Part shown: positions 1 through 64,000 of the stretch, piece by piece | Numbering within the stretch: position 1 is the first letter of the stretch | Layout: every line of letters starts with the position of its first letter | Source: Gammaproteobacteria bacterium | Lineage (GTDB): Bacteria; Pseudomonadota; Gammaproteobacteria; Steroidobacterales; Foliamicaceae | Direction: 5' to 3' | Assembly: GCA_011523505.1 (NCBI GenBank) | Contig: WTGP01000034.1 | Span: 124,001 to 188,000, forward strand | Length of the DNA: 64,000 bases | Made by a program: the position numbers and the translations under genes | Notes under the pieces: model-generated | Database searches by the model: none | What the model saw: only the letters and a program-made list of their open reading frames with translations | What the model was told of the DNA's origin: nothing

Positions 1-677
1 GTTGCCGCGTTGGCGGTGACGACCGGCTGTTGCAATTCCCGGGAAAGCTCCGCGGCCATCCGCCGATCGCGAACGGCGGTGCACGGAATGACAATCGCAT
101 CGCAAGGCGATGTTCCGGCCGATCGCGCCAGAGCCAGAAAATGTTGCAGGCGCAACGCTCCGACCTTACTGTCGCTGCCCTTGCCGGCATGCGCGTGGGC
201 CACCGGGTTGAAACCGCTTTTTCCCAGGAAATTGACGAATGCAATCCCGATTTCCGCATGGTACGGGGTGAGAACAAGCAACTTGCGAGCTTCGATCCGC
301 TTCAATGCCGCCACGAGAGCCAGTGAAGTCGTGGTTGCGGGAATGTTCCCGGCGGATTCGGAGAGCGCCCTGGCCTGCCGTTCCCCGTATCTGCCGTCGC
401 CCAGGAAAGAGCCGGAGGTGCATGCCCAGACGATGGCGTGCGGCGCAACATCGGCGGTCTGCGCCGCCGCCTTCGACAGCGATTCGACCGACCCCATGTC
501 CTCGACCATCCGCGCCACCGCGTCCGAATCGCGCGGATCCGCGACGGACTCCGGGTGGACGCGGAACAAATGCGCCTCCGCGCCCCGCCGGGCAGCCATT
601 TCGCAGATTTCCCCATCCAGGAGAAAGGTTGAGGGCACCAGCACCGCAATTCGCGCGGCGCCTTCCGAATGGGCCAT
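1..677 (-). CDS. Asp/Glu racemase / arylmalonate decarboxylase / maleate isomerase family protein (partial, C-terminus off window)
   Basis: The frame is open from an ATG at 677 to the left edge, giving 225 residues with no stop. The start is preceded by AAGGAG. The protein begins MAHSEGAARIAVLVPSTF. It carries both cysteines of the Asp/Glu racemase superfamily: one in WACTSGSF (about residue 85) and one in IPCTAV (about residue 200). Members of this family use the Cys pair for racemisation, cis-trans isomerisation or decarboxylation of small dicarboxylic acids, so the exact reaction cannot be told. It lies 26 bases downstream of an aminotransferase on the same strand and is probably co-transcribed with it. 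The family call is secure; the substrate is unknown. Confidence 0.8.
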   Translation of the reverse strand, partial: MAHSEGAARIAVLVPSTFLLDGEICEMAARRGAEAHLFRVHPESVADPRDSDAVARMVEDMGSVESLSKAAAQTADVAPHAIVWACTSGSFLGDGRYGERQARALSESAGNIPATTTSLALVAALKRIEARKLLVLTPYHAEIGIAFVNFLGKSGFNPVAHAHAGKGSDSKVGALRLQHFLALARSAGTSPCDAIVIPCTAVRDRRMAAELSRELQQPVVTANAA

Positions 678-703
678 GGCTCCTTGTGCGGCGTTCACTG
701 AAC

Positions 704-1864
704 TCAAGCGGATTGCGAATCCGCCCGTATCGCTTCGATGAGCCGCTCAAGGCCGGTCTCGAGCTTGTCGCGGGAGGTTGCGAGAGACAAGCGCACCAGT
801 CCGCGCCCGCCCGGACCGAAGGTTTCTCCGGGCGCCACCGAGACTTGCCGGGAGCGCACGAGGCGCTTGGCGAAATCGTAGGTATCCATGCTCGCGGTTG
901 AAATATCCACCATCATGTAAAAGGCGCCGCCCGGCGACCAGGTCCTGATCCCGGTATCCGCGAACATGTCCGCCGCCAGGTCCCGGTTGCCACGGTAGTA
1001 GTCACGCATCACGGCTATGCTGTCCTGGGGTCCCCGAAATGCGGCCTCGGCGGCTTTCTGGGCCACGGAGCAGATCGAGCCGATTACGGGCTGCTGCAGC
1101 TTGGCCATGACTTCGATCAGGTCTTGCGGACAGGCCACGTAGCCGACGCGCCAGCCGGTCATCGCGTAGGTCTTCGAGCAACTGAAAAGACTGATCACGC
1201 GCCCATCGCCGTCGAACCGGGCCGCACATGTATGTTCCTCATCGAAAACAAACTCGTCGTAGCACTCGTCGGCAATGACCCAGAGGTCATGGCGCCGGGC
1301 GAAATCCACCATTTCGCGAACCAGGCCGGGGCTCATGACCGCGCCTGTCGGGTTCGACGGGGAATTGAGGATGATGCCCCGGGTCCGGTCTCCCACGTAC
1401 GCATCGAGTTCGCCGGGATCCGGCAGAAAGTTCCTCGATGAATCAGCGGGGTAATAACGGATCTTCCCGCCGGCCGACAGGACCATCATTTCCCAGTTGG
1501 GCCAGGCGGGATTTGGCAGAAGGATCTCGTCGCCGTGCTCCAGAATCGACAGGCAGGCCGTAAAAAGCCCCGAGGTGGCGCCGCTCACCGCCACGATCCC
1601 GTCGGCAGGAACATCCAGGCCATTTACCCGCTGGAGTTTTTCGGAGATTGCCTGGCGCAGGGAAAGCAGACCGACCGGCGGTGTGTACTTGGTAAACCCG
1701 TCCCGTGCCGCCTGGCAGGCAGCCTCGACAATATGCGGTGGCGTTGGGAAGTGCGGTTCGCCGAGATCGAGACGCACGCAGTCGGGCGTCCGGGCGGCGA
1801 GATTGGCAATTTCCCGAATGCCGCTTTGGGGCATTTCGGCGACGGTCCGGGCAAGCGGTTTCAT
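704..1864 (-). CDS. PLP-dependent class I/II aminotransferase
   Basis: This 386-residue fold-type I aminotransferase is of the aspartate/aromatic aminotransferase kind. NSPSNPTG marks the substrate and cofactor site, and SKTYAMTGWRVGY holds the Schiff-base lysine. The family transfers an amino group from an amino acid to a 2-oxoacid using pyridoxal phosphate. The open frame extends far upstream, but that extension is antisense to the SDR at 1935-2735. The ATG at 1864 (MKPLARTVAEMPQSG) matches the usual family N-terminus and was chosen. Its N-terminus resembles the aminotransferase at 13580-14746 (both have SGIRE followed by a GEP-F-TPPH block), so the two are paralogues in different neighbourhoods. 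It is divergent from the SDR and upstream of the racemase-like gene. Confidence 0.88.
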   Translation of the reverse strand: MKPLARTVAEMPQSGIREIANLAARTPDCVRLDLGEPHFPTPPHIVEAACQAARDGFTKYTPPVGLLSLRQAISEKLQRVNGLDVPADGIVAVSGATSGLFTACLSILEHGDEILLPNPAWPNWEMMVLSAGGKIRYYPADSSRNFLPDPGELDAYVGDRTRGIILNSPSNPTGAVMSPGLVREMVDFARRHDLWVIADECYDEFVFDEEHTCAARFDGDGRVISLFSCSKTYAMTGWRVGYVACPQDLIEVMAKLQQPVIGSICSVAQKAAEAAFRGPQDSIAVMRDYYRGNRDLAADMFADTGIRTWSPGGAFYMMVDISTASMDTYDFAKRLVRSRQVSVAPGETFGPGGRGLVRLSLATSRDKLETGLERLIEAIRADSQSA

Positions 1865-1934
1865 CGGGGCTTCTTGCAAAATTACTAGTTTACAGTAAGA
1901 ATTCCAGTCAGACCGAAGCTTGGGAGCAGGAATT

Positions 1935-2735
1935 ATGGATCTCGGAATTGCAGCCAGGGTGGCCGTTGTCACGGGTGGCAGCCAGGGGATAGGTCGGGCC
2001 ATTGCCGAGTCGCTGGCCCGCGAAGGCGCAAGGGTGGCGGTGGTGGCGCGAACCCGGGCAGCCCTGGAAAAGGCCGCCGGCGAGATCAGCGAGGCGACAG
2101 GGTCCGAGGTGATCGCTTCTCCGGCGGACACCGGGGACGGGGCCTCGGTGCTGGCGATGGCCGAAGACGTCATGGAGAGGCTGGGAGCGGCCGAAATACT
2201 CGTCAATTGCGCGGCCGCGCCGGCCGGCCAGGGCCGCACTCCGCTGGCCTGGGAAGTCACCAGAGATCAGCTGATGGAGCAGATGAACGTCAAGGTCATG
2301 GGTTACCTTAGATGCGCGCAGGCCCTGCTGCCCCAGATGCGCAGCAAGGGATGGGGACGGATCATATCGATCAGCGGAATGGGGGCCAGAAAGTCGGGCG
2401 ACACGGTGGGCAGCATCCGCAACGTGGCCGTCGTTGCCATGACCAAGAACCTGGCCGAGGAACTTGGGGGCAGCGGAATCACCGCGACGGTGGTGCATCC
2501 CGGTTACACCAAGACCGACAAGGTGGCGGCAATGATTGCGCGGCGCGCCGCGGAAGAGGGGAGTTCCGAACAGGAAATCGAGGCAGGACTCGCCTCGGGC
2601 AATCTCAACGGCTATCTTCCCACGCCCGAGGATATCAGCGGCGTGGTCGCCTTTCTCGCGTCGCCGCTGTCGCGATGCATCAACGGCGACGTCATCGCCG
2701 CGGCGGGCGGCGCCAGGACCGCGATCCATTACTGA
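1935..2735 (+). CDS. SDR-family protein lacking the canonical YxxxK catalytic motif
   Basis: This 266-residue classical-type SDR has the Rossmann motif GGSQGIGRA near its N-terminus and an N-C-A-A block where NNAG is usual. Where Y-x-x-x-K should stand the protein reads GSIRNVAVVAMTKNLA, so both Tyr and Lys are missing. A C-terminal HPGYTKTD segment follows as in other SDRs. Such members may bind NAD(P) but use other chemistry, or act without redox catalysis. A TTG at 1920 is in frame, but the ATG at 1935 with GGGAGCAGG upstream is the better start. The gene is followed 11 bases later by an Ldh2-type dehydrogenase and the two are probably co-transcribed. The substrate is unknown. Confidence 0.85.
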   Translation: MDLGIAARVAVVTGGSQGIGRAIAESLAREGARVAVVARTRAALEKAAGEISEATGSEVIASPADTGDGASVLAMAEDVMERLGAAEILVNCAAAPAGQGRTPLAWEVTRDQLMEQMNVKVMGYLRCAQALLPQMRSKGWGRIISISGMGARKSGDTVGSIRNVAVVAMTKNLAEELGGSGITATVVHPGYTKTDKVAAMIARRAAEEGSSEQEIEAGLASGNLNGYLPTPEDISGVVAFLASPLSRCINGDVIAAAGGARTAIHY

Positions 2736-2746
2736 CTGCGCCGGCC

Positions 2747-3814
2747 ATGGGCGCAAGCGGGAGCGCGGTCCGGGTGGGCGCCGACAGTCTGCGCCAATTC
2801 GTTTCCGACCTGTTCGTGCACATGGGCTGGAAGCGCGGCGAGGGCGATATCGTCGCCGACCACCTGGTTGTGGCGGATCAGTCCGGGCACCCTTCGCACG
2901 GGACCGGAATGCTGGGCACCTACGTGGATTCGTTCCGGGCGGGAGCGATCCGGCCCGGCGCCGAACCGGCCGACAGGCCCGCCGCTCCCCCGTTTGCCGT
3001 AATCGACGCCAACTTCGCGCTTGGACACATTGTTGCGCTCGAGGCCGTCGATCGCGCTATGGGCATGGTCGGGCAATACGGGGTGGGCATCGTCAACGTC
3101 ATCCGCGCCCACCACATGGGCCGTATCGGATACTATGCGGAGCGCGCCGCGGACGCCGGAATGATCAGCATGTTCTGGGCCAATGTTTACGGGCGCGCCC
3201 CGCTGGTCGCTCCCTTTGGCGGCACGCAGGCGAGGATCGGCACCAATCCCCATTGCATCGGCATTCCGCGGGTCGGCCAACCGCCGATACTGCTCGATTT
3301 CGCGACCAGCCGCATTCCCCTGGGCAAGGCGCGCGTGGCCCATACCCGCGGCGTTCCGGCGCCCGAAGGATCCCTTCTCGACCACCGCGGCCATGAAACC
3401 CGGAACCCTGCGGTGATGTTCGAAGAGCCCACCGGGGCGCTGCTGCCCTTTGGCGATCACAAGGGTTACGGGCTGGCCCTGGTGGCTGAATTGCTGTCTT
3501 CCGCGCTGGCCGGTGGAGAGACGATCGCGGAACTCGACGACGCGGGCCTGATCGCGAATAATCTCCTGGCGATCGTTCTCGACCCCACGCGCCTGGGACA
3601 GGATCCGGAATCGGTCTCGGAGCGTATCGAACGCTATCTTCGCTGGGTCACCGATGTTCCGCTTGCCGAAGGCGTGGACGCGGTTCTTGCTCCCGGAGAT
3701 CCCGAATTCGACAGCCGCCGGGCGCATGCCGGCAGCGTGGAACTGAGCGCCGAAGGCCTGGCTCGGCTCAATGCGGCCGCCGCGGCCGCGGGATTCAGGC
3801 CGTTTACTGCATAG
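2747..3814 (+). CDS. Ldh2 family NAD(P)-dependent oxidoreductase (malate/lactate/ureidoglycolate dehydrogenase type)
   Basis: This 355-residue protein belongs to the Ldh2/MDH type 2 family, whose members reduce 2-oxoacids or oxidise 2-hydroxyacids with NAD(P). The family catalytic His region is intact (GHPSHGTGM near residue 45), as is the AHHMGRIGYYA block near residue 120. GTNPHCIGIP and GDHKGYGLALV are further family motifs. The open frame runs upstream in register with the SDR region, but the ATG at 2747 (MGASGSAVRVGAD) starts the recognisable family sequence. It overlaps the convergent LLM gene by 11 bases at the 3' end. Compare the second, degenerate Ldh2 member at 31279. Confidence 0.88.
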   Translation: MGASGSAVRVGADSLRQFVSDLFVHMGWKRGEGDIVADHLVVADQSGHPSHGTGMLGTYVDSFRAGAIRPGAEPADRPAAPPFAVIDANFALGHIVALEAVDRAMGMVGQYGVGIVNVIRAHHMGRIGYYAERAADAGMISMFWANVYGRAPLVAPFGGTQARIGTNPHCIGIPRVGQPPILLDFATSRIPLGKARVAHTRGVPAPEGSLLDHRGHETRNPAVMFEEPTGALLPFGDHKGYGLALVAELLSSALAGGETIAELDDAGLIANNLLAIVLDPTRLGQDPESVSERIERYLRWVTDVPLAEGVDAVLAPGDPEFDSRRAHAGSVELSAEGLARLNAAAAAAGFRPFTA

Positions 3815-4934
3815 GGCCTGCCGCGCAGCCCTGATCGGGCATGGCGCGTTGCAGGCGTGGCATGACCTCATTGATCATGAGGTCCAGATTGTGGATCCAG
3901 GCGTCGTACTGTTCGATGAAGTCGAAACACATGCCGATCAAGGTTCCGAATCCGCCCGTTTCGCGAATCAGTTTCTCGGTCTTCGCAGCCACCGTTTGCG
4001 GCGATCCCACCAGCCAGATGTGCCGCGCGAGATATTCCGGCGTGATCATGTCGTCCGTGTGGCTGGGGTCCGCCTTCGAATATTTGGCCAGGCCGCGCCG
4101 AACAATGCCGGGGATCATGTACTCCTCCCAGAAACGCGCCACCTCTCCCGTGGAGGCCAGCTCCACCGCTTCCTCGTCGGTGTCCGCAACGAAAAACGGT
4201 GGCGATACGGCCCAGTCGTCGCGCGAAACGCTGTGTCCGGCCTTCGTGGCCTCGGCTAAATAGGCGTCCCAGTGGCCCGCGAGATAGCCCGCGCCGATGT
4301 AGAAGCTCATCGGCCGGAAGCCCAGTTTGCCGGCCAGCGCCAGGGTTCGTGAACTGTCCGATATGCCCGCCATGCCCAGCGGGGGGTGGGGTTTCTGAAA
4401 CGGCTTGAGGAACGGCCCCTTCTCGAAATCGTCGTAGTCGCGGCGCTTGAATTGCCAGAACTTGCCGTTGTAATCGAAGGCCTTGTCCTCGGTCCACAGC
4501 CGGATCATGATGTCCAGCGCTTCCTGCGTCATTTGCGCATTCAGCATGGTGGGCGTGCCGTCTTCCTCGTAACGGACCGAGCCCAGCAGGTCCGCGTCCA
4601 TGGGGACGGAACCGGCGCCGATGCCCACCATGTACCTTCCCTGCGCGAGGTGGTCCAGGTAGGCAATCCGGTGCGCGAGCTCGACCGGATGGTGGTAGGG
4701 CAGTACGTGCGCCCCCGGGGCCAGCTTGATCTGCTCCGTCTGCACCAGGGCCTGCGCGATCAGCAGATCCGGCGCGGGCACGGGCTCCCATCCGCAGGCA
4801 AAATGCTCGCCGATCCAGGCCTCGGAGTAGCCGAGCTCGTCGGCGCGGACGATGGTGCTGAGGATGAACTCCTGACCCTGCTTTGGGGTGCGCTCCGGCG
4901 CCAGGTGGGGCATGAAGAACAGCCCAAGATTCAT
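3804..4934 (-). CDS. LLM-class flavin-dependent oxidoreductase
   Basis: This 376-residue protein is of the bacterial luciferase-like monooxygenase family. It is a TIM-barrel flavoprotein using FMN or F420, and relatives oxidise small organic substrates with O2. The start MNLGLFFMPHLAPER and the segment GYSEAWIGEHFACGWEP (about residues 35-50) are typical, as is GMAGISDSSRTLALAGKLG in the middle. The ATG at 4934 has AAAGG upstream. It is divergent from the FAH-family hydrolase over a 169-base intergenic region, which probably carries both promoters. The substrate cannot be read from sequence. Confidence 0.87.
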   Translation of the reverse strand: MNLGLFFMPHLAPERTPKQGQEFILSTIVRADELGYSEAWIGEHFACGWEPVPAPDLLIAQALVQTEQIKLAPGAHVLPYHHPVELAHRIAYLDHLAQGRYMVGIGAGSVPMDADLLGSVRYEEDGTPTMLNAQMTQEALDIMIRLWTEDKAFDYNGKFWQFKRRDYDDFEKGPFLKPFQKPHPPLGMAGISDSSRTLALAGKLGFRPMSFYIGAGYLAGHWDAYLAEATKAGHSVSRDDWAVSPPFFVADTDEEAVELASTGEVARFWEEYMIPGIVRRGLAKYSKADPSHTDDMITPEYLARHIWLVGSPQTVAAKTEKLIRETGGFGTLIGMCFDFIEQYDAWIHNLDLMINEVMPRLQRAMPDQGCAAGPMQ

Positions 4935-5103
4935 GGGACCTTTACCGTGGAAGACAAAATGTCCGGGGGAGAGTATTAAACTTGCTGTATTCTGTCAAGT
5001 TTGTTGGAATTTACACGCCCGCCGGAGGCGGTGCGCGTTACTTGCCGGGGTAACATGGTTTTTCTTCGGGAAGGCGAACGATGAGGAGAACAACACAGCT
5101 GCG

Positions 5104-5964
5104 ATGAAGCTCTTGAGAATTGGAGAGCCCGGCGCGGAGCGGCCGGGCCAGTTGGATGGGAACGGCGTAATTCGGGACCTGTCGGCCGTGATTGCCGACC
5201 TGGACGGCCCCAACCTGAACGCCGAATCTCTGTCTAAGATCGCGGACCGAGACGCGATCGCTCTTCCCGCCGTATCCGGCGACGTGCGCATCGGGCCCTG
5301 TGTCGGCAACGTGGGAAAAATCGTTTGCGTTGGCCGGAATTACGTGGAACATGCGGAGGAGAGCGGCAGTGCCGTGACCGATGAGCCGGTGATCTTCTTC
5401 AAGGCCACCAGCGCCATCAGCGGGCCGTACGACCCGGTCGTCATTCCCCGCGATTCCGCGAAGACCGACTGGGAAGTGGAACTCGGCGTGGTGATCGGCA
5501 CAAGGGCGTCGTATGTGGCCGAAGCCGAAGCCCTGGAACATGTCGCCGGTTACTGCGTCGTCAACGACGTTTCCGAGCGGGAATTCCAGCTGGAGCGGCA
5601 CGGGCAGTGGGTCAAGGGCAAGAGCTGCGACACCTTCGCTCCGATCGGACCCTGGCTCGTCACGGCGGATGAAGTGCCGGACCCGCAGCGCCTGGACCTG
5701 TGGCTGGACGTCAACGGCAGGCGCTGTCAGGACAGCAACACATCGAAGATGGTATTCGGGGTGCGCTACCTGGTCAGCTACATCAGCCGCTTCATGACGC
5801 TGAATCCGGGCGACGTCATTTCCACGGGCACGCCCTCCGGCGTCGGGCTCGGCCACGATCCGCCCGTCTACCTCAAACCGGGCGACGTCATGGAACTGGG
5901 CGTGGAAGGCCTGGGGCGGCAGCGCCAGGAGCTCGTGTCCCATGCTGGAGTAGTCGACGACTGA
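5104..5964 (+). CDS. Fumarylacetoacetate hydrolase (FAH) family protein, probable 2,4-diketo-3-deoxy-L-fuconate/rhamnonate hydrolase
   Basis: This 286-residue FAH-fold hydrolase has the metal-binding Glu/Asp cluster typical of the family (TDWEVELGVVIG and DVSEREFQLERHGQW) and the C-terminal GDVISTGTPSGVG motif. The start MKLLRIGEPGAERPG is the usual N-terminus of the sugar-acid subgroup, which splits 2,4-diketo-3-deoxy sugar acids into pyruvate and lactate or glycolate. That assignment fits the L-fuconate dehydratase at 35183, the aldo/keto reductase at 34140, the SDR at 33341 and the lactonase at 53686, but it rests on context. GAGGAG lies about 17 bases before the ATG, which is rather distant. 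xylB follows 53 bases downstream. Confidence 0.85.
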   Translation: MKLLRIGEPGAERPGQLDGNGVIRDLSAVIADLDGPNLNAESLSKIADRDAIALPAVSGDVRIGPCVGNVGKIVCVGRNYVEHAEESGSAVTDEPVIFFKATSAISGPYDPVVIPRDSAKTDWEVELGVVIGTRASYVAEAEALEHVAGYCVVNDVSEREFQLERHGQWVKGKSCDTFAPIGPWLVTADEVPDPQRLDLWLDVNGRRCQDSNTSKMVFGVRYLVSYISRFMTLNPGDVISTGTPSGVGLGHDPPVYLKPGDVMELGVEGLGRQRQELVSHAGVVDD

Positions 5965-6017
5965 TCGACTTCGGGAGCGGTGAAAATGCCAGGTTCGCGC
6001 ACAGGCAGGTCTGACTG

Positions 6018-7499
6018 ATGGCCATTGCTGTTGGGATTGATCTCGGCACCCAGAGCGTCAAGCTTGTCTGCTACGACTTCGTGAATCGCCGCGTGGCCGG
6101 CAGCGCCAGCGCGTCCCTCGATCTTCGCCAGGACGGCGAAGGTGTGGCCGAACAGCATGCCGAATGGTGGCTGGACGCGTTGCGCGAGGCTTCCCGGCGA
6201 GTCGATCCGGCCGTTCGCGAGAGGGCGGCGGCCATCGCGGTTTCGGGCCAGCAGCACGGCTTTGTGGCGCTGGACGCAACAGACGCAGTGCTGGCTCCCG
6301 TGAAACTGTGGTGCGACACGTCCACGGCGGTGGAATGCGAGGAGATCATGCTGGCTTTCGGCGGCCGCAAGGCCTGTATCGAGCGGGCCGGCAATCCGAT
6401 TGCGCCGGGCTACACCGCATCCAAACTGCGTTGGCTGAAGAAGGCCAGACCCCACCTGTATGACCGACTCGACTGCATTCTGTTGCCCCACGACTACCTG
6501 AACCTGCATTTGACCGGCGAACGCTGCATGGAAATGGGCGACGCTTCGGGGACCGGCTTTCTCGATGTCCGCCGCAGGGATTGGTCACGGGACATGCTGC
6601 GCGCCATCGATGCGGACCGGGACTTGAGCGACTGCCTTCCGTCCCTGCGCATCGGCAACGAAGCCATCGGCACGCTCCGGACGGAAGTTGCCGAAGAGCT
6701 GGGCCTGCCCGCCGGGATTCCGGTAGGGATCGGCGGCGGCGACAACATGATGGGAGCGATCGGCACCGGCAACGTGCGCCCGGGAAAGCTGACGATGAGC
6801 CTTGGCACCTCGGGCACCGTGTATGCCTATGCCGACCGGCCCGTTGTCGATCCCGAAGGCAATATCGCCGCTTTCTGTTCTTCAACCGGGGGCTGGCTGC
6901 CGCTGTTGTGCACGATGAACTGCACGGTCAGCACCGAGCTGATGCGCTCGCTGCTCAACGCCGATATTTCCGCTTTTGAGGAACAGGTGGCTGCTGCCGA
7001 GCCGGGCGCCGGCGGCGTCATTACGCTACCCTTCTTCAACGGCGAGCGCACACCCGACCTTCCGAATGCCAAGGGCTGCATAGTGGGGGTCGACAGCCGC
7101 AACGCCCGGCCCGAGAACCTGCTGCGGTCCTCCGTCGAGGGCGCCACCTTTGCGCTGAAATTCGGCATCGACGAGCTGGCGGGCCTTGGCGTCGATGTCG
7201 AAGAGATCGTGCTGACCGGCGGTGGGGCAAGAAGCGCCGAGTGGCGGCAGATTGTTGCCGATATCTGCGAAGCGCCGGTCGTGGTGCTCAGGCAGGATGA
7301 AGGCGCGGCCATTGGGGCGGCGCTTCAGGCGGTGCAGCTCATCGAAACGGGCGCATCGATCGAGGAACTCGTCGATGCCCACCTGGAAAAGGACGACGGC
7401 CGCAGTTGCGAACCGCGCAATGCGGCCGTGAACACCTACAGGGAGTGCTACCGCGAATACAGGCGCGCGGTTGCGGCCTTGACCGCGATCTACGCCTAG
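6018..7499 (+). CDS. xylB: Xylulokinase
   Basis: This 493-residue FGGY-family sugar kinase phosphorylates D-xylulose to xylulose 5-phosphate with ATP. The N-terminal phosphate-binding motif GIDLGTQSVK, the substrate region SGQQHGFVALD (about residue 77), the catalytic Asp in IGGGDNMMGAIG (about residue 239) and the C-terminal adenine site LTGGGARS are all present. Length matches the family. xylA follows 24 bases downstream, so the pair forms a standard xylose isomerase pathway operon, possibly together with the upstream FAH-family gene. No xylose transporter or XylR regulator is visible here. Confidence 0.95.
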   Translation: MAIAVGIDLGTQSVKLVCYDFVNRRVAGSASASLDLRQDGEGVAEQHAEWWLDALREASRRVDPAVRERAAAIAVSGQQHGFVALDATDAVLAPVKLWCDTSTAVECEEIMLAFGGRKACIERAGNPIAPGYTASKLRWLKKARPHLYDRLDCILLPHDYLNLHLTGERCMEMGDASGTGFLDVRRRDWSRDMLRAIDADRDLSDCLPSLRIGNEAIGTLRTEVAEELGLPAGIPVGIGGGDNMMGAIGTGNVRPGKLTMSLGTSGTVYAYADRPVVDPEGNIAAFCSSTGGWLPLLCTMNCTVSTELMRSLLNADISAFEEQVAAAEPGAGGVITLPFFNGERTPDLPNAKGCIVGVDSRNARPENLLRSSVEGATFALKFGIDELAGLGVDVEEIVLTGGGARSAEWRQIVADICEAPVVVLRQDEGAAIGAALQAVQLIETGASIEELVDAHLEKDDGRSCEPRNAAVNTYRECYREYRRAVAALTAIYA

Positions 7500-7523
7500 G
7501 AGATCAGGCAAAGGGGCAAGAAC

Positions 7524-8870
7524 ATGAACCGCAGCGTCTTTATCGGCGATCGGGAATATTTTCCGGGTATCGCCAGGATCCAGCACGAAGGCCCTGAATC
7601 GGACAACCCGCTGGCGTTCAAGACATACGATCCATCGCGGGCCGTGGGCGGCAAGACCATGGAAGAACACCTGCGCTTCGCGGTCTGCTATTGGCATACC
7701 TTCTGCGCCACCGGGGGAGACCCGTTCGGACCGGGCACCCGCGTCCATCCCTGGGCGGAAAAGGGCGACCCGATAGATCGCTCGCGGGAACGGGTGGACG
7801 CGGCGTTCGAGTTCTTCACCAAGCTCAACGTGCCGTTCTGGTGCTTTCACGACTTCGACCTGGCTTCCGAAGGTGGCAGTGTCGCCGACTCGGAAAAGAA
7901 CCTTGAGCAGATGGTGGGGATGGCCAGGGAACGGCAGGACGCGACCGGCATGAAGCTGCTGTGGGGAACGGCCAACGTGTTCTCTCATCCGCGCTACATG
8001 AACGGCGCATCCACCAATCCGGACTTCGCCGTAGTCGCCTATGCCGCCTCGCAGGTAAAGGCCGCTATCGACGCCACCGTGGAACTGGGCGGAGAGAATT
8101 ACGTGTTCTGGGGCGGGCGCGAAGGCTATGCGTGCCTGCAGAACACCGACACCAGGCGGGAACTCGAACACATGGCGATGTTCTTGTCCAAGGCGCGCGA
8201 TTACGGCCGGTCGGTGGGGTTCAAGGGCACGTTCCTGGTCGAACCCAAACCCATGGAACCGATGAAGCACCAGTACGACTTCGATGCCCTCACGGTGATC
8301 GGCTTCTTGCGCCAGCACGGGCTCGCCGGCGATTTCAAACTCAACGTCGAGGCCAACCATGCGACGCTGGCGGGGCATGCGTTCGCGCACGACCTGCGTA
8401 TGGCCGCCGATGCGGGCCTGCTGGGCTCGATAGACGCCAACCGGGGCGATCCGCAGAACGGATGGGACACGGACCAGTTCGCCATGGACCTGTACGACTG
8501 CGTGCACGCCATGATGGTGGTGCTCGAATACGGAGGGCTCGGCAACGGTGGCCTCAATTTCGACGCCAGGGTCCGTCGCGAATCCACCGACCTCGAAGAC
8601 TTGTTCATCGGGCATATCGGCGCGATGGATGCGTTCGCCCGGGGACTGCTGGTTGCCGACAGGGTTCTGGCGGACCCACGGATGTCGGAGCTTCGCTACG
8701 GCCGCTACCGGAGTTTCGACTCGGGCGACGGCAAGCGCTTCGAGGACGGCGAGTTGTCGCTGGGCGATCTGCGCGATGTCGCCGCGGCGAACGGAGAGCC
8801 CCGTCGGCGCAGCGGCAAGCAGGAACTTGTCGAGAACCTGATCAACGACTGCATCGTGACAGCCTGCTGA
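7524..8870 (+). CDS. xylA: Xylose isomerase
   Basis: This 448-residue TIM-barrel metalloenzyme interconverts D-xylose and D-xylulose in the cytoplasm. The catalytic His-Asp pair is in [11 protein letters not shown] (about residue 110), the metal-binding block is in VFWGGREGY (about residue 195), and [12 protein letters not shown] and DANRGD carry further metal ligands. Length agrees with the class II enzyme of about 440 residues. A good Shine-Dalgarno (AGGCAAAGGGG) precedes the ATG at 7524. It is the last gene before base composition drops at about 8880. Confidence 0.96.
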
Positions 8871-8900
8871 CCGGCCTGGTTATTGGGGACGTCGCAGGGA

Positions 8901-8952
8901 TTGACAATCTCCCGGCAAGGCATATACGATTACTAACGAACGTCCGTTAGTA
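8901..8952 (+). promoter_or_regulatory. Sigma-70-like promoter with overlapping TetR-type operator before the TonB receptor
   Basis: TTGACA (8901-8906) and TACGAT (8925-8930) form a -35/-10 pair with an 18-base spacer. The 22-base near-perfect palindrome TACTAACGAACGTCCGTTAG plus TA begins directly at 8931 and covers the expected transcription start. It can be read as two overlapping copies, offset by 4 bases, of the CTAACG-N2-CGTTAG element seen at three other island promoters. The layout predicts repression by blocking RNA polymerase. Confidence 0.72.
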
Positions 8953-9081
8953 TTTGGAGCGTTGTTGAGATGGAATCCCCAGGAGACCTCATGCACCAAC
9001 ATCGTCTCCACTCGATTCGCCCCAATATTGCCCATTTCGGAGGTTCTTATCTTTTTCGTTATGGCAAGTGAGGGACATAAA

Positions 9082-11250
9082 ATGGGCTTGCACACTTACA
9101 AATGCCTTCTTGGCACTATCGCTATTGCGGTTGGAATATCGGGTTTTACCGTGAGTTCTGCACTAGCACAGGACACCAATGTAATTGAGGAGATTGTTGT
9201 CACTGCTCAGCGGCGGACTGAAGCAGTTCAATCGATTCCTGCTACGGTAAATACTCTAAACAGCGCTGAACTTCGCTCATCAAATTTGCAAAATGCGGGC
9301 GACATCGCGCTTCGTTTCCCGAACATGATTTATCAGGATAACGGTCTGGTTGCCCGTTTCAATATTCGCGGTGTGACTTTGAATGATACGAGCGAAGGAA
9401 ATGAATCGCCAATTGCGATTTATTCTGACGATGTCTACCGGGGTTTCCTGAGTGCAAGCAAAGCGGCGCTATTTGATCTGGAACGAGTCGAAATTCTTCG
9501 CGGACCCCAAGGCACACTCTATGGGAGAAATGCGACAGGCGGCTTAACTCACTTCATTTCCCGGGAGCCCACGGACGAGTTTGAGGGTTACGGACAAGTC
9601 CAGTATGGGCGTTTCTCTCAGTTCGTCTTCGAGGGAGCGGCAGGTGGTCCAATCTCGGACAATGTTCGTTTCCGACTTTCGGCAAAGGGAACAACCAACG
9701 ACGGTACTCAAGAAAACCTGGTCGATGACACCAGGTGGAATCGCACTAAGGAGCGCGCCGTGCGTTTCCAGTTGGCCGCTGATGTTTCCGATCAAACTGG
9801 TGTGCTCTTCAGTTTTCAAACAACCAACGTTGATGGTTCGCACTTCGGGTATGGCCATTTCGGCATTCTTGATCCGCAGACAGGCGAAATATGCTCAATT
9901 GAAAGATCTCTCGCAGGCGCCTGCACAAGCCAGGGAGACTTTCAAGTCGCAGATCCCGATCCAACTGAAGTTTTCAGTGAGTACGGACCCCCCGAGAAAT
10001 CAATTGATTACCTTGGTGGTCATATGCGAGTAATGCACAATTTCGGATCCGTGACTTTAACGTCAATCAGCGCCTATCAGGACGTTGAGAAGTCACTACA
10101 GGAAGACGCTGATTCACAGCCTGCCTTCATTGCGGAAGGTGCAACTTTCATGGATGGTGAGAGTTTTTCTCAGGAATTCAGGCTGAATGGCGAGACCGGA
10201 AATTGGAATTGGGTTGGCGGAGTCTATTACTATTACGAGGATCGAAACGCGGGGTTCATTATTGAGCCATACGGTGCAGTTACAAACAACAGTAACTTGC
10301 GTACCGATTCGATTGCTGCGTATGTGGACGTGCAAACGAATCTTACGGGCACTACCAGGCTTTCGGCAGGTCTTCGGTTAACTCAGGACGAAAAACGCCA
10401 TACGGGAACATTTGACGATTTCTTCGGATTTAGTGGAAATCTCGTTTCTTTCGACACTGGCTCCAAGGAAGACAGGTTAACCGGCCGTGTTGTCGTCGAT
10501 TGGCGATTCGCCGATTCGTCTCTGGCGTATGCAAGTTTCTCTACCGGATTCAAGAGCCCGGCGTTTAACACCCTGTTGGCAACAGCCAATCCGAATCCGC
10601 TTCAGGCAGCTCCATCGGAGCCCGAAACAATCCTGGCCTATGAAGTTGGCATTAAGAGAAATTTCCTGGGCGGTCGTGGGCTGTTGAATGTGTCGGGCTT
10701 TTTTTACGACTATGAGGGAATTCAGCAAACCTTTTCACCGTCCGATACGCGAACGCCACAATTGGCGAATGTGGGAGATGCAAATGTGTTCGGACTTGAG
10801 GCTGAACTGGCGTTAGTGCCGGCTGAAGGCTGGGAACTCAATGCTTCCATCGGCTTGCTGGATAACGAAATTGAGTCAAGTGAATCCATGTTTGATGGAA
10901 ACCAGTTGGCTTCGTCGCCGGATTTCAGTTTCGGCCTGCTGGCAGCCTATACGTACCCAATCGGTAATTCCGGCAGCTTGCGGTTCCAGGCTGAGTATCG
11001 ATACCAGAGCGATATCCTGTTTGCTCCAGACAACGATCCCTTCGAGGCACAAGAAGGTTACGGGCTTGCAAACCTGTTTGTATCCTGGTCGTCACAGAAC
11101 GAAAAATACCAAATCGAAGGATTTGCAAATAATGTCCTTGATGAGGAGTATCTCGTCCACAGCTTCGTATTTCGGACTTTCGGATTCATGAATAATGGCA
11201 TATGGGGTTTGCCCCGCACATACGGAGTCCGAGCCGTTGTGAACTTCTAG
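9082..11250 (+). CDS. TonB-dependent outer-membrane receptor
   Basis: This 722-residue protein has a signal peptide (MGLHTYKCLLG through SSALAQ), a TonB-box-like IEEIVVTA just after the cleavage site, a plug domain with RVEILRGPQGTLYGRNATGG (about residues 135-155), and a beta-barrel ending in Phe (VRAVVNF), as outer-membrane proteins do. Members take up substrates such as siderophores, vitamins or oligomeric nutrients with TonB/ExbBD energy. The ATG at 9082 is preferred over upstream in-frame starts because it directly begins the signal peptide and follows GAGGGA. It sits behind the operator at 8931, so it is probably the import step for the island's substrate. Confidence 0.93.
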   Translation: MGLHTYKCLLGTIAIAVGISGFTVSSALAQDTNVIEEIVVTAQRRTEAVQSIPATVNTLNSAELRSSNLQNAGDIALRFPNMIYQDNGLVARFNIRGVTLNDTSEGNESPIAIYSDDVYRGFLSASKAALFDLERVEILRGPQGTLYGRNATGGLTHFISREPTDEFEGYGQVQYGRFSQFVFEGAAGGPISDNVRFRLSAKGTTNDGTQENLVDDTRWNRTKERAVRFQLAADVSDQTGVLFSFQTTNVDGSHFGYGHFGILDPQTGEICSIERSLAGACTSQGDFQVADPDPTEVFSEYGPPEKSIDYLGGHMRVMHNFGSVTLTSISAYQDVEKSLQEDADSQPAFIAEGATFMDGESFSQEFRLNGETGNWNWVGGVYYYYEDRNAGFIIEPYGAVTNNSNLRTDSIAAYVDVQTNLTGTTRLSAGLRLTQDEKRHTGTFDDFFGFSGNLVSFDTGSKEDRLTGRVVVDWRFADSSLAYASFSTGFKSPAFNTLLATANPNPLQAAPSEPETILAYEVGIKRNFLGGRGLLNVSGFFYDYEGIQQTFSPSDTRTPQLANVGDANVFGLEAELALVPAEGWELNASIGLLDNEIESSESMFDGNQLASSPDFSFGLLAAYTYPIGNSGSLRFQAEYRYQSDILFAPDNDPFEAQEGYGLANLFVSWSSQNEKYQIEGFANNVLDEEYLVHSFVFRTFGFMNNGIWGLPRTYGVRAVVNF

Positions 11251-11262
11251 TTCGGCGAAGCC

Positions 11263-12852
11263 TTATGTTGTGTTCCCCAGTATGTGGTCGGCGATTTTTT
11301 CGGCCATCATGATGGTTGGTGCGTTGATGCTCGCGTTTGGCAGCCTTGGCATAATCGAAGCGTCGCAGACCCTTAACTTTTCGACGCCATAAACTTGCCC
11401 TTCCTGGTTCACGACGCAGTCACTGTTCGTGCCCATACGACAGCTGCCTGCGATGTGATAGCAACCGAAGGCCGACTCCCGGATATATCGTTCAAGTTCG
11501 CTTTTTTCGTACGACTTAAGAATTGGAAATAAACGGTGACCTCGCGTTGCCTTAAAGCTGTTCTTTTCCGCAAGATCCAGGGCAAGCTCCAGAGCGAAGA
11601 CCATTCTTTTCGTGTCAAGTTTTTCAGCCAGATAGGCGGGGTCGATGAGCGGGGCGTCATTTGGGCATTGTGAACGCAGACGAATGCAGCCGGTGCTTTC
11701 TATGGTTCCGATACCAGTTGAAATAGTGTAGCCATGCATCCAAAGCCTCGGTTTCAAGACGTCCTTTGCGACGGGAATGAACAGACATTGGATATCCGGA
11801 TAGCCCTCCGCGTATGGGCTTGAAACCATGGCACCGACTTCAAAACCGTTTGTTGTGAGTGGTCCTTCTCTCTTTAGCATCCACTTGAGCCCAGCCCCAA
11901 AAACGGACGCGTACGACGAGTGCCGCGCCAGTGAATTATTCTCGATGCTGGAGTATGAGACATCCACAGCCAAATGATCTTGAAGGTTTTGACCCACAGG
12001 CAGGTCGCATATCACATCGATTCCTAGTGAGCGCAAGGCACTTGCAGGTCCTATCCCCGACAACATGAGTAATTTTGGTGAGCTTGCAGCGCCGGCGCAC
12101 AAGCACACTTCACGATCAGCAAATGCCTTTGTGATGCGTCCGTTCAGCTCGTATTTCACACCTGTAACTTCACCATTCTGAATGAGAACTTTGTGACAAT
12201 GCGCGGAAGGAAGAACCATCAGATTCGATCGATCCAATATAGGCCAGATGTATGCTGAAGCTGCCGAAACGCGTTGGCCTCGGTAAATTGTTACGTCGCA
12301 CTTATGAAAACCTTCTTGCACACCGCCATTGATGTCGTCAGATGAGGGCAATCCGGATTCCTCGCACGCATTCAGAAAAGTCTCGCTAAGCGGTTCAAGT
12401 TTGCAATGCTGCGTAACATTGATCGGCCCTCCCGCCCCGCGGAAAAAGGATGCTCCCCCTGAAAAGTCCTCAGATCGCCTGAAATAGGGAAGAACTTCAC
12501 GAAACCCCCAGCCTTCTGCGCCAGTTTGCTCCCACGCATCGAAGTCTCGCGCATGACCGCGCGAGTAAATCATTCCATTAATCGCGGATGTACCACCAAG
12601 TATTCGACCACGAGGTTGAAAGACGCGACGGTTTTCGAGGCCCGGTTGAGGAGTTGTGAAATAATGCCAAACTCGCTTTGTACGTTTCACGTTGTGGGTT
12701 GCCAACGCAGGTATACGTGTCAATAGGTCTCTGCAATCAATTCCTGCTTCAAGCAGCAGCACACTCGTGTCGGGATCGGCACTCAGACGATTGGCCAGAA
12801 CACAGCCCGCAGAACCACCACCGACGATTATGTAGTCAAAGTACTTTTTCAT
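11263..12852 (-). CDS. GMC-family FAD-dependent oxidoreductase (choline/alcohol dehydrogenase type)
   Basis: This 529-residue glucose-methanol-choline oxidoreductase oxidises an alcohol to an aldehyde or ketone. It has the N-terminal FAD motif DYIIVGGGSAGCVLANRLS, the GMC signature region RGRILGGTSAINGMIYSRG (about residues 80-100), and a C-terminal catalytic block with YHIAGSCRMG (His) and NASINAPTIM (Asn). It is the last gene of the minus-strand unit starting at the biotin carboxylase, 75 bases after the RraA-like gene. It converges with the TonB receptor, leaving only 12 bases. The substrate is unknown. Confidence 0.92.
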   Translation of the reverse strand: MKKYFDYIIVGGGSAGCVLANRLSADPDTSVLLLEAGIDCRDLLTRIPALATHNVKRTKRVWHYFTTPQPGLENRRVFQPRGRILGGTSAINGMIYSRGHARDFDAWEQTGAEGWGFREVLPYFRRSEDFSGGASFFRGAGGPINVTQHCKLEPLSETFLNACEESGLPSSDDINGGVQEGFHKCDVTIYRGQRVSAASAYIWPILDRSNLMVLPSAHCHKVLIQNGEVTGVKYELNGRITKAFADREVCLCAGAASSPKLLMLSGIGPASALRSLGIDVICDLPVGQNLQDHLAVDVSYSSIENNSLARHSSYASVFGAGLKWMLKREGPLTTNGFEVGAMVSSPYAEGYPDIQCLFIPVAKDVLKPRLWMHGYTISTGIGTIESTGCIRLRSQCPNDAPLIDPAYLAEKLDTKRMVFALELALDLAEKNSFKATRGHRLFPILKSYEKSELERYIRESAFGCYHIAGSCRMGTNSDCVVNQEGQVYGVEKLRVCDASIMPRLPNASINAPTIMMAEKIADHILGNTT

Positions 12853-12927
12853 AGTCCAGGAAGGTACCGAAATCAGACATTCAATCAGTAACTGAATTTC
12901 TTGATTTCTTTCACAATAATCAACTCG

Positions 12928-13578
12928 CTAAAACACACCAGTGACTTTGTAAACTTCCCGTAATAACTTGCCCGATCGCACAAGGGCGAGTGTTTCCTCA
13001 TCCTTCGCAAGTGCCGCTTGGCCCATTGACAATGTAATTTCTTCGACATCCTGGGGCACAGCGAGGCATCCATCAAAGTCGCCGAATATCAGGTCGCCAG
13101 GTTCCACCCATGTACCGCCACAACTCACGGCGACATCTGCGGCGACAATCTTGGCTCTTCCGCCTGGATCCTGAGGTCCGGCAGACGAGCAGTAGAGTGA
13201 GAACCCCATTTCCTTGATTTGTAAAATATCTCTTGCGAATCCATCGGTTACACATCCTTCAGCACCTCGCATCTGCGCAGCCGTGCTTAAGACATCTCCC
13301 CAGATGCCGTAACGGTTAGGCAGCCCACAGGCAATCACCGGTACGTCCCCCTCCTGGAGGCTATCCAGGAATCCAAAATAGGCCTCCAGCATGTCGTCGC
13401 GATCACCTTCCGCCGTGCCGGGACCAAACTGTAGAGTTCGGGCACGGCCAACCAATAGAGGCTTATCAAGTATGGGTCTTATTGCGCGATCAAATAATTG
13501 AGCTTTCCGGCCGACTTGATCGAGCATGTCCGATACAATTGCTGAAGATAGCGATCTCCAGGGCGATAGATCCTTCAT
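12928..13578 (-). CDS. RraA-like protein (HMG/CHA aldolase family)
   Basis: This 216-residue protein is of the RraA/4-hydroxy-4-methyl-2-oxoglutarate aldolase family. The typical G-D-x(n)-G-x-x-G-x-V-x-D-G-x-x-R-D pattern is present as GIWGDVLSTAAQMRGAEG followed by CVTDGFARD, where Arg-Asp binds substrate and metal in aldolase members. That pattern favours an enzyme over the RNase E inhibitor RraA. Such enzymes split 4-hydroxy-2-oxoacids to pyruvate or decarboxylate oxaloacetate. Its start is one base past the stop of the aminotransferase, so the two are translationally coupled. Confidence 0.86.
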   Translation of the reverse strand: MKDLSPWRSLSSAIVSDMLDQVGRKAQLFDRAIRPILDKPLLVGRARTLQFGPGTAEGDRDDMLEAYFGFLDSLQEGDVPVIACGLPNRYGIWGDVLSTAAQMRGAEGCVTDGFARDILQIKEMGFSLYCSSAGPQDPGGRAKIVAADVAVSCGGTWVEPGDLIFGDFDGCLAVPQDVEEITLSMGQAALAKDEETLALVRSGKLLREVYKVTGVF

Positions 13579-13579
13579 T

Positions 13580-14746
13580 TCAATTTCCTCCTTGTGGTTC
13601 TAGGAACTCGAGCATGGCCTTTAGGCCGCTGCGCAGTTGCTCATCTGCTACAGCGTAGGAAATTCTTACCGTATGGTCCCAGTCGGCGCCAAAAGTGATG
13701 CCAGGAGAAACCGCCACTGCCTTTTCTTGCAATAGGTCTTTTGCAAATTGCATCGAGCCGCCGACTCTCTCTCCAACATCAATCATGGCATAAAAGGCGC
13801 CTTGAAGCCTGCCCAGAAGGCGTCCGGTGTCCCCAACGGTATCCAGTACGATTTGCTTCTTATTCCTGTAGGCGGAAAGACGTTCGCGAATACCGTCTTG
13901 TGGTCCCGATAAGGCGGAAATTGCCGCATGCTGGGAAACGGTAGTTATGCAACCGGCAACAGACTCGATAACGGCGCGGGAGCCATCCACCAATCTGTCC
14001 GGGACAACGATGTATCCGAGCCTGAAGCCAGTCATCGCATATCCTTTCGAAACACCTGATACGCACAGAGTGCCCGATTGATAGTCACATTCCAAAACGG
14101 ATGCGAATTCTCCTTCATAGACAATATCTTCGTAGATTTCGTCACTTATGACGTACAAGCCGTTCGATTCGGCAAACTCAACGAGACCAGACAACTTTTC
14201 CATGGGAATAACGCTTCCGGTAGGATTTGATGGACTATTGAGCAGCAGAGCCTTCGTGCGAGATGACACAAGCTCTTGAAGATTCCCCAAGTCCGGTAAA
14301 AAACCATTTTCCGGTCGTTGCCGATAGCGAACTGCTTCAGCCCCCACCAGCCTGAACATTCCCAAGTAGTTAGGCCAACACGGATCTGGTATCAGTACTT
14401 CGTCACGCCTCTCCAACGCCAATACGGCCGCCAAATAAAGAGCACCGACAGCGCCATTTGCCACAATTACGCGATCCGGACTGACAGATCGTCCTGTTCT
14501 TTCTGAAATGCGGGCGGCAATCGCTTCCCGTAACGGCAGGATTCCTGCATTTGAGGTGTAGCGTGTTGCTCCACTCCGCAACGCGCTGCAGGCCGCGTCT
14601 ATTACATGCGGCGGCGTATCGAAATTGGGTTCACCTATTTCAAGATGAATTACATTCTCAAGTGTTTCAGCCAGCGTAAAGATTTCCCTTATGCCCGATC
14701 GGGGAATTGATTGCACCAATCGGGATGATTTGAGTTCAATGGCCAT
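13580..14746 (-). CDS. PLP-dependent class I/II aminotransferase
   Basis: This 388-residue fold-type I aminotransferase begins MAIELKSSRLVQSIPRSGIRE at an ATG preceded by GGAGGAG, a strong ribosome-binding site. An in-frame upstream Met at 14788 was rejected. LNSPSNPTGSV and the lysine-bearing VSGVSKGYAMTGFRLGY are the cofactor motifs. In the island's proposed pathway it would turn an amino acid into the 2-oxoacid used by the ferredoxin oxidoreductase at 20711. It is a paralogue of the aminotransferase at 704-1864 but carries the lower-G+C codon use of the island. Confidence 0.9.
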   Translation of the reverse strand: MAIELKSSRLVQSIPRSGIREIFTLAETLENVIHLEIGEPNFDTPPHVIDAACSALRSGATRYTSNAGILPLREAIAARISERTGRSVSPDRVIVANGAVGALYLAAVLALERRDEVLIPDPCWPNYLGMFRLVGAEAVRYRQRPENGFLPDLGNLQELVSSRTKALLLNSPSNPTGSVIPMEKLSGLVEFAESNGLYVISDEIYEDIVYEGEFASVLECDYQSGTLCVSGVSKGYAMTGFRLGYIVVPDRLVDGSRAVIESVAGCITTVSQHAAISALSGPQDGIRERLSAYRNKKQIVLDTVGDTGRLLGRLQGAFYAMIDVGERVGGSMQFAKDLLQEKAVAVSPGITFGADWDHTVRISYAVADEQLRSGLKAMLEFLEPQGGN

Positions 14747-14802
14747 TTTGTATGCTCCTCCAGCACTTCCTGTTTTTCCTTGGCGCAAGCGGCGAGTTAA
14801 AA

Positions 14803-15963
14803 CTAACGTTGTTTCTCATTTTGCAGAGATTCGAGAAACGACCTTCTGTACCAGGAAGATAGCGAACCCCGGTATTGCTTCGGCCACATTCCGAAATCGG
14901 GATCTGCGCCCAGTTCTTGGGCTGCATGCAAGGTCCAGAAGGGATCAAAAAGTATGGTTCGCGCCAATGCAATCAGATCTGCTTGACCAGTTCTTATGAT
15001 TTGGTCTGCATGTGAAGCAGAAAGGATCAGGCCAACCGCCATAGTCGCAATTTGAGCCTCACTCCGTATCCGCTCGGCATACGGAACCTGATAGCCCTCA
15101 CCAACGGTAAGGAGTTGAGTGTCGATCCAGTGCAATATGCCGCCTGCAGAACAGTCGACGACGTCCACGCCGTGTTCCCCAAGTAGCTTGGCCAACTGGA
15201 TCGATTCCTCAATCGTCCAGCCATCCGCAACGCCATCAATTGACGAAAGGCGAAAGAACAAGGGCTTTTCGGAGGGCCAATTCGACCGAACAGCATCAAC
15301 CACCTCGAGCGCGAATCGAATTCTGTTTGCGAGTGAACCACCGTACTTGTCTTTGCGTCCATTTGTAATTGGGGACAGGAATTGGTTTATCAGATAGCCG
15401 TGAGCACCGTGAATCTCAAGAACGTCGAACCCGGCCTCTTCCGTGCGTCGCGCTGCTTCCGCCCAAGCCGCCACGACTTCCTGTATTTCCGGTTGTGTAA
15501 GCTCTTTCGGAAACGCTTCATTCTTGCCGAAAGCTATTGAGGAAGGCGCAATCGTTTCCCATTTTGGCTCAGGCCCGGAGGTTTCAGTAAGGTATTCTCC
15601 GCCGCCGGATCTAATCGTACAGCTTGCCTTACGACCGGCGTGCGCGAGCTGCATTCCGGCCAAGGCTCCGTTGCGGTGATAGATCTCCGCGATTTGCCGG
15701 AATGGCTCAATATGGCAGTCGTCCCATATGCCCGTGCATGCATGAGTAATTCGCCCGCGTTCCTCGACCGCAGTCGCTTCGGTAAATCCCAATGCAACGC
15801 CGCCAACTGCGAAAAGCGCGTGGTGGTCCAAGTGCCAATTCGTCGGTGCGCCCCGAATAGCGGAATACTGACACATTGCCGAGGCAACAATACGGTTCTT
15901 GAGCGTCAGGTTTCTGATTTCAATTGGAGAGAAGAGCCCGTTTTGTGACGAATTAGCTTGCAT
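14803..15963 (-). CDS. NADH:flavin oxidoreductase, Old Yellow Enzyme family (YqjM/NamA type)
   Basis: This 386-residue FMN TIM-barrel ene-reductase reduces activated C=C bonds. The Cys of the YqjM-type class is in VASAMCQYSA (about residue 31), the substrate-anchoring His pair is in DVLEIHGAHGYLINQFLSP (about residues 180-198), and MQLAHAGRKAS is a family motif. It follows the biotin carboxylase with only a 6-base gap, so it is co-transcribed. In a route that lacks a visible acyl-CoA dehydrogenase it might handle a C=C step, but this is inference. Confidence 0.92.
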   Translation of the reverse strand: MQANSSQNGLFSPIEIRNLTLKNRIVASAMCQYSAIRGAPTNWHLDHHALFAVGGVALGFTEATAVEERGRITHACTGIWDDCHIEPFRQIAEIYHRNGALAGMQLAHAGRKASCTIRSGGGEYLTETSGPEPKWETIAPSSIAFGKNEAFPKELTQPEIQEVVAAWAEAARRTEEAGFDVLEIHGAHGYLINQFLSPITNGRKDKYGGSLANRIRFALEVVDAVRSNWPSEKPLFFRLSSIDGVADGWTIEESIQLAKLLGEHGVDVVDCSAGGILHWIDTQLLTVGEGYQVPYAERIRSEAQIATMAVGLILSASHADQIIRTGQADLIALARTILFDPFWTLHAAQELGADPDFGMWPKQYRGSLSSWYRRSFLESLQNEKQR

Positions 15964-15969
15964 CTGCTC

Positions 15970-17382
15970 TTATTTCTCTCCGGCGGAAAGAGTGGAGCGC
16001 GCACCTCTGCTGACTGCCAGCCACCTCTCCTGGATCTCATCAACAAGCCTGGTATGAAGATTGCATTCCGCAAATTCCGGTTCCATGAGCAGGAACTTAA
16101 GGAAGTTCAAGTTGGTGCGAATGCCGTCAACCCGAATCGCCCCGACAGCGTCAACGAGATTTCTTGACGCTTGAGTTCGTGATTCACCATGACCAATAAC
16201 CTTCATGAGCATTGGGTCATAAAACGGGCTAACCGTATTGCCTTCAACATACCCGTAGTCTATTCTGATGTTGCAGCGATCAGGCATTGTGAGACGCTCT
16301 ATCTTTCCCGGCGACGGGAAAAAATTCCGTTCAGGCTGCTCGGCATATATGCGAGCTTCGATCGCATGGCCGTTTATTTTGCTGCTGGCGGCACTCAAGG
16401 TTTCCTTGCAGTCAATATTCAAGGCATGCAGCATTTGGGCGGCAACCAGGTCGGCGCCAGTTATCATTTCCGTTACGGGGTGCTCTACCTGAATGCGAGT
16501 ATTCATTTCGAGGAAAAAATACTCATTCGTGTCCTCGTGGAACAGGAACTCCACAGTTCCCGCCCCCTCATATGAGATGTGCTCCGCAAGGGCTATGGCG
16601 CTTTCTGCCATAGCATTCCTGAGTTGTTGAGGAATTCCGGGCGCCGGTGCTTCTTCAATAATCTTTTGGTACCTGCGCTGCAATGAGCAATCCCTGTCAA
16701 ACAAACTGACAGCCTCTCCGCCACCAAATCCGAAGACTTGCACCTCCACATGCCTCGCTTCGTCCAGCAATTGTTCAAGGAATACGCTCCCGTCACCAAA
16801 CGCCTTAAGCGCCATCTGACTGGTACCTTGGACCGCGTGAAGGAGTTCGGCCCGGTTCTCTACAATACGCATGCCGATACCGCCGCCACCTGATGCAGCC
16901 TTCACCAGCAGAGGAAATCCCACCTCAATACCGCCGTCAAGCACTTCACTTTCCCTGGCCAGATTCAGGCGCTCGGTACCTCTAAGCAGTGGCACGCCAA
17001 TACTGCACGCGAGTTCTCGGGCCCTTTCCTTGTTCCCCATTATTTCTATGGACTCTGGCGATGGACCTACAAACGTAATCTTTTCTCTTGAGCAGGCCCT
17101 TGCAAAATCCGCGTTTTCGGAAAGAAACCCATAGCCGGGATGAATTAACGTGGCGCCAACACTTGTGGCGGCGTCCAGAACCTTTGTAACGTTCAAGTAC
17201 GAATCTGCGGCTCGGGTGCCACCAATCGCGATTGCCGTATCGGCCATAGACACGTGCGGCAGCTTTTCGTCCACTTCGGAGAAGACTGCAGCCGTTCTGA
17301 GTCCAATTCCCTTTGCCGCTCGTATAATTCGGCAGGCGATTTCGCCCCGATTTGCTACCAGGACCGTTGTTTTGGGACCCAA
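15970..17382 (-). CDS. Biotin carboxylase subunit of an acyl-CoA carboxylase
   Basis: This 470-residue ATP-grasp biotin carboxylase carboxylates the biotin carried by a separate carrier protein. VLVANRGEIACRIIRA at the N-terminus, KAASGGGGIGMRIV in the ATP site and EMNTRIQVEHPVTEMITG near residue 290 are diagnostic. The open frame starts at a GTG at 17463, but a perfect TATAAT (17431-17436, minus strand) and an operator (17412-17429) lie inside that extension. The likely start is therefore TTG at 17382, preceded by AAAGGG, giving a normal N-terminus. There is no fused biotin carrier; that role falls to the 70-residue protein at 19833. It is divergent from the crotonase-carboxyltransferase-carrier operon. 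Confidence 0.9.
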   Translation of the reverse strand: MGPKTTVLVANRGEIACRIIRAAKGIGLRTAAVFSEVDEKLPHVSMADTAIAIGGTRAADSYLNVTKVLDAATSVGATLIHPGYGFLSENADFARACSREKITFVGPSPESIEIMGNKERARELACSIGVPLLRGTERLNLARESEVLDGGIEVGFPLLVKAASGGGGIGMRIVENRAELLHAVQGTSQMALKAFGDGSVFLEQLLDEARHVEVQVFGFGGGEAVSLFDRDCSLQRRYQKIIEEAPAPGIPQQLRNAMAESAIALAEHISYEGAGTVEFLFHEDTNEYFFLEMNTRIQVEHPVTEMITGADLVAAQMLHALNIDCKETLSAASSKINGHAIEARIYAEQPERNFFPSPGKIERLTMPDRCNIRIDYGYVEGNTVSPFYDPMLMKVIGHGESRTQASRNLVDAVGAIRVDGIRTNLNFLKFLLMEPEFAECNLHTRLVDEIQERWLAVSRGARSTLSAGEK

Positions 17383-17411
17383 GACGTGCCCTTTGAGTGT
17401 TCTGATTACCG

Positions 17412-17436
17412 TACTACCGTTCGTTAGTATATTATA
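17412..17436 (-). promoter_or_regulatory. TATAAT -10 element and TetR-type operator in the divergent carboxylase intergenic region
   Basis: On the minus strand a perfect TATAAT (17436-17431) is followed immediately by the palindrome TACTAACGAACGGTAGTA (17429-17412), built on CTAACG-N2-CGTTAG with one altered base in one half. The expected transcription start falls inside the operator. The site lies 73 bases before the crotonase start on the other strand, so it may also control that operon. No convincing -35 was seen for the minus promoter. Confidence 0.7.
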
Positions 17437-17502
17437 TTCGTCGCAAATCGGTTCCCATCCCACAATGTTCAGTCAAGTTCTTGTCTTGGCGGAGAATGCC
17501 CG

Positions 17503-18285
17503 ATGGCAGTTAATCAGCATAGTTCCGACGTAATCCAGGAAATTACCAATGACGTTTTGCGAATCGTAATCTCAAGGCCCGAGAAACGAAACCCGCTTGG
17601 CTCATCCACCGCAAGGGCACTGGTCGACGCTCTGAAGAGGGCTGACCAGGACAATGACATTCGCGTGATTGTACTGACCGGGGCAGGGGACGCGTTCAGC
17701 GCCGGGGGAAACCTGAAAGAATTTGTTGAACTGTTCGAAGGCAGTGCGTCTGAAATCTGGGAAGATGGGGCTACGTGGCACGATCTTTATGGGTGCATTC
17801 GAAAGTTGGGTAAGCCCGTAATTGCACGAGTAGATGGGCCTGCAATTGCCGGTGGATGTGGCCTGGTCTGTTGTTGCGATTTTGTGATCGCGTCAGAAAG
17901 GGCGATCTTCGGACTGCCCGAAATTACGATCGGCTTGTTTGCCCTTTTTATTTTGCCGCCCCTACTTGACCGCGTAGGCAGGGCTCAGGCGCGCAAATTG
18001 ACCCTGACCGGACGAAGATTGACTGCTAGAGAAGCACTCGAGGCGGGCATCGTGGATGAGGTTGCGCCAATCGACTCATTGGATGACACAGTGGAAAGAC
18101 TTGCTGGATCATTGTCGAAAATTGCACCTGCTACCATGAGAAAGGCCAAGCACTCATTTCGGGTAATTTCGGATAACGGATTCGATGCCGGCCTGGAACT
18201 TGCGCGCGGTTTGCGCGGGGCTTTCATGGGATCCAGGGAACTTCACGCCGGCATAGGGAAATTCTTTGAGGGCAAGGGTTCATGA
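17503..18285 (+). CDS. Enoyl-CoA hydratase/isomerase family protein
   Basis: This 260-residue crotonase-fold protein acts on CoA thioesters. The oxyanion-hole segments are FSAGGNLKEF (about residues 65-75) and AIAGGCGLVCCCDF (about residues 110-125), followed by IFGLPEITIGLF. The second catalytic Glu (in LPE) is present. The position of the first (GGCEL in hydratases) is Gly, so it may be an isomerase or a hydratase using one Glu. Placed with carboxylase subunits and an HMG-CoA-lyase-like gene, a methylglutaconyl-CoA-hydratase-like role is plausible. GGAG precedes the ATG, and the stop overlaps the next start by 4 bases. Confidence 0.9.
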   Translation: MAVNQHSSDVIQEITNDVLRIVISRPEKRNPLGSSTARALVDALKRADQDNDIRVIVLTGAGDAFSAGGNLKEFVELFEGSASEIWEDGATWHDLYGCIRKLGKPVIARVDGPAIAGGCGLVCCCDFVIASERAIFGLPEITIGLFALFILPPLLDRVGRAQARKLTLTGRRLTAREALEAGIVDEVAPIDSLDDTVERLAGSLSKIAPATMRKAKHSFRVISDNGFDAGLELARGLRGAFMGSRELHAGIGKFFEGKGS

Positions 18286-19820
18286 CACGCGAAATGGTTC
18301 AAAAAATCAGCGAATTGCGCGACAGGGTAGCTCGCGCAGAACGGGGCGGTTCAGAAAAGGCGCGAGAGAAACATCTTTCGCAGGGCAAACTGATGGTCCG
18401 CGATCGCCTTGCAAGACTGTTTGACTCCGGGATTGTAGTAGAGGATGGTCGCCTGGCGGGCATCGAGCGAAATCTGCCTGGCGATGCGGTTGTCACCTGT
18501 ATTGGCCAGGTGAATGGCCGGGATGTTGCTGTGATTGCAAACGACATGACAGTCAAGGCGGGAACCTGGGGATACCAGTCGTTTGAAAAAATCATTCAGA
18601 TACAGGAGCTTGCGGCAAGGACCGGTATACCCTTGGTCTACCTGGTCGATTCAGCCGGGGCCCGCATTGATGATCAGTTTGATTGCTATTTGGGTAAACA
18701 TGCATGGGGCAATGTCTTTTACAACCAAGTGCAATTTTCCGGCGTGGTTCCGCAAGTTTGCGCCATGTTCGGGCCGTCTCCAGCCGGGTCTGCATATGTT
18801 CCGGCTTTATGCGACCTGATCATCATGGTCGACAAAGCGGCATCCGCATACCTGGGTTCCCCCCGTCTCGTGGAGATGGCCACCGGAGAGAAGGTCGATG
18901 CCGAAAATATGGGTGGCGCCCGAATGCATTGCACCATCAGTGGTCTTGGCGACATGCTGGTTGAGTCCGAAGAACAAGCGATAGACGCAATCAGGAATTA
19001 TCTGAGTTACCTGCCCGGATCCTGGTCCGAAAAACCGATGGACAGTGAGGCGGCGCCGCCAACTGAGATTCGAACTCCGGAAGAGATCATTCCAATCCAT
19101 CAGAACACTTCATACGACGTCCATGACCTCATAAATTCACTGATTGACGGTGGTTCCTGGTTTGAAATCAAGGAGCTGTACGCACCGGAGCTGACAACGG
19201 GCTTCGCACGGCTAGGCGGAAAAGCCGTCGGGATTCTGGCCAATAATCCGGCTCACAAGGGCGGTATCCTGTTTTCAGATTCTTCCGACAAGGGAGCCAG
19301 GTTTATCTGGCTGTGTAACGCCTTCAATGTTCCTTTGCTGTTCTTGCAGGACATTAGCGGATACATGATTGGGAGCGGCGTCGAAAAGTCCGGCATTATC
19401 AGGCATGGTGCGAAACTGCTGTTTGCCGTATGCGAGGCGAAAGTAGCTCGCATTGCGGTAATGGTGCGTAAGGGGTACGGCGGAGGATATTTGGCGATGT
19501 CCGGGGGTCCCACCAAGCCTGACGCCGTGCTCGCGCTACCAGTTGCCATGCCGGCCTTGATGGGCCCGGAAGCGGCTGTCAATGCTATGCATTACAACGA
19601 AATCGCGTCCCTTGAAGGCGAGGAACGCAAAGCGTACATCATTCAGAAACGTGATCACTACGCCAAGGACATAAATCCGTACGGTGCAGTAGACCGGTTC
19701 TTTTTTGATGACATTGTGGAACCGAACAAGTTGAGAGATGATTTGATAGCAAGATTCACGATCTACTCTCGCCGACGCTACCCTCGTATAGAGCGCCGAA
19801 ATGGCGTTTTCCCGGTCTAG
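18282..19820 (+). CDS. Acyl-CoA carboxylase carboxyltransferase (beta) subunit
   Basis: This 512-residue biotin-dependent carboxyltransferase is of the propionyl-/methylcrotonyl-CoA carboxylase type, with two crotonase-like halves. The N-terminal half has LVDSAGARIDDQF and MFGPSPAGSAYVPALCD, and YLGSPRLVEMATGE is typical. The C-terminal half has LFLQDISGYMIGSGVEKSG (about residues 355-375) and AMSGGPTKPDAVLALP. It moves CO2 from carboxybiotin to an acyl-CoA; the acyl group cannot be told. It overlaps the crotonase gene by ATGA and is followed 12 bases later by the biotin carrier. Confidence 0.93.
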   Translation: MTREMVQKISELRDRVARAERGGSEKAREKHLSQGKLMVRDRLARLFDSGIVVEDGRLAGIERNLPGDAVVTCIGQVNGRDVAVIANDMTVKAGTWGYQSFEKIIQIQELAARTGIPLVYLVDSAGARIDDQFDCYLGKHAWGNVFYNQVQFSGVVPQVCAMFGPSPAGSAYVPALCDLIIMVDKAASAYLGSPRLVEMATGEKVDAENMGGARMHCTISGLGDMLVESEEQAIDAIRNYLSYLPGSWSEKPMDSEAAPPTEIRTPEEIIPIHQNTSYDVHDLINSLIDGGSWFEIKELYAPELTTGFARLGGKAVGILANNPAHKGGILFSDSSDKGARFIWLCNAFNVPLLFLQDISGYMIGSGVEKSGIIRHGAKLLFAVCEAKVARIAVMVRKGYGGGYLAMSGGPTKPDAVLALPVAMPALMGPEAAVNAMHYNEIASLEGEERKAYIIQKRDHYAKDINPYGAVDRFFFDDIVEPNKLRDDLIARFTIYSRRRYPRIERRNGVFPV

Positions 19821-19832
19821 GAAGACAACGAA

Positions 19833-20045
19833 ATGGCCGAGATTCGCTGCCCTATGACCGGCGTCATCGCAAGGATAATGGTTGAAATTGGCGATACGGT
19901 AACCATCGGTGACACTGTTGCCGTGATGGAATCAATGAAGATGGAAATCCTGATTCAAGCTGATACCGGCGGTCGCATCAAGAGCATTCACGCATCGGTC
20001 GATGAAACGGTGGAGGAAGGTGATTTGTTATTTGAATGCGAGTAA
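19833..20045 (+). CDS. Biotin carrier protein (biotin/lipoyl attachment domain)
   Basis: This 70-residue stand-alone biotinyl domain has the attachment lysine in VMESMKMEI (about residue 35), a Ser variant of the usual EAMKM. Nothing but the barrel-sandwich domain is present: MAEIRCPMTGVIARI at the start and VDETVEEGDLLFECE at the end, with no Ala/Pro linker region. It completes the carboxylase with the biotin carboxylase at 15970 and the carboxyltransferase at 18282. It converges with the TetR gene, leaving 12 bases. Confidence 0.92.
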   Translation: MAEIRCPMTGVIARIMVEIGDTVTIGDTVAVMESMKMEILIQADTGGRIKSIHASVDETVEEGDLLFECE

Positions 20046-20057
20046 GAAACCCGGCTG

Positions 20058-20714
20058 TCATCGTTTTTCGCCATTGGGATTATGGCAGCCCAGTAACCGA
20101 AACACGTTGTCTGCGTAGACGGAAACAATGGTGTTCCGCGACAGGCGACCGCCCGGTTTGTACCAACTTGCAACTCCCGACAGCATTGAAAGGATGCCGA
20201 AGGCTGTCATTTGAAGGTCGTCAATTCGAAAATCTCCTTTTTCCTTCCCATCGCGAAGAATGTCTATCAGGATATTCTCGTAATCTTTTCTCAACTTGAT
20301 TATTCTCTCCCGATTCGCGGCAGCCAGACTTCGCAACTCACTGTTTCCGACGAAAACCTGGTCTCGCCTTTCCATATGAACCATCAAATGAACGGACACG
20401 AATGTGCGCAACCTGCTTTGTGGCCCCTCATTTGCGACGGACAATTGTCCCAGGCTACGATTCGTCAAATCCTGTATCGCATGCTCAAGCAGTTCGACAA
20501 GCAGTTGTTGCTTGCTGCCAATATAATTATATAGCGAAGGGGCCTTGAGTCCAACTTCGTGGGCGAGCATTCTCAGGCTGGTTGCTTCGTAACCATGCGT
20601 CGCGATCAGTTGAAATGCAGTGTTCAGAATATGGTTCCTCATTGCACTTGCAGGACGTGCTTGAGCGTCGGCATTAGCCGGTTTCGTCCGCCTGTTTGCC
20701 TCGTTTTTTGTCAT
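20058..20714 (-). CDS. TetR-family transcriptional regulator, probable island regulator
   Basis: This 218-residue TetR repressor has an N-terminal helix-turn-helix (AMRNHILNTAFQLIATHGYEA through LKAPSLYNYIGSKQQLL, about residues 24-72) and a variable ligand-binding domain. It is the only regulator in the island. It overlaps the oxidoreductase gene by 4 bases at the end of the minus operon that starts behind the operator at 28341, so it would be autoregulated. By inference it binds the CTAACG-N2-CGTTAG palindromes at 8931, 17412, 28341 and 33222. Many TetR regulators of acyl-CoA pathways respond to a CoA intermediate; that is only a family-based guess. Confidence 0.9.
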   Translation of the reverse strand: MTKNEANRRTKPANADAQARPASAMRNHILNTAFQLIATHGYEATSLRMLAHEVGLKAPSLYNYIGSKQQLLVELLEHAIQDLTNRSLGQLSVANEGPQSRLRTFVSVHLMVHMERRDQVFVGNSELRSLAAANRERIIKLRKDYENILIDILRDGKEKGDFRIDDLQMTAFGILSMLSGVASWYKPGGRLSRNTIVSVYADNVFRLLGCHNPNGEKR

Positions 20715-23700
20715 TTCTCTCCTGCCAGCAAATCGTTGCCTTCCCGATAAGAACGCGATTTTTCGAGTAATGTACTTTGCTCGTCTGCCTCGACCGTCAA
20801 TGTTGTTGTAGCTGTTTCGGCCTGGCTACCTGAAGGATCCTTGCCACTCTCCTTGCGACCCGGCCACTCGTTGCTTTTTTTCACAATGGTCCGAATTGCC
20901 TCTTGCATTTCCTTTTCCTTGAAGAATCCGAAACCTCGAACAGTGTCCGGGATCTGCGCGAGTTGCACGGCTTGCGGATAATCGTTCTGACTCAAATTCC
21001 GTGAAATTATGCTCATAAGATTCAGGTAGCTGTCCCGTAGCCGGCGCTCCAGTTTTCGCTCTTCGGTTCGTCCAAATGGATCGAATTTACGTCCTCGCAG
21101 CCAGCGCAATTTCCAGAAGAATCGTAAGGGAAACTTCATCCAGGACGAAAAGTTCATTTTCGTCGGCCGACCTGTAGCCTTATCCATGGGGGCGATCCCA
21201 GGAGGCGACATGTGAAAGGTAATCTTTGGATTGCCTGCGAATTGCTGTTTCAGGCGTTCTTCGAAGCGGCCATCCGAGAACAAGCGCCCAATTTCATATT
21301 CATCCTTGATTGCCATCACTTTGTACGCGTTACGAACTACGGCCAAGGCAAACTCGTTCTGTTCATCGGGAAGCATTTTGTCGGCGGCAATCGCATCATT
21401 GCAAGCACTTACGTATCGTACTGCGTAGTCGGAGTCCTGATAAGCCCTCAGGTCCGCCGCGCGCCTTTCCATGGCCTCGGCAATCGAGTCGGACCGGCGC
21501 CACTCCTCAGGCCTTTCCAATTCGGCGCGCGCACTGCTTATTTTTTCCGGAAACGCTGAGAGTACCCGGCCCAAAGCCAGGGCTTTCTTGTTCCGTTGAA
21601 TTGCGACACCGTTAATTTCAATCGCCCGTTCAATAGCCGAAATACTGACAGGCAGTAACCCTTCCTGCAGCGCGAAGCCCAACATTATGATGTTTGCCGC
21701 GGTTGGCTCCGCGAAGAACTCTCGAGCCAGCAGGGAAGCATCTAACCGAAACAAGGATTTTTCGGGCAGCAGCTCCTCGTATACGGACAAAAATGGCCCG
21801 GAGGAAAGATCCAGATCTCGGCGTTGATGGAATTCTGATGTGGGGTAAACGAACGTGTCCAGTACGGCTCTGGTAGTTTTCTCGTTAATTGTCTGCACTG
21901 CTTCATATTGAGTCGCAGCTACCAGGTCTGAGCCAATCACGACATCCGCTTGCGAACTCTCGATTCGATACGGCCAGATTTCATTGGCCTGCTTGAATAC
22001 ACGGAGGTGGCTATAGACTGCACCGCCCTTTTGCGCCAGGCCCGTCATGTCATAGGTGTTGGCGCCAAGATTGTCCAGCCGGGCTGCCATTACCAGCAAT
22101 GCTCCGGTAGTCACGACACCGGTTCCGCCTACGCCGGCGATCAGGATGCTGAAGGTTGTACCCGGAATCCCCGCCCTGGGCGGGGCTTCAATATGCTCCG
22201 CAAGCTCGAAAAGATCCAGACTTGCTTTCCGGGTCCGCAACTCCACTCCTTCGACACTGACAAACGAAGGGCAGAAACCGCGCAAACAGGAGTAGTCCAC
22301 ATTGCAGCTGGATTGATCGATGGTGCGTTTGCGACCAAATTCCGTTTCCAGAGGAAAAATCGACATGCAATTCGATTGTGTAGAGCAGTCACCACAACCT
22401 TCGCAGACCAGGTCATTGATGAATATTCTTCTTGTTGGTTTTGGTAGTTTGCCCCGCTTGCGCAGTTTCCGCTTCTCATTTGTGCACTGTTGCACATACA
22501 GAACAACACTCACTCCACGAGCGTCCTGGCATTTCTTGTGTACCAGCGGTAACTCATCCCGATGATAGAGTTCAACCTGATCACTTGTTTCCGCAATCGA
22601 CTTCAAGCTCTGCGGTTGGTCCGAAACAATATGAATCCTGGAGACCTGCTCCGCCAGTAACTGACTTGTAACGTCCTGCACAGATGGTCCGTTATTGATG
22701 GATTGGCCGCCGGTCATGGCAATCGTGCCGTTGTAGAGCAGTCTGAACGTCATGTCGGATCCGGCCTGGACGGCCGCCCGGATTGCAAGGGAGCCCGAAT
22801 GGTTGTAGGTTCCGTCTCCCATGTTCGCGTAGGCGTGAGCGCCATCGACAAACGGTTCTATGCCAATCCAGTTCGCGCCTTCGCCACCCATCTGTGTGAC
22901 GGGAACATGAGTTCGGTCCAGCATTTGGACAATGCTGTGGCAACCGACCCCGGTCAGCACCACTCCTCCTTCGGGTGCGACTGTAGACGTATTGTGTGGA
23001 CACCCGGAGCAATAGTTGACCTTGCGCAAAAGAGGGCCCAGTCGAATATTGTTTTGAGATACCGCGCGCAGTCCAGGCAGCGCGCTGCTTACCGGCGGAC
23101 TGCGTGAATGTATGTCTTCGATATTCTTTTCCAGACGCGCTGCGAGAACTTGCGCGACGGATACGCAATTAAGCGGTTCATCCGCAGCCAGTAGCGGTTT
23201 ACCGGATTCATCCAATTTACCGGTCAGCACGGGCCTGTCCGGCCTGTTGTAGAGCAATTGCGCAATCTGCGGCTCAATTTGCGCGCGTTTTTCCTCAACA
23301 ACAAGCAACTCTCTTGCGTTGGCTGCGAATCTCTCGATTTTCCGGGGCTCGATGGGGAAGACACAGGCCAGCTTGAGAACGCCGATACCCAATTCGCGTG
23401 CGGTCGTTTCCTCGATGCCCAATAACTCCAGTGCGCCCCGTACATCACCAAAACTCTTGCCTGCGGTAACGATGGCCAACGTGGAGGGCATTTCCAAACC
23501 GACCGTCACACGGTCGAGTTCGTTTGCCCTGAGATACTTCGCGACTGCCGGCAACTTTTGACGCACCAATCTCTTGTCCTGCTCGCCGACGGCGAGTAAT
23601 TCAAGCCGTATGTTGCGATCGGGTTCCGACAATTCATCGGAAGGTATTTTCGATTGCACGTCCGCCTGGTCGAATTCAACGACAGCCGTCGAGTCGACGG

Positions 23701-24370
23701 TCTCATTTACACACTTGATCGCTACGTAGAGGCCGGAATACCTGGATAGGGCTATGCCATGAATTCCGTATTCAATATACTCAAGAACGGAGGAAGGATA
23801 GAGTACGGGAATACCAGTGGCTGCAAGCGACAGGTCCGTTTGAAAGGCAGCTCCCGAAGATTTGCCGGGATGATCGTCCCCTACCAGCAGCAGTACCCCG
23901 CCATTCCTGTCGGTTCCTGCAAGGTTCGCGTGTTTGAAGGCGTCTCCCGACCGATCAAATCCCGGGCCCTTGCCATACCAAATGCCAAACACCCCGTCGA
24001 ATTTCCTTTTGCTGAAGAGGGCGGCCTGCTGCGTGCCCCAGATTGACGTTGCCGCCATATCTTCGTTTACGCCAGGCAGGAAGAAAATGTCGTTTGCCGC
24101 CAAGCGATGACTGATGCGCGTTAATTCAAGGTCGTAATTGGCTAAAGGAGACCCGGGATAGCCACTCACAAAACCGGCCGTGTTAAGCCCGTTTCCTGCA
24201 TCGAGCTGTTTCTGAATTATCGGCAGCCTTGCAAGAGCCTGTTTGCCGGTAATTACAAATTGTCCGCGTTCCAGTTCCCACTTGTCTTCAAGTGAAACGG
24301 ACTGCAATTTCTCCCTGACTTGTTCGCCCGGTCCGGACACACTAGAACTCACTCTGGATTGTTGGATCAA
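20711..24370 (-). CDS. Fused indolepyruvate:ferredoxin oxidoreductase-type 2-oxoacid oxidoreductase
   Basis: This 1219-residue single-chain 2-oxoacid:acceptor oxidoreductase is of the long IOR type, converting an aryl or branched 2-oxoacid to acyl-CoA and CO2 and reducing ferredoxin. The N-terminal pyrimidine-binding half has SGYPGSPLANYDLE and LPGVNEDMAATSIWG. The TPP-binding core has VNYCSGCPHNTS and NMGDGTYNHSG. A cysteine cluster CEGCGDCSTQSNC with further Cys suggests an Fe-S site. The gamma-type part (LIAGVGGTGVVTTGALL through GLAQKGGAVYSH) is C-terminal. It overlaps the amidohydrolase upstream by 29 bases and tetR downstream by 4. It probably supplies the acyl-CoA for the carboxylase route. 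Confidence 0.92.
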   Translation of the reverse strand: MIQQSRVSSSVSGPGEQVREKLQSVSLEDKWELERGQFVITGKQALARLPIIQKQLDAGNGLNTAGFVSGYPGSPLANYDLELTRISHRLAANDIFFLPGVNEDMAATSIWGTQQAALFSKRKFDGVFGIWYGKGPGFDRSGDAFKHANLAGTDRNGGVLLLVGDDHPGKSSGAAFQTDLSLAATGIPVLYPSSVLEYIEYGIHGIALSRYSGLYVAIKCVNETVDSTAVVEFDQADVQSKIPSDELSEPDRNIRLELLAVGEQDKRLVRQKLPAVAKYLRANELDRVTVGLEMPSTLAIVTAGKSFGDVRGALELLGIEETTARELGIGVLKLACVFPIEPRKIERFAANARELLVVEEKRAQIEPQIAQLLYNRPDRPVLTGKLDESGKPLLAADEPLNCVSVAQVLAARLEKNIEDIHSRSPPVSSALPGLRAVSQNNIRLGPLLRKVNYCSGCPHNTSTVAPEGGVVLTGVGCHSIVQMLDRTHVPVTQMGGEGANWIGIEPFVDGAHAYANMGDGTYNHSGSLAIRAAVQAGSDMTFRLLYNGTIAMTGGQSINNGPSVQDVTSQLLAEQVSRIHIVSDQPQSLKSIAETSDQVELYHRDELPLVHKKCQDARGVSVVLYVQQCTNEKRKLRKRGKLPKPTRRIFINDLVCEGCGDCSTQSNCMSIFPLETEFGRKRTIDQSSCNVDYSCLRGFCPSFVSVEGVELRTRKASLDLFELAEHIEAPPRAGIPGTTFSILIAGVGGTGVVTTGALLVMAARLDNLGANTYDMTGLAQKGGAVYSHLRVFKQANEIWPYRIESSQADVVIGSDLVAATQYEAVQTINEKTTRAVLDTFVYPTSEFHQRRDLDLSSGPFLSVYEELLPEKSLFRLDASLLAREFFAEPTAANIIMLGFALQEGLLPVSISAIERAIEINGVAIQRNKKALALGRVLSAFPEKISSARAELERPEEWRRSDSIAEAMERRAADLRAYQDSDYAVRYVSACNDAIAADKMLPDEQNEFALAVVRNAYKVMAIKDEYEIGRLFSDGRFEERLKQQFAGNPKITFHMSPPGIAPMDKATGRPTKMNFSSWMKFPLRFFWKLRWLRGRKFDPFGRTEERKLERRLRDSYLNLMSIISRNLSQNDYPQAVQLAQIPDTVRGFGFFKEKEMQEAIRTIVKKSNEWPGRKESGKDPSGSQAETATTTLTVEADEQSTLLEKSRSYREGNDLLAGEK

Positions 24371-25655
24371 AATTGCTGTCGCGCAGGATCAGTAATATCG
24401 AATTGAGAAGCACGTTTGCACCACGTTCAAGAAACTCGAAGTCCGTCCATTCGTCATGGCGGTGGCTTATTCCGCCCTTGCTCGGTACAAATATCATGCC
24501 CGCAGGCGCTATGGATGCGATAACCTGAGCGTCGTGCCCTGCGCCCGAAGGCATGGTAATAAAATCCGAATCCGTAGCCTGGGCGGCTTCACGAATTTTG
24601 GCTGTCACTCTGGACGACATACGAGCCGGGGAAGCGGCGCAAATTTCTCTTGAACTGACATCCAGCCTGTACTTTCTTGCGCACGTTTGGGCATGCGCGA
24701 CTGACGCAGAAACCAACTCATCCAGTTTTTGCTGCGAGAAGTCCCGAATTTCCTGTATTACAAGACATCGATCGGGAATACGCGATGGAAAACCAGGGCT
24801 CACCTCCACGGTGCCAAACGTTGTTCTTACGCGCCCAGGTGTGCCGGTTTCAAGCACATGCGCTCTTGCCCCGTGGATGAATTCCAGCGCTCCGGTGAAA
24901 GCGTCGCGGCGCAAGTCCATCGGTACCGTACCTGCGTGGCCGGATTCGCCCGCAAAGACGTACTCAATCTGCCGCCCACCGGTGATCTCGTCCACAATTC
25001 CGATCGGAATGTTCTTGCTTTCGAGAACAGGTCCCTGTTCGATATGCAGCTCGACATAGGCAAGGATATCGCCGGATTCTCGCTTTGCCTCTGCAAATCG
25101 TTCCGGCGAAAAACCGGCGGACTTCATTGCTTCCATCAAGGGAGCGCCCGAGCTGTCGCGGGCTTCTTCAATCTCTTCCAGTGACATCTGCCCGGCCAGG
25201 GCCTTCGACCCGAGGAGATCGTAGTACCTTCCTTCCTCCTCCACGAAGGCCGCGGCTTCAAACGCAACCGTTGCGTTTTCCTTCGTCTCTTTCAGGCGTC
25301 GGGCAACCTCAATTGCGCCCAATACACCATAAGCGCCGTCAAATGGACCACCACCCGGCACCGTATCGACGTGCGAGCCCGACATTACGCAGGGCCGATC
25401 GCGATCGCCATAGCGAATAAACAGGTTCCCGACCGCATCATCGTAGGCAAGCAGGCCGGCCGATTCCGCCTCTGATTTCAACCAGGCCCGAGCCTGTTCG
25501 TAAGATCGACTGAAGCTGGGTCGCGTTATTCCTTTTCCCGGCACCATTCCGAAGGAAGCCAGCACTTCCAATGAGTCTTGCAGCCTTTCGGGATTGACTT
25601 TGCATTGACGCTCAAATTCTGCATTTTCCGACATGACTCGGTTATTGCTACCCAT
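24342..25655 (-). CDS. Zn-dependent amidohydrolase, M20 carbamoylase type (allantoate amidohydrolase / N-carbamoyl amino acid hydrolase / beta-ureidopropionase)
   Basis: This 437-residue dinuclear-metal hydrolase is of the carbamoylase branch of M20. Metal-binding motifs are GSHVDTVPGGGPFDGAYG (about residues 92-110), EEEGRYY (about 138), HIEQGPVLE (about 205) and the C-terminal SHRHDEW; AGESGHAGTVPMDLRRDA is the dimerisation and substrate region. Relatives remove N-carbamoyl groups or split ureido compounds, so it may release a free amino acid from an N-substituted precursor. An alternative start MSENAEF lies a few codons inside. It sits between the M24 gene and the oxidoreductase in one operon. 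Confidence 0.9.
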   Translation of the reverse strand: MGSNNRVMSENAEFERQCKVNPERLQDSLEVLASFGMVPGKGITRPSFSRSYEQARAWLKSEAESAGLLAYDDAVGNLFIRYGDRDRPCVMSGSHVDTVPGGGPFDGAYGVLGAIEVARRLKETKENATVAFEAAAFVEEEGRYYDLLGSKALAGQMSLEEIEEARDSSGAPLMEAMKSAGFSPERFAEAKRESGDILAYVELHIEQGPVLESKNIPIGIVDEITGGRQIEYVFAGESGHAGTVPMDLRRDAFTGALEFIHGARAHVLETGTPGRVRTTFGTVEVSPGFPSRIPDRCLVIQEIRDFSQQKLDELVSASVAHAQTCARKYRLDVSSREICAASPARMSSRVTAKIREAAQATDSDFITMPSGAGHDAQVIASIAPAGMIFVPSKGGISHRHDEWTDFEFLERGANVLLNSILLILRDSNFDPTIQSEF

Positions 25656-25673
25656 TGCGCACCCGCCATTTCA

Positions 25674-26897
25674 CTATTTTCGAAAGAGCTTCGCCGGAGT
25701 TTCATTCAGAACTTCACACCCGTCGGCGGTAACCCGGATGGTTGCACTCGTGCACATGCCCATCTCTTGTGAGTAAGCCATAGCACCGGGAACCAGGTGA
25801 AAGCACATGTTTTGCTGTAACGCTCTCTTTTCCCCCTTCCGTATGCTGATGATCTGCCCCTCACCCCAATCAGGTGGGTAATTGACTCCGACAGAATATG
25901 CCGCTCTACTCTTATGCTCATATCCAAAGCCGTTCTGCTCAAAAACAGAGTGAACCTTGGCATCGACCTCTTCACAAATGGCCCCCGGTCTGATTTCACC
26001 GAGACCGACCTCAAGCGCTTCGATCGTGGTATCGGCCAGCTTTAGAAAATCCCTGTGAGGCTCGCCTACCGCAACTCCCCGGAACAGGGCACCGCAGTAT
26101 CGGTTCTTTGACGCGGCAATCTCCATGATGCAAAAGTCATTTTTTTCTATTTTCCGCCCCCGCCAGGTTGCGTGGCAGATACCTGCGCGTGGCCCCGAAA
26201 CAATAAAATTCGGCAAGCCCGTGTACTCCGCTCCCGCTTCGCACCAGGCTTTATGCAGTGCCCCGGCGACCTGGTCTTCGGTTACACCGGGTTCAACCGC
26301 TTCTATACCTGCCTGAATGGCCTTATCCGCGATGTGCGCGGCCTGCCGGATCATCTCTACTTCTTCCTCGCTTTTTATCATTCTTGCGGACTCGACAATC
26401 GACGAGCAGTCAACCAATGTACTCTCCGACAATATGCCGCTTAAGGTCTCATATTCCCGCACGGTGAAAAAGAACCCCGCCTTCTCTACACCCAGTCTCT
26501 TATTCGCCAGATCACGTTCGTCAAGCACGTTTGCGACCACTTCCTCCGGCATTTCGTGATCTTCGATGAACACCATGTCCGATAGCCAGGAAAATTCCGG
26601 CGCATTGCTGATTACTTCAACCTTCCGACCAATAATGACCGGTTGTTCGCGCGGAGATATGACCAGGCAGTGATATCCGTAGTAACCGGGCGTTTCGTAT
26701 CCGGTGAGATAGGTGATGTTCTCCGGAGAACGCACCAGAAGGGCATCGACTCCGGCATCCGTTATTCGTTGAATTACTCCGTCGTACCGCCGGAGGTATT
26801 CGGATACCGAAAAAGGCAATTTCGTATTCTCCGCCATATTGAGCGTTGCGCCGGACGGAGCCGTATAGCATTTGCTTTCGAAGGTAACTTTTTCCAA
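25674..26897 (-). CDS. M24-family protein, creatinase/ectoine-hydrolase-like, with metal ligands lost
   Basis: This pita-bread-fold protein of about 407 residues has the N-terminal domain ending near residue 170 (MIKSEEEVEMIRQAA starts the catalytic domain). In metal-dependent M24 peptidases the ligands are Asp, Asp, His, Glu, Glu. Here the Asp-Asp segment reads MEIAASKNRYCGALFRG and the His block reads AYSVGVNYPPDWGEG, so the usual ligands are not visible. Creatinase and ectoine hydrolase (DoeA) show the same loss and hydrolyse C-N bonds without metal. The YPPDWGE block resembles ectoine-hydrolase-type members. The start is TTG at 26897 with GGAG upstream; an ATG at 26837 lacks a Shine-Dalgarno but is possible. 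Confidence 0.82.
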   Translation of the reverse strand: MEKVTFESKCYTAPSGATLNMAENTKLPFSVSEYLRRYDGVIQRITDAGVDALLVRSPENITYLTGYETPGYYGYHCLVISPREQPVIIGRKVEVISNAPEFSWLSDMVFIEDHEMPEEVVANVLDERDLANKRLGVEKAGFFFTVREYETLSGILSESTLVDCSSIVESARMIKSEEEVEMIRQAAHIADKAIQAGIEAVEPGVTEDQVAGALHKAWCEAGAEYTGLPNFIVSGPRAGICHATWRGRKIEKNDFCIMEIAASKNRYCGALFRGVAVGEPHRDFLKLADTTIEALEVGLGEIRPGAICEEVDAKVHSVFEQNGFGYEHKSRAAYSVGVNYPPDWGEGQIISIRKGEKRALQQNMCFHLVPGAMAYSQEMGMCTSATIRVTADGCEVLNETPAKLFRK

Positions 26898-26942
26898 TCT
26901 GGTGCTCCAGCGTTTGCTCGTCAGTCTATGCGGGCTATAGAT

Positions 26943-27899
26943 CTAGGCGACGTCATGGCTTCGCCTGAAGCCTTTGAGGCTGCCTGCCCGTACCAGCTTT
27001 CCCGGCAGCGTGCGAAAAAAGATCTCCTCCGCCAGTCGTCCGCACTCGATTAACCTCTCCAGGTCGATTCCTGTTGAAATGCCCATTTCTTCGCACATGA
27101 AAACGAAGTCTTCCGTGCAGATATTTCCCGCTGCGCCCGCACCCGTAAACGGGCAACCACCCAGTCCCGCACATGAGGTGTCGAACCGCGCTACGCCCAA
27201 ACGCAGTCCAGCATAGGCATTCGCCAACCCGACCCCCCGCGTGTCATGCAAGTGAAGTCCAATCTCGAAATCGGGCCACCTTTCCCGAACCGCGCCAATT
27301 TTTCTCTCAATTTCCGGCGGTGTGGCCCAACCAACCGTGTCGGCCAGATAGATTCCCCTGAGCCTGATGCCTTGCTCCCCCGCCACCTTTTCCAGAAGCC
27401 TGACCATCAAGACAACTTGTTCGGTGGAGATTTCACCTTCAAGGTTACATCCGAAACTCGTCATGATGTAGCCGAACTCCACAGGAATCCCGCGTTGCTT
27501 GTAAACAGACAAGTAACGGCGTTGTTCCTCAAGCGTTTCCTCAAGATTCATGCCGGTATTTCTTCTGCTGAAAGACTCGGATGCCGAAACTCGAATGGCC
27601 CCTTCGATATCGACCGGAAGCGTCAAGGCGCGCTCCAGCCCCTTCATGTTCAGGAATAGTCCCAGGTATTTGACGCCGGGCCTACGGTCGATACCCCGGA
27701 TGACCTCAGCCGCGTCAGCCATTCCGGGGACCTTCTTGGGATTAACGAAGGAAACGCAATGAATTTCCTCCACCCCCGTTTCAGCCAGGGATTCAATAAA
27801 GCGAATCTTGTTTTCAGTCTTTAGGGGTCGTGTTTCTATCTGAATGCCTTCACGAGGCCCTTCTTCGCGCACAAAGACCGACTCAGGGAAGTCCGCCAT
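26943..27899 (-). CDS. HMG-CoA lyase-like DRE-TIM enzyme
   Basis: This 318-residue TIM-barrel enzyme is of the hydroxymethylglutaryl-CoA lyase family, which splits HMG-CoA to acetoacetate and acetyl-CoA. The first active-site block is REEGPREGIQIE, where classical lyases have REVGPRDGLQNE, so the catalytic Asp is Glu. The metal-binding LHLHDTRG (about residue 215) and the Cys loop GLGGCPFTGAGAAGN (about residue 245; classical GGCPYAPGA) are kept. The changes suggest a lyase for a different 3-hydroxyacyl-CoA. It lies 3 bases after the cupin stop and is the second gene of the operon. Confidence 0.87.
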   Translation of the reverse strand: MADFPESVFVREEGPREGIQIETRPLKTENKIRFIESLAETGVEEIHCVSFVNPKKVPGMADAAEVIRGIDRRPGVKYLGLFLNMKGLERALTLPVDIEGAIRVSASESFSRRNTGMNLEETLEEQRRYLSVYKQRGIPVEFGYIMTSFGCNLEGEISTEQVVLMVRLLEKVAGEQGIRLRGIYLADTVGWATPPEIERKIGAVRERWPDFEIGLHLHDTRGVGLANAYAGLRLGVARFDTSCAGLGGCPFTGAGAAGNICTEDFVFMCEEMGISTGIDLERLIECGRLAEEIFFRTLPGKLVRAGSLKGFRRSHDVA

Positions 27900-27902
27900 A
27901 CC

Positions 27903-28304
27903 TTATTCCAGCTTCTTGCCTGCAAAGCGGCCTTCAAGAAAAACATTTGGTTCCTGAAATGTCGCAAGTATTAGTGCTCCATTAGTTGACCATGCTCGAT
28001 GCCGGTTGCCGATGGGTCGCCACACGTAATTGCCCGCCGTGCAAACGCCTTCATCGTCCTCCAGACTACCTTCCAACATGTAGGACTGCTCTATATCCAC
28101 GTGCTCGTGCAAGTCCAGAGTTGATTGCGGCTGCCAGCGAACGAGGGCCGTCAACAGACCTCTTTCCTGGTCCCTGAATAGTATTTTCCAATCCACGCCG
28201 TCAAATCCCGTGGGTTCCCATTCCAGTTCATCCACGTTTACATAGCGCGAAGCTTTCGGGTCCAAATCTTTGTGTCTTGGATAGTTCGGGGTTTCAGCAA
28301 CCAT
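27903..28304 (-). CDS. Cupin-domain protein
   Basis: This 133-residue single-domain cupin begins MVAETPNYPRHKDLDPKAS at an ATG preceded by AGGAGAAG. The metal-binding motif 1 is LHEHVDIEQSYMLEGSLEDD (about residues 67-86), with the His-x-His and Glu-type spacing of ChrR- or dioxygenase-like cupins. The second motif (RPIGNRHRAWS) keeps a His. It may bind a metal and act as dioxygenase, isomerase or sensor; no specific function can be claimed. It is the first gene of the six-gene operon that ends with tetR, 37 bases downstream of the operator at 28341. Confidence 0.85.
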   Translation of the reverse strand: MVAETPNYPRHKDLDPKASRYVNVDELEWEPTGFDGVDWKILFRDQERGLLTALVRWQPQSTLDLHEHVDIEQSYMLEGSLEDDEGVCTAGNYVWRPIGNRHRAWSTNGALILATFQEPNVFLEGRFAGKKLE

Positions 28305-28340
28305 CGGCACTTCTCCTGATCTGAAACGCAAGAATACGTA

Positions 28341-28386
28341 CAAACGTTCGTATGGATTTATGCCATAAGGAACGACTGCAAGTCAA
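28341..28386 (-). promoter_or_regulatory. Promoter and TetR-type operator before the cupin operon
   Basis: On the minus strand TTGACT (28386-28381), an 18-base spacer and CATAAA (28362-28357) make a -35/-10 pair. CATACGAACGTTTG (28354-28341) lies 2 bases further on and matches CTAACG-N2-CGTTAG at 9 of 12 fixed positions, most of all in the ACG-N2-CGT core. It is the weakest palindrome of the four, as might suit an autoregulated operon that ends in tetR. Confidence 0.62.
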
Positions 28387-28420
28387 GGAAATTATGTAAT
28401 TCATACGGACAGCAAAGTCG

Positions 28421-29830
28421 TTAAGACACTTGAGCAAGTCGTGCTGCGTTCGTGCCGGCGATACGGCCGAAAATAAGTGCGTTGGCCAATGATGCGCCAC
28501 TTCCATAATAGATTTCACCCAGGACACCACCTGAACATTCTCCAGCGGCAAATAGTCCTGTCAGGGGGAGATTGTCCTCGTGCAAAACTTGTGCCTCATT
28601 AGTGATTCCGAGACCAATGCCAGTGCAACCGAAATTCTTCAGCCTGACTGCGGTTGAATAGAAGGGCGGCTGAGAAATGGCTCGCAACCCAGCCGGATCC
28701 TTAAGGAAGTCTGCGTCAAAACCAGCCTTCACATGCTGGTTGTAGCGCTTAACGGTGCCTCTCAGCCCGGTCTTGTCGATATTCAGACGAACAGCCAGTT
28801 CTTCCAGGGATTGTGCCTTGAGAACATCGCCCCGCTCGACAAAATCGTCGATTACCGCACTCCGCCAAAGCGTAATTCCGGGCTCCAGTACCGGAGTGGC
28901 TCCAGCGGAAAAGTAGGGCTTGGCGTCATTGGTAGTCCGAAGTGATTGCTTTAGACAGTCATCAAACAGGATATGGGCGATCGCATCAGGTTGCTCGGCC
29001 AGTACCGCCTCGCCCACGCCATAGCCAATCGACTCGTCCTGGAATCGCCTGCCAAACTGGTTGACGAGCACAGCAAAACTGGGCAAATAGGCGCTTGAAA
29101 AAACGCTGTGTGGGGCACGCGACCCTCTACCTCGCACAATCCGGGCCCCAATCTGTTTGCCCAATCGGAAAGCGTCGCCGGTAGCAAATCTACTGCCTAC
29201 GTAACCGACTTTGCCTCCTGCTTCCGAATTGGCGCTTGGATAGAATTGATCAATCAGTTCAGCGTTGGATCCAAACCCGCCTGTCGCAAGGACTACAGCC
29301 TTGGAGGTTACTGTTTCATTTTCGACCCGGATCCCCGATATTCCACGCTCATCGCGCACCAGCCGATTTACTCGCGCCTGCAATGCGATATCGAATGAAT
29401 CGTATCGCTGGAGTCTTCCTTCCAGCACTGAAATAATATGCTCGCCGCCAGGTGTGATGTGCGCCCTTGGAAAGCGCTCCTCCCCAGCCGGGACTATGTC
29501 GACGATTTCCACGCCCTGGTCTGCAAGCCATTCAATGCTGGCGGCACTGTTGTAACAATAGGTCTGAATCAGTGCGGGTTGAATCTTCCATTGTTGAAGA
29601 TTCATATATTCCTGAAAAAAGTTGTCCGGGCTATCTTCTATTCCAGCGTCCGTTTGAAATCTTGTTCCCGCCCCGAGAATGAAGCCAGTGGAAAGGCGGC
29701 TTGCGCCACCTGCCTCGCCAGTGGCTTCCACTACCAGCACTCGGGCGCCTGATTCGAGCGCGTTCAGTGCCGCGCTCAATCCAGCCAGCCCGGACCCAAC
29801 TACTATGACGTCATAGTCTGTTGTGGCCAT
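28421..29830 (-). CDS. FAD-dependent oxidoreductase, fumarate reductase / 3-ketosteroid dehydrogenase-like
   Basis: This 469-residue flavoprotein is of the FAD_binding_2 family. The dinucleotide motif is DVIVVGSGLAGLSAALNA, a GGASRLSTG segment follows, ATGGFGSN (about residue 190) is the second FAD contact, and the C-terminal LFAAGECSGGVLGEIYYGSG is typical of the family. Members reduce fumarate-like acids or introduce or reduce C=C bonds in ketosteroid-like or acyl substrates. It has its own upstream region (29831-29970), in which I saw no operator copy, and is separated from the cupin operon by 116 bases. Confidence 0.9.
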   Translation of the reverse strand: MATTDYDVIVVGSGLAGLSAALNALESGARVLVVEATGEAGGASRLSTGFILGAGTRFQTDAGIEDSPDNFFQEYMNLQQWKIQPALIQTYCYNSAASIEWLADQGVEIVDIVPAGEERFPRAHITPGGEHIISVLEGRLQRYDSFDIALQARVNRLVRDERGISGIRVENETVTSKAVVLATGGFGSNAELIDQFYPSANSEAGGKVGYVGSRFATGDAFRLGKQIGARIVRGRGSRAPHSVFSSAYLPSFAVLVNQFGRRFQDESIGYGVGEAVLAEQPDAIAHILFDDCLKQSLRTTNDAKPYFSAGATPVLEPGITLWRSAVIDDFVERGDVLKAQSLEELAVRLNIDKTGLRGTVKRYNQHVKAGFDADFLKDPAGLRAISQPPFYSTAVRLKNFGCTGIGLGITNEAQVLHEDNLPLTGLFAAGECSGGVLGEIYYGSGASLANALIFGRIAGTNAARLAQVS

Positions 29831-29970
29831 ACGCCGAGATTCTCAGGTGATCCAGTATTCCAGGTGAGTGTAGTGTAGGTCCTTACCTTACTGTCTGGCC
29901 AGCTTGACTGTGCCCGGTCGGTTCCCTATCTTCCCCGAATGGCGTTTGAGAGAACCATGGGTCCACCCCC

Positions 29971-31239
29971 ATGGGGGCAGTTTGGGCCGTCTCGAAGCTG
30001 GGCGAAATGGCGCATAAATTGATGAACGCTCTCGTAAAACTGCTCAATCGCGCGGCCGGGAGCCGTACTCCGGAGATCGCGGCAGCCAATAGCGGTACAA
30101 CTGTCGCGAACTTTATCGGAATGGCCGCTGCATTTACCGCCGGCCAGGCCGGAATGGTTTTTTCGCCGTTCACAGTTGGCTCTATGGCGCAAATTTACCG
30201 GATCAATGATGGAACGGCAGGGTTGTTCATGTCGCTCGAGCTCGCCGTCATGGCGCTGTCGGCCATATTCATTTCCGTGCGGCTTAACCGTGTTTCGATT
30301 CGTGGACTGGTATTGTTTGCCTGGGTTTCAATGATCATAGGTTACGGACAGCCTGCGGTCTTTCAGAGCCTTCCTGCCCTCGGCGCCGCGAGGATCCTGG
30401 CTGGAATGGGTACAGGTTGTCTACTCGCCGTGGCAAATGGCACAGCCGCCCGCTGCGACAGGTCTGCGACCGCCTTTTCGTTGATGGCCATGACGTATTG
30501 CGCAGTTGCAATGGTTATGCTTATCCTGATGCCCCGGGTCATCGACGCTTGGGGTCACGAAGCATATTTTGTAGTTCTGGCGGGACTGACAGCCGTCATG
30601 GCGCCGTTTGCCCTGTTGATTGGAAGAAGAGTGCAGCCGGTCAGGGGATCGATGGCCCAGAATTCCGAAGGGTTGTCAGGTCGGAGATTCAATGCCATCT
30701 GGATTTTTGGCCTGTTGGCTTTCGCACTTCTTTTCCTGGGTCTGAATGGACTTTGGGCGTATACAGAACGTATAGCCTCCGCTGGAGGTCTGACATACGA
30801 ACAAATGTCTGTCGCTTATCCGATAGGATCATTCTTCTCCGTTCTGGCGGCACTTTTCGGTGGGTGGGCCATCTTGAGGCTTGGTGTTACACGGGCGCTG
30901 GCGATCGGTATGGTCATAGCAATTGCTTCACCGTTTGCCTATCTTCCGGCGGGTAGCGTTGCAGCGTTTGCATTGGCTACAACAATGATGGGATTTGGGA
31001 TTGTTGCTTCATCTGTTGTGCTTCGTTATGTGCTGTCCGAGATTGATCCATCAGGTAGATTAGCTGCCGGATCGGGGGCGGTTGAAGCTCTGGTGTCGGC
31101 CACGGGTCCGGGATTGTTCGGTCTGATACTTTTGGCGGGCGGAAATTTCGTAATCCTTATCTTTACTGCGTCCGCAATAGTGCTTGTGAGCTATCTTTTT
31201 AGCTTCCGGCCGGTTAGTTTTGCGGCGAGAGCCAGCTAA
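29971..31239 (+). CDS. MFS transporter
   Basis: This protein of about 420 residues has roughly 12 hydrophobic segments and belongs to the major facilitator superfamily in the inner membrane. Segments include ALGAARILAGMGTGCLLAVANG (TM4/5 region) and a second-half repeat with FALLFLGLNGLWAYTERIAS. It probably carries the island's substrate or a breakdown product across the inner membrane. The start is uncertain: ATGs at 29971, 30007 and 30022 are all in frame and none has a clear Shine-Dalgarno. It is divergent from the flavoprotein over about 140 bases and 39 bases upstream of the Ldh2-like gene. Confidence 0.85.
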   Translation: MGAVWAVSKLGEMAHKLMNALVKLLNRAAGSRTPEIAAANSGTTVANFIGMAAAFTAGQAGMVFSPFTVGSMAQIYRINDGTAGLFMSLELAVMALSAIFISVRLNRVSIRGLVLFAWVSMIIGYGQPAVFQSLPALGAARILAGMGTGCLLAVANGTAARCDRSATAFSLMAMTYCAVAMVMLILMPRVIDAWGHEAYFVVLAGLTAVMAPFALLIGRRVQPVRGSMAQNSEGLSGRRFNAIWIFGLLAFALLFLGLNGLWAYTERIASAGGLTYEQMSVAYPIGSFFSVLAALFGGWAILRLGVTRALAIGMVIAIASPFAYLPAGSVAAFALATTMMGFGIVASSVVLRYVLSEIDPSGRLAAGSGAVEALVSATGPGLFGLILLAGGNFVILIFTASAIVLVSYLFSFRPVSFAARAS

Positions 31240-31278
31240 GTCTCGAGATTTGCCTGCGCACTGAAGAGTTGTGTTTTA

Positions 31279-32361
31279 GTGGTTCCCGAAGCGCAGCAGC
31301 GCCCCTTTGTGACCGTTGCCTACGCGGACCTGCTGTACTTGAGCGCTCGTTTGCTTGAGCATGCGGGCTGTCCCAGGCCGACCGCCGAGACTGTCGCGGC
31401 ATTCTTCGTGGAAGCCGATCTCCGTGGCGTCGGCGTACAAGGCGTCGACTATCTGCCCCTCATTCTCCGGAATCTCAGGAATGGGATGATTAAGCCGGAG
31501 GCAAAGCCCAGGATCATGAAGGACAAGGGGGCTTGTGTTCTGGTCGACGGTGGTGGAGGCTTTGGCCAGATCGCTTCAGTTTTTGCTGCCGATGTCGCCG
31601 TTGAGCGGGCCAGGGAATTCGGTGTTGGCGTGGTCGGAATTCATGACGCGTATGACGTTTACATGCTCGGCGTTTACGCTGCAAGAATGGCCGAAAGGGA
31701 TACGATAGGCATCGTCATGTCGACAGGCGCCTCTCTGGTTCATCCTTATGGTGGAACCGAACGAAGACTAAGCACCAATCCGCTTGCTTTTGGTATTCCA
31801 CGCGGCGCCAATGCGCCCATCATTTTCGATATGTCCACAAGCGCACTGTCGAATGCCAGGATTCGCCATGCCGCATATCACGGAGAGCAAGTGCCGAGGG
31901 GTTCAGGTTTGACTGTGGACGGACGACCTACGACCAATCCGCGGGAAATTCAAAGAGGGGCGATTAGCCCGCTTGCCGGCCACAAGGGATTTGGCCTGGC
32001 GATTTGTGTCGCGATGCTTTGTGGCCCGCTGACCGCCAGTTCGATCGGAAAATCCCTGGCCGGATGGTACGATGATCCAGAAGGAGATACTGGTCCGATG
32101 GGACACTTCTTTATGGCGATTGATCCGTCGAAATTCTTGCCGATCGAGGAATTCAAGCAAAGGGCTGAGGACTATATCGAGGAGATAAAGGGAAGCAGGC
32201 TCGCGCCTGGTTTTACGGAAATTCGCATCCCCGGAGAACGTCAGTACAAATGTAAGCAGGAAAGCCTGAAAAAAGGTGCAAGGATTCTGCAGGCTACCTG
32301 GAAGAACCTGATTCGAATAGCTGAGGAATCCGGAGTTCCGGTGAAACAGATTCCGTCTTGA
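31279..32361 (+). CDS. Ldh2-family protein with both conserved histidines replaced
   Basis: This 360-residue member of the Ldh2/MDH2 family keeps the fold signatures (STNPLAFGIPRG, SPLAGHKGFGLAICVAM). The catalytic His segment, SHG in active members, reads GVQGVDYLP here. The second conserved block, normally with HFG or HHMG before GYYA, reads AYDVYMLGVYA. Classical 2-oxoacid reduction is therefore doubtful; it may be a non-redox or altered-substrate paralogue. Start is GTG at 31279 with only a weak GAAGAG upstream. It follows the MFS gene and converges on the SDR. Compare the intact member at 2747. Confidence 0.85.
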   Translation: MVPEAQQRPFVTVAYADLLYLSARLLEHAGCPRPTAETVAAFFVEADLRGVGVQGVDYLPLILRNLRNGMIKPEAKPRIMKDKGACVLVDGGGGFGQIASVFAADVAVERAREFGVGVVGIHDAYDVYMLGVYAARMAERDTIGIVMSTGASLVHPYGGTERRLSTNPLAFGIPRGANAPIIFDMSTSALSNARIRHAAYHGEQVPRGSGLTVDGRPTTNPREIQRGAISPLAGHKGFGLAICVAMLCGPLTASSIGKSLAGWYDDPEGDTGPMGHFFMAIDPSKFLPIEEFKQRAEDYIEEIKGSRLAPGFTEIRIPGERQYKCKQESLKKGARILQATWKNLIRIAEESGVPVKQIPS

Positions 32362-32409
32362 CGCATGCTTGCACTTGGCGATTCCGTGGTTCTACCGACT
32401 CGAATTCGT

Positions 32410-33201
32410 CTACTGGGAAAGGTAACCGCCTTCTACGGGTAACTCGATTCCGGTGATATAAGCAGCATCGTCGCTAAGCAGGAAAGCGATGGCGCTGGCG
32501 ACTTCGTCCGGTTGGCCTCTGCGTCTCAGGGGAATGTGGCGCAAGGTAATTTCGTGGCGTTTAGCCGCTTCTTCCTTACCTAATCTCCGTGCCAGGTCAT
32601 CCGCGATTGCGGTTTCAATTACTCCCGGACTCACGCAATTGACTCGAATCCCTTTGTTTCCAACCTCACAAGCAACAGATCTTGTCAAACTCATGACTGC
32701 TCCCTTTGTCATTCCGTACAAGTTGAACAGTGGTATGTTTCTTGTGGCTGCAATTGAAGCAGTGTTCACGATGGCGCCGGATCCTTGGGAGATCATGGGT
32801 CCAAGGGCAGTTCGCATACCGAGAAGGACGCCCTTGAGGTTTACCTCCAGCAATTGCTCGTAGTCTTGATCCGTCGAAGAACAAAATGGCTGAAGATCGC
32901 CGACGATTCCGGCGTTGTTAACGATCCCGTCAATTTTTCCCGACCAGGTTGTCGCAGCGTAGACTGCTTCTTCAATGACCGAAGGATCAGAAACGGAACC
33001 GGCCACGGTCGTTATTTCTTTTTTCTTCAATTCAATCCTTTGTTTTGCTGCCGCGAGTCCTTTTTCGTTCAGATCCACAAGAACCAGGTTGGCGCCTTCC
33101 TGTGCAAGCCGAACAGATGTGGCAAGGCCAATGCCGCTGGCGGCGCCGGTCACAACTATCGACTTTTCGACAAAGCGCCGGCAGATGCGGGAGTCTGTCA
33201 T
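32410..33201 (-). CDS. SDR-family oxidoreductase (island)
   Basis: This classical SDR of about 263 residues has the NAD(P) motif VTGAASGIGLA, NNAG, the catalytic triad Ser in NTASIAA and YGMTK, and the C-terminal GIELPVEGGYLSQ. It is typical of dehydrogenases acting on hydroxyacyl or sugar substrates. The ATG at 33201 is chosen over an in-frame TTG at 33210. It is the right-most island gene, and its promoter carries a perfect copy of the island palindrome 21 bases before the start, so it is a likely member of the same regulon. Confidence 0.9.
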   Translation of the reverse strand: MTDSRICRRFVEKSIVVTGAASGIGLATSVRLAQEGANLVLVDLNEKGLAAAKQRIELKKKEITTVAGSVSDPSVIEEAVYAATTWSGKIDGIVNNAGIVGDLQPFCSSTDQDYEQLLEVNLKGVLLGMRTALGPMISQGSGAIVNTASIAATRNIPLFNLYGMTKGAVMSLTRSVACEVGNKGIRVNCVSPGVIETAIADDLARRLGKEEAAKRHEITLRHIPLRRRGQPDEVASAIAFLLSDDAAYITGIELPVEGGYLSQ

Positions 33202-33221
33202 CCAGGGCAATCTCTTTAATG

Positions 33222-33243
33222 CTAACGAACGTTAGTTACGATA
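33222..33243 (-). promoter_or_regulatory. Perfect CTAACG-N2-CGTTAG operator and -10 element before the island SDR
   Basis: On the minus strand TATCGT (33243-33238) is followed after 2 bases by CTAACGTTCGTTAG (33235-33222), with both half-sites exact. The spacing to the -10 equals that at the other three island promoters. No good -35 was found at 17 bases; TTGACA at 33284-33279 is too far upstream to pair with it. Confidence 0.68.
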
Positions 33244-33340
33244 CCACAGGGGCAGAATTGGACGTGCGGAAGAACGTCTGTCAAGCAACGCAGGTTGCCC
33301 CTTTTGAATTGATAGGCTCGATTTCCCGGGCTACACAAGG

Positions 33341-34117
33341 CTAGCTGTTGAGCGTGATGAAGCCGCCGTCGATGGGGATGTTGGCGCCGGTGATGAAGGA
33401 GGCGTCGTCGGAACAGAGATAGGCGATCAGCACGGCGATTTCCTCCGGCGTGCCCATGCGCCCGATCGGCTGGCTCTTTTCCAGTTGCGCGAAGATCTCG
33501 TCGCGGTTGTCCGGATAGTTTTCGTCCAGGAAATTGTCCACGAACGGCGTGTGGACCCGCGCGGGGGCGACGCAGTTGCAGCGGATACCGTGGTCGATGT
33601 AATCCCTGGCTACGGAGTAGGTCATGGTCAGCACAGCTCCCTTGGTCATGGAGTAGGCGAAACGGTCGGCGATGCCCACGCAGGAGGCGATCGAAGCCAG
33701 GTTCACGATGACGCCGCTGCGGCGCGCCTTCATCGCGGGAACAATCGCGGCCAGACAGTTGTAGATTCCTTTCACGTTGATGCTGTAGAGCCGGTCGAGG
33801 TCCGCCTCGCTGGTGTTTTCCAGGTTCCCGACGTGCGCGATCCCTGCGTTGTTGATCAGGATATCGATCTGTGAATCGTCGAGAATGGCCGCCAACACGT
33901 CCGCCACCTCGTTGTGGTCCGCAACATCGCACTTGTGAGCAGCGGCACTGCCGCCGGCCCGGGCGATTTCATCCACTGTCTGCCTGGCGGCGTCAAGGTC
34001 AATATCCAGCACCACTACGTGGGCGCCGTCAGCGGCGAGCCGGGCCGAGACGCACCTGCCGATTCCGCTGCCGCCGCCGGTCACGACCGCAGTCCGGTTT
34101 TCCAGTTTCCTCGTCAT
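33341..34117 (-). CDS. SDR-family oxidoreductase, candidate 2-keto-3-deoxy-L-fuconate dehydrogenase
   Basis: This 258-residue classical SDR has VTGGGSGIGRCVSARLA, NNAGIAHVG, a catalytic Ser in NLASIAS and AYSMTK, and ends GANIPIDGGFITLNS. It returns to the high-G+C codon use of the flanks. It stands 22 bases downstream of an aldo/keto reductase and next to an L-fuconate dehydratase, so the best guess is oxidation of 2-keto-3-deoxy-L-fuconate to the 2,4-diketo acid. It shares the Y-x-M-T-K pattern with the adjacent island SDR, but composition separates them. Confidence 0.87.
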   Translation of the reverse strand: MTRKLENRTAVVTGGGSGIGRCVSARLAADGAHVVVLDIDLDAARQTVDEIARAGGSAAAHKCDVADHNEVADVLAAILDDSQIDILINNAGIAHVGNLENTSEADLDRLYSINVKGIYNCLAAIVPAMKARRSGVIVNLASIASCVGIADRFAYSMTKGAVLTMTYSVARDYIDHGIRCNCVAPARVHTPFVDNFLDENYPDNRDEIFAQLEKSQPIGRMGTPEEIAVLIAYLCSDDASFITGANIPIDGGFITLNS

Positions 34118-34139
34118 ATCAGCGATCCTTCATGCCGTG

Positions 34140-35186
34140 TCATGGTTCCTGTCCGTCCGTATGCGCTCCGGAAACGGGCGCGTCCGCGCGTAGCAATTCC
34201 CGTTCGACCAGTGCCGACCAGAAATTGTCGGGAATCCTCGTGTTGAACAGCGCCAGCGTCTGTTCGATTCGTTCCGGTTTGCCGATGCCGGGAATCACCG
34301 AGGCCACCGCAGGATGGGCCAGCGGGAACTGCAGCGCGGCCGCGGCCATCGGGATCCCGAACTCCTCGCAAGTGTCCTCGATCTTCGCGACTTTCTCCAC
34401 CACCCAGCTTGGGGCCGCTTCGTAGTTGTAGTACAGGCGACCCTTGCCGCGAACGCCGGTTGCCAGGATGCCCGAGTTATACGCGCCGCCGATGATGATC
34501 GAGCAATTGCGCCGCAGGCACTTGGGCAGAAACGTGTTCAGCGCCTCCTGCTCAAGCAGCGTGTAGCGGCCGGCCAGCAGAAAACAATCCCAGTCGCCGT
34601 GGTCCAGTGCGGCTTCGCAAACCTCGTATTCGTTCACGCCCAGGCCGATTGCCGAGACGGCGCCGCCGCCGCGCAACTCGTCCATGGCGCGGTACCCGCC
34701 GTCCATTGCGATCGGAAACAGCTCGTCGTTTCTCGCGCCGTGGGTCACTGCGCCAATGTCGTGCATGTAGAGAATATCGATGCGGTCCAGCCCCAGACGC
34801 TGCACGCTGTCCTCGTATGACCGCATTATCCCGTCGTAGCTGTAGTCGTAGAAGATATCGAACGGCATGGGCGACATGAAGGCATGGCGTTCCTCGGCGT
34901 AACCCGACGGTTTCAGCAGCCGCCCCACCTTGGTGGAAAGCACATACTCCCGGCCCCGGAACCTGCGCAGGGCGTCACCCACCCTGCGCTCGCTCAGCCC
35001 CTGCCCGTAGTGCGGCGCCGTGTCGTAGTAGCGAAATCCACGCGACCAGGCGGAGTCGAGAATCTGCGTGGCGTGAGCATCCGAAACCGGGTGATAGAGA
35101 TTGCCGAGCGAGGCACAGCCGAAGCCCAGCGTATCAACGGCAAGGCTCGAGCCGCCCACGCGCCGCTTCTCGAATGCAGCCATCAT
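34140..35186 (-). CDS. Aldo/keto reductase, L-fucose / D-threo-aldose 1-dehydrogenase-like
   Basis: This aldo/keto reductase of about 348 residues keeps the catalytic tetrad: Asp in RYYDTAPHYG, Tyr in HYGQGLSERRVG, Lys in STKVGR, and His in ILYMHDIG. The subgroup with the start FEKRRVGGSSLAVDTLGFG oxidises L-fucose and related aldoses at C1 to the lactone. The ATG at 35186 overlaps the stop of the dehydratase as ATGA, so translation is coupled; a second ATG at 35183 is equally possible. It probably opens the oxidative L-fucose route whose later steps are adjacent. Confidence 0.87.
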   Translation of the reverse strand: MMAAFEKRRVGGSSLAVDTLGFGCASLGNLYHPVSDAHATQILDSAWSRGFRYYDTAPHYGQGLSERRVGDALRRFRGREYVLSTKVGRLLKPSGYAEERHAFMSPMPFDIFYDYSYDGIMRSYEDSVQRLGLDRIDILYMHDIGAVTHGARNDELFPIAMDGGYRAMDELRGGGAVSAIGLGVNEYEVCEAALDHGDWDCFLLAGRYTLLEQEALNTFLPKCLRRNCSIIIGGAYNSGILATGVRGKGRLYYNYEAAPSWVVEKVAKIEDTCEEFGIPMAAAALQFPLAHPAVASVIPGIGKPERIEQTLALFNTRIPDNFWSALVERELLRADAPVSGAHTDGQEP

Positions 35187-36499
35187 CCACCTGTGCGCCC
35201 AACGCGTGCACGCCACTGGGAGCCGCCGGGATACTCGTAGTCCGCGACGGATTGCTCGCGCATTCTTACGCTGAAGCCGGGCGCGGTGGGCGCCAGATAA
35301 GCGCCCTTTCGGACCACGCAGGGGTCCTCAAAGTGCTCGTGGAGATGATCTGCAAACTCGATGACCCGTTCGCCGATTTCTCCGGAAATCATGACGTAGT
35401 CGATCATCGATAGATGCTGTACATACTCGCACAGGCCAACACCGCCCGCGTGAGGGCACACGGGCTTGCCGAACTTTGCGGCGAGCAGAAATACGGTAAG
35501 TATTTCGTTGAGCCCGGCCAGGCGGCATGCGTCGATCTGGACCACGTCGATTGCGTCGCTGGCGATGAACTGTTTGAAGAGGATGCGGTTGGCGCAATGC
35601 TCGCCCGTGGCTACCCTGATTTCTCCGATGCCCTCCTTGATCTTCCTGTGGCCCATGATGTCATCGGGACTGGTCGGTTCCTCGATGAACCATGGCTTGT
35701 AGGGAGCTAGACGCCGCATCCATTCAATCGCTTCATTCACTTCCCAGGCCTGGTTGGCGTCCACCATGAGGATGACGTCGTTACCGACAGTTTCCCGGAT
35801 GTTCCTCAAGCGGCGAATATCGTCGTCAACATTCGCTCCGACTTTCAGCTTGATATGGCTGAAACCCTGCTGTACGGCTTCCCGGCATAACCTCCGGATT
35901 TTCTCGTCGTCGTAGCCCAGCCAGCCGGCCGAAATCGTGTAGGCGGGGTAGCCGTGGTCCTCGAGGTAGCGAATTCGCCGGTCTCGCGTTGCAATGTTTC
36001 TTTCGACGATCGCAAGGGCCTCGTCGCGTGTCAGCACGTCCTCGACGTAGCGCAGGTCCGCGCAGTTCACGAACTCCTCCGGGTCCATTTTCGACAGCAG
36101 GCGCCACACCGGCTTGCCCTCGGCGCGGCCCCACATGTCCCACACGGCGTTCACGATTGCGCCGGCGGCCATGTGAACAATGCCTTTCTCCGGTCCGAGC
36201 CAGCGGATCTGGCTGTCGGAACGAAGTTCGTTGTAGTATCCGCCGATATCGGTCCGGATATCGTCGAAGTCCTTTCCGATGACCAGGTGGCTCATCGCCT
36301 CGACGGTCTTGCAGCAAATATCGTTGCCTCGGCCGATGGTGAAGATCAGGCCGTAGCCCCGATCGCCCTTTTCTGTCTCCAGCGTGATGTACGCAGCGGA
36401 GTAGTCCGGATCCTTGTTTGTTGCGTCCGATCCGTCCAGGTGATCGGACGTGGGGAAACGCACGTCGCGAGTCGTCAAACGGACGATCTTATTTGGCAT
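35183..36499 (-). CDS. fucD: L-fuconate dehydratase (enolase superfamily)
   Basis: This 438-residue member of the mandelate racemase/muconate lactonizing group of the enolase superfamily dehydrates L-fuconate to 2-keto-3-deoxy-L-fuconate. Catalytic KxK is in HIKLKVGANVDDD (about residue 220). Metal ligands are Asp in LMVDANQAWEV, Glu in WFIEEPTSPDD and Glu in VATGEHCANR, and the catalytic His is in CPHAGGVGLCEYVQHLSM, which matches the fuconate-dehydratase subgroup. The long upstream frame is rejected; ATG at 36499 follows AAGGAAC. Length agrees with known enzymes of about 440 residues. Confidence 0.92.
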   Translation of the reverse strand: MPNKIVRLTTRDVRFPTSDHLDGSDATNKDPDYSAAYITLETEKGDRGYGLIFTIGRGNDICCKTVEAMSHLVIGKDFDDIRTDIGGYYNELRSDSQIRWLGPEKGIVHMAAGAIVNAVWDMWGRAEGKPVWRLLSKMDPEEFVNCADLRYVEDVLTRDEALAIVERNIATRDRRIRYLEDHGYPAYTISAGWLGYDDEKIRRLCREAVQQGFSHIKLKVGANVDDDIRRLRNIRETVGNDVILMVDANQAWEVNEAIEWMRRLAPYKPWFIEEPTSPDDIMGHRKIKEGIGEIRVATGEHCANRILFKQFIASDAIDVVQIDACRLAGLNEILTVFLLAAKFGKPVCPHAGGVGLCEYVQHLSMIDYVMISGEIGERVIEFADHLHEHFEDPCVVRKGAYLAPTAPGFSVRMREQSVADYEYPGGSQWRARVGRTGG

Positions 36500-36637
36500 G
36501 CTCACTGTTCCTTGCAGTATCCGGCTCACAAAGCTAGTCCAGAATTGACAGCGAATCAATGATCGGATGCGGATCGGATGCGGATTGCCCTGCAATCGCT
36601 CGCGGGCGATACTGGACGTGTGGAAAGGAATGCATGC

Positions 36638-38377
36638 ATGTCTATGCGTCGGGCGCATGTCGTAAGGCCCGGCGTTCTCATGCTGCTTCTGCTGTGCCCA
36701 GCGGCTGCTGTCTACGGTTCAACGGATCTGGAGACGAGGAACACGGTTTCTTTAACCATTGTCCCTGACTTGACGCGCAAGAGAGTGGCACTGACTTACC
36801 GGTTCGAGCATCCCTTGCGGGAAGTGCGTTTCGAATACCCGGCGCAGATGATTCGCGAGGACAACTGGCTGGTGCGGGATCCCGGTCTGCGGCTGGAAGA
36901 TAATTCGATACATCACGCCGATGGCGGTTTGATCGAAAAGCTCACCATCGATGTCGGCCTGGATTCCAGTTCCTTTGATCGCGTCTTTCCGTCTCTACGC
37001 GCGATAGGTGAATCGGGACTGGTCTTCTTCACCTACTACGCAATGCTTGAGGACATCCCCTTTCATGAAATTCACATCGGCGTGGCTCCCGGCTCGGTGG
37101 TTGCTTATTCCGGTTCCGTATACGCGGGGAGCGATGAAAGCGTAGTTCTGCCTGACGCTTCTGGCCACAGGGGCCGCTACCTGTATCTGGGCGAGGCGGA
37201 ACTGATGCGGGAAATCGAAGGCGGGTTTCTGGTTTCGGATGAAGGGCTGCCCGAGTGGTTGGTAGCGCAACTGCGGGACACCATCACGTCTGCCGCGGTC
37301 TGGCTGGACAGCTACTTTGATGCGCAAATCCGCGAACGGGTATTCGTGCTGGCGACGCTGGATGTCGAGGCGGAGAACACCCGATGGCGTGGCGACGTGG
37401 CTCCGAACGGGGAAATCTTCCTTCGGTTCCAGGGCAGGAGTTGGTTGAAGGAAAGCGCCGAGTTGGGCCGTGTGGCCGAACGTTTCCTCGCCCACGAACT
37501 GGTGCATCTGGAGAACGGGTCCCGGTTTCAGGCCAGGGAAGGTGAGCCCGCGTGGTTGTCGGAAGGTCTTGCCGAGTATCTTGAGCTCCTCTATATCGCT
37601 TCCAATACGCCTGATGGGGGAGGGAATTTCCTTGCCGATGAGATTGCAAGCAAGGCTGGCAGGTGCCTGTTCGTTCTCCAGAGCGATCGGATCGGGATAT
37701 CGGATCCTGCCATCCAGCGAGGAGACCCTCCATACAGTTGCGGAGTGCTGGCCTTCTGGATCGTGGACGGCGCCGGTGCGCCTCGTTGGGCCGGAGCTCG
37801 ACTCCGCCGGGTTTGGACATCGCTTGTAGCAGCGATCGAAGGAGCGGGCAGGGCATATGGTGTGGACGAGCTGCTTCTGGCGCTCGAAGCAAACGGCAGA
37901 TGGGACGAAAAGGACTTGCTGCTGATGCTGATCGCAGGTCCGGCAGACGCGCGTTGGCAAGATCTCGATTCGATGTTCCGCAGGCTTGCGGTCAGGGTCA
38001 CCTACGAATACAACGAAGCCTGGACCGGCCTGGCAAGATCAGCCCTGATCCGGCATATCCTGGACTTGCAATGCGGACGCGGTCCGCGGGGGTTCTGGAC
38101 CCGCAACGATCATGTTCAACTCGATACCGGGGATCGATGCGGGCCTCTTTCCGGCAATCCCAGGATCGAACGCGTGCAGGGCTTCAACGTCCTCCGCGAA
38201 GTTCGGAAAGTTCTCACAAGCGTCCGCGAGGCCTGCCGTACTGGTGGCGAAATAGAGTTCGCAGTGTATGAGTCGTCCGAAAAGGTGAAGGTGAATTGTC
38301 GGCGTGCGATGCCGGCCGTCCCGCCCCTGGTAGTCCTCCGCAGCGATCCGACGCTTATCCCGACCGCAAGCCAATAG
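36638..38377 (+). CDS. Exported gluzincin-type metallopeptidase-like protein
   Basis: This protein of about 579 residues has an N-terminal signal-like segment (MSMRRAHVVRPGVLMLLLL through AVYGS). HELVH at residues 286-290 and Glu in SEGLAEYLE at residue 309 give exactly HExxH-x18-E, the spacing of M1/M61-type gluzincins, so a zinc peptidase fold is likely. The N-terminal 200 residues look like a beta-rich domain; I do not recognise the C-terminal part, which contains several Cys. AAAGGAA lies 7 bases before the ATG at 36638. The neighbours give no clear function. The nearest relatives are probably annotated as M61-like or hypothetical. Confidence 0.72.
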   Translation: MSMRRAHVVRPGVLMLLLLCPAAAVYGSTDLETRNTVSLTIVPDLTRKRVALTYRFEHPLREVRFEYPAQMIREDNWLVRDPGLRLEDNSIHHADGGLIEKLTIDVGLDSSSFDRVFPSLRAIGESGLVFFTYYAMLEDIPFHEIHIGVAPGSVVAYSGSVYAGSDESVVLPDASGHRGRYLYLGEAELMREIEGGFLVSDEGLPEWLVAQLRDTITSAAVWLDSYFDAQIRERVFVLATLDVEAENTRWRGDVAPNGEIFLRFQGRSWLKESAELGRVAERFLAHELVHLENGSRFQAREGEPAWLSEGLAEYLELLYIASNTPDGGGNFLADEIASKAGRCLFVLQSDRIGISDPAIQRGDPPYSCGVLAFWIVDGAGAPRWAGARLRRVWTSLVAAIEGAGRAYGVDELLLALEANGRWDEKDLLLMLIAGPADARWQDLDSMFRRLAVRVTYEYNEAWTGLARSALIRHILDLQCGRGPRGFWTRNDHVQLDTGDRCGPLSGNPRIERVQGFNVLREVRKVLTSVREACRTGGEIEFAVYESSEKVKVNCRRAMPAVPPLVVLRSDPTLIPTASQ

Positions 38378-38439
38378 CGGCCGCACGCGTTGGCTCTTCA
38401 GAGGCATCCAGGAGAAATACCGGGGCTATACTGAAGGTC

Positions 38440-39453
38440 GTGAGCGAGTTGAACCGATACACGGCCATTGCGGTTGCCGCGTTGGTGTTGGTCGCTGCGG
38501 GGTGCGGCGGTGCGGACAATGCCGAAAAGGCCGAAGCACGAGCGGCGGCGGACGATCGGCGCGCGGCGGTGGTTTCCGAATTCGAACGCGCCCTTGACGA
38601 GGCCCGTTATCTCCGTGACGACATCGCCGCCTTGCGCGAGGACATGCGGGCCGTGCGCGACACCGCGAACGAGGAAGTCAGACGTGCTTCCCGGGACGCT
38701 TCCGTCCTGCGCGACGAAATCGCCGCCATACGGCTTGAGATGCAGCAGTTGAGCGAGGCCGCCGCTTCCGAGGCCGAACGCAGCGCCGAGGAAGCCAGGA
38801 CGCTGCGCGACGAGATCGCCGCGCTGCGCGACGAACTGATTTCCGCACGCGAGGCCGCCGAAAGGGCCGAGAGCCTATCGGGTAACGCCTCCGTTGCGCT
38901 GAGCGAAGTGGATGAATTCCCCGCCCCGGTCGTGTACGACGACGAAATAGGGAGCAGCACTTTTTCGCCACAAAGACGGCCTGCGCGCCCGGTCACGGTG
39001 ATCTATCCGCCGACCTACCGCCAGCGGCCTTTCGCGGCTCCGCCCCGCGGCGCCGCCCGGGATGCGCGGCGCAAGAGTCGTTCGCGCGATGCGCGGCGGC
39101 AGGCTTCCGCCGTCACGGGCACCAAGCCGGTTGCACGACCGACCAGGCCGACTTCACGTCCGTCTGCGCCAGCTTTGCGGCCATCTACGCCGGCTGCACG
39201 GCCGACTGCGCCGGCTGCACGGCCGACTGCGCCGGCTGCACGGCCGACTGCGCCGGCTTCGCGGCCGACTGCGCCGGCTTCGCGGCCGACTGCGCCGGCT
39301 TCGCGGCCGACTACGCCGGCTTCACGTCCGTCTATGCCAACTTCGCGGCCGGCCGCCCCTGCACCACGACCCGCCGCGCCCGCCCCACGGCCGGCGCCGC
39401 GGCCCGCGCCGGTTCCGCAGAAGACGGTCCACGTCCCGAAACCGGAAAGATAA
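38440..39453 (+). CDS. Lipoprotein with coiled coil and Pro/Ala/Arg heptad-repeat tail
   Basis: A start at GTG 38440 gives VSELNRYTAIAVAALVLVAAGCGG, a signal peptide ending in a lipobox (VAAGC), so a membrane-anchored lipoprotein is likely. Residues of about 25-150 are charged, Glu/Arg/Ala-rich and coiled-coil-like, with repeated LRDEIAALR-type units. The C-terminal part is basic and proline-rich, with 11 seven-residue units of the form A-[AS]-R-P-[TS]-A-P, as in periplasm-spanning or peptidoglycan-contacting tails. No enzymatic domain is visible. The gene starts 62 bases after the peptidase-like gene; the start codon choice is uncertain (TTG at 38449 possible). Confidence 0.65.
   Translation: MSELNRYTAIAVAALVLVAAGCGGADNAEKAEARAAADDRRAAVVSEFERALDEARYLRDDIAALREDMRAVRDTANEEVRRASRDASVLRDEIAAIRLEMQQLSEAAASEAERSAEEARTLRDEIAALRDELISAREAAERAESLSGNASVALSEVDEFPAPVVYDDEIGSSTFSPQRRPARPVTVIYPPTYRQRPFAAPPRGAARDARRKSRSRDARRQASAVTGTKPVARPTRPTSRPSAPALRPSTPAARPTAPAARPTAPAARPTAPASRPTAPASRPTAPASRPTTPASRPSMPTSRPAAPAPRPAAPAPRPAPRPAPVPQKTVHVPKPER
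39151..39381 (+). repeat. Eleven in-frame 21-base tandem repeats
   Basis: Each unit encodes seven residues, from TSRPSAP through AARPTAP and ASRPTAP to APRPAAP. Central copies are nearly identical in DNA (unit close to CCGGCTGCACGGCCGACTGCG in register) and outer copies are degenerate. This is a coding minisatellite inside the lipoprotein gene, likely to vary in copy number between strains. Confidence 0.88.
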
Positions 39454-39581
39454 GGCGGCACCTTCGCCTGTTCGACATCCCGCGCGGTCGCGGGCCGAAG
39501 TGTTAGAGTACGCGCGTTCGAATTTTTGCCCGGAAACCGGGGGTTGTTTCCTATCCATCGCAAGAAATTCGCGGTTCTTCC

Positions 39582-40694
39582 ATGAATCCCGTATTCGTAA
39601 CCGGCGCGGCCGGACACGTGGGCGCCAATCTTGTGCGCCGCCTGCTCGCCGACGGCGTCCGCATCCGGGTGCTGCTGAGGCACGAGGACAACAACGAGGG
39701 CCTGGAAGGCCTCGATATTGAACGCGCTTACGGCGATATCCGGGACCTGAACGCCACCCGGCAAGCGATCGAGGGTTGCGCGGGCGTCTATCACGTCGCC
39801 GCGAAAGTCTCCACCATTGACGGCACTCGCGCGCACCGCCGCGAGGTGTACGAGTGCAACGTGCTGGGCACCCGCAACGTGCTGCAGGCGGCGCGGGAGA
39901 CGGAAGCCGGGCGGGTGGTGGTGACGGGCTCGTTCAGCGCGGTTGGCTACGATCTCGACGATCCGTCGGCTCCTAGCGACGAGACCATGCAGTTCTACCC
40001 CATGGAGCGCACGATGCCGTACGAGCGCAGCAAGATGCTCGTCGAGCACGAGTGCTGGCGCGCGGCGGCGGCGGGGCAGGACGTCATCGTCGCGACCTGC
40101 TGCGCGGTCGTGGGGGGTGCGGACTTTTTCCCGTCACGCCTGGGGCGGACCCTTTGCGACTACACCGACGGCAAGCTCCATGCCTTCGTGGATGGCGGGT
40201 TCGAGTTCGTGGCGGCGCGCGATATCGTCGAAGGGCACCTGCTGTGCATGCGCAATGGACGCCTGGGCGAGAAGTACATCTTCAGCAGCGAGTACAAGAC
40301 CATCTCCGACATGCTCGATCTCTACGAAGAGGTTACGGGCATTCCGCGGCCGAGCCGGCGGATTCCGGCCAATCTCATGTATGTGTTTTCTGAGGCGGCG
40401 AGCTTCTACCTGAGCCGCGTTCACCCCGACTTTCCGCAGCGTTTCACGCCCGGCGCCATCCGCCTGCTGAAAAAGCGTCGTCATGCCAACCTCGACAAGG
40501 CCAAAAGCGAGCTCGGATACCGGCCGACGAGCATCCGCGACGCCGTGCATGAGGCGTACGCGTTTCACTATCACGAGCGCAAGGCGATCACCAATCCGCA
40601 GGCGAAACGCCCGCGCTCGAACGGCGCGGCCTATGAGGAAAATGCCGCGCCGAACCGGATTACGCAGGTTACCGCCGATGGAGGCGCGTCGTGA
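39582..40694 (+). CDS. sdmB: 3-beta-HSD-like NAD(P)-dependent reductase, SdmB-type sterol C-4 demethylation partner
   Basis: This 370-residue extended SDR is of the 3-beta-hydroxysteroid dehydrogenase/epimerase kind. It has FVTGAAGHVGANLVRRLL at the start, YHVAAKVS, a catalytic Tyr-Lys in PYERSKMLVE (about residue 147), and FVAARDIVEGHLLCM near residue 215. In Methylococcus, SdmB with the Rieske enzyme SdmA removes a C-4 methyl of sterols, and eukaryotic NSDHL/ERG26 does the C3-oxidising decarboxylation step. The next gene is a Rieske oxygenase overlapping by GTGA and the operon holds CYP51 and an oxidosqualene cyclase, so this role is well supported by context. The exact step (decarboxylation or 3-keto reduction) is inference. 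Confidence 0.82.
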   Translation: MNPVFVTGAAGHVGANLVRRLLADGVRIRVLLRHEDNNEGLEGLDIERAYGDIRDLNATRQAIEGCAGVYHVAAKVSTIDGTRAHRREVYECNVLGTRNVLQAARETEAGRVVVTGSFSAVGYDLDDPSAPSDETMQFYPMERTMPYERSKMLVEHECWRAAAAGQDVIVATCCAVVGGADFFPSRLGRTLCDYTDGKLHAFVDGGFEFVAARDIVEGHLLCMRNGRLGEKYIFSSEYKTISDMLDLYEEVTGIPRPSRRIPANLMYVFSEAASFYLSRVHPDFPQRFTPGAIRLLKKRRHANLDKAKSELGYRPTSIRDAVHEAYAFHYHERKAITNPQAKRPRSNGAAYEENAAPNRITQVTADGGAS

Positions 40695-41821
40695 ACACGG
40701 CGCCGGCCGGACCGCCCGGCTTCGACGAAGCCGTCAACCTGCGCCAGAAGGTGCGCGCCGCGGGCATGGATCCGGACTACTGGTATGCGGTCGAGGAAGT
40801 GCGAAATATCAAGCCGGGAAGCGTGGTCGAGGTAGTTTTCTGGAAGCGTTCGATTGCGCTGTTCCGGTCCGAGGACGGTTCGTTTCACGCCATGGACAAC
40901 CGCTGCGCCCATCGCCAGCTCAAGCTGTCGCTGGGCCAGGTGGAAGGCTGCCGGCTGGTGTGCGCCTACCACGGCTGGAAATACGACCCGGACGGACGGC
41001 TTGCCGAGACCGCGCACGAGATGCTTGGGGGAAGCATGCCGAATGTCGCGCTCAGGACCTATCCGGTAAAGGTCCGCTACGGCCTGATCTGGCTGTTCCC
41101 AGGGAACCCGGAACGGGCTCAATCGCGCCGGATTCCCGATATTCCCGAGCTGGAGGGCAAGGGCCGCTGGGCCTGCGTGCCGCTGAGTTTCACCTGGTCG
41201 GCGCACCACTCGATGGTGATCGACAACGTCAGCGATTTCACTCACGCCTGGCTGCACCGCCGTTACCGCCCGTTCGACGGCGCCGTGCTCACGCGCTGCG
41301 AGACGGTTGGCGACGACGTGCACGTGGCCTACGACACGAGCGTCGGACGCGGGCGCTTTTCCGGAATGTTCGTCGATCGCGAGCGGGTCGATACCAATTC
41401 CATGAAGCTCTGCTATCAGTATCCGTACCAGTGGTCGAACACCGACGAGGCGATAAAGCACTGGTGTTTCGTGCTGCCCGTGGACGAGCGCACGACCCGG
41501 GCCTTCTTCCTGTTCTACTTCAAGTCCCTGAAGGTTCCGTTGCTGCCGATACGCTTCCCCCGGCTTGCGATGACCACGGTATTGAAGATATCCAACCGTG
41601 TGCTCATCGGGCCGCTGCTCTCCCAGGACGGGTTTGCGCTCGAAGCCGAGCAGGAGGGTTACGAGCGGCACTTCAACGCCCGACCTCTCGAATTCAACCC
41701 GGCGGTACGGGCTTTTCAGAACGTGACGGTGCGCAAGTGGCAGGAGTACCTGGCCAGGGAGAACGGAGCGGCGATGCCCGCGCCCGGGTTGACGACCGCG
41801 GACGGCGGCGCCGATGCCTGA
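40691..41821 (+). CDS. sdmA: Rieske oxygenase, SdmA-type sterol C-4 demethylase
   Basis: This 376-residue Rieske non-heme iron oxygenase starts at GTG 40691, overlapping the previous stop. The [2Fe-2S] ligands are CAHRQLKLSLGQ and CAYHGWKY (about residues 75-100). The mononuclear iron site has Asp and two His in NVSDFTHAWLHRRY (about residue 180). The C-terminal region has hydrophobic segments (FYFKSLKVPLLPIRFP) that might touch the membrane. In Methylococcus, SdmA oxidises the sterol C-4 methyl group in place of eukaryotic ERG25. The sterol operon context makes that role likely, though the family alone would not show it. Confidence 0.83.
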   Translation: MNTAPAGPPGFDEAVNLRQKVRAAGMDPDYWYAVEEVRNIKPGSVVEVVFWKRSIALFRSEDGSFHAMDNRCAHRQLKLSLGQVEGCRLVCAYHGWKYDPDGRLAETAHEMLGGSMPNVALRTYPVKVRYGLIWLFPGNPERAQSRRIPDIPELEGKGRWACVPLSFTWSAHHSMVIDNVSDFTHAWLHRRYRPFDGAVLTRCETVGDDVHVAYDTSVGRGRFSGMFVDRERVDTNSMKLCYQYPYQWSNTDEAIKHWCFVLPVDERTTRAFFLFYFKSLKVPLLPIRFPRLAMTTVLKISNRVLIGPLLSQDGFALEAEQEGYERHFNARPLEFNPAVRAFQNVTVRKWQEYLARENGAAMPAPGLTTADGGADA

Positions 41822-42911
41822 GTTGCCGGCGCCGGTGTTAGCGCTTTCGGGCGCGCTGCTGTTCCAGGCGGCGGTAATGATCGCCGTCTTTATCGGCGCA
41901 CTGTTTCTGGGATCGATACTCGTGCCGGGTCGCCGGATCAGGGGGCCGGATCTCGGCGGCAAGTCGATCACCTACAAGATCAACGGGCTGGCGCTTTTGC
42001 TGCTCACCGTGCTTGCGGCAGGCATCGCCCAGGTTTCCGGCGCGTTCTCACTGTCGATGCTGTATACGCACTTTTTCGCGCTCTTCGTGGCGGCGAACGT
42101 GTTCGCGTTTGCGTTTTCCGGCTGGCTTTATTGGCGAAGCGCGCGGAAGCCTGCCGAATCGCCGGGGTTCTGGCGGGCCTACTTCTTCGGTGCGGAACTC
42201 AATCCCGCCCTGCTCGGGGTGGACCTCAAGATGTTCAGCTACCGCCCGTCGCTCATCGGGCTGGCGCTGTTCAACACCTCGTTCGCCGTCGTTCAATACG
42301 AAACCTACGGCTACCTGACCCTGGCTATGGCCCTCTACCTGGTCCTGACATGGGTCTATGTGCTGAACTACTTCCAGTTCGAAAGGGGCATGGTCCACAC
42401 CTGGGACATCATCAGCGAGCGCTTCGGATGGATGCTGGTGTGGGGCGACTACGTGTTTGTGCCCTTCTTCTACTGCATCGTCGGCTGGTGGCTGGTCGAT
42501 GCCTCGGGTCCGCCGCTGAGCCCCGTCGCCGCTGCCGGCATCGTGCTGCTGTACGCCTTCGGCTTCTGGATATTCCGGGGCGCCAACGCGCAGAAGCACC
42601 GATTCAAGCGCGATCCGTCCACGACGATCTGGGGCCGGCCCGCCGAGTCCCTCGACGGGCGGCTGCTCGTGTCCGGGTTCTGGGGCATCGGGCGGCACCT
42701 CAACTACAGCGGCGAGATCTGCATCTACCTCGCGTTTGCGCTCACCACCGGATTTGCATCCTGGGCGCCGTTCCTGTTGCCGACCTGGCTTACCGGGCTG
42801 CTGTGGCATCGCTCGCGCCGCGACGAGCGGCGCTGCCGCGCCAAGTACGGCGAATTGTGGGGGCGCTACAAGGAGCGCGTGCCGTATTCGATGGTCCCGT
42901 TCGTGTATTGA
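41814..42911 (+). CDS. Delta-14 sterol reductase (ERG24/ERG4 family)
   Basis: This 365-residue polytopic membrane protein belongs to the ERG4/ERG24 sterol reductase family. About nine hydrophobic segments run through the chain. The family's C-terminal NADPH/sterol motif is present as LLVSGFWGIGRHLNYSGEI (about residues 283-301), with the final RRDERRCRAKYGELWGRYKERVPY typical of the family (about residues 330-355). It reduces the C14=C15 bond left by CYP51. It overlaps the Rieske gene by 8 bases and is followed 10 bases later by CYP51, a sensible order of chemistry. A C-24(28) or delta-7 specificity cannot be excluded by eye. Confidence 0.88.
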   Translation: MPELPAPVLALSGALLFQAAVMIAVFIGALFLGSILVPGRRIRGPDLGGKSITYKINGLALLLLTVLAAGIAQVSGAFSLSMLYTHFFALFVAANVFAFAFSGWLYWRSARKPAESPGFWRAYFFGAELNPALLGVDLKMFSYRPSLIGLALFNTSFAVVQYETYGYLTLAMALYLVLTWVYVLNYFQFERGMVHTWDIISERFGWMLVWGDYVFVPFFYCIVGWWLVDASGPPLSPVAAAGIVLLYAFGFWIFRGANAQKHRFKRDPSTTIWGRPAESLDGRLLVSGFWGIGRHLNYSGEICIYLAFALTTGFASWAPFLLPTWLTGLLWHRSRRDERRCRAKYGELWGRYKERVPYSMVPFVY

Positions 42912-42921
42912 GGGAATAAAG

Positions 42922-44331
42922 GTGGCGAACCATACCGATAGCGCAGCCACCCTGCGTTCGGCGCGGCCCGCGGCGCCGCCGGGCAAGCCGATTCCGGAAA
43001 TCTCGGGCGGCTGGCCGCTGCTGGGGCATCTGCCGGAGTTCCAGAGGAATCCGGTGGCGATGCTCGATCGCTGTAGGCGCGAGCATGGCGAACTGGTCCG
43101 TTTCCGGCTGGGGACGCGCGAATTCGTGCTGTTTACCGGACCGGAAGCCCACGACTGCTACTTCCGGGCGCCCGAGGACCAGCTTGACGCCCGTGCCGTG
43201 TACCAGTTCACGGTGCCCATCTTCGGGCGCGGCGTGGCCTACGACGTGGCTCCCGAGATCATGGCGGAGCAGTTGGGGTTCCTGTATCCGGCGCTGCGCG
43301 ACGCTCCGATGCGCAGGTACGCCGAAATCATGTACGACGAAGCCGGTCGGTTTGCCGACGCGCTCGGAGAGGCAGGCGTGCTCGACCTGCCGGCGGCGAT
43401 GAACCGACTTACCGTGAACATCGCCAGCCGCTGCCTGCTGGGTCAGGAGGTACGGGATCAGGTGGATTCGGGATTCGCACAGGCGTACCACGACCTCGAG
43501 GAGGGCATAAACCTGATCGGCTTCTTCCTGCCCAGGCTACCGATCCCGGCGCATCGGCGTCGTGACCGCGCGCGCCGCAGGATAGCCGGAATTCTTGTCC
43601 GAATCATGGAGGGCCGGCGGGGCTCGGGCGCCGCGCCGGAGGATTTCATGCAGGCGCTGATGCAGGCCCGCTACAGGGACGGCCGGACCCTGAGCGACGA
43701 CGAGGTGACCGGGATACTGCTGACGGTACTGTTCGCCGGCCAGCACACCAGCGCGGTGCTCGCAAGCTGGATGGGCCTTGAGATGTTCCGCGATCCCGCC
43801 TGCGTGGCGCGGATTCGCGCCGAGATGCGCGAGATTTACGGTGAGACGGGGGCCATGAGCCTCGCCGGCCTCAAGCGCCAGACGGCGCTGGAATGGACGG
43901 TGCGCGAGTGTGAGCGGCTGCATCCGCCGCTGATACTGCTCATTCGCAAGGTGCTGAAACCGCTTCAATATGCGGGGTACACCGTGCCTGCCGGGGCCCT
44001 GGCCGTCGTCTCTCCGGCGGTTTCCCACCGTTTGCCGGGCCTGTTCGCCGATCCTCAGCGGTTCGATCCCGAACGGTTCGCTCCGCCGCGCAGCGAGAAC
44101 AAGCAGCACCTCTATACGCTGATCGGTTTCGGCGGAGGCAAGCACCGGTGCATGGGGGAAAAATTCGCCATGCTGCAACTGAAGGCGATCTGGACGGTGC
44201 TGCTGGACCGCTTCGATTTTGATCCCGTTGCGGATTTTCCCGCGCCGAATTACGGCAGCTGGGTGACGGGCCCCATGGTGCCGTGCCGGGTCCGCTACCG
44301 TCGCCGCGCGCAAGCGAGCGTATTCAGTTGA
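42922..44331 (+). CDS. cyp51: Cytochrome P450, sterol 14-alpha-demethylase (CYP51)
   Basis: This 469-residue P450 has no N-terminal membrane anchor, as in other bacterial CYP51. The I-helix reads LFAGQHTSAVLAS, the CYP51 version of the oxygen-activation motif. The B-C region AVYQFTVPIFGRGVAYDVAP resembles CYP51 substrate recognition site 1. The ExxR is in VRECERLHPP and the heme-binding loop is FGGGKHRCMGE (about residues 404-414). GTG at 42922 with AGGGA is the start; the ORF frame extends upstream antonymously through the reductase gene. It removes the 14-alpha-methyl of lanosterol-type sterols in three oxidations. The TGA overlaps the next TTG start. Confidence 0.93.
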   Translation: MANHTDSAATLRSARPAAPPGKPIPEISGGWPLLGHLPEFQRNPVAMLDRCRREHGELVRFRLGTREFVLFTGPEAHDCYFRAPEDQLDARAVYQFTVPIFGRGVAYDVAPEIMAEQLGFLYPALRDAPMRRYAEIMYDEAGRFADALGEAGVLDLPAAMNRLTVNIASRCLLGQEVRDQVDSGFAQAYHDLEEGINLIGFFLPRLPIPAHRRRDRARRRIAGILVRIMEGRRGSGAAPEDFMQALMQARYRDGRTLSDDEVTGILLTVLFAGQHTSAVLASWMGLEMFRDPACVARIRAEMREIYGETGAMSLAGLKRQTALEWTVRECERLHPPLILLIRKVLKPLQYAGYTVPAGALAVVSPAVSHRLPGLFADPQRFDPERFAPPRSENKQHLYTLIGFGGGKHRCMGEKFAMLQLKAIWTVLLDRFDFDPVADFPAPNYGSWVTGPMVPCRVRYRRRAQASVFS

Positions 44332-47300
44332 GCGCCTGTCCGCGTTACGACGTAATCATCGTTGGTGCGGGGCCTGTAGGCAGCTATTGCGCCCTGGCCC
44401 ACGCGCGCAGGGGCGCGCGCGTGGCCTTGCTCGAGGCGAACCCCAGGGCGGCCACGCGGCTGGCCGGCGAGTGGCTGCACCCGCTGGCCGTGCGCATGTT
44501 GCGCGATGCCGGCATCCGCCTCGATCCGCCGCTGCGCAGCACCGAGGGTCAGGGCTTCGTCGTATTTCCCGAGGACGGCTCGGAACCGATCGTGCTCCCG
44601 TACCCCGGCGGGGCGCTGGGGATAGCCTGCGACCATGAGATTCTCGTGGCGCGTCTTCATGAAGCCGTCCGCAAGGAGCCGGGCATCGACTTTCTTGTCA
44701 ATGCGCGGGTGCGGCAGGTCGAAGACGACGGCGTGGTCTTCACCCGCGGCGGCTCCACCGAATGCCTCGCCGCCGACAGGATTGTCGGCGCCGACGGCCG
44801 GTCATCCGCCGTGCGGCGGTCCCTGGGGCTGCCGATGCGCCGCAAGGCCTGCTCGCGGATGGTGGGCGTGACCCTTGAAGGCGTGAGTCTGGAGCCGGCC
44901 GGCTACGGCAACGTGATACTCGGCGGCCCGGGTCCGATTCTCGGATATCCGCTGGGCGAGCATTGCGCCAGGATCGTCGTCGACGTGCCGCTTGAGCAGT
45001 GGACCTCGCGCGACAGGACCGGCCTGCTGGCCGAGTCCTACGCCAGTGTCCTGCCGGAAGCGTTGAGGCCCGCGTTTCTCTCGGCGCTGAGGTCGGGAAA
45101 ATTCCACGCGGCGGCCAATGAACTCAGGCCGCGCATCTCCTACGGCACGTCGAGGCGGGTGCTGATCGGCGATGCGGCGGGTCATTACCATCCGATGACG
45201 GCGGTGGGCATGACGCTCGGTTTCGGCGATGCGGCCGCGCTGGCGGAAGGCGGGAGCTTCAAGAAATTCGCCGCCGGACGCTTCAAGGCCACCCGCGCCC
45301 CGGAACTGCTCGCCCTGGGGCTCTATGAGGCCTTTGCCGATCACCGCCTCGAATCGGTCGCGCTGCGGAACGCGATCTACCGCAACTGGCGGGCGCACGC
45401 GCTGGTCCGCAACCGGACCATGCGGCTGCTCGCCTGCGAAGAAACATCGATGACCCAACTTGTGCTGGCAACGCTCGCGATGGTGATCCGGGCCGTTGCG
45501 GGGGTGATCCCTTCATCATTCGAAAAGCTGGCCTGGCGGCGGGCGCGCGACATCGTTTTTCCGCTCGTTGCGCGTCTCCGCTGGTTCATGCGTGGCATCA
45601 GCAAGCTCAAGGGAGTAATTAACAGAGGCGGCGGTCAGGACCGGCAGGCCCGCAGGGCGTTGTCGCGCGCGCTTCTCGCTTCCATGTCCCCGGACAACGG
45701 CGGAGCCGGCGCCGCGCAGACGGGCGAATCCGCTTCGCCCGACGCGGAGCCCGCATTGCGCCGGGCCGCGGGGCGCCTGCTGGACCTTCAGGGCGAGGAC
45801 GGCGCCTGGGAAGGCGAGATGGTCTGGTGCCCCATGCTCACGGCGCAATACGTGCTGCTGCAACACGTTCTCGGCGAGTCGATCGATTCCGGCCGGAGAC
45901 GGCGCATCCTGCGCTCGTTCGAACGCACCCGCCTGGCGGACGGCGCGTGGGGATTGCACGAGCACTCGCCGCCCCACCTGTTCGTGACCGTTCTGGTTTA
46001 TGTCGCGTCGCGACTACTCGGCGTGGAGCCTGACGACCCGCTTGTCGCGCCGGCCCGCCGTTTCCTCGCCGAAGAGGACGTGCTCGAGGTCCCGAGCTGG
46101 GGGAAATTCTGGCTGGCGCTGCTCAATCTGTACGACTGGCGCGGGGTGAATGCCGTTCTCCCGGAATTGTGGACGCTGCCGCGCGGGTTGCCCTTGCATC
46201 CCTCGAACTGGTACTGCCACACGCGGCTCATCTACATGGCGATGGCGTCCATCTACGCGCAACGGTTCCAGGCGCCGGTCACGCCCGTGATCGAAGCCCT
46301 GCGGGAGGAGCTGTTCGGAGACGGGTTTGCCCGCCTCGATTTTTCTTCCGCCCGCAACCGCCTGCGCGATGCCGACCTGTTTGCCCACCCGAGCGTCTGG
46401 CTGCGCGCCGGATACGCGCTGGCGCGCCTGTGTGACCGCTTCCACAGCAAGCGCCTGCGCCGGCGCTGCCTGGAGAAGCTGGTCCGGCAGATCCAATGGG
46501 AGTTGCGGACCACGAGTCACAGCAGCATCTCGCCGGTCAGCGGTTTTCTGAACATTCTGGCTTTGTGGCTGCACGATCGGGACGATGCCGACTGCCGTGC
46601 CGCGCTCGACCAGCTCGACGGCTGGTTCTGGGAGGACGAGGAGCGTGGCGCGCGGGTCACCGGAGCGAGAAGCAGCACCTGGGACACGGCCTTTTCCGTG
46701 CAGGCGCTGGTGGCCGCGCCCGGGTCCGGGGAAATTTCGGACGCCGTCCGCAAGGGCGCCGGCTTCCTGCGCGCACAACAGATCCGCACCAGCTTCGACG
46801 GGTTTCGCGAGGCCTTTCGCGCCGACCCGAAGGGAGGCTGGTGTTTTCCCGGCGGCTGGCATGGCTGGCCGGTCAGCGACTGCACAGCCGAAGCCGTGCT
46901 CGGGATTCTCGCCGCGGGAGGTGAAGACGCGGACGAGGCGGCACTGGGCGAGGCGGTCCGGTTCATGTTGCGGAGCCAGAACCGCGACGGCGGCTTCGGC
47001 AGCTACGAAACGCGGCGCTCGCGGATCGGTCTCGAGTGGCTGAACCCCGCCGAGATGTTCGGCGAATCGATGACCGAGAATTCCTATGTCGAGTGCACGG
47101 CGTCCTGCCTGGAGGCGCTGGCCGCCTGCGGGCGCCGGTTTCCGCAATTCCCGGACCCGCGGGCGGCCCGGGCCATTTCCAGGGGCGCCGCCTGGCTGCG
47201 CAAGACCCAGGGACGCGATGGCTCCTGGCGCGGCGTGTGGGGCGTTCAGTTCATCTACGGGACCTTCTTCGGCATCAGAGGGCTGGTGGCCGCCAGGGCA

Positions 47301-47732
47301 GGACCCGGCGATCCGGCGCTGCGTCTGGCCTGCCGCTGGCTGCTCGACCGGCAGCGCGATGACGGCGGATGGGGCGAACACCACAGCGGCTGCCTGACGG
47401 GCCGCTACGTCCCGCATGAGGAAAGCCAGGTCATCCAGACCGCCTGGGCCCTGCTCGCGCTGCTGGAGGCGGAGGAGTCCAACTGGACCGCCATTGCGCG
47501 CGGCGCGCGGTTCCTGCTCGACGCCCAGGTAGCGGACGGCGGCTGGCCGAAACAGGACATGGCCGGCGTCTTCTTCCGCACTGCGCTGCTGGACTACGTC
47601 CTGTACCGGCAGTATTTCCCGCTGCGCGCGCTCGGCCTCTACGAGCAACGCCGCCGGAAGCGGCTCGAACTGACTGCCGCTTCGAAGGAGAAGGAGCCGG
47701 ACGCGGTCCGGATCAGGCCGCGAGCCGCTTGA
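44328..47732 (+). CDS. sqmO-osc: Squalene monooxygenase - oxidosqualene cyclase fusion protein
   Basis: One open frame encodes 1134 residues holding two successive sterol enzymes. Residues 1-430 are an FAD monooxygenase: VIIVGAGPVGSYCA (10-22), GADGRSS (154-160) and LIGDAAGHYHPMTAVGMT (279-296), with a hydrophobic C-terminal stretch (376-420), as in squalene epoxidase. Residues 430-475 are an Ala/Gly/Ser linker. Residues 476-1134 are a triterpene cyclase with QW-type repeats (QNRDGGFGSYE, QGRDGSWRG, RQRDDGGWGE, QVADGGW), LEWLNPAEMFGESMTENSYVECT-type OSC core (903-923), and VSDCTAE with catalytic Asp851. The latter is diagnostic of oxidosqualene cyclases, not squalene-hopene cyclases (DxDD). 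Start is TTG 44328 overlapping the CYP51 stop. Both other frames carry TAA at 45616-45622 near the junction, so an indel error should be ruled out. Confidence 0.9.
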   Translation: MSACPRYDVIIVGAGPVGSYCALAHARRGARVALLEANPRAATRLAGEWLHPLAVRMLRDAGIRLDPPLRSTEGQGFVVFPEDGSEPIVLPYPGGALGIACDHEILVARLHEAVRKEPGIDFLVNARVRQVEDDGVVFTRGGSTECLAADRIVGADGRSSAVRRSLGLPMRRKACSRMVGVTLEGVSLEPAGYGNVILGGPGPILGYPLGEHCARIVVDVPLEQWTSRDRTGLLAESYASVLPEALRPAFLSALRSGKFHAAANELRPRISYGTSRRVLIGDAAGHYHPMTAVGMTLGFGDAAALAEGGSFKKFAAGRFKATRAPELLALGLYEAFADHRLESVALRNAIYRNWRAHALVRNRTMRLLACEETSMTQLVLATLAMVIRAVAGVIPSSFEKLAWRRARDIVFPLVARLRWFMRGISKLKGVINRGGGQDRQARRALSRALLASMSPDNGGAGAAQTGESASPDAEPALRRAAGRLLDLQGEDGAWEGEMVWCPMLTAQYVLLQHVLGESIDSGRRRRILRSFERTRLADGAWGLHEHSPPHLFVTVLVYVASRLLGVEPDDPLVAPARRFLAEEDVLEVPSWGKFWLALLNLYDWRGVNAVLPELWTLPRGLPLHPSNWYCHTRLIYMAMASIYAQRFQAPVTPVIEALREELFGDGFARLDFSSARNRLRDADLFAHPSVWLRAGYALARLCDRFHSKRLRRRCLEKLVRQIQWELRTTSHSSISPVSGFLNILALWLHDRDDADCRAALDQLDGWFWEDEERGARVTGARSSTWDTAFSVQALVAAPGSGEISDAVRKGAGFLRAQQIRTSFDGFREAFRADPKGGWCFPGGWHGWPVSDCTAEAVLGILAAGGEDADEAALGEAVRFMLRSQNRDGGFGSYETRRSRIGLEWLNPAEMFGESMTENSYVECTASCLEALAACGRRFPQFPDPRAARAISRGAAWLRKTQGRDGSWRGVWGVQFIYGTFFGIRGLVAARAGPGDPALRLACRWLLDRQRDDGGWGEHHSGCLTGRYVPHEESQVIQTAWALLALLEAEESNWTAIARGARFLLDAQVADGGWPKQDMAGVFFRTALLDYVLYRQYFPLRALGLYEQRRRKRLELTAASKEKEPDAVRIRPRAA

Positions 47733-47734
47733 CG

Positions 47735-48754
47735 TCAGTCTCCCCGGGGCAGGGGTTTGCGGGCCAGGAAGTAGAACATCGGCGTAAAGATCCCGGTCCG
47801 GCCGCCTTCTACGAGTGTATCCGCCCCCCAGTTCAGGAACGTGCTGACCTCCCGCGCGCCTTGCGGAGCGAGCCGCAACGGCTCCGCAACCCGCAGGATC
47901 AGATTGGTCAGGACGCGCCCCAACGGCGTGCGCGGGATGCTCGCAAGGCTGAAGTCCCGGCCCTGAAGGGCCCGGTACCAAGGCGTTTCCGGATCCGATT
48001 CGCCGGCGAGGTCGAGGGATTCGATCAGCTCGAATCCGGCCGCGCGCACGGCTTCGCAAACTTCTGTCGTGCCGGCGATATCCGGTAGCGCCGATCCGGT
48101 CATGATTCCTTCCTTGATTTGCCGGTGTTCCGCGTTCGAAGGATCGAATGCGTCGGTGAGACACCATTCGTAGCACGCGAAACCGGCCCCGGGACGTAAA
48201 ACACGGAAGATCTCGGCGTACGCGGCGGTCTTGTCCGGCGCGTGGGGCATCGCTTCGATGCTGATGGCGCCATCGTAGTGGTCGTCGCTCCGGGGAATCT
48301 GCATGTAGTCGCTTTTTATGAAACGGCACAGCGCCTCGACGTCACGTGTGTGCACTTTCGCGCGCTCGATCTGGTAGGCGTTGTTGTTGATGCCGACAAA
48401 GCTAGCGCCGCAATGGCGGGCCAGGTTGCCCATGGGGCCGCCCACGCCGCATCCCACGTCGAGAACCTGCATTCCCGGCTTCAGGGAGAGCTTGTCGGCC
48501 AGGAAATGCTGGTGCCGGATCTGCGACGCCTTGAAACTCTCGCTCCGCCGGCGGGGGGCGAAGTGGAAGCTCTTGCCCCAACCCCACTCGTAGAAATCGG
48601 TCACGAGGTCGTAGTACTGGTTGACGAGCTGCCGGTAGCGCTCCTTCTTGCGCTCGACGCCGGCATCGTGAAGCCCGACGTAGTCATCGACCACCGACTT
48701 CACTTCCTCCTGGGTCAGATTCCCAAGAGAACGTTTGGTCACTTTCGCATCCAC
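47735..48754 (-). CDS. smt: Sterol C-24 methyltransferase (SMT/ERG6 type)
   Basis: This SAM-dependent methyltransferase has 339 residues. The sterol-binding region FYEWGWGKSFHFAP (54-67) is the signature of ERG6/SMT enzymes, followed by the SAM motif VLDVGCGVGGPMGNLA (97-112), ISIEAMPHAPDK and a C-terminal SMT domain. It methylates the sterol side chain at C-24. The long upstream frame is antisense to the next gene and rejected; GTG at 48754 with GGAGG 7 bases before it is the start (GTG at 48742 is also in frame). It ends 2 bases from the convergent cyclase gene. SMTs are common in eukaryotes and rare in bacteria. Confidence 0.92.
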   Translation of the reverse strand: MDAKVTKRSLGNLTQEEVKSVVDDYVGLHDAGVERKKERYRQLVNQYYDLVTDFYEWGWGKSFHFAPRRRSESFKASQIRHQHFLADKLSLKPGMQVLDVGCGVGGPMGNLARHCGASFVGINNNAYQIERAKVHTRDVEALCRFIKSDYMQIPRSDDHYDGAISIEAMPHAPDKTAAYAEIFRVLRPGAGFACYEWCLTDAFDPSNAEHRQIKEGIMTGSALPDIAGTTEVCEAVRAAGFELIESLDLAGESDPETPWYRALQGRDFSLASIPRTPLGRVLTNLILRVAEPLRLAPQGAREVSTFLNWGADTLVEGGRTGIFTPMFYFLARKPLPRGD

Positions 48755-48877
48755 CCCCGCGCCTCCGGATATGCCGGCAGGAATCCGGCCGGATTGTAGC
48801 CCGTCTGCCCTCGATCCATCGAATCGCGGCGCGATAGAATGCGCCCGCCGCCACAGTGGATAGTGTGAGGGGGGCAC

Positions 48878-49612
48878 ATGTCCGAAAGCCGCGCCAGCCT
48901 GCCGCCATCCGAACAGGGCCAGGACAGCAAGGGCCTGACGGCGCCCGTGGCCTTGCTCGTGGCGCTGAAAATCGCCGCCGGCACGCTTCTCGGCATCCTG
49001 GTGCGCCTGCGCACCCACGGGGAACTGAATTTCCTTCATTCCCTGTTCTGCCTGTTCTTTTCGGTCAATCTCCTGATCTGCTACTGGGAAATCTGCCTGT
49101 TCTTCCTTCGTGACAGGATCGGGGCGCGCGCCGGGTACTGGCGCGAAATGCAGCGCAGGACGGGACGCCCGCCCGCCCACGGTTTCTTCGCCACGAGGAT
49201 CAGGCTTACACAGGTCCTGTCGCCGGCGGTCTGGGCCGACGCCTGGGCGGCCTACTGCTATTACGACGACTCGTATGCCGACCGCCGCACCTTCGGCTTC
49301 AACGTGGACATCGCCAACGGTTTCGTGACGCCCGTTCCGACACTGGTCCTCTATGCCGCATTCACGGTCGGCTACCCGTCCGCCCTGGTGGCCGGGGTCA
49401 TCGGGCTGGCGCTTTCCTGGCAATGGGTTTACATGACCTCGACTTACCTGGTCAGCTTTTTCGTGGCGAGACGGCACACCCTGGTGAGCCGGCGCGACAT
49501 GTATATCTACATCGTGGCGATCAATTCCTTCTGGATCCTGTGCGCGCTGCTGGGCGTATATGTTTCCATTGCCCTCATCGCCAACGGCGACTACCGCGTG
49601 CTGGGTTTGTAA
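48878..49612 (+). CDS. Unidentified polytopic membrane protein next to the sterol genes
   Basis: This 244-residue protein has about five hydrophobic segments (near residues 24-42, 50-75, 125-145, 150-180 and 205-240). I do not recognise the family. By eye, WAAYCYYDDSYADRRTFGFNVD and INSFWILCALLGV recall the WKEY-DSRY and N-x-x-W blocks of EXPERA/emopamil-binding sterol isomerases, and the topology is similar. The His and Glu of the human isomerase are not apparent, so this is only a lead. GAGGGGGG precedes the ATG. It is divergent from the sterol methyltransferase over 123 bases, so a shared promoter region and a sterol-related role (isomerase, desaturase partner or transporter) are possible. 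Confidence 0.6.
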   Translation: MSESRASLPPSEQGQDSKGLTAPVALLVALKIAAGTLLGILVRLRTHGELNFLHSLFCLFFSVNLLICYWEICLFFLRDRIGARAGYWREMQRRTGRPPAHGFFATRIRLTQVLSPAVWADAWAAYCYYDDSYADRRTFGFNVDIANGFVTPVPTLVLYAAFTVGYPSALVAGVIGLALSWQWVYMTSTYLVSFFVARRHTLVSRRDMYIYIVAINSFWILCALLGVYVSIALIANGDYRVLGL

Positions 49613-49674
49613 GCGGGCTCAATCATTGCAGCGTATATTTCATCTTGAGCAAGGGCAAAATACGCGCCAGCAGG

Positions 49675-50640
49675 ATGAAGTGGACCTACGGTTATGTTTT
49701 TCTGGCCTTGTCGTGGTCGATGAACGGCTCAGCCGCGACCGGTACCTGCGATTCGCAGGACGAATACATCCTTCTTCTCCACGGCGGTTTCGCTTCCGCG
49801 CCGGAAAGGGTTGAACGGCAGCACCTCGATGTATTGAAGCGGGCCGTAACCGTGGGCCTGAAGGCTTTGGCCAACGGCGCAACGGCGCTGGACGTGGTCG
49901 AGGACTCGATCGTCCTGCTGGAGGACGCGGGAATCTACGACGCCGGCAAGGGTTCCTACTTCAATTCCGAGGGCTTTGTCGAGAACGACGCTTCCCTGAT
50001 GGAAGGACACACCGGCCGGGCCGGCGCCGTGGCGGCCGCGCAGTCGCTCAGGAACCCGATTCGCGCCGCACGCATTGCGATGGACAGGACGCCCCACGTG
50101 TTGTTCGTGGGCGCCACCGGCGAAGCGACCCTGATCGAGTTGGGCGCGGAGGCGGTGGAGGACCCGAAGAGCTATTTCAAGGAATACCGGCCACCCCCGC
50201 CGCAAGAGCCCGCGGAGGAACACGGCACCGTGGGTGCGGTGGCGCTCGACCGCTGCGGCAACCTGGCGGCCGGCACCTCCACCGGCGGTACCCCGGGCAA
50301 GATGCCGGGGCGGGTCGGTGACAGTCCCATCATCGGCGCCAGCAGCTTCGCCAACGCGAAGTACGCGCTGTCGGCAACCGGAAAGGGCGAGCACTTCATC
50401 CGGCGGGCGGCGACCCACGACATCGCCGCGCGCGCGGAATACCTCGGCGTGCCGCTCCAGGACGCTGCCGATTACGTCGTCAGGGAGCTGATCGGCGACA
50501 TGGACCAGGCGCAGGGCGCGGTAATCGCCATCAGCGCCGCGGGCGACATCGTGCTTTCGTCGAACGGTTACGGAGTCATGTACGGCGTCGGCAGCAATAT
50601 TCTGGCCGCAACCGTCGGGGCGGAAGTGAAATACGACTGA
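49675..50640 (+). CDS. Exported isoaspartyl peptidase / type III L-asparaginase (Ntn hydrolase)
   Basis: This 321-residue protein has a signal peptide (MKWTYGYVFLALSWSMNGSAA). The Ntn-hydrolase nucleophile Thr is in EEHGTVGAVALDRCGN (about residue 188), where autocleavage makes alpha and beta subunits. TSTGGTPGKMPGRVGDSP is the family's substrate loop. Members cleave isoaspartyl dipeptides or asparagine. A long upstream frame is antisense-like noise; the ATG at 49675 directly starts the signal peptide. It lies 62 bases after the membrane protein and 31 before the DUF899 gene. Confidence 0.9.
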   Translation: MKWTYGYVFLALSWSMNGSAATGTCDSQDEYILLLHGGFASAPERVERQHLDVLKRAVTVGLKALANGATALDVVEDSIVLLEDAGIYDAGKGSYFNSEGFVENDASLMEGHTGRAGAVAAAQSLRNPIRAARIAMDRTPHVLFVGATGEATLIELGAEAVEDPKSYFKEYRPPPPQEPAEEHGTVGAVALDRCGNLAAGTSTGGTPGKMPGRVGDSPIIGASSFANAKYALSATGKGEHFIRRAATHDIAARAEYLGVPLQDAADYVVRELIGDMDQAQGAVIAISAAGDIVLSSNGYGVMYGVGSNILAATVGAEVKYD

Positions 50641-50671
50641 CGCGCCACCAGCAGATGTTGAAGGAACCAAT

Positions 50672-51274
50672 ATGACCGAACAGCGAATCGCCCAAATCCA
50701 GCAGCAGATATTCGAGTTGACCGGAGAACTGGGGGCGCTCCTGAAGCAGAGCCGCGGCACGGAAGTCCCCGACTACCGCTTTGCGAGCGGGTCGGGCGAA
50801 GTGAGTCTGCTGGAACTGTTCGCAGGCAGGGACACGCTGCTCGCGATCCACAACATGGGCCAGGGGTGTCGCTACTGCACCGTGTGGGCCGACGGCTTCA
50901 ACGGCTTTCTCCCACACCTGGAAAACGCCATGTCGGTCGTGCTGCTGTCCAAGGACCCACCGGAACTGCAGCGGCGGTTCGCCAACGAGCGCGGCTGGCG
51001 CTTCCGGCTCGCTTCACACGGCGGCGGCGACTACATTCGCGAGCAGACGGTCGCGGACGGCCAGGACAACTATCCGGGCGCGGTCGTCTACAAGCGGGAG
51101 GGGGACAAGGTTCTTCGCTTCAACGCCTGCGTTTTTGGACCCGGCGACCTCTACTGCTCGCTGTGGAGCCTCCTCGCGCTGGCCGGCATGGGCGCGCAGG
51201 ACTGGACCCCGCAGTATTCCTACTGGCGCCGCCCGGAAGTCCTCGACGACGGCGGAGATAACGTCGTGGACTGA
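50672..51274 (+). CDS. DUF899-family thioredoxin-like protein
   Basis: This 200-residue protein resembles the DUF899 group with a thioredoxin-like fold. GCRYCTVWADGFNG (about residue 65) is the conserved Cys-containing block, followed by LSKDPPELQRRFANERGWRF and PGAVVYKREGD. The function of the family is not established; a redox or dehalogenase-like role has been suggested by the fold. AAGGAACCAAT precedes the ATG. It is 31 bases from the isoaspartyl peptidase and likely co-transcribed. Confidence 0.8.
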   Translation: MTEQRIAQIQQQIFELTGELGALLKQSRGTEVPDYRFASGSGEVSLLELFAGRDTLLAIHNMGQGCRYCTVWADGFNGFLPHLENAMSVVLLSKDPPELQRRFANERGWRFRLASHGGGDYIREQTVADGQDNYPGAVVYKREGDKVLRFNACVFGPGDLYCSLWSLLALAGMGAQDWTPQYSYWRRPEVLDDGGDNVVD

Positions 51275-51343
51275 GGCCCGGCGGCACCGCGTCGTTTTGC
51301 CTTTCCGGGGCATCGAACTATTGAGTCTCCGGGAGAGACAGTT

Positions 51344-52336
51344 CTGCGACGCAGGCGGGAATACAAAGGGCTGAATCTGTCGTTTCTCGACGTCGTGACT
51401 TGCGGTTTCGGCGCCGTGATCCTGCTGCTTGTCGTGGCGAAGGCTTACGAACCGACCCGAATCGATCGCGATCGCTCGCAGCTGGAGGCAGCCATTTCCG
51501 CGCTTCAGCGCGAATCGATGCAGCTGCGACGAGAGCTCTACACGCTGAGGCGCGATCTGGAGCCGCTACGGGTTCTGACCGGAAGGCAGATGGAGCGTGT
51601 TCGGATTGCACGCAGCGAGGTCAGACAAACTCAGGCTCGTCGCCTTGCCGTTCTGGACACCCTGGCGTCGAAACGGGCGGAAATGGGCGTACTGCAAACG
51701 GCGCGCCAGGACCTTTCGGACGAAATGCAGCGATTGCTGGCCGGCTACACGCCCTTGCCCAGCGACAGCACGGTCGTGGGGGTGCCTGTCGATTCCGAGT
51801 ACATCATCTTCGTTATCGATACGTCCGGCAGCATGATCCTCGGTGCATGGCGGGCCGTGCAGCGCGTCGTGGACGAAACTCTGCGCGTTTACCCCACCGT
51901 GAAGGGACTGCAGGTACTCAACGACGAGGGCCGGTACCTGTTTCCCACATTTGCGAGGCAGTGGATCCCCGACTCGCCGCAAATTCGCAGACTGATCCTG
52001 CAACGATTGCGCGTCTGGCGGGCCTTCTCCGATTCCAATCCGGCCGAAGGCATCGCCGAGGCCATCGTTTCCTTCTATGACGGCACGAGAAAGGCAAGCA
52101 TCTACGTTTTCGGCGACGACTTCCCCGAACGCTCGGCGGAGTCGCTGGTGCGTTACGTGGATCGCATCAACACGCCGGACGAGAACGGCAATCGTCCGGT
52201 TCGCATCCACGGTGTCGGCTTCCCGGTCCACCTGAACCGCGGCGCCTTCGAACCAGCCGCCCATTTCGCCAACATGATGCGTGCACTGTGCGAGCGCAAC
52301 GGCGGAACCTTCGTAGCGCTTACCTCACTCCACTAG
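51344..52336 (+). CDS. Membrane-anchored von Willebrand factor A domain protein
   Basis: This protein of about 330 residues has an N-terminal NLSFLDVVTCGFGAVILLLV anchor, a long coiled coil (about residues 38-125) and a VWA domain with the MIDAS motif DTSGSM (about residue 150). The conventional start would be GTG at 51395, but that cuts the conserved anchor block in two. The frame continues upstream as RRRREYKGLNLSFLDVV to a CTG at 51344 with GGGAGAG 7 bases before it, so a CTG start is proposed. No partner such as an ExbB or MoxR gene is adjacent. The function is unknown. Confidence 0.78.
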   Translation: MRRRREYKGLNLSFLDVVTCGFGAVILLLVVAKAYEPTRIDRDRSQLEAAISALQRESMQLRRELYTLRRDLEPLRVLTGRQMERVRIARSEVRQTQARRLAVLDTLASKRAEMGVLQTARQDLSDEMQRLLAGYTPLPSDSTVVGVPVDSEYIIFVIDTSGSMILGAWRAVQRVVDETLRVYPTVKGLQVLNDEGRYLFPTFARQWIPDSPQIRRLILQRLRVWRAFSDSNPAEGIAEAIVSFYDGTRKASIYVFGDDFPERSAESLVRYVDRINTPDENGNRPVRIHGVGFPVHLNRGAFEPAAHFANMMRALCERNGGTFVALTSLH

Positions 52337-52433
52337 CGGGCGTCAATAAACGCGGGCCGTTTGCCTGATTTACATTAATTTGTGCGAATGTCGGCGCTTT
52401 GCTAGCATATTGCAGTCAATTTGGAGACCTGCA

Positions 52434-52670
52434 ATGGGCACACTTACCATTCGCAACCTGGACGACCGGGTAATCGAGACGTTGAAGGCGCAAGCGAAGG
52501 CAAATCACCGCTCCCTCGAAGGAGAAATCCGCTACGCGTTGACACAGCGCGCGGACCCCCTCGGGCGCATTGCGGAGTTTCGTGACCGCACGCGTCATCT
52601 CCAGTCGCTGACCGCCGAACGCAAACAGACAGACAGCGTCAAACTGCTTCGCGAGGACCGCACGCGTTGA
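52434..52670 (+). CDS. Ribbon-helix-helix antitoxin (FitA/VapB-like)
   Basis: This 78-residue protein has an N-terminal Arc-type ribbon-helix-helix domain (MGTLTIRNLDDRVIETLKAQ then SLEGEIRYAL) and a charged C-terminal tail that would bind the toxin. GGAG lies 8 bases before the ATG at 52434. Its TGA overlaps the TTG start of the PIN-domain gene, the usual antitoxin-toxin arrangement, and antitoxins of this type repress their own operon. Confidence 0.9.
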   Translation: MGTLTIRNLDDRVIETLKAQAKANHRSLEGEIRYALTQRADPLGRIAEFRDRTRHLQSLTAERKQTDSVKLLREDRTR

Positions 52671-53131
52671 GAATCACCGTTGATGCCAGCATCGTCATCA
52701 AGTGGTTTGTCCTGGAACCGTCGTCCCAAGAATCACGGCTCCTGCTGACACGCCATTTGGTACTTCAAGCCCCGGATCTATTGCTACCCGAATTCGCCAA
52801 CACGATCTGGAAGAAAGTCAGACGGCAGGAAATCGCTGATCCGGAGCCGTTCCTCAGTGAGTTGCACAGCCTGTCCGAACTGATTGAGTTGTATCCTGCT
52901 GATGTGCTCATCGAACGGGCATCGCAACTGGCTTTCGAAATCGACCATCCCGTTTACGACTGCCTCTACCTCGCCTGCGCAGGAATTACGAGTGCACCTC
53001 TGGTTACAGCCGACAGACGCTTGGTCGAACGGGCGGGGGAGAGTCAATCCGGCGTTGACGTCCGCCACATTGGGACGACCGCCACAGTGCGCTGGATCAA
53101 AGACGCGATTTCCACGGCCGGCTCGGGATGA
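52667..53131 (+). CDS. vapC: PIN-domain toxin (VapC family)
   Basis: This 154-residue PIN-domain ribonuclease has the acidic quartet: Asp in TVDASIVIKW, Glu in LPEFANTIW, Asp in PVYDCLYLA, and Asp in VTADRRLV. VapC toxins cleave tRNA or rRNA when not bound by the antitoxin. It starts at TTG 52667 in a four-base overlap with the antitoxin stop. The pair sits between the VWA gene and the convergent methyltransferase. Confidence 0.92.
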   Translation: MRITVDASIVIKWFVLEPSSQESRLLLTRHLVLQAPDLLLPEFANTIWKKVRRQEIADPEPFLSELHSLSELIELYPADVLIERASQLAFEIDHPVYDCLYLACAGITSAPLVTADRRLVERAGESQSGVDVRHIGTTATVRWIKDAISTAGSG

Positions 53132-53161
53132 ATGCTGGCTGACAGCGATCTTCCGGCAGGA

Positions 53162-53662
53162 TCACGGTGCGTACCAAGGGCGCCTTCGGTTGGTCCAGCG
53201 AGGCACGTTTGCCTTGTAGCGCCGATAAGTTTCTCCGAACCTCTTTTCCAGGGCTGGCTCTTCGACTCGGGCGATGTAGATCATATTTCCGATGGCGAAC
53301 ACAAGCATCCACGCGGCCAGCGGCCACGAGCCGATCAGCAGTGATTCGGCGCCGATCATCCAAACCACACTCGTGATCATGGGGTTTCGTGTATATCGGT
53401 AGGGCCCCTGTACAACCAGTTTCGTCGGTGGCGACCACGGAGCGGGCGTGCCCCTGCCGATTGTCACGAACAAGCGGACGGTCCATACGGCCATCGCAAT
53501 GCCGTATGCGGCCATTAGAACTCCGATCCAGAACCTTATTTCCCGTGGACTTGCCGGCAGTATGGCGAGCATATCGGCCGACAGCCAGAGAATTGCGCCC
53601 GGCACCCAGACCAGCGCTGTACCAGGAAGGAGGATGATCGCCTTGATCAGCTCCCGGTTCAT
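53162..53662 (-). CDS. Isoprenylcysteine carboxyl methyltransferase-like membrane protein
   Basis: This 166-residue protein has four to five hydrophobic segments. The C-terminal SAM-binding region matches the ICMT/phospholipid N-methyltransferase type: GPYRYTRNPMITSVVW (about residues 88-103) and RVEEPALEKRFGETYRRYKANVPRW (about residues 130-155). Bacterial members have mostly unknown substrates. A longer frame upstream is antisense to the lactonase and rejected; ATG at 53662 has only a weak Shine-Dalgarno. It lies 23 bases after the lactonase stop. Confidence 0.84.
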   Translation of the reverse strand: MNRELIKAIILLPGTALVWVPGAILWLSADMLAILPASPREIRFWIGVLMAAYGIAMAVWTVRLFVTIGRGTPAPWSPPTKLVVQGPYRYTRNPMITSVVWMIGAESLLIGSWPLAAWMLVFAIGNMIYIARVEEPALEKRFGETYRRYKANVPRWTNRRRPWYAP

Positions 53663-53685
53663 TACTTGCAACTCGACATATTGTG

Positions 53686-54516
53686 CTACACGCCGTAGAA
53701 GCGGGCGGCGGTGGCGCCCAGCACAAGGGCTTGATCTGCTTCGTCCAGACTGTTCAGGAAGCGGTCGGCGATCGCGTGCCAGCCGGGGTAGGTGCCGGCC
53801 AGCAGGAGTACCGGCCAGTCGCTGCCCCACATGAGGCGCTCCGGCCCGAAGGTGGCGAGCAGGTGCTCCATGTAGGGGAGCAGGTCGTCGTAGCCCTGGT
53901 CCGGGCTCGCCTCGGTCAACAGGCCGGACAGCTTGCAATACGCGCCGGTGCGCTCGGCCAGTTCGGACATGCGGTCCGCCCACGGCTGCCACAGGCCCTC
54001 GGTAATGACCGGCTTGGCGCCATGGTCGATCACGGTCTTGAGGTCCGGATGGCGCTGCAGGAACTCGAGCAGATAGGGCAGGTGCTGGGGGCGGACGAGC
54101 GCGTCGAAGCACAGGCCGGCGTCGATCACGGCTTCGGTCGCCGCCGCCAGCCCCGGGCGCGTGATCCACGCTTCGTCCTCGATGTTGTGGATCATCGGCC
54201 GGATGCCGACCAGCTTAGGGTGTTGCGCGAGGTCGCCAAGCACCGTCGCAGCATCGGCGCTTTCCATGTCGATCCAGCCCACCACGCCGGCCACCAGGTC
54301 GGTCTGGCCGGCCAGTTCCAGCATGAAGCGCGTTTCCGCGACGGTCGGCGCGGCCTGGACCAGGATGGTCCTGTCGACGCCCGCTTCCAGCAACAGCGGG
54401 GCGAGGTCGTCGGGCCCGAAATCACGGTACAGCGGCTCGAGCGCCGGCGTCAGCCAGCCGTAGTCGTTGCGCTCGACCTTCCAGAAGTGCTGGTGGGCGT
54501 CGATTCGAGGCGGCAT
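53686..54516 (-). CDS. Amidohydrolase 2 family lactonase, L-fuconolactonase-like
   Basis: This 276-residue metal-dependent hydrolase is of the amidohydrolase 2 family. IDAHQHFWKVER at the start carries the H-x-H motif, VIDHGAKP (about residue 170) holds a further His, and MWGSDWPV (about residue 225) the conserved Asp. Members hydrolyse sugar lactones such as L-fucono- or L-rhamnono-lactone to the acid. This is the step missing between the aldo/keto reductase at 34140 and the fuconate dehydratase at 35183, so it may complete that pathway although 18 kb away. Its ATG overlaps the Rieske gene stop as TAATG. Confidence 0.86.
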   Translation of the reverse strand: MPPRIDAHQHFWKVERNDYGWLTPALEPLYRDFGPDDLAPLLLEAGVDRTILVQAAPTVAETRFMLELAGQTDLVAGVVGWIDMESADAATVLGDLAQHPKLVGIRPMIHNIEDEAWITRPGLAAATEAVIDAGLCFDALVRPQHLPYLLEFLQRHPDLKTVIDHGAKPVITEGLWQPWADRMSELAERTGAYCKLSGLLTEASPDQGYDDLLPYMEHLLATFGPERLMWGSDWPVLLLAGTYPGWHAIADRFLNSLDEADQALVLGATAARFYGV

Positions 54517-55646
54517 TAGCGTGGAAAAGTCGTCGGCACCACCGGGTGGACCCAGTTCTTCGGGTCTTTCCGGCGGGCGGGCGAGGGGATGGAGTAGTGC
54601 CGGAAGCGCCCTTCGTCCTGCAACCTGTCGAAATCGATTTCCCAGCCCTGTTTCACTTTCTCGATCAGCACCTTGCGGAACGCTGTCTCCATCTGGTCGG
54701 CCTCCACCAGGAGCTGGTGCGCCATGGATCGCGGCACGAACTTCGGCTCGACCGTGGCGACCACGTCAAGATCTTCCTTGTAGGCCCGCCGTATGCCCTC
54801 GCGGCGCGCCTCGTCGTGCTCTTCCTCCAACAGGTAATTGCGGGCCTGGTGCGCGAAAACCCGCGTGTTGTAGGGATCGACGGGCGTGCGGGCGGAAACG
54901 GTCACCTGCCTGATATTGCCTTCCCTTGTGATGTCGATGCGGTGGGATATGCCCGCCAGGTAGGAATCGGTCGAGGCCGTGGTCTTGCCCCTCTTCTCGG
55001 AAACGAGTTTGGCGATATCGGCGCTGATCTGGCTGCGCTTGGGCGGCACGCGCTGGCGGGTGGCGTTGTGTCCCATGAACGCATTGGGGACCAGCGGAAC
55101 GATTTGCACTTCGGGCGCGCTGCGCCGGCCGAAACTGGCATGCACGAACGCGGGATGCGCGCTGTCCAGCGAGTTCTCGTGGCCGCGGGCCCAGTTCACG
55201 TCCGCGTCGAATTCCATCGACACCACGCGCCAGTTTTCCTTGTCGTGGTATTCAGGGAACTCGGTGGCCGGAATCCTGGGGCGTTCGTCCTCCTCCAGGT
55301 CGCCCAGGAACACCCATACCCAGTCAAAGTGCTCTTCGACGGGATACGAGTCCACCCGCGCGCGCTTCGGAATCTTCGCGTCCTTTCCCAGCGCCGGGAT
55401 CTCCACGCACCGGCCCTGCGGATTGAACTTCCAGCCGTGGTAGCCGCAACCGATGCAGCCGGCGCCGTCCAGCTCGCCCCGGCCGATCGAACCGCCGCGA
55501 TGGCAGCAGGTGTTGGCCAGGCAAACCGCCTCGCCTTCGGGAGTGCGGTACAGGACGAAGTTCTGGCCTAACATACGCACGATCAGGGGCTTCTCCCGGT
55601 TCACCTGTTGACTCTTGGCAGCCACATACCAGTTGTTTATCAACAT
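54516..55646 (-). CDS. Rieske [2Fe-2S] oxygenase (aromatic ring/demethylase type)
   Basis: This 376-residue Rieske oxygenase alpha subunit begins MLINNWYVAAKSQQVNREKP at ATG 55646. The cluster ligands are in ANTCCHRGGSIGRG and CIGCGYHGWKFN (about residues 45-75). The mononuclear iron site has GHENSLDSAHPAFVHASF (about residues 155-172). A longer upstream frame is antisense to the HpaB gene. Relatives include vanillate O-demethylase and phthalate-type oxygenases; it needs a separate reductase, which is not adjacent. It is unlike the SdmA-type protein at 40691 and not obviously sterol-related. Confidence 0.89.
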   Translation of the reverse strand: MLINNWYVAAKSQQVNREKPLIVRMLGQNFVLYRTPEGEAVCLANTCCHRGGSIGRGELDGAGCIGCGYHGWKFNPQGRCVEIPALGKDAKIPKRARVDSYPVEEHFDWVWVFLGDLEEDERPRIPATEFPEYHDKENWRVVSMEFDADVNWARGHENSLDSAHPAFVHASFGRRSAPEVQIVPLVPNAFMGHNATRQRVPPKRSQISADIAKLVSEKRGKTTASTDSYLAGISHRIDITREGNIRQVTVSARTPVDPYNTRVFAHQARNYLLEEEHDEARREGIRRAYKEDLDVVATVEPKFVPRSMAHQLLVEADQMETAFRKVLIEKVKQGWEIDFDRLQDEGRFRHYSIPSPARRKDPKNWVHPVVPTTFPR

Positions 55647-55716
55647 GCTCGTTTCCCAGTCCGACGGCCGCGGGCGTGCGCGCGCCTCATTGTACTTTCG
55701 CCCCTGAACGGTAAAT

Positions 55717-57186
55717 ATGCTGCGCACCGGAAGTGAGTTTCTGGCAGGCCTGAGAGATGGCCGGCGGGTGTATATCGGGGGCCGGAGGGTGGAGGACGTT
55801 ACCGTCCATCCCGCTTTCAGGGGCGCCGCGGGCACTCTTGCAAGACTGTTCGACTACAAGCAGGACCCCGCAAACGCCGATGTCATGTCGTTTGAGGAAA
55901 ACGGCGAACGCTTCGCCAGCTACTACCTGAAGCCTCGGTCGAGAGACGACCTCAGGCGGCGATCGGCGGCGCACTATGCCATCGCCGATCAGACATACGG
56001 CCTCCTCGGCCGAAGTCCCGATCATGTGTCCAGTTTCGTGACCGGCCTTGCCATGAACCCGGAAATACTGGACCGCGACGGCGATGCCTTTGCCGGCAAC
56101 ATATCCGCCTACTACGACCACCTGCGCAAGGGCGACCTCTACGCCACCTATGCGGTGCACCCGGCTCCCCAATCGAAGAACGAAGCGTTGTTCGGCGACA
56201 CCGGGGGCCATCAGGCCGTCCTTCAGGTCGTGGATGAAGATCGGCAGGGAGTCACGCTGAACGGGATGAAGATGCTTGCGACGGCGGGAATCTTCTGCGA
56301 CGAGGTCTGGATAGGGAACCTCACGCCCATCTCGGACGACCGCGGCAAGGAGGCGATTACCTGTGCCGTTCCGATGAACGCCTCGGGGCTCACCCTGTGG
56401 GCGCGCAAGCCCATGGAGCCGTATGCCGTCAGCGAGAGCGACAATCCGCTTGCATCGCGATTCGACGAGAGCGATGTAATGCTGATCTTCGACAACGTGC
56501 AGGTGCCGTGGGAAAGGGTCTTCGTCCATGACCGCGCGGCGCTGTCCCGCGAAATCTATATCGAGACCGCCTCGCACACGCTGGGCAATCACCAGTCCAA
56601 CGTGCGCTTTCACGCCAAACTGCGGTTTATCGCCGGCATCATCCACAAGATCGCCCGGTCCGCGGGCGTGGACGGAATCCCCGTGGTGGCCGAGAAACTG
56701 GGGCGGCTGGCCTCGTGGGAGGCCGCTCTGGGCGGGATGATTCAGGGCCAGATACTGGACTGCGAGGATCTCGGCAACGGCTTCCTGAACTTCAATCGGC
56801 GCTACATGTACGCCGCCCTGAACTGGTGCCAGGAGCATTATCCCGAGATCGTCGCCATGATGAGGGAACTTTCGGGCGGGGGCGTTTTCCAGATGCCCGC
56901 GGATTTTTCCGTTCTCGACAACCCGGAAACGCGCGACATTTTCAACGACTACTGGACTACCCCGGCGGAATCCGCGGTCGATCGCGTGAAGCTCTACAGG
57001 CTCGCCTGGGACATGTACGGCAGCGAATTCGGCGCCCGGCAGCAGCAGTATGAGAATTTTTTCGCCGGCCCGTCGTTCATCGTCCGCAATCACAGCTTCC
57101 GGGAAGCGCCCTGGAGTTCCTTCGACGGGATGGTGGAGCGATTGCTGGGCGCCGGTTCCGCGCCGGACCGATCGCGGGAGGACTGA
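55717..57186 (+). CDS. 4-hydroxyphenylacetate 3-monooxygenase (HpaB)-family flavin-dependent hydroxylase
   Basis: This 489-residue protein has the HpaB/4-hydroxybutyryl-CoA dehydratase fold (acyl-CoA dehydrogenase-like). MLRTGSEFLAGLRDGRRVYIGG at the start, HYAIADQTYGLLGRSPDHV (about residue 90), the flavin-contacting ATAGIFCDEVWIGN (about residue 188), and LNFNRRYMYAALNW are typical. Such enzymes hydroxylate phenols ortho to the OH using FADH2 from a partner reductase (HpaC), which is not seen here. It is divergent from the Rieske gene and 7 bases upstream of the racemase-like gene. Confidence 0.88.
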   Translation: MLRTGSEFLAGLRDGRRVYIGGRRVEDVTVHPAFRGAAGTLARLFDYKQDPANADVMSFEENGERFASYYLKPRSRDDLRRRSAAHYAIADQTYGLLGRSPDHVSSFVTGLAMNPEILDRDGDAFAGNISAYYDHLRKGDLYATYAVHPAPQSKNEALFGDTGGHQAVLQVVDEDRQGVTLNGMKMLATAGIFCDEVWIGNLTPISDDRGKEAITCAVPMNASGLTLWARKPMEPYAVSESDNPLASRFDESDVMLIFDNVQVPWERVFVHDRAALSREIYIETASHTLGNHQSNVRFHAKLRFIAGIIHKIARSAGVDGIPVVAEKLGRLASWEAALGGMIQGQILDCEDLGNGFLNFNRRYMYAALNWCQEHYPEIVAMMRELSGGGVFQMPADFSVLDNPETRDIFNDYWTTPAESAVDRVKLYRLAWDMYGSEFGARQQQYENFFAGPSFIVRNHSFREAPWSSFDGMVERLLGAGSAPDRSRED

Positions 57187-57193
57187 TCCCGCC

Positions 57194-57937
57194 GTGATAC
57201 CCGATCCCGTTACGACGCACCAGGCCGGCGTGATTGTCCCTCCGGGCAACCCGACCGTCGAGCCGGAAATGGCGCGCCTGCTGCCCGAAGGAATCACGAT
57301 GTACACGGCCCGGCTGCCGGTCCTGCACGGCATACCGCTGAACGAGCGCAGCAAGCTGTACGTGTCGCACTATCGCGAAACCATGGGCGCCTTCGACAAT
57401 CTCAGGCTCGATTCCCTGCTGATTGGCATCACCGGACCTTCCTATCGGCTGTTGCCGGATGGCGATCGGCAACTGTGTGCGGACCTGACCGAGGAGAGCG
57501 GCGTCCCGACGATCACCTCCAGCCGCGCCATCCACCAGGCCTTGCAGGCGATTGGCTGCGAGGAGATCTGCCTCGTTTCTCCGTACTCGGACTGGCTGAC
57601 GGAGAAGGCCGCGGCCTACTGGAAGGCGGCCGGTTATCGCCTCGCGACAGTGGCTCGGGTGTTCGGCCCGGAGGAAAACCTCCATGCCTACGACACCCGG
57701 ACCCCGCGTGTCATCGAGACGCTGCGATCGCTTGCTCCGCCGAAAGGCGCGGCCATCGTCATGACCGGTACCGGAATGGTGACGCTTGAAGCGGCAAGGA
57801 CCATGGCGGATGAGCTGGCCAACCCCATCCTGTCGTCGAATCTTTGCGGTGCGCGATGGCTGTTGCGCGAAGCCGGGTTGAAGTCCGGGTCGGCGCTCTT
57901 CGACAGGGTCGCAAAGGTGCTGCTGCCCACTCTCTGA
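57194..57937 (+). CDS. Asp/Glu racemase / maleate isomerase family protein without the active-site cysteines
   Basis: This 247-residue protein starts at GTG 57194, 7 bases after the HpaB-type gene. VIVPPGNPTVEPEMARLL is the family N-terminus. The positions of the two catalytic cysteines read GITGPSYRL (about residue 83) and MTGTGMVTLEAA (about residue 195), so neither Cys is present. Cys-based racemisation or decarboxylation is therefore unlikely; it may bind a dicarboxylate or use other residues. The intact relative lies at the left edge of the window. Confidence 0.8.
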   Translation: MIPDPVTTHQAGVIVPPGNPTVEPEMARLLPEGITMYTARLPVLHGIPLNERSKLYVSHYRETMGAFDNLRLDSLLIGITGPSYRLLPDGDRQLCADLTEESGVPTITSSRAIHQALQAIGCEEICLVSPYSDWLTEKAAAYWKAAGYRLATVARVFGPEENLHAYDTRTPRVIETLRSLAPPKGAAIVMTGTGMVTLEAARTMADELANPILSSNLCGARWLLREAGLKSGSALFDRVAKVLLPTL

Positions 57938-57989
57938 GCGGCGCGGCGCACGGGCGCCGTGGGCAAGGCGGAACGCTGATCCCGGGAGG

Positions 57990-59795
57990 TCAGGCGTGGT
58001 GGCAGGCCACCCGCGCCCCGTTGTCCAGGGTCCTCCAGTCCGGCAGTTGCTCGCTGCACAACTCCGTCGCCATCGGACACCGGGTCCGGAACACGCAGCC
58101 GGACGGAGGGTCGGTCGGAGAGGGCACTTCGCCGGTGAGAATGATTCGCTTGCCGAGCCCTTGGGCTTCCGGATCCGGCACCGGAATCGCGCTGATCAGG
58201 GCCTGCGTGTACGGGTGCGAAGGCGAGTCGAACAGGGTGTCCCTGTCGGCGATTTCGACCAGGCGGCCCAGGTACATCACCAGGATCCGGTCGCACAGGG
58301 TCCGTACCACCGATAGATCGTGGCTGATGAAGATCACGGCGACCCTGTATTTTCTCTGCAGGTCCCTGAGCAGCCGGATGACCTGCGCGCGGGTGGAACC
58401 GTCCAGCGAACTGACCGGTTCGTCGCAGATGAGCAGCCCGGGTTTGAGGATCATCGCCCTGGCGATACTGACCCTCTGGCTTTGACCGCCGCTGAACTCG
58501 TGCGGGTAGCGATTCAGGAATTCCGGGCCAAGGCCGACATCGCGCAGCGCCTGGAGCACCTCTGCTTCCCTTTTCTGCCCGCCCATTTCCGGGTGAAAGC
58601 GCCGCAACGGCTCGGCGACGATGCTGCCGATCGTCATGCGGGGGTTGAGGCTGGCGAGCGGATCCTGGAACACGATGCCCAGGTCCCTGCGCCGTTCGTT
58701 CATCGCCTTGCGGCCGAGCCGGGCAAGCTCTTCCCCCTGCCACACGATGCGCCCGGCGGTGGATCCGATGAGCTGCAGTATGGCTCGCGACAGCGTGGTC
58801 TTTCCGCAGCCGGATTCGCCGACTATGCCCACGGTTTCTCCTTTCGCGACCGCGAAGGAAACGTCATCGACGGCCTTCAGGGGCACCGTTCGGGAGCGCC
58901 AACCCCCGTGCACGCGAACGGGGAATTGCACCTTGAGTTTCTCGACGCGCAACCGCGCCTCGCTCCGGTCGGCGGATCCGGGCGGCCCGGCTGAAGCGGG
59001 CGTCCCGGGTTCCCGGTCCGGGCGGGGCAGGGCGGCCAGCATCGCCCGGGTGCGGGGGTGTTGCGCGGCGTGGAAGATCTCGCCGATCGTTCCCTTCTCG
59101 ACGATGCGGCCGGCGTGCATGACCATGACCCGGTTGCAAAGTCCGGCCACCACGCCCAGGTCGTGCGTGATGATCACGATGGTCGTGCGCACTCTCAGAG
59201 ACTTCAGGAATTCCAGGACCTGCGCCTGAACGGTGAGATCCAGGGCCGTGGTCGGCTCGTCGGCAATCAGGAGGTCCGGCTCGCACAACAGCGCCTGGGC
59301 GATCATGACCCTTTGCCGCTGTCCTCCGGACAACTGGTGGGGGTACATGCCGAAGCGGCGGGCGGGCTCGGGAATCTGCACGATTTCGAGCACTTCGAGC
59401 ACGCGTGCCCTGGCTTCCTCGCGGCTCATTTCGGAATGCTGCTCGAGGACCTCGCCCAGTTGCGCGCCGATCCGCATGAACGGCGTCAGCGACGTCATCG
59501 GGTCCTGGAAGATCATCGATATCCTGCGGCCGCGAATCCGGTTGAGCCGTTCGGCGCGCGCGTTGAGCAATTCCTCGCTCCGGAACCTGACGCTGCCGCT
59601 TGCGACCGCGTTGTCCGCGAGCAGGCCCATCAGCGCCATGGCCGTCTGCGTCTTTCCCGAGCCGGACTCGCCGACGATGCCGAGGCAGTCTCCCCTGCGA
59701 ACCTCGAAATCCACTCCGTTGACGGCAGCGACGTCTCCGTCGCGGGTCGTGAAGCGCACGCGCAGGTTGTTGCAGTCGAGAAGCGGCTTGCTCAT
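57990..59795 (-). CDS. ABC transporter ATP-binding protein, fused double ATPase (DppD-DppF type)
   Basis: This 601-residue protein has two complete ABC ATPase domains. The first has Walker A GESGSGKTQT, signature LSGGQRQRV and Walker B LLIADEPTT. The second starts near residue 290 with GESGCGKTTL, FSGGQSQRV and LLICDEPVS, and ends with the oligopeptide-type cysteine tail CVFRTRCPMATELC. It powers import through the two permeases encoded upstream. The long N-terminal frame is rejected; ATG at 59795 overlaps the permease stop by 4 bases. Confidence 0.93.
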   Translation of the reverse strand: MSKPLLDCNNLRVRFTTRDGDVAAVNGVDFEVRRGDCLGIVGESGSGKTQTAMALMGLLADNAVASGSVRFRSEELLNARAERLNRIRGRRISMIFQDPMTSLTPFMRIGAQLGEVLEQHSEMSREEARARVLEVLEIVQIPEPARRFGMYPHQLSGGQRQRVMIAQALLCEPDLLIADEPTTALDLTVQAQVLEFLKSLRVRTTIVIITHDLGVVAGLCNRVMVMHAGRIVEKGTIGEIFHAAQHPRTRAMLAALPRPDREPGTPASAGPPGSADRSEARLRVEKLKVQFPVRVHGGWRSRTVPLKAVDDVSFAVAKGETVGIVGESGCGKTTLSRAILQLIGSTAGRIVWQGEELARLGRKAMNERRRDLGIVFQDPLASLNPRMTIGSIVAEPLRRFHPEMGGQKREAEVLQALRDVGLGPEFLNRYPHEFSGGQSQRVSIARAMILKPGLLICDEPVSSLDGSTRAQVIRLLRDLQRKYRVAVIFISHDLSVVRTLCDRILVMYLGRLVEIADRDTLFDSPSHPYTQALISAIPVPDPEAQGLGKRIILTGEVPSPTDPPSGCVFRTRCPMATELCSEQLPDWRTLDNGARVACHHA

Positions 59796-60706
59796 CGGGT
59801 CCGGTCCCTGGGATCGAGCGCGTCGCGCAGGCCGTCGCCGATGAAATTGAAGCAGAACAGGGTGATGACGAGAAACGAGGCGGGAATGAACAGCAGCCAG
59901 GGCGCCGTTCCGATCTCGTCGGCGCCCTGTGAAATCAGGCGCCCCCAGCTCGTGTAAGGCTCCTGGACGCCCAACCCGAGAAAGCTCAGGTAGCTTTCCA
60001 CGATGATATTGATGGGAATCAGCAGGGTTACATAGACGATGACCGGTCCGATCACGTTGGGAATGATGTATTTCAGCAGTATCGTCGGCGTTGAAAGGCC
60101 CAGCGCGCGGGCCGATTCCACGTACTCCTTTTCCCGGATGGAGAGAGTTTGCCCCCGGACGATCCGGGCCAGCGTGAGCCACTCCACGGCCCCGATGCAC
60201 AGGAATATCAACAGGAAACTGTTGCCGAACACGGTCACCAGGATGATCACGAAGAACAGCGCGGGCAGTGAATACAGCACGTCCACGACCCGCATCATGA
60301 AATCGCCGAGGCGCCCGCCCTGGTAGCCGGCGATGGCCCCGTACGCAACGCCGATGACCAGCGCCACCAGCGTGGTCAGCAGACCTATGGTCAGGGAAAT
60401 CCTGGCGCCGTAGAAAGTCCGGGAGAACATGTCGCGTCCGTTGACGTCGGTTCCGAACCACAGGAAGTTTTCCGTTGTCGGCGGGGACTCGAGGTAGTCC
60501 CAGTTCACTTCGTCCAGGTCGTTCGGCCAGAATTCGGGGACCAGGATCGCCAGCATCGTGATCGCGCCCAGGATCCAGGCGCTCAGCATGGCCGCGCGAT
60601 GGCGCCGGAACCCGGCCGTTGCGTCCTGCCACGGCGAGCGGCCCTGCAGGAGCCTGGCCTCGCTTGGGGCCGCAGCCGCGTTCGTCTCCGGCGCGTTCCC
60701 GTTCAC
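59792..60706 (-). CDS. ABC transporter permease (DppC/OppC type)
   Basis: This 304-residue inner-membrane permease has about six hydrophobic segments. The cytoplasmic EAA loop is in EYVESARALGLSTPTILLKYIIPN (about residues 195-218). The first periplasmic region has FGTDVNGRDMFSRTFYGAR, typical of DppC. Start is GTG 60706 in a four-base overlap with the other permease stop; the upstream frame is antisense. It is part of the peptide-type importer operon. Confidence 0.93.
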   Translation of the reverse strand: MNGNAPETNAAAAPSEARLLQGRSPWQDATAGFRRHRAAMLSAWILGAITMLAILVPEFWPNDLDEVNWDYLESPPTTENFLWFGTDVNGRDMFSRTFYGARISLTIGLLTTLVALVIGVAYGAIAGYQGGRLGDFMMRVVDVLYSLPALFFVIILVTVFGNSFLLIFLCIGAVEWLTLARIVRGQTLSIREKEYVESARALGLSTPTILLKYIIPNVIGPVIVYVTLLIPINIIVESYLSFLGLGVQEPYTSWGRLISQGADEIGTAPWLLFIPASFLVITLFCFNFIGDGLRDALDPRDRTR

Positions 60707-61626
60707 TTCGGGCGCACTCTCGGGTCGAGGTACCCGTAGATGATGTCCGCCAGCAGGTTGAGCAGGATGATCAGCGTGGCGTAAATTATGACGATTCCCA
60801 GGATCAGGGAGTAGTCCCGGTTCAATGCGCCCTCGACGAAAGCGCGTCCGATCCCGGGCAGCCCGAAAATCGTCTCGATCACCACCGAACCGGTCATGGC
60901 GCCGGCAATGGCCGGCCCCAGATAACTGACCACCGGCATGCAGGCCGGCCGCAGGACGTGCCGGGCAATCACCTTCCATTCGGGCAGGCCCTTGGCGCGC
61001 GCCGTGCGAACGTAGTCGGCGTTCAGCGATTCCAGCATCGAGCCGCGCGTGATCCGCGCAATTCCCGCGATCGTGGGCAGCGCCAGCGCAACGACCGGCA
61101 GGACGATGTGCGCGAACTGGCCGTTGTTCCAGCCGGACAGCGGCAGCCAGCCCAGGTACAGCCCGAAAAACAGCGTAAGCAGCGGCGCGGTAACGAAAGT
61201 GGGTATTGCCACTCCGGTCATGGCGATCGCCATGATGGTGAAATCCACGGCCGTGTTCTTGCGCAACGCGGCGACGATGCCGCACAGCATCCCGAAAAAC
61301 AGGCCCACGGCGATCGCCGTGAGCCCCAGCTGCGCGCTCACCGGCAGCCCTTCGGCAATCAGTTCGGCGACATTCCTGTCCCTATAGGCCAGCGACGGGC
61401 CCAGGTCGCCGTTCGCCAGCCGCAGGAGGTAGTTGCCGTACTGCTGAACGAGCGGCTTGTCGAGGTCGTAGGCCTTGCGCAGGTTCTCGGCCGCCGCGGG
61501 ATCCAGATCCGGGATCAGGTCGAACGGGCCTCCGGGAGCGACGCGAATCAGGAAAAAGGAGACCGTAACAATGACGAACAGCGTCGGTACGGCAACGAGA
61601 AGCCTTCTCAATGCGTAGCTCAGCAT
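60703..61626 (-). CDS. ABC transporter permease (DppB/OppB type)
   Basis: This 307-residue permease starts MLSYALRRLLVAVPTLFVI at ATG 61626. It has the DppB N-terminal helix, a large periplasmic loop (PGGPFDLIPDLDP), the EAA loop in DYVRTARAKGLPEWKVIARH (about residues 205-225), and TGSVVIETIFGLPGIGRAFV. It overlaps the beta-propeller gene by 7 bases and the second permease by 4, so the whole operon is translationally coupled. Confidence 0.93.
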   Translation of the reverse strand: MLSYALRRLLVAVPTLFVIVTVSFFLIRVAPGGPFDLIPDLDPAAAENLRKAYDLDKPLVQQYGNYLLRLANGDLGPSLAYRDRNVAELIAEGLPVSAQLGLTAIAVGLFFGMLCGIVAALRKNTAVDFTIMAIAMTGVAIPTFVTAPLLTLFFGLYLGWLPLSGWNNGQFAHIVLPVVALALPTIAGIARITRGSMLESLNADYVRTARAKGLPEWKVIARHVLRPACMPVVSYLGPAIAGAMTGSVVIETIFGLPGIGRAFVEGALNRDYSLILGIVIIYATLIILLNLLADIIYGYLDPRVRPK

Positions 61627-62567
61627 GCAGGGTTCCCGGTTCCGGCCTGGTACTCCGACAGACTCAGCAGCGAGCACTTCAGTCCGGTGTTCAGTTCGCC
61701 GACCACTTCGCCCGTAGCGATTTCGCGTCGTTGCAGCACACCGTGCAGAAAGTTGCTCAGGTAGAAGTGCCTGCCGTCCAGCGCCGGCATGGCGCGCGTC
61801 CAGCCTTTGTCCAGCGGGACGTCGTAATTCATGAGGATCTCACCGCGGCTGCCGAACAGCACGGCCCCGGAGCCGCTGGCCATCAGCACTTCCCCGCCGG
61901 AAAGCACGCCCAGTCCGTAGGTCCGCATGGCGTCTCGTTCCCCAAACGCAACGAAATCGGGAAGCTGCCGTCCGGACCCGGTGTCGTAGCGGCAAAGCCG
62001 CCGGCCCGCTTCGGAAACGTAGTAGACGGTCCTGTCGTCCCGCCCCAGCGCCAGGTTGCTGATGCAGTGCCGCCCGCCCCGTCCGCCGTCGATCTCTGCC
62101 TCGAAGAAATCGAAAGCCCGGGTCCGGGGATTGAACCGGATCAGTTTTCCCTCGCCGTGTTCGTCTTCGATCGACTCCCCGTAGAGCGAATGGACTCCGA
62201 TGAGGATGTCGCCATTGCGCGCCAGCGCCATGTTCCCGTAGCGGCGCTCGGGCAGGTAGCTGCTCAGCCGGTGCTGGATGCCGGACGAATCGTAGGCCAG
62301 GATGCTGTTCAGTTGCGGATTGGTCGCGTAGAGGCGCCGATCGTGCGGGTTGTAGAGAAGGCCCACGAGCATCCCCGCCTCGCCGGTCCAAAGTTCGCCC
62401 CTGGCGTTGAAGTCCCGGTCGTAGTGGACAATCCGGCATTGCCCCGAGATGCCTTTCCGGTAGTCGATGTGGTCCTGGTCGATTTCGTTCAGGACCAGAA
62501 ACAGATCGCCTTCCCGAACGTCGTCCAGGTCGGCGCTGTCGCGGCGCCTTGCTACGTCGGTGCCCAT
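61620..62567 (-). CDS. Beta-propeller (SMP-30/NHL-like) protein inside an ABC importer operon
   Basis: This 315-residue protein has repeated strand-turn units such as LYNPHDRRLYATNPQLNS, NMALARNGDILIGVHSLYG, NLALGRDDRTVYYVSEAG and GLGVLSGGEVLMASG, the look of a six-bladed propeller. No signal peptide is evident from the first Met. SMP-30 relatives are lactonases or esterases, but metal ligands cannot be fixed by eye. Its place between the binding-protein and permease genes suggests it processes or senses the transported compound. I do not recognise a specific family. Confidence 0.66.
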   Translation of the reverse strand: MGTDVARRRDSADLDDVREGDLFLVLNEIDQDHIDYRKGISGQCRIVHYDRDFNARGELWTGEAGMLVGLLYNPHDRRLYATNPQLNSILAYDSSGIQHRLSSYLPERRYGNMALARNGDILIGVHSLYGESIEDEHGEGKLIRFNPRTRAFDFFEAEIDGGRGGRHCISNLALGRDDRTVYYVSEAGRRLCRYDTGSGRQLPDFVAFGERDAMRTYGLGVLSGGEVLMASGSGAVLFGSRGEILMNYDVPLDKGWTRAMPALDGRHFYLSNFLHGVLQRREIATGEVVGELNTGLKCSLLSLSEYQAGTGNPAC

Positions 62568-62586
62568 GCCGAACGTTCTATTCGCT

Positions 62587-64000
62587 CTAAGGCCCTTCGC
62601 GGATGCTGAGGTCCCTGGCCATCTTCGGCGCGGTGGAATCCGTCCAGCCTTCGACGCGTTTGCTCACCAGGAAGGCCCTGGACTGGAAATGCGAGGGTAT
62701 GACGGGAAAATCGTCCATCACGAGCTGCTCGATCTCGCGCAGGTAGGCGGTTCGCTCCTCGTCCGAGCGGATGGTGTCGGCATGGGCCAGACGCCGGTCG
62801 ATGTCCGCATTGGAGTAACCGGAATAGTTCCTGAAGCTGTCGCCCCGGATGAGCGCGAAGAACGACACAGGATCGTAGAAGATCGCGTAGTAGGTCAGCC
62901 GCATCACCTGGTATTCCCGCTCCGCCGCCTTCTTCATCAGTGCCCGCATGCCAACGGTTTCCAGTTCGGCCTCCACTCCCGCCTGCTTCCACATCGAGCG
63001 ATAGGCCACCGCGAGCCGGCGGTCCCGCTCAACCGGAGAGAACATAAAAGTGAATCTGAGCGGATTGCTCCCGTTGAAGCCGGCCTCGTTCAGCAACCGC
63101 CGGGCTTCGGCCAGCCGATCGCCCGGGGACATCCGGCTGAATGAGGGAGGTTCGGCGGGGCCTTTCCAGATGGCCGTGGGGACCACCGACCAGGCGGGCT
63201 CGTCGCCGGTCCTGAGCAATTTCTCCACGATGACGTCCCGGTCGATCGCCAGGGAAAGCGCCTTGCGCACCCTGACGTCATCAAACGGCGGCAGCGTGTT
63301 GTTGATCGACAGGTAACCCAGGCCGATTCCGCGCGCAATCCGGAATTCTTCGGGCCGGGACTCCTTGAGGTCTTCGTATTGATTGAACGGGATGTTGAGA
63401 ATCACGTCCAGTTCGCCGGCGAGGTACCTTTTCAGCGAGGTGGTGGGCGAAGGGACGGGGTAGTAGAAGACCTCTTCGATGGACACCGTGTCCGCGGAGT
63501 GGTAGTGAGGATTTTTCACCAGTTGGTAGTAGGTGTTAGTGACAACCTTGCTGAGCATGTAGGCGCCGTTGGTGACCATGGTCCCGGGTTGTGTCCACTT
63601 CCTGCCGTGAGCCTCGATAACGTGCGCGGGAACGGGGGCATTGCTGTAGGAAGCCAGCAGGCTGACGAAGTACGGCGCGGGGCCCTCAAGGGTGATTTCC
63701 AGCGTCAGCGGATCGATCGCCTTTACGCCCAGGGAATCGACCGGCTTCTCGCCCAATGAGATGGCCGTCGCGTTGAGAACCGGGAAAAGGGCGCTGGCGC
63801 CACGGGTCCCGGACCGGGGATCGAGCATGCGCTTGTAGGAATAGACGAAGTCCCCGGCCGTAATCTCCTTGCCGTCCGACCACTTCGCGTTCCCCTTCAG
63901 ACGGAAGGTATAGACCGTTCCGTCCTCGGAGATGCTCCAGCTTTCAGCAATGGCGGGCACGAGATCATCGTCCGGCGTGCGCGTGACCAGGCCCTCGAAG
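62587..64000 (-). CDS. ABC transporter substrate-binding protein, family 5 (OppA type), N-terminus off window
   Basis: The frame is open from the right edge (reading FEGLVTRTPDDDLVPAIAESW) to a stop at 62587, about 470 residues of a family 5 periplasmic binding protein. WSISEDGTVYTFRLKGNAKW and KEITAGDFVYSYKRMLDP are the oligopeptide-binding signatures, so OppA/MppA-type peptides are the likely ligands, though family 5 also binds sugars and nickel. The signal peptide must lie beyond 64000. It is the first gene seen of the importer operon and ends 19 bases before the propeller gene. Confidence 0.92.
   Translation of the reverse strand, partial: FEGLVTRTPDDDLVPAIAESWSISEDGTVYTFRLKGNAKWSDGKEITAGDFVYSYKRMLDPRSGTRGASALFPVLNATAISLGEKPVDSLGVKAIDPLTLEITLEGPAPYFVSLLASYSNAPVPAHVIEAHGRKWTQPGTMVTNGAYMLSKVVTNTYYQLVKNPHYHSADTVSIEEVFYYPVPSPTTSLKRYLAGELDVILNIPFNQYEDLKESRPEEFRIARGIGLGYLSINNTLPPFDDVRVRKALSLAIDRDVIVEKLLRTGDEPAWSVVPTAIWKGPAEPPSFSRMSPGDRLAEARRLLNEAGFNGSNPLRFTFMFSPVERDRRLAVAYRSMWKQAGVEAELETVGMRALMKKAAEREYQVMRLTYYAIFYDPVSFFALIRGDSFRNYSGYSNADIDRRLAHADTIRSDEERTAYLREIEQLVMDDFPVIPSHFQSRAFLVSKRVEGWTDSTAPKMARDLSIREGP

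Follow-up and report, generated by a model that had tools for sequence, protein, structure and literature searches.

A predicted one-chain squalene monooxygenase and oxidosqualene cyclase in a bacterial sterol gene cluster

Described fusions and the cluster in the window

Squalene epoxidation and cyclisation form the entry to sterol synthesis, and a natural one-chain form of both enzymes permits a direct test of what is gained by joining them. In Methylococcus the same two enzyme families are encoded by two genes, MCA2872 being named SE (PMC4919349) and MCA2873 OSC (PMC10070321) in the accessible text of these papers. A one-chain epoxidase/cyclase is nevertheless not new in kind, as it is already in print for a sponge-symbiont bacterium. 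According to the part of PMC7074536 available to us, MsbE belongs to the msb cluster of a gamma-proteobacterial symbiont of Melophlus sarasinorum, for which a role in sarasinoside synthesis was proposed. Like the protein described here it carries an N-terminal squalene epoxidase and a C-terminal cyclase on one chain, with a valine at the lanosterol position that was the ground for naming it a lanosterol cyclase (PMC7074536). 'Fused SMO/OSC homologs' are also mentioned in the methods of Brown et al. 2023 (PMC10070321), and fusions of this kind had thus been described, although the original prediction knew of none. In the accessible text of that study fused homologues likewise occur among bacterial OSCs, and metagenomic clusters contain sdmA, sdmB and methyltransferases; unlike in the present work, however, the part preceding the cyclase was trimmed off and goes undiscussed, and it was the methyltransferases that were tested, not the fusion (PMC10070321). 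A third likeness is the Ircinia 'cluster of steroid genes' TM7SF2/ERG24-CYP51-LSS/ERG7, reported from 115 of 537 sponge MAGs in ten phyla, whose three-gene core equals ours and whose mean length of 5,910 bp compares with 5,919 bp for 41814-47732; its third gene is labelled lanosterol synthase, and the word 'fusion' is absent from the main text as accessible (PMC9531527). No description of a fused enzyme was found in the accessible parts of PMC4919349, PMC13277303, PMC10152446 and PMC12008989, and the open-licence literature, as far as it was covered, yielded no laboratory test of one. What is new here are the unfused relatives that locate the join, a probable second fusion event, and a breadth of 75 full-length fusions spread over nine phylum labels.

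The window, the whole stretch of 64,000 nucleotides that was analysed, contains a cluster at 39582-48760 (Table 1). Our comparison with MsbE (MT026193.1) was made through its published description, in which the msb neighbours are of the same kinds, an oxidoreductase, a Rieske protein, a sterol reductase, a C30-demethylase and a sterol methyltransferase, and in which msbA and msbB overlap, as do the first two cluster genes in the window at 40691-40694 (PMC7074536). Note that the SdmA and SdmB models stay under their cut-offs, and these gene names therefore denote likeness. The P450 gene is likely the C-14 demethylase, as judged from its place in the cluster. The order ERG24-P450-fusion recurs in 54 of the 66 related loci whose upstream flank measures 3.2 kb or more, and SdmA is found together with SdmB in 50 of the 60 having 7 kb upstream. 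Of the 72 loci with 2 kb downstream, 26 have a methyltransferase gene close behind the fusion and on the other strand; in 11/80 it is on the same strand instead. The presence of a C-24 methyltransferase-like gene bears on whether sponge bacteria make side-chain alkylated sterols, the question posed in PMC10070321; fossils of such sterols are taken as animal markers.

Two further genes were observed near the cluster. The forward-strand frame 48878-49612 encodes 244 amino acids with several hydrophobic stretches and has no match in Pfam, NCBIfam or PDB; in 24 of 80 loci a relative is encoded close to the fusion, and the frame is perhaps an unrecognised sterol-cluster gene. About 6 kb past the cluster, 54516-55835 on the reverse strand encodes a second Rieske oxygenase, which matches KshA_C (3-ketosteroid 9-alpha-hydroxylase type) weakly.

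Table 1. Features of the cluster and of the fused gene (coordinates in the window)
Feature	Position	Strand	Basis
SdmB-like / HpnA-like oxidoreductase gene	39582..40694	+	NCBIfam SdmB 296.9 bits, below cut-off 600
SdmA-like Rieske oxygenase gene	40691..41821	+	NCBIfam SdmA 403.5 bits, below cut-off 600
ERG4/ERG24-family sterol reductase gene	41814..42911	+	Pfam PF01222 246.8 bits
Cytochrome P450 gene, C-14 demethylase likely from cluster position	42925..44331	+	Pfam p450 208.3 bits
Fused squalene monooxygenase - oxidosqualene cyclase gene	44328..47732	+	1,134 aa, TTG start
TTGA, fusion start overlapping P450 stop	44328..44331	+	Sequence; 4-base overlap of such kind in 56/61 related loci
Monooxygenase (FAD) domain, residues 1-365	44328..45422	+	Pfam FAD_binding_3 7-306, SE 153-306; human squalene monooxygenase match 8-302
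GAGPVG dinucleotide-binding motif	44364..44381	+	Sequence
FAD-domain motif GDAAGHYHPMTAVGMT	45168..45215	+	Sequence; D282, H288, P289 invariant 64/64
Hydrophobic stretch, residues 375-397, predicted membrane contact	45450..45518	+	Kyte-Doolittle peak 2.0; also in unfused monooxygenase tails
Join, about residues 456-472	45693..45743	+	Comparison with unfused pairs
Oxidosqualene cyclase domain, about residues 475-1107	45750..47648	+	Pfam, NCBIfam, human lanosterol synthase match
VSDCTAE motif with V849 and catalytic D851	46872..46892	+	Sequence, residue alignment
Sterol C-24 methyltransferase-like gene, start not fixed	47735..48760	-	Pfam Sterol_MT_C 76.8 bits

Domains, catalytic residues and predicted product

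The fused gene is a single open frame of 1,134 codons if read from the TTG at 44328, and a GTG further upstream, at 44283, would extend the product to 1,149 amino acids. Among 64 aligned fused proteins the majority consensus opens with MS, as the window protein does, and the 4-base overlap with the P450 gene recurs in most of the 61 related loci where such a gene is adjacent. This recurrence suggests that the start at 44328 is likely right and that translation of the fusion is likely coupled to that of the P450 gene. The original prediction of one protein with an FAD monooxygenase half and a cyclase half was borne out by the frame, by Pfam and by the matches to the human enzymes, and the motifs on which it drew, GAGPVG, GADG, GDAAGHYHPMTAVGMT and VSDCTAE, are all found in the sequence. 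The Squalene epoxidase (SE) domain exceeds its cut-off of 20.1 bits with a score of 72.8, and the first half matches human squalene monooxygenase with an E value of 1.3e-24. The C and N domains of the cyclase score 191 and 186.8 bits and span residues 478-1106, and human lanosterol synthase aligns with this second half at an E value of 3.7e-136. TIGR01787 (squalene/oxidosqualene cyclase) yields 498.6 bits, above its cut-off of 322.7. The NCBIfam model TIGR03463, matched over positions 3-633 of its 634, has a cut-off of 851 bits, which the cyclase half misses with a score of 747.3; this shortfall speaks against a strict assignment to the model.

With the positions of human lanosterol synthase (LSS) that we take to form the catalytic aspartate with two cysteine partners, the His/Tyr pair and the aromatic pocket as a guide, the residue set of an oxidosqualene cyclase is present. 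Counterparts of H232, W387, V453, D455, C456, Y503, C533, W581 and F696 occur in all 64 aligned fused proteins and that of F444 in 63. The position of Y98 is occupied by methionine in 61 of them, the window protein included, and by valine in three; unfused bacterial relatives have the same states there. In the FAD domain D156, G157, D282, H288 and P289 are invariant (64/64). The positions of Q168 and Y195 of human squalene monooxygenase (SQLE), presumably active-site residues, are His and Phe in the entire set, and likewise in almost every unfused bacterial relative inspected, so that the human residues need not be expected of bacterial members. As read from these alignments, the altered Y98, Q168 and Y195 positions weaken the product prediction.

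We interpret the gene as an in-frame squalene-monooxygenase/oxidosqualene-cyclase fusion of the MsbE type which very probably encodes a working bifunctional enzyme, likely to convert squalene via 2,3-oxidosqualene into lanosterol. The lanosterol-determining position, V849, is conserved in 64/64 fused proteins and points to lanosterol rather than cycloartenol. That the enzyme is an active epoxidase-cyclase whose main product is another cyclised triterpenol would agree with the TIGR03463 score and with the methionine in place of Y98, but it is improbable given V849, the same residue on which the MsbE lanosterol assignment was based (PMC7074536), given that an isoleucine at 453 is described as the hallmark of cycloartenol synthase in the accessible text of PMC4919349, and given the demethylase-type genes that adjoin the fusion.

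A true fusion with one half catalytically dead and acting as a scaffold might be suspected from the absence of Q168 and Y195. We consider this highly improbable, as the catalytic residues of both halves are invariant throughout the alignment and the states at Q168 and Y195 are common to the unfused bacterial relatives; moreover, the genome that carries the window has no second cyclase of the superfamily and no other strong match to the monooxygenase half. Two genes of the squalene/phytoene-synthase family are present in the same genome.

For a working bifunctional enzyme we propose a course of reaction in which the first half would epoxidise squalene using O2 and an external electron donor, while the hydrophobic stretch 375-397 that follows it would anchor the protein at the membrane; human squalene monooxygenase, whose C-terminal helices we take to hold the protein to the membrane, serves as the model for this stretch. 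The cyclase, which we likewise expect to dip into the membrane, would be kept beside the monooxygenase half by the short join, so that the epoxide may take a short path through the lipid. D851 would then protonate the epoxide and the second half would cyclise it to lanosterol, from which the remaining cluster genes would strip the C-14 and C-4 methyl groups and which they would alkylate at C-24. The existence of unfused cyclase/monooxygenase pairs with similar tails stands against a need for fusion and weighs against the channelling of the epoxide that the original prediction had suggested, and these relatives are natural controls for a test of the benefit of joining.

Position and authenticity of the join

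Protein searches with each half alone, under length limits that exclude most fusions, returned 90 cyclase-only proteins (at least 590 residues matched) and 101 monooxygenase-only proteins, some of which are fragments of fusions. They include 30 cyclase/monooxygenase pairs whose longest contigs are equally long, this equality being the sole basis of their status as neighbours; 29 were retained, and one was dropped as P0141 starts inside the monooxygenase tail. In nine pairs inspected, most monooxygenase tails have a hydrophobic and basic stretch resembling that in the window, many monooxygenases stop near a motif such as ARAFLTSMP, and most cyclases start near a PDARSALR-like stretch. At those places the window protein has ALSRALLASMSPDN and SPDAEPALRR, and the alignment of the unfused ends and starts with these two stretches places the join as given in Table 1. 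The fusion could have originated by loss of the stop codon between two neighbouring genes.

The expectation that the two enzymes would be encoded by separate, often adjacent genes found partial agreement. Adjacency is seen in one related genome (G192, locus L106), where a cyclase gene that has the same cyclase residues as the fusion is followed by a monooxygenase gene, their open frames overlapping by 16 bases. The order is the reverse of that in the fusion, and this arrangement is therefore no direct forerunner. Searches with the unfused cyclase P0145 failed to recover DNA of the unfused pairs; they matched 16/245, 1/296, 2/301 and 3/297 genomes, with G422 and G684 recurring between the first (245-genome) and the third (301-genome) search. 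Twenty of the 22 match rows lie in frames of at least 1,064 amino acids; the other two are a 762-residue frame (L120/L129) in which the beginning of the monooxygenase is missing and, at a contig end, a 598-residue frame (L143). The 762-residue frame of L120 (genome G461) retains the cyclase and the last part of the monooxygenase only, and the rest is absent from nearly 1.5 kb upstream.

By its codon structure and its recurrence the fusion is intact and genuine and no sequencing error, since both halves stand in one frame in 80 of 80 kept related loci and the codon-position bias is kept through the join. Some of these loci, such as L028 and L039, lie on contigs of about 3 Mb that are labelled chromosomes. 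Homologues do not always consist of two genes. Third-position GC is 0.80-0.90 in all twelve 300-base bins of the frame, join included. Aligned by codon with six loci from close relatives (L004, L084, L085, L086, L087 and L028), the frame shows not a single gap; L004 equals L085 in its counts and L087 equals L028, probably as they are the same genomes, which leaves about four independent comparisons. Within the join region, as elsewhere, third-position changes predominate. Per codon, this region has accumulated more first- and second-position changes than either domain, and by this measure it is less constrained than the domains.

The original prediction had cautioned that a one-base error might join two genes, pointing to a TAA in both other frames near the junction. 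The two triplets are indeed present (45616-45618 and 45620-45622), but they do not lie at the join (about 45693-45743), and the caution is countered by the gap-free codon alignments and the 80 loci; the reading as a true fusion is upheld by domains, conserved residues and relatives in one frame. A precedent for a frame shift exists in P0331, which is 98% identical to L104 over 411 residues and then enters another frame before the join, yet two genes merged through a one-base sequencing or assembly error are scarcely credible here and were ruled out as a candidate by the steady third-position GC, the codon alignments and the loci including the chromosome-named contigs.

Distribution and origin of the fusion

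Both domains on one chain are common elsewhere, among proteins as well as loci. In a protein search the best 120 of 1,704 matches all measure 1,110-1,186 amino acids, contain SE and both cyclase Pfam domains, and are 67-94% identical. Our locus counts rest on the best 80 of 194 confirmed relatives in genome contigs, which were picked by likeness to the fusion and are thus uninformative on the share of fused to unfused genes. A near-full-length fusion is present in 75 of them. Three of the others end at contig edges (L051, L071, L078), L060 has a weaker N-terminal match and L054 an in-frame TAG. According to record titles, in which nearly all entries are MAGs and single labels may be wrong, the 75 fall under nine phylum labels: Pseudomonadota (45), Actinomycetota (7), Chloroflexota (7), Nitrospirota (5), Acidobacteriota (2), Binatota (2), Gemmatimonadota (2), Rhodothermota (1) and Bacteroidota (1), with none assigned for three.

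Closer to the window, a stop-free full-length fusion was found in 9 of 58 genomes searched, namely in six of the nine of the genus, its own included, and in three of one other genus of the same order. It is absent from the three remaining genomes of the genus, G001, G002 and G008 (completeness 93, 66 and 91%). The copy in G004, of the same genus, is 65% identical to that of the window, lower than the 70-74% of the copies from the other family, and this comparison of identities fits horizontal transfer. A class sample of 369 genomes yielded six matches at an E value of 1e-70, fused in the window's own genome, G235 and G084, and unfused in G229, G192 and G304.

In FastTree trees 51 unfused cyclases and 48 unfused monooxygenases each form a clade beside the fused Dehalococcoidia, within the fused set. 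A quick IQ-TREE tree of 84 rows needs five changes, at least three of them forced by starred branches. One clade of all 48 sampled fused rows was rejected by the AU test (p 0.00061), whereas one clade of the 47 rows other than L104 was not rejected (p 0.677) and has a log-likelihood 18.4 above that of the tree from the free search; note that the groupings compared were defined once the first trees were known. As the constrained tree fits better than the free one, the trees that nest unfused within fused proteins are not trusted on origin. Fission of the fusion into the large unfused clade was dropped as unproven, with one main fusion not rejected by the AU test.

These tests make one main fusion and a second fusion event in the lineage of L104 likely, with the caveat that P0331, its near-identical relative over those 411 residues, departs from the reading frame close to the join. 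The wider proposal, that bacteria evolved such fusions on two or more occasions and that the main one spread as a travelling sterol island across at least nine phyla because a membrane-held chain channels 2,3-oxidosqualene to the cyclase, is in our view speculative and rather doubtful. As a minor observation, the TAG of L054, the same gene as L113, lies within the cyclase half, and the fusion is otherwise open.
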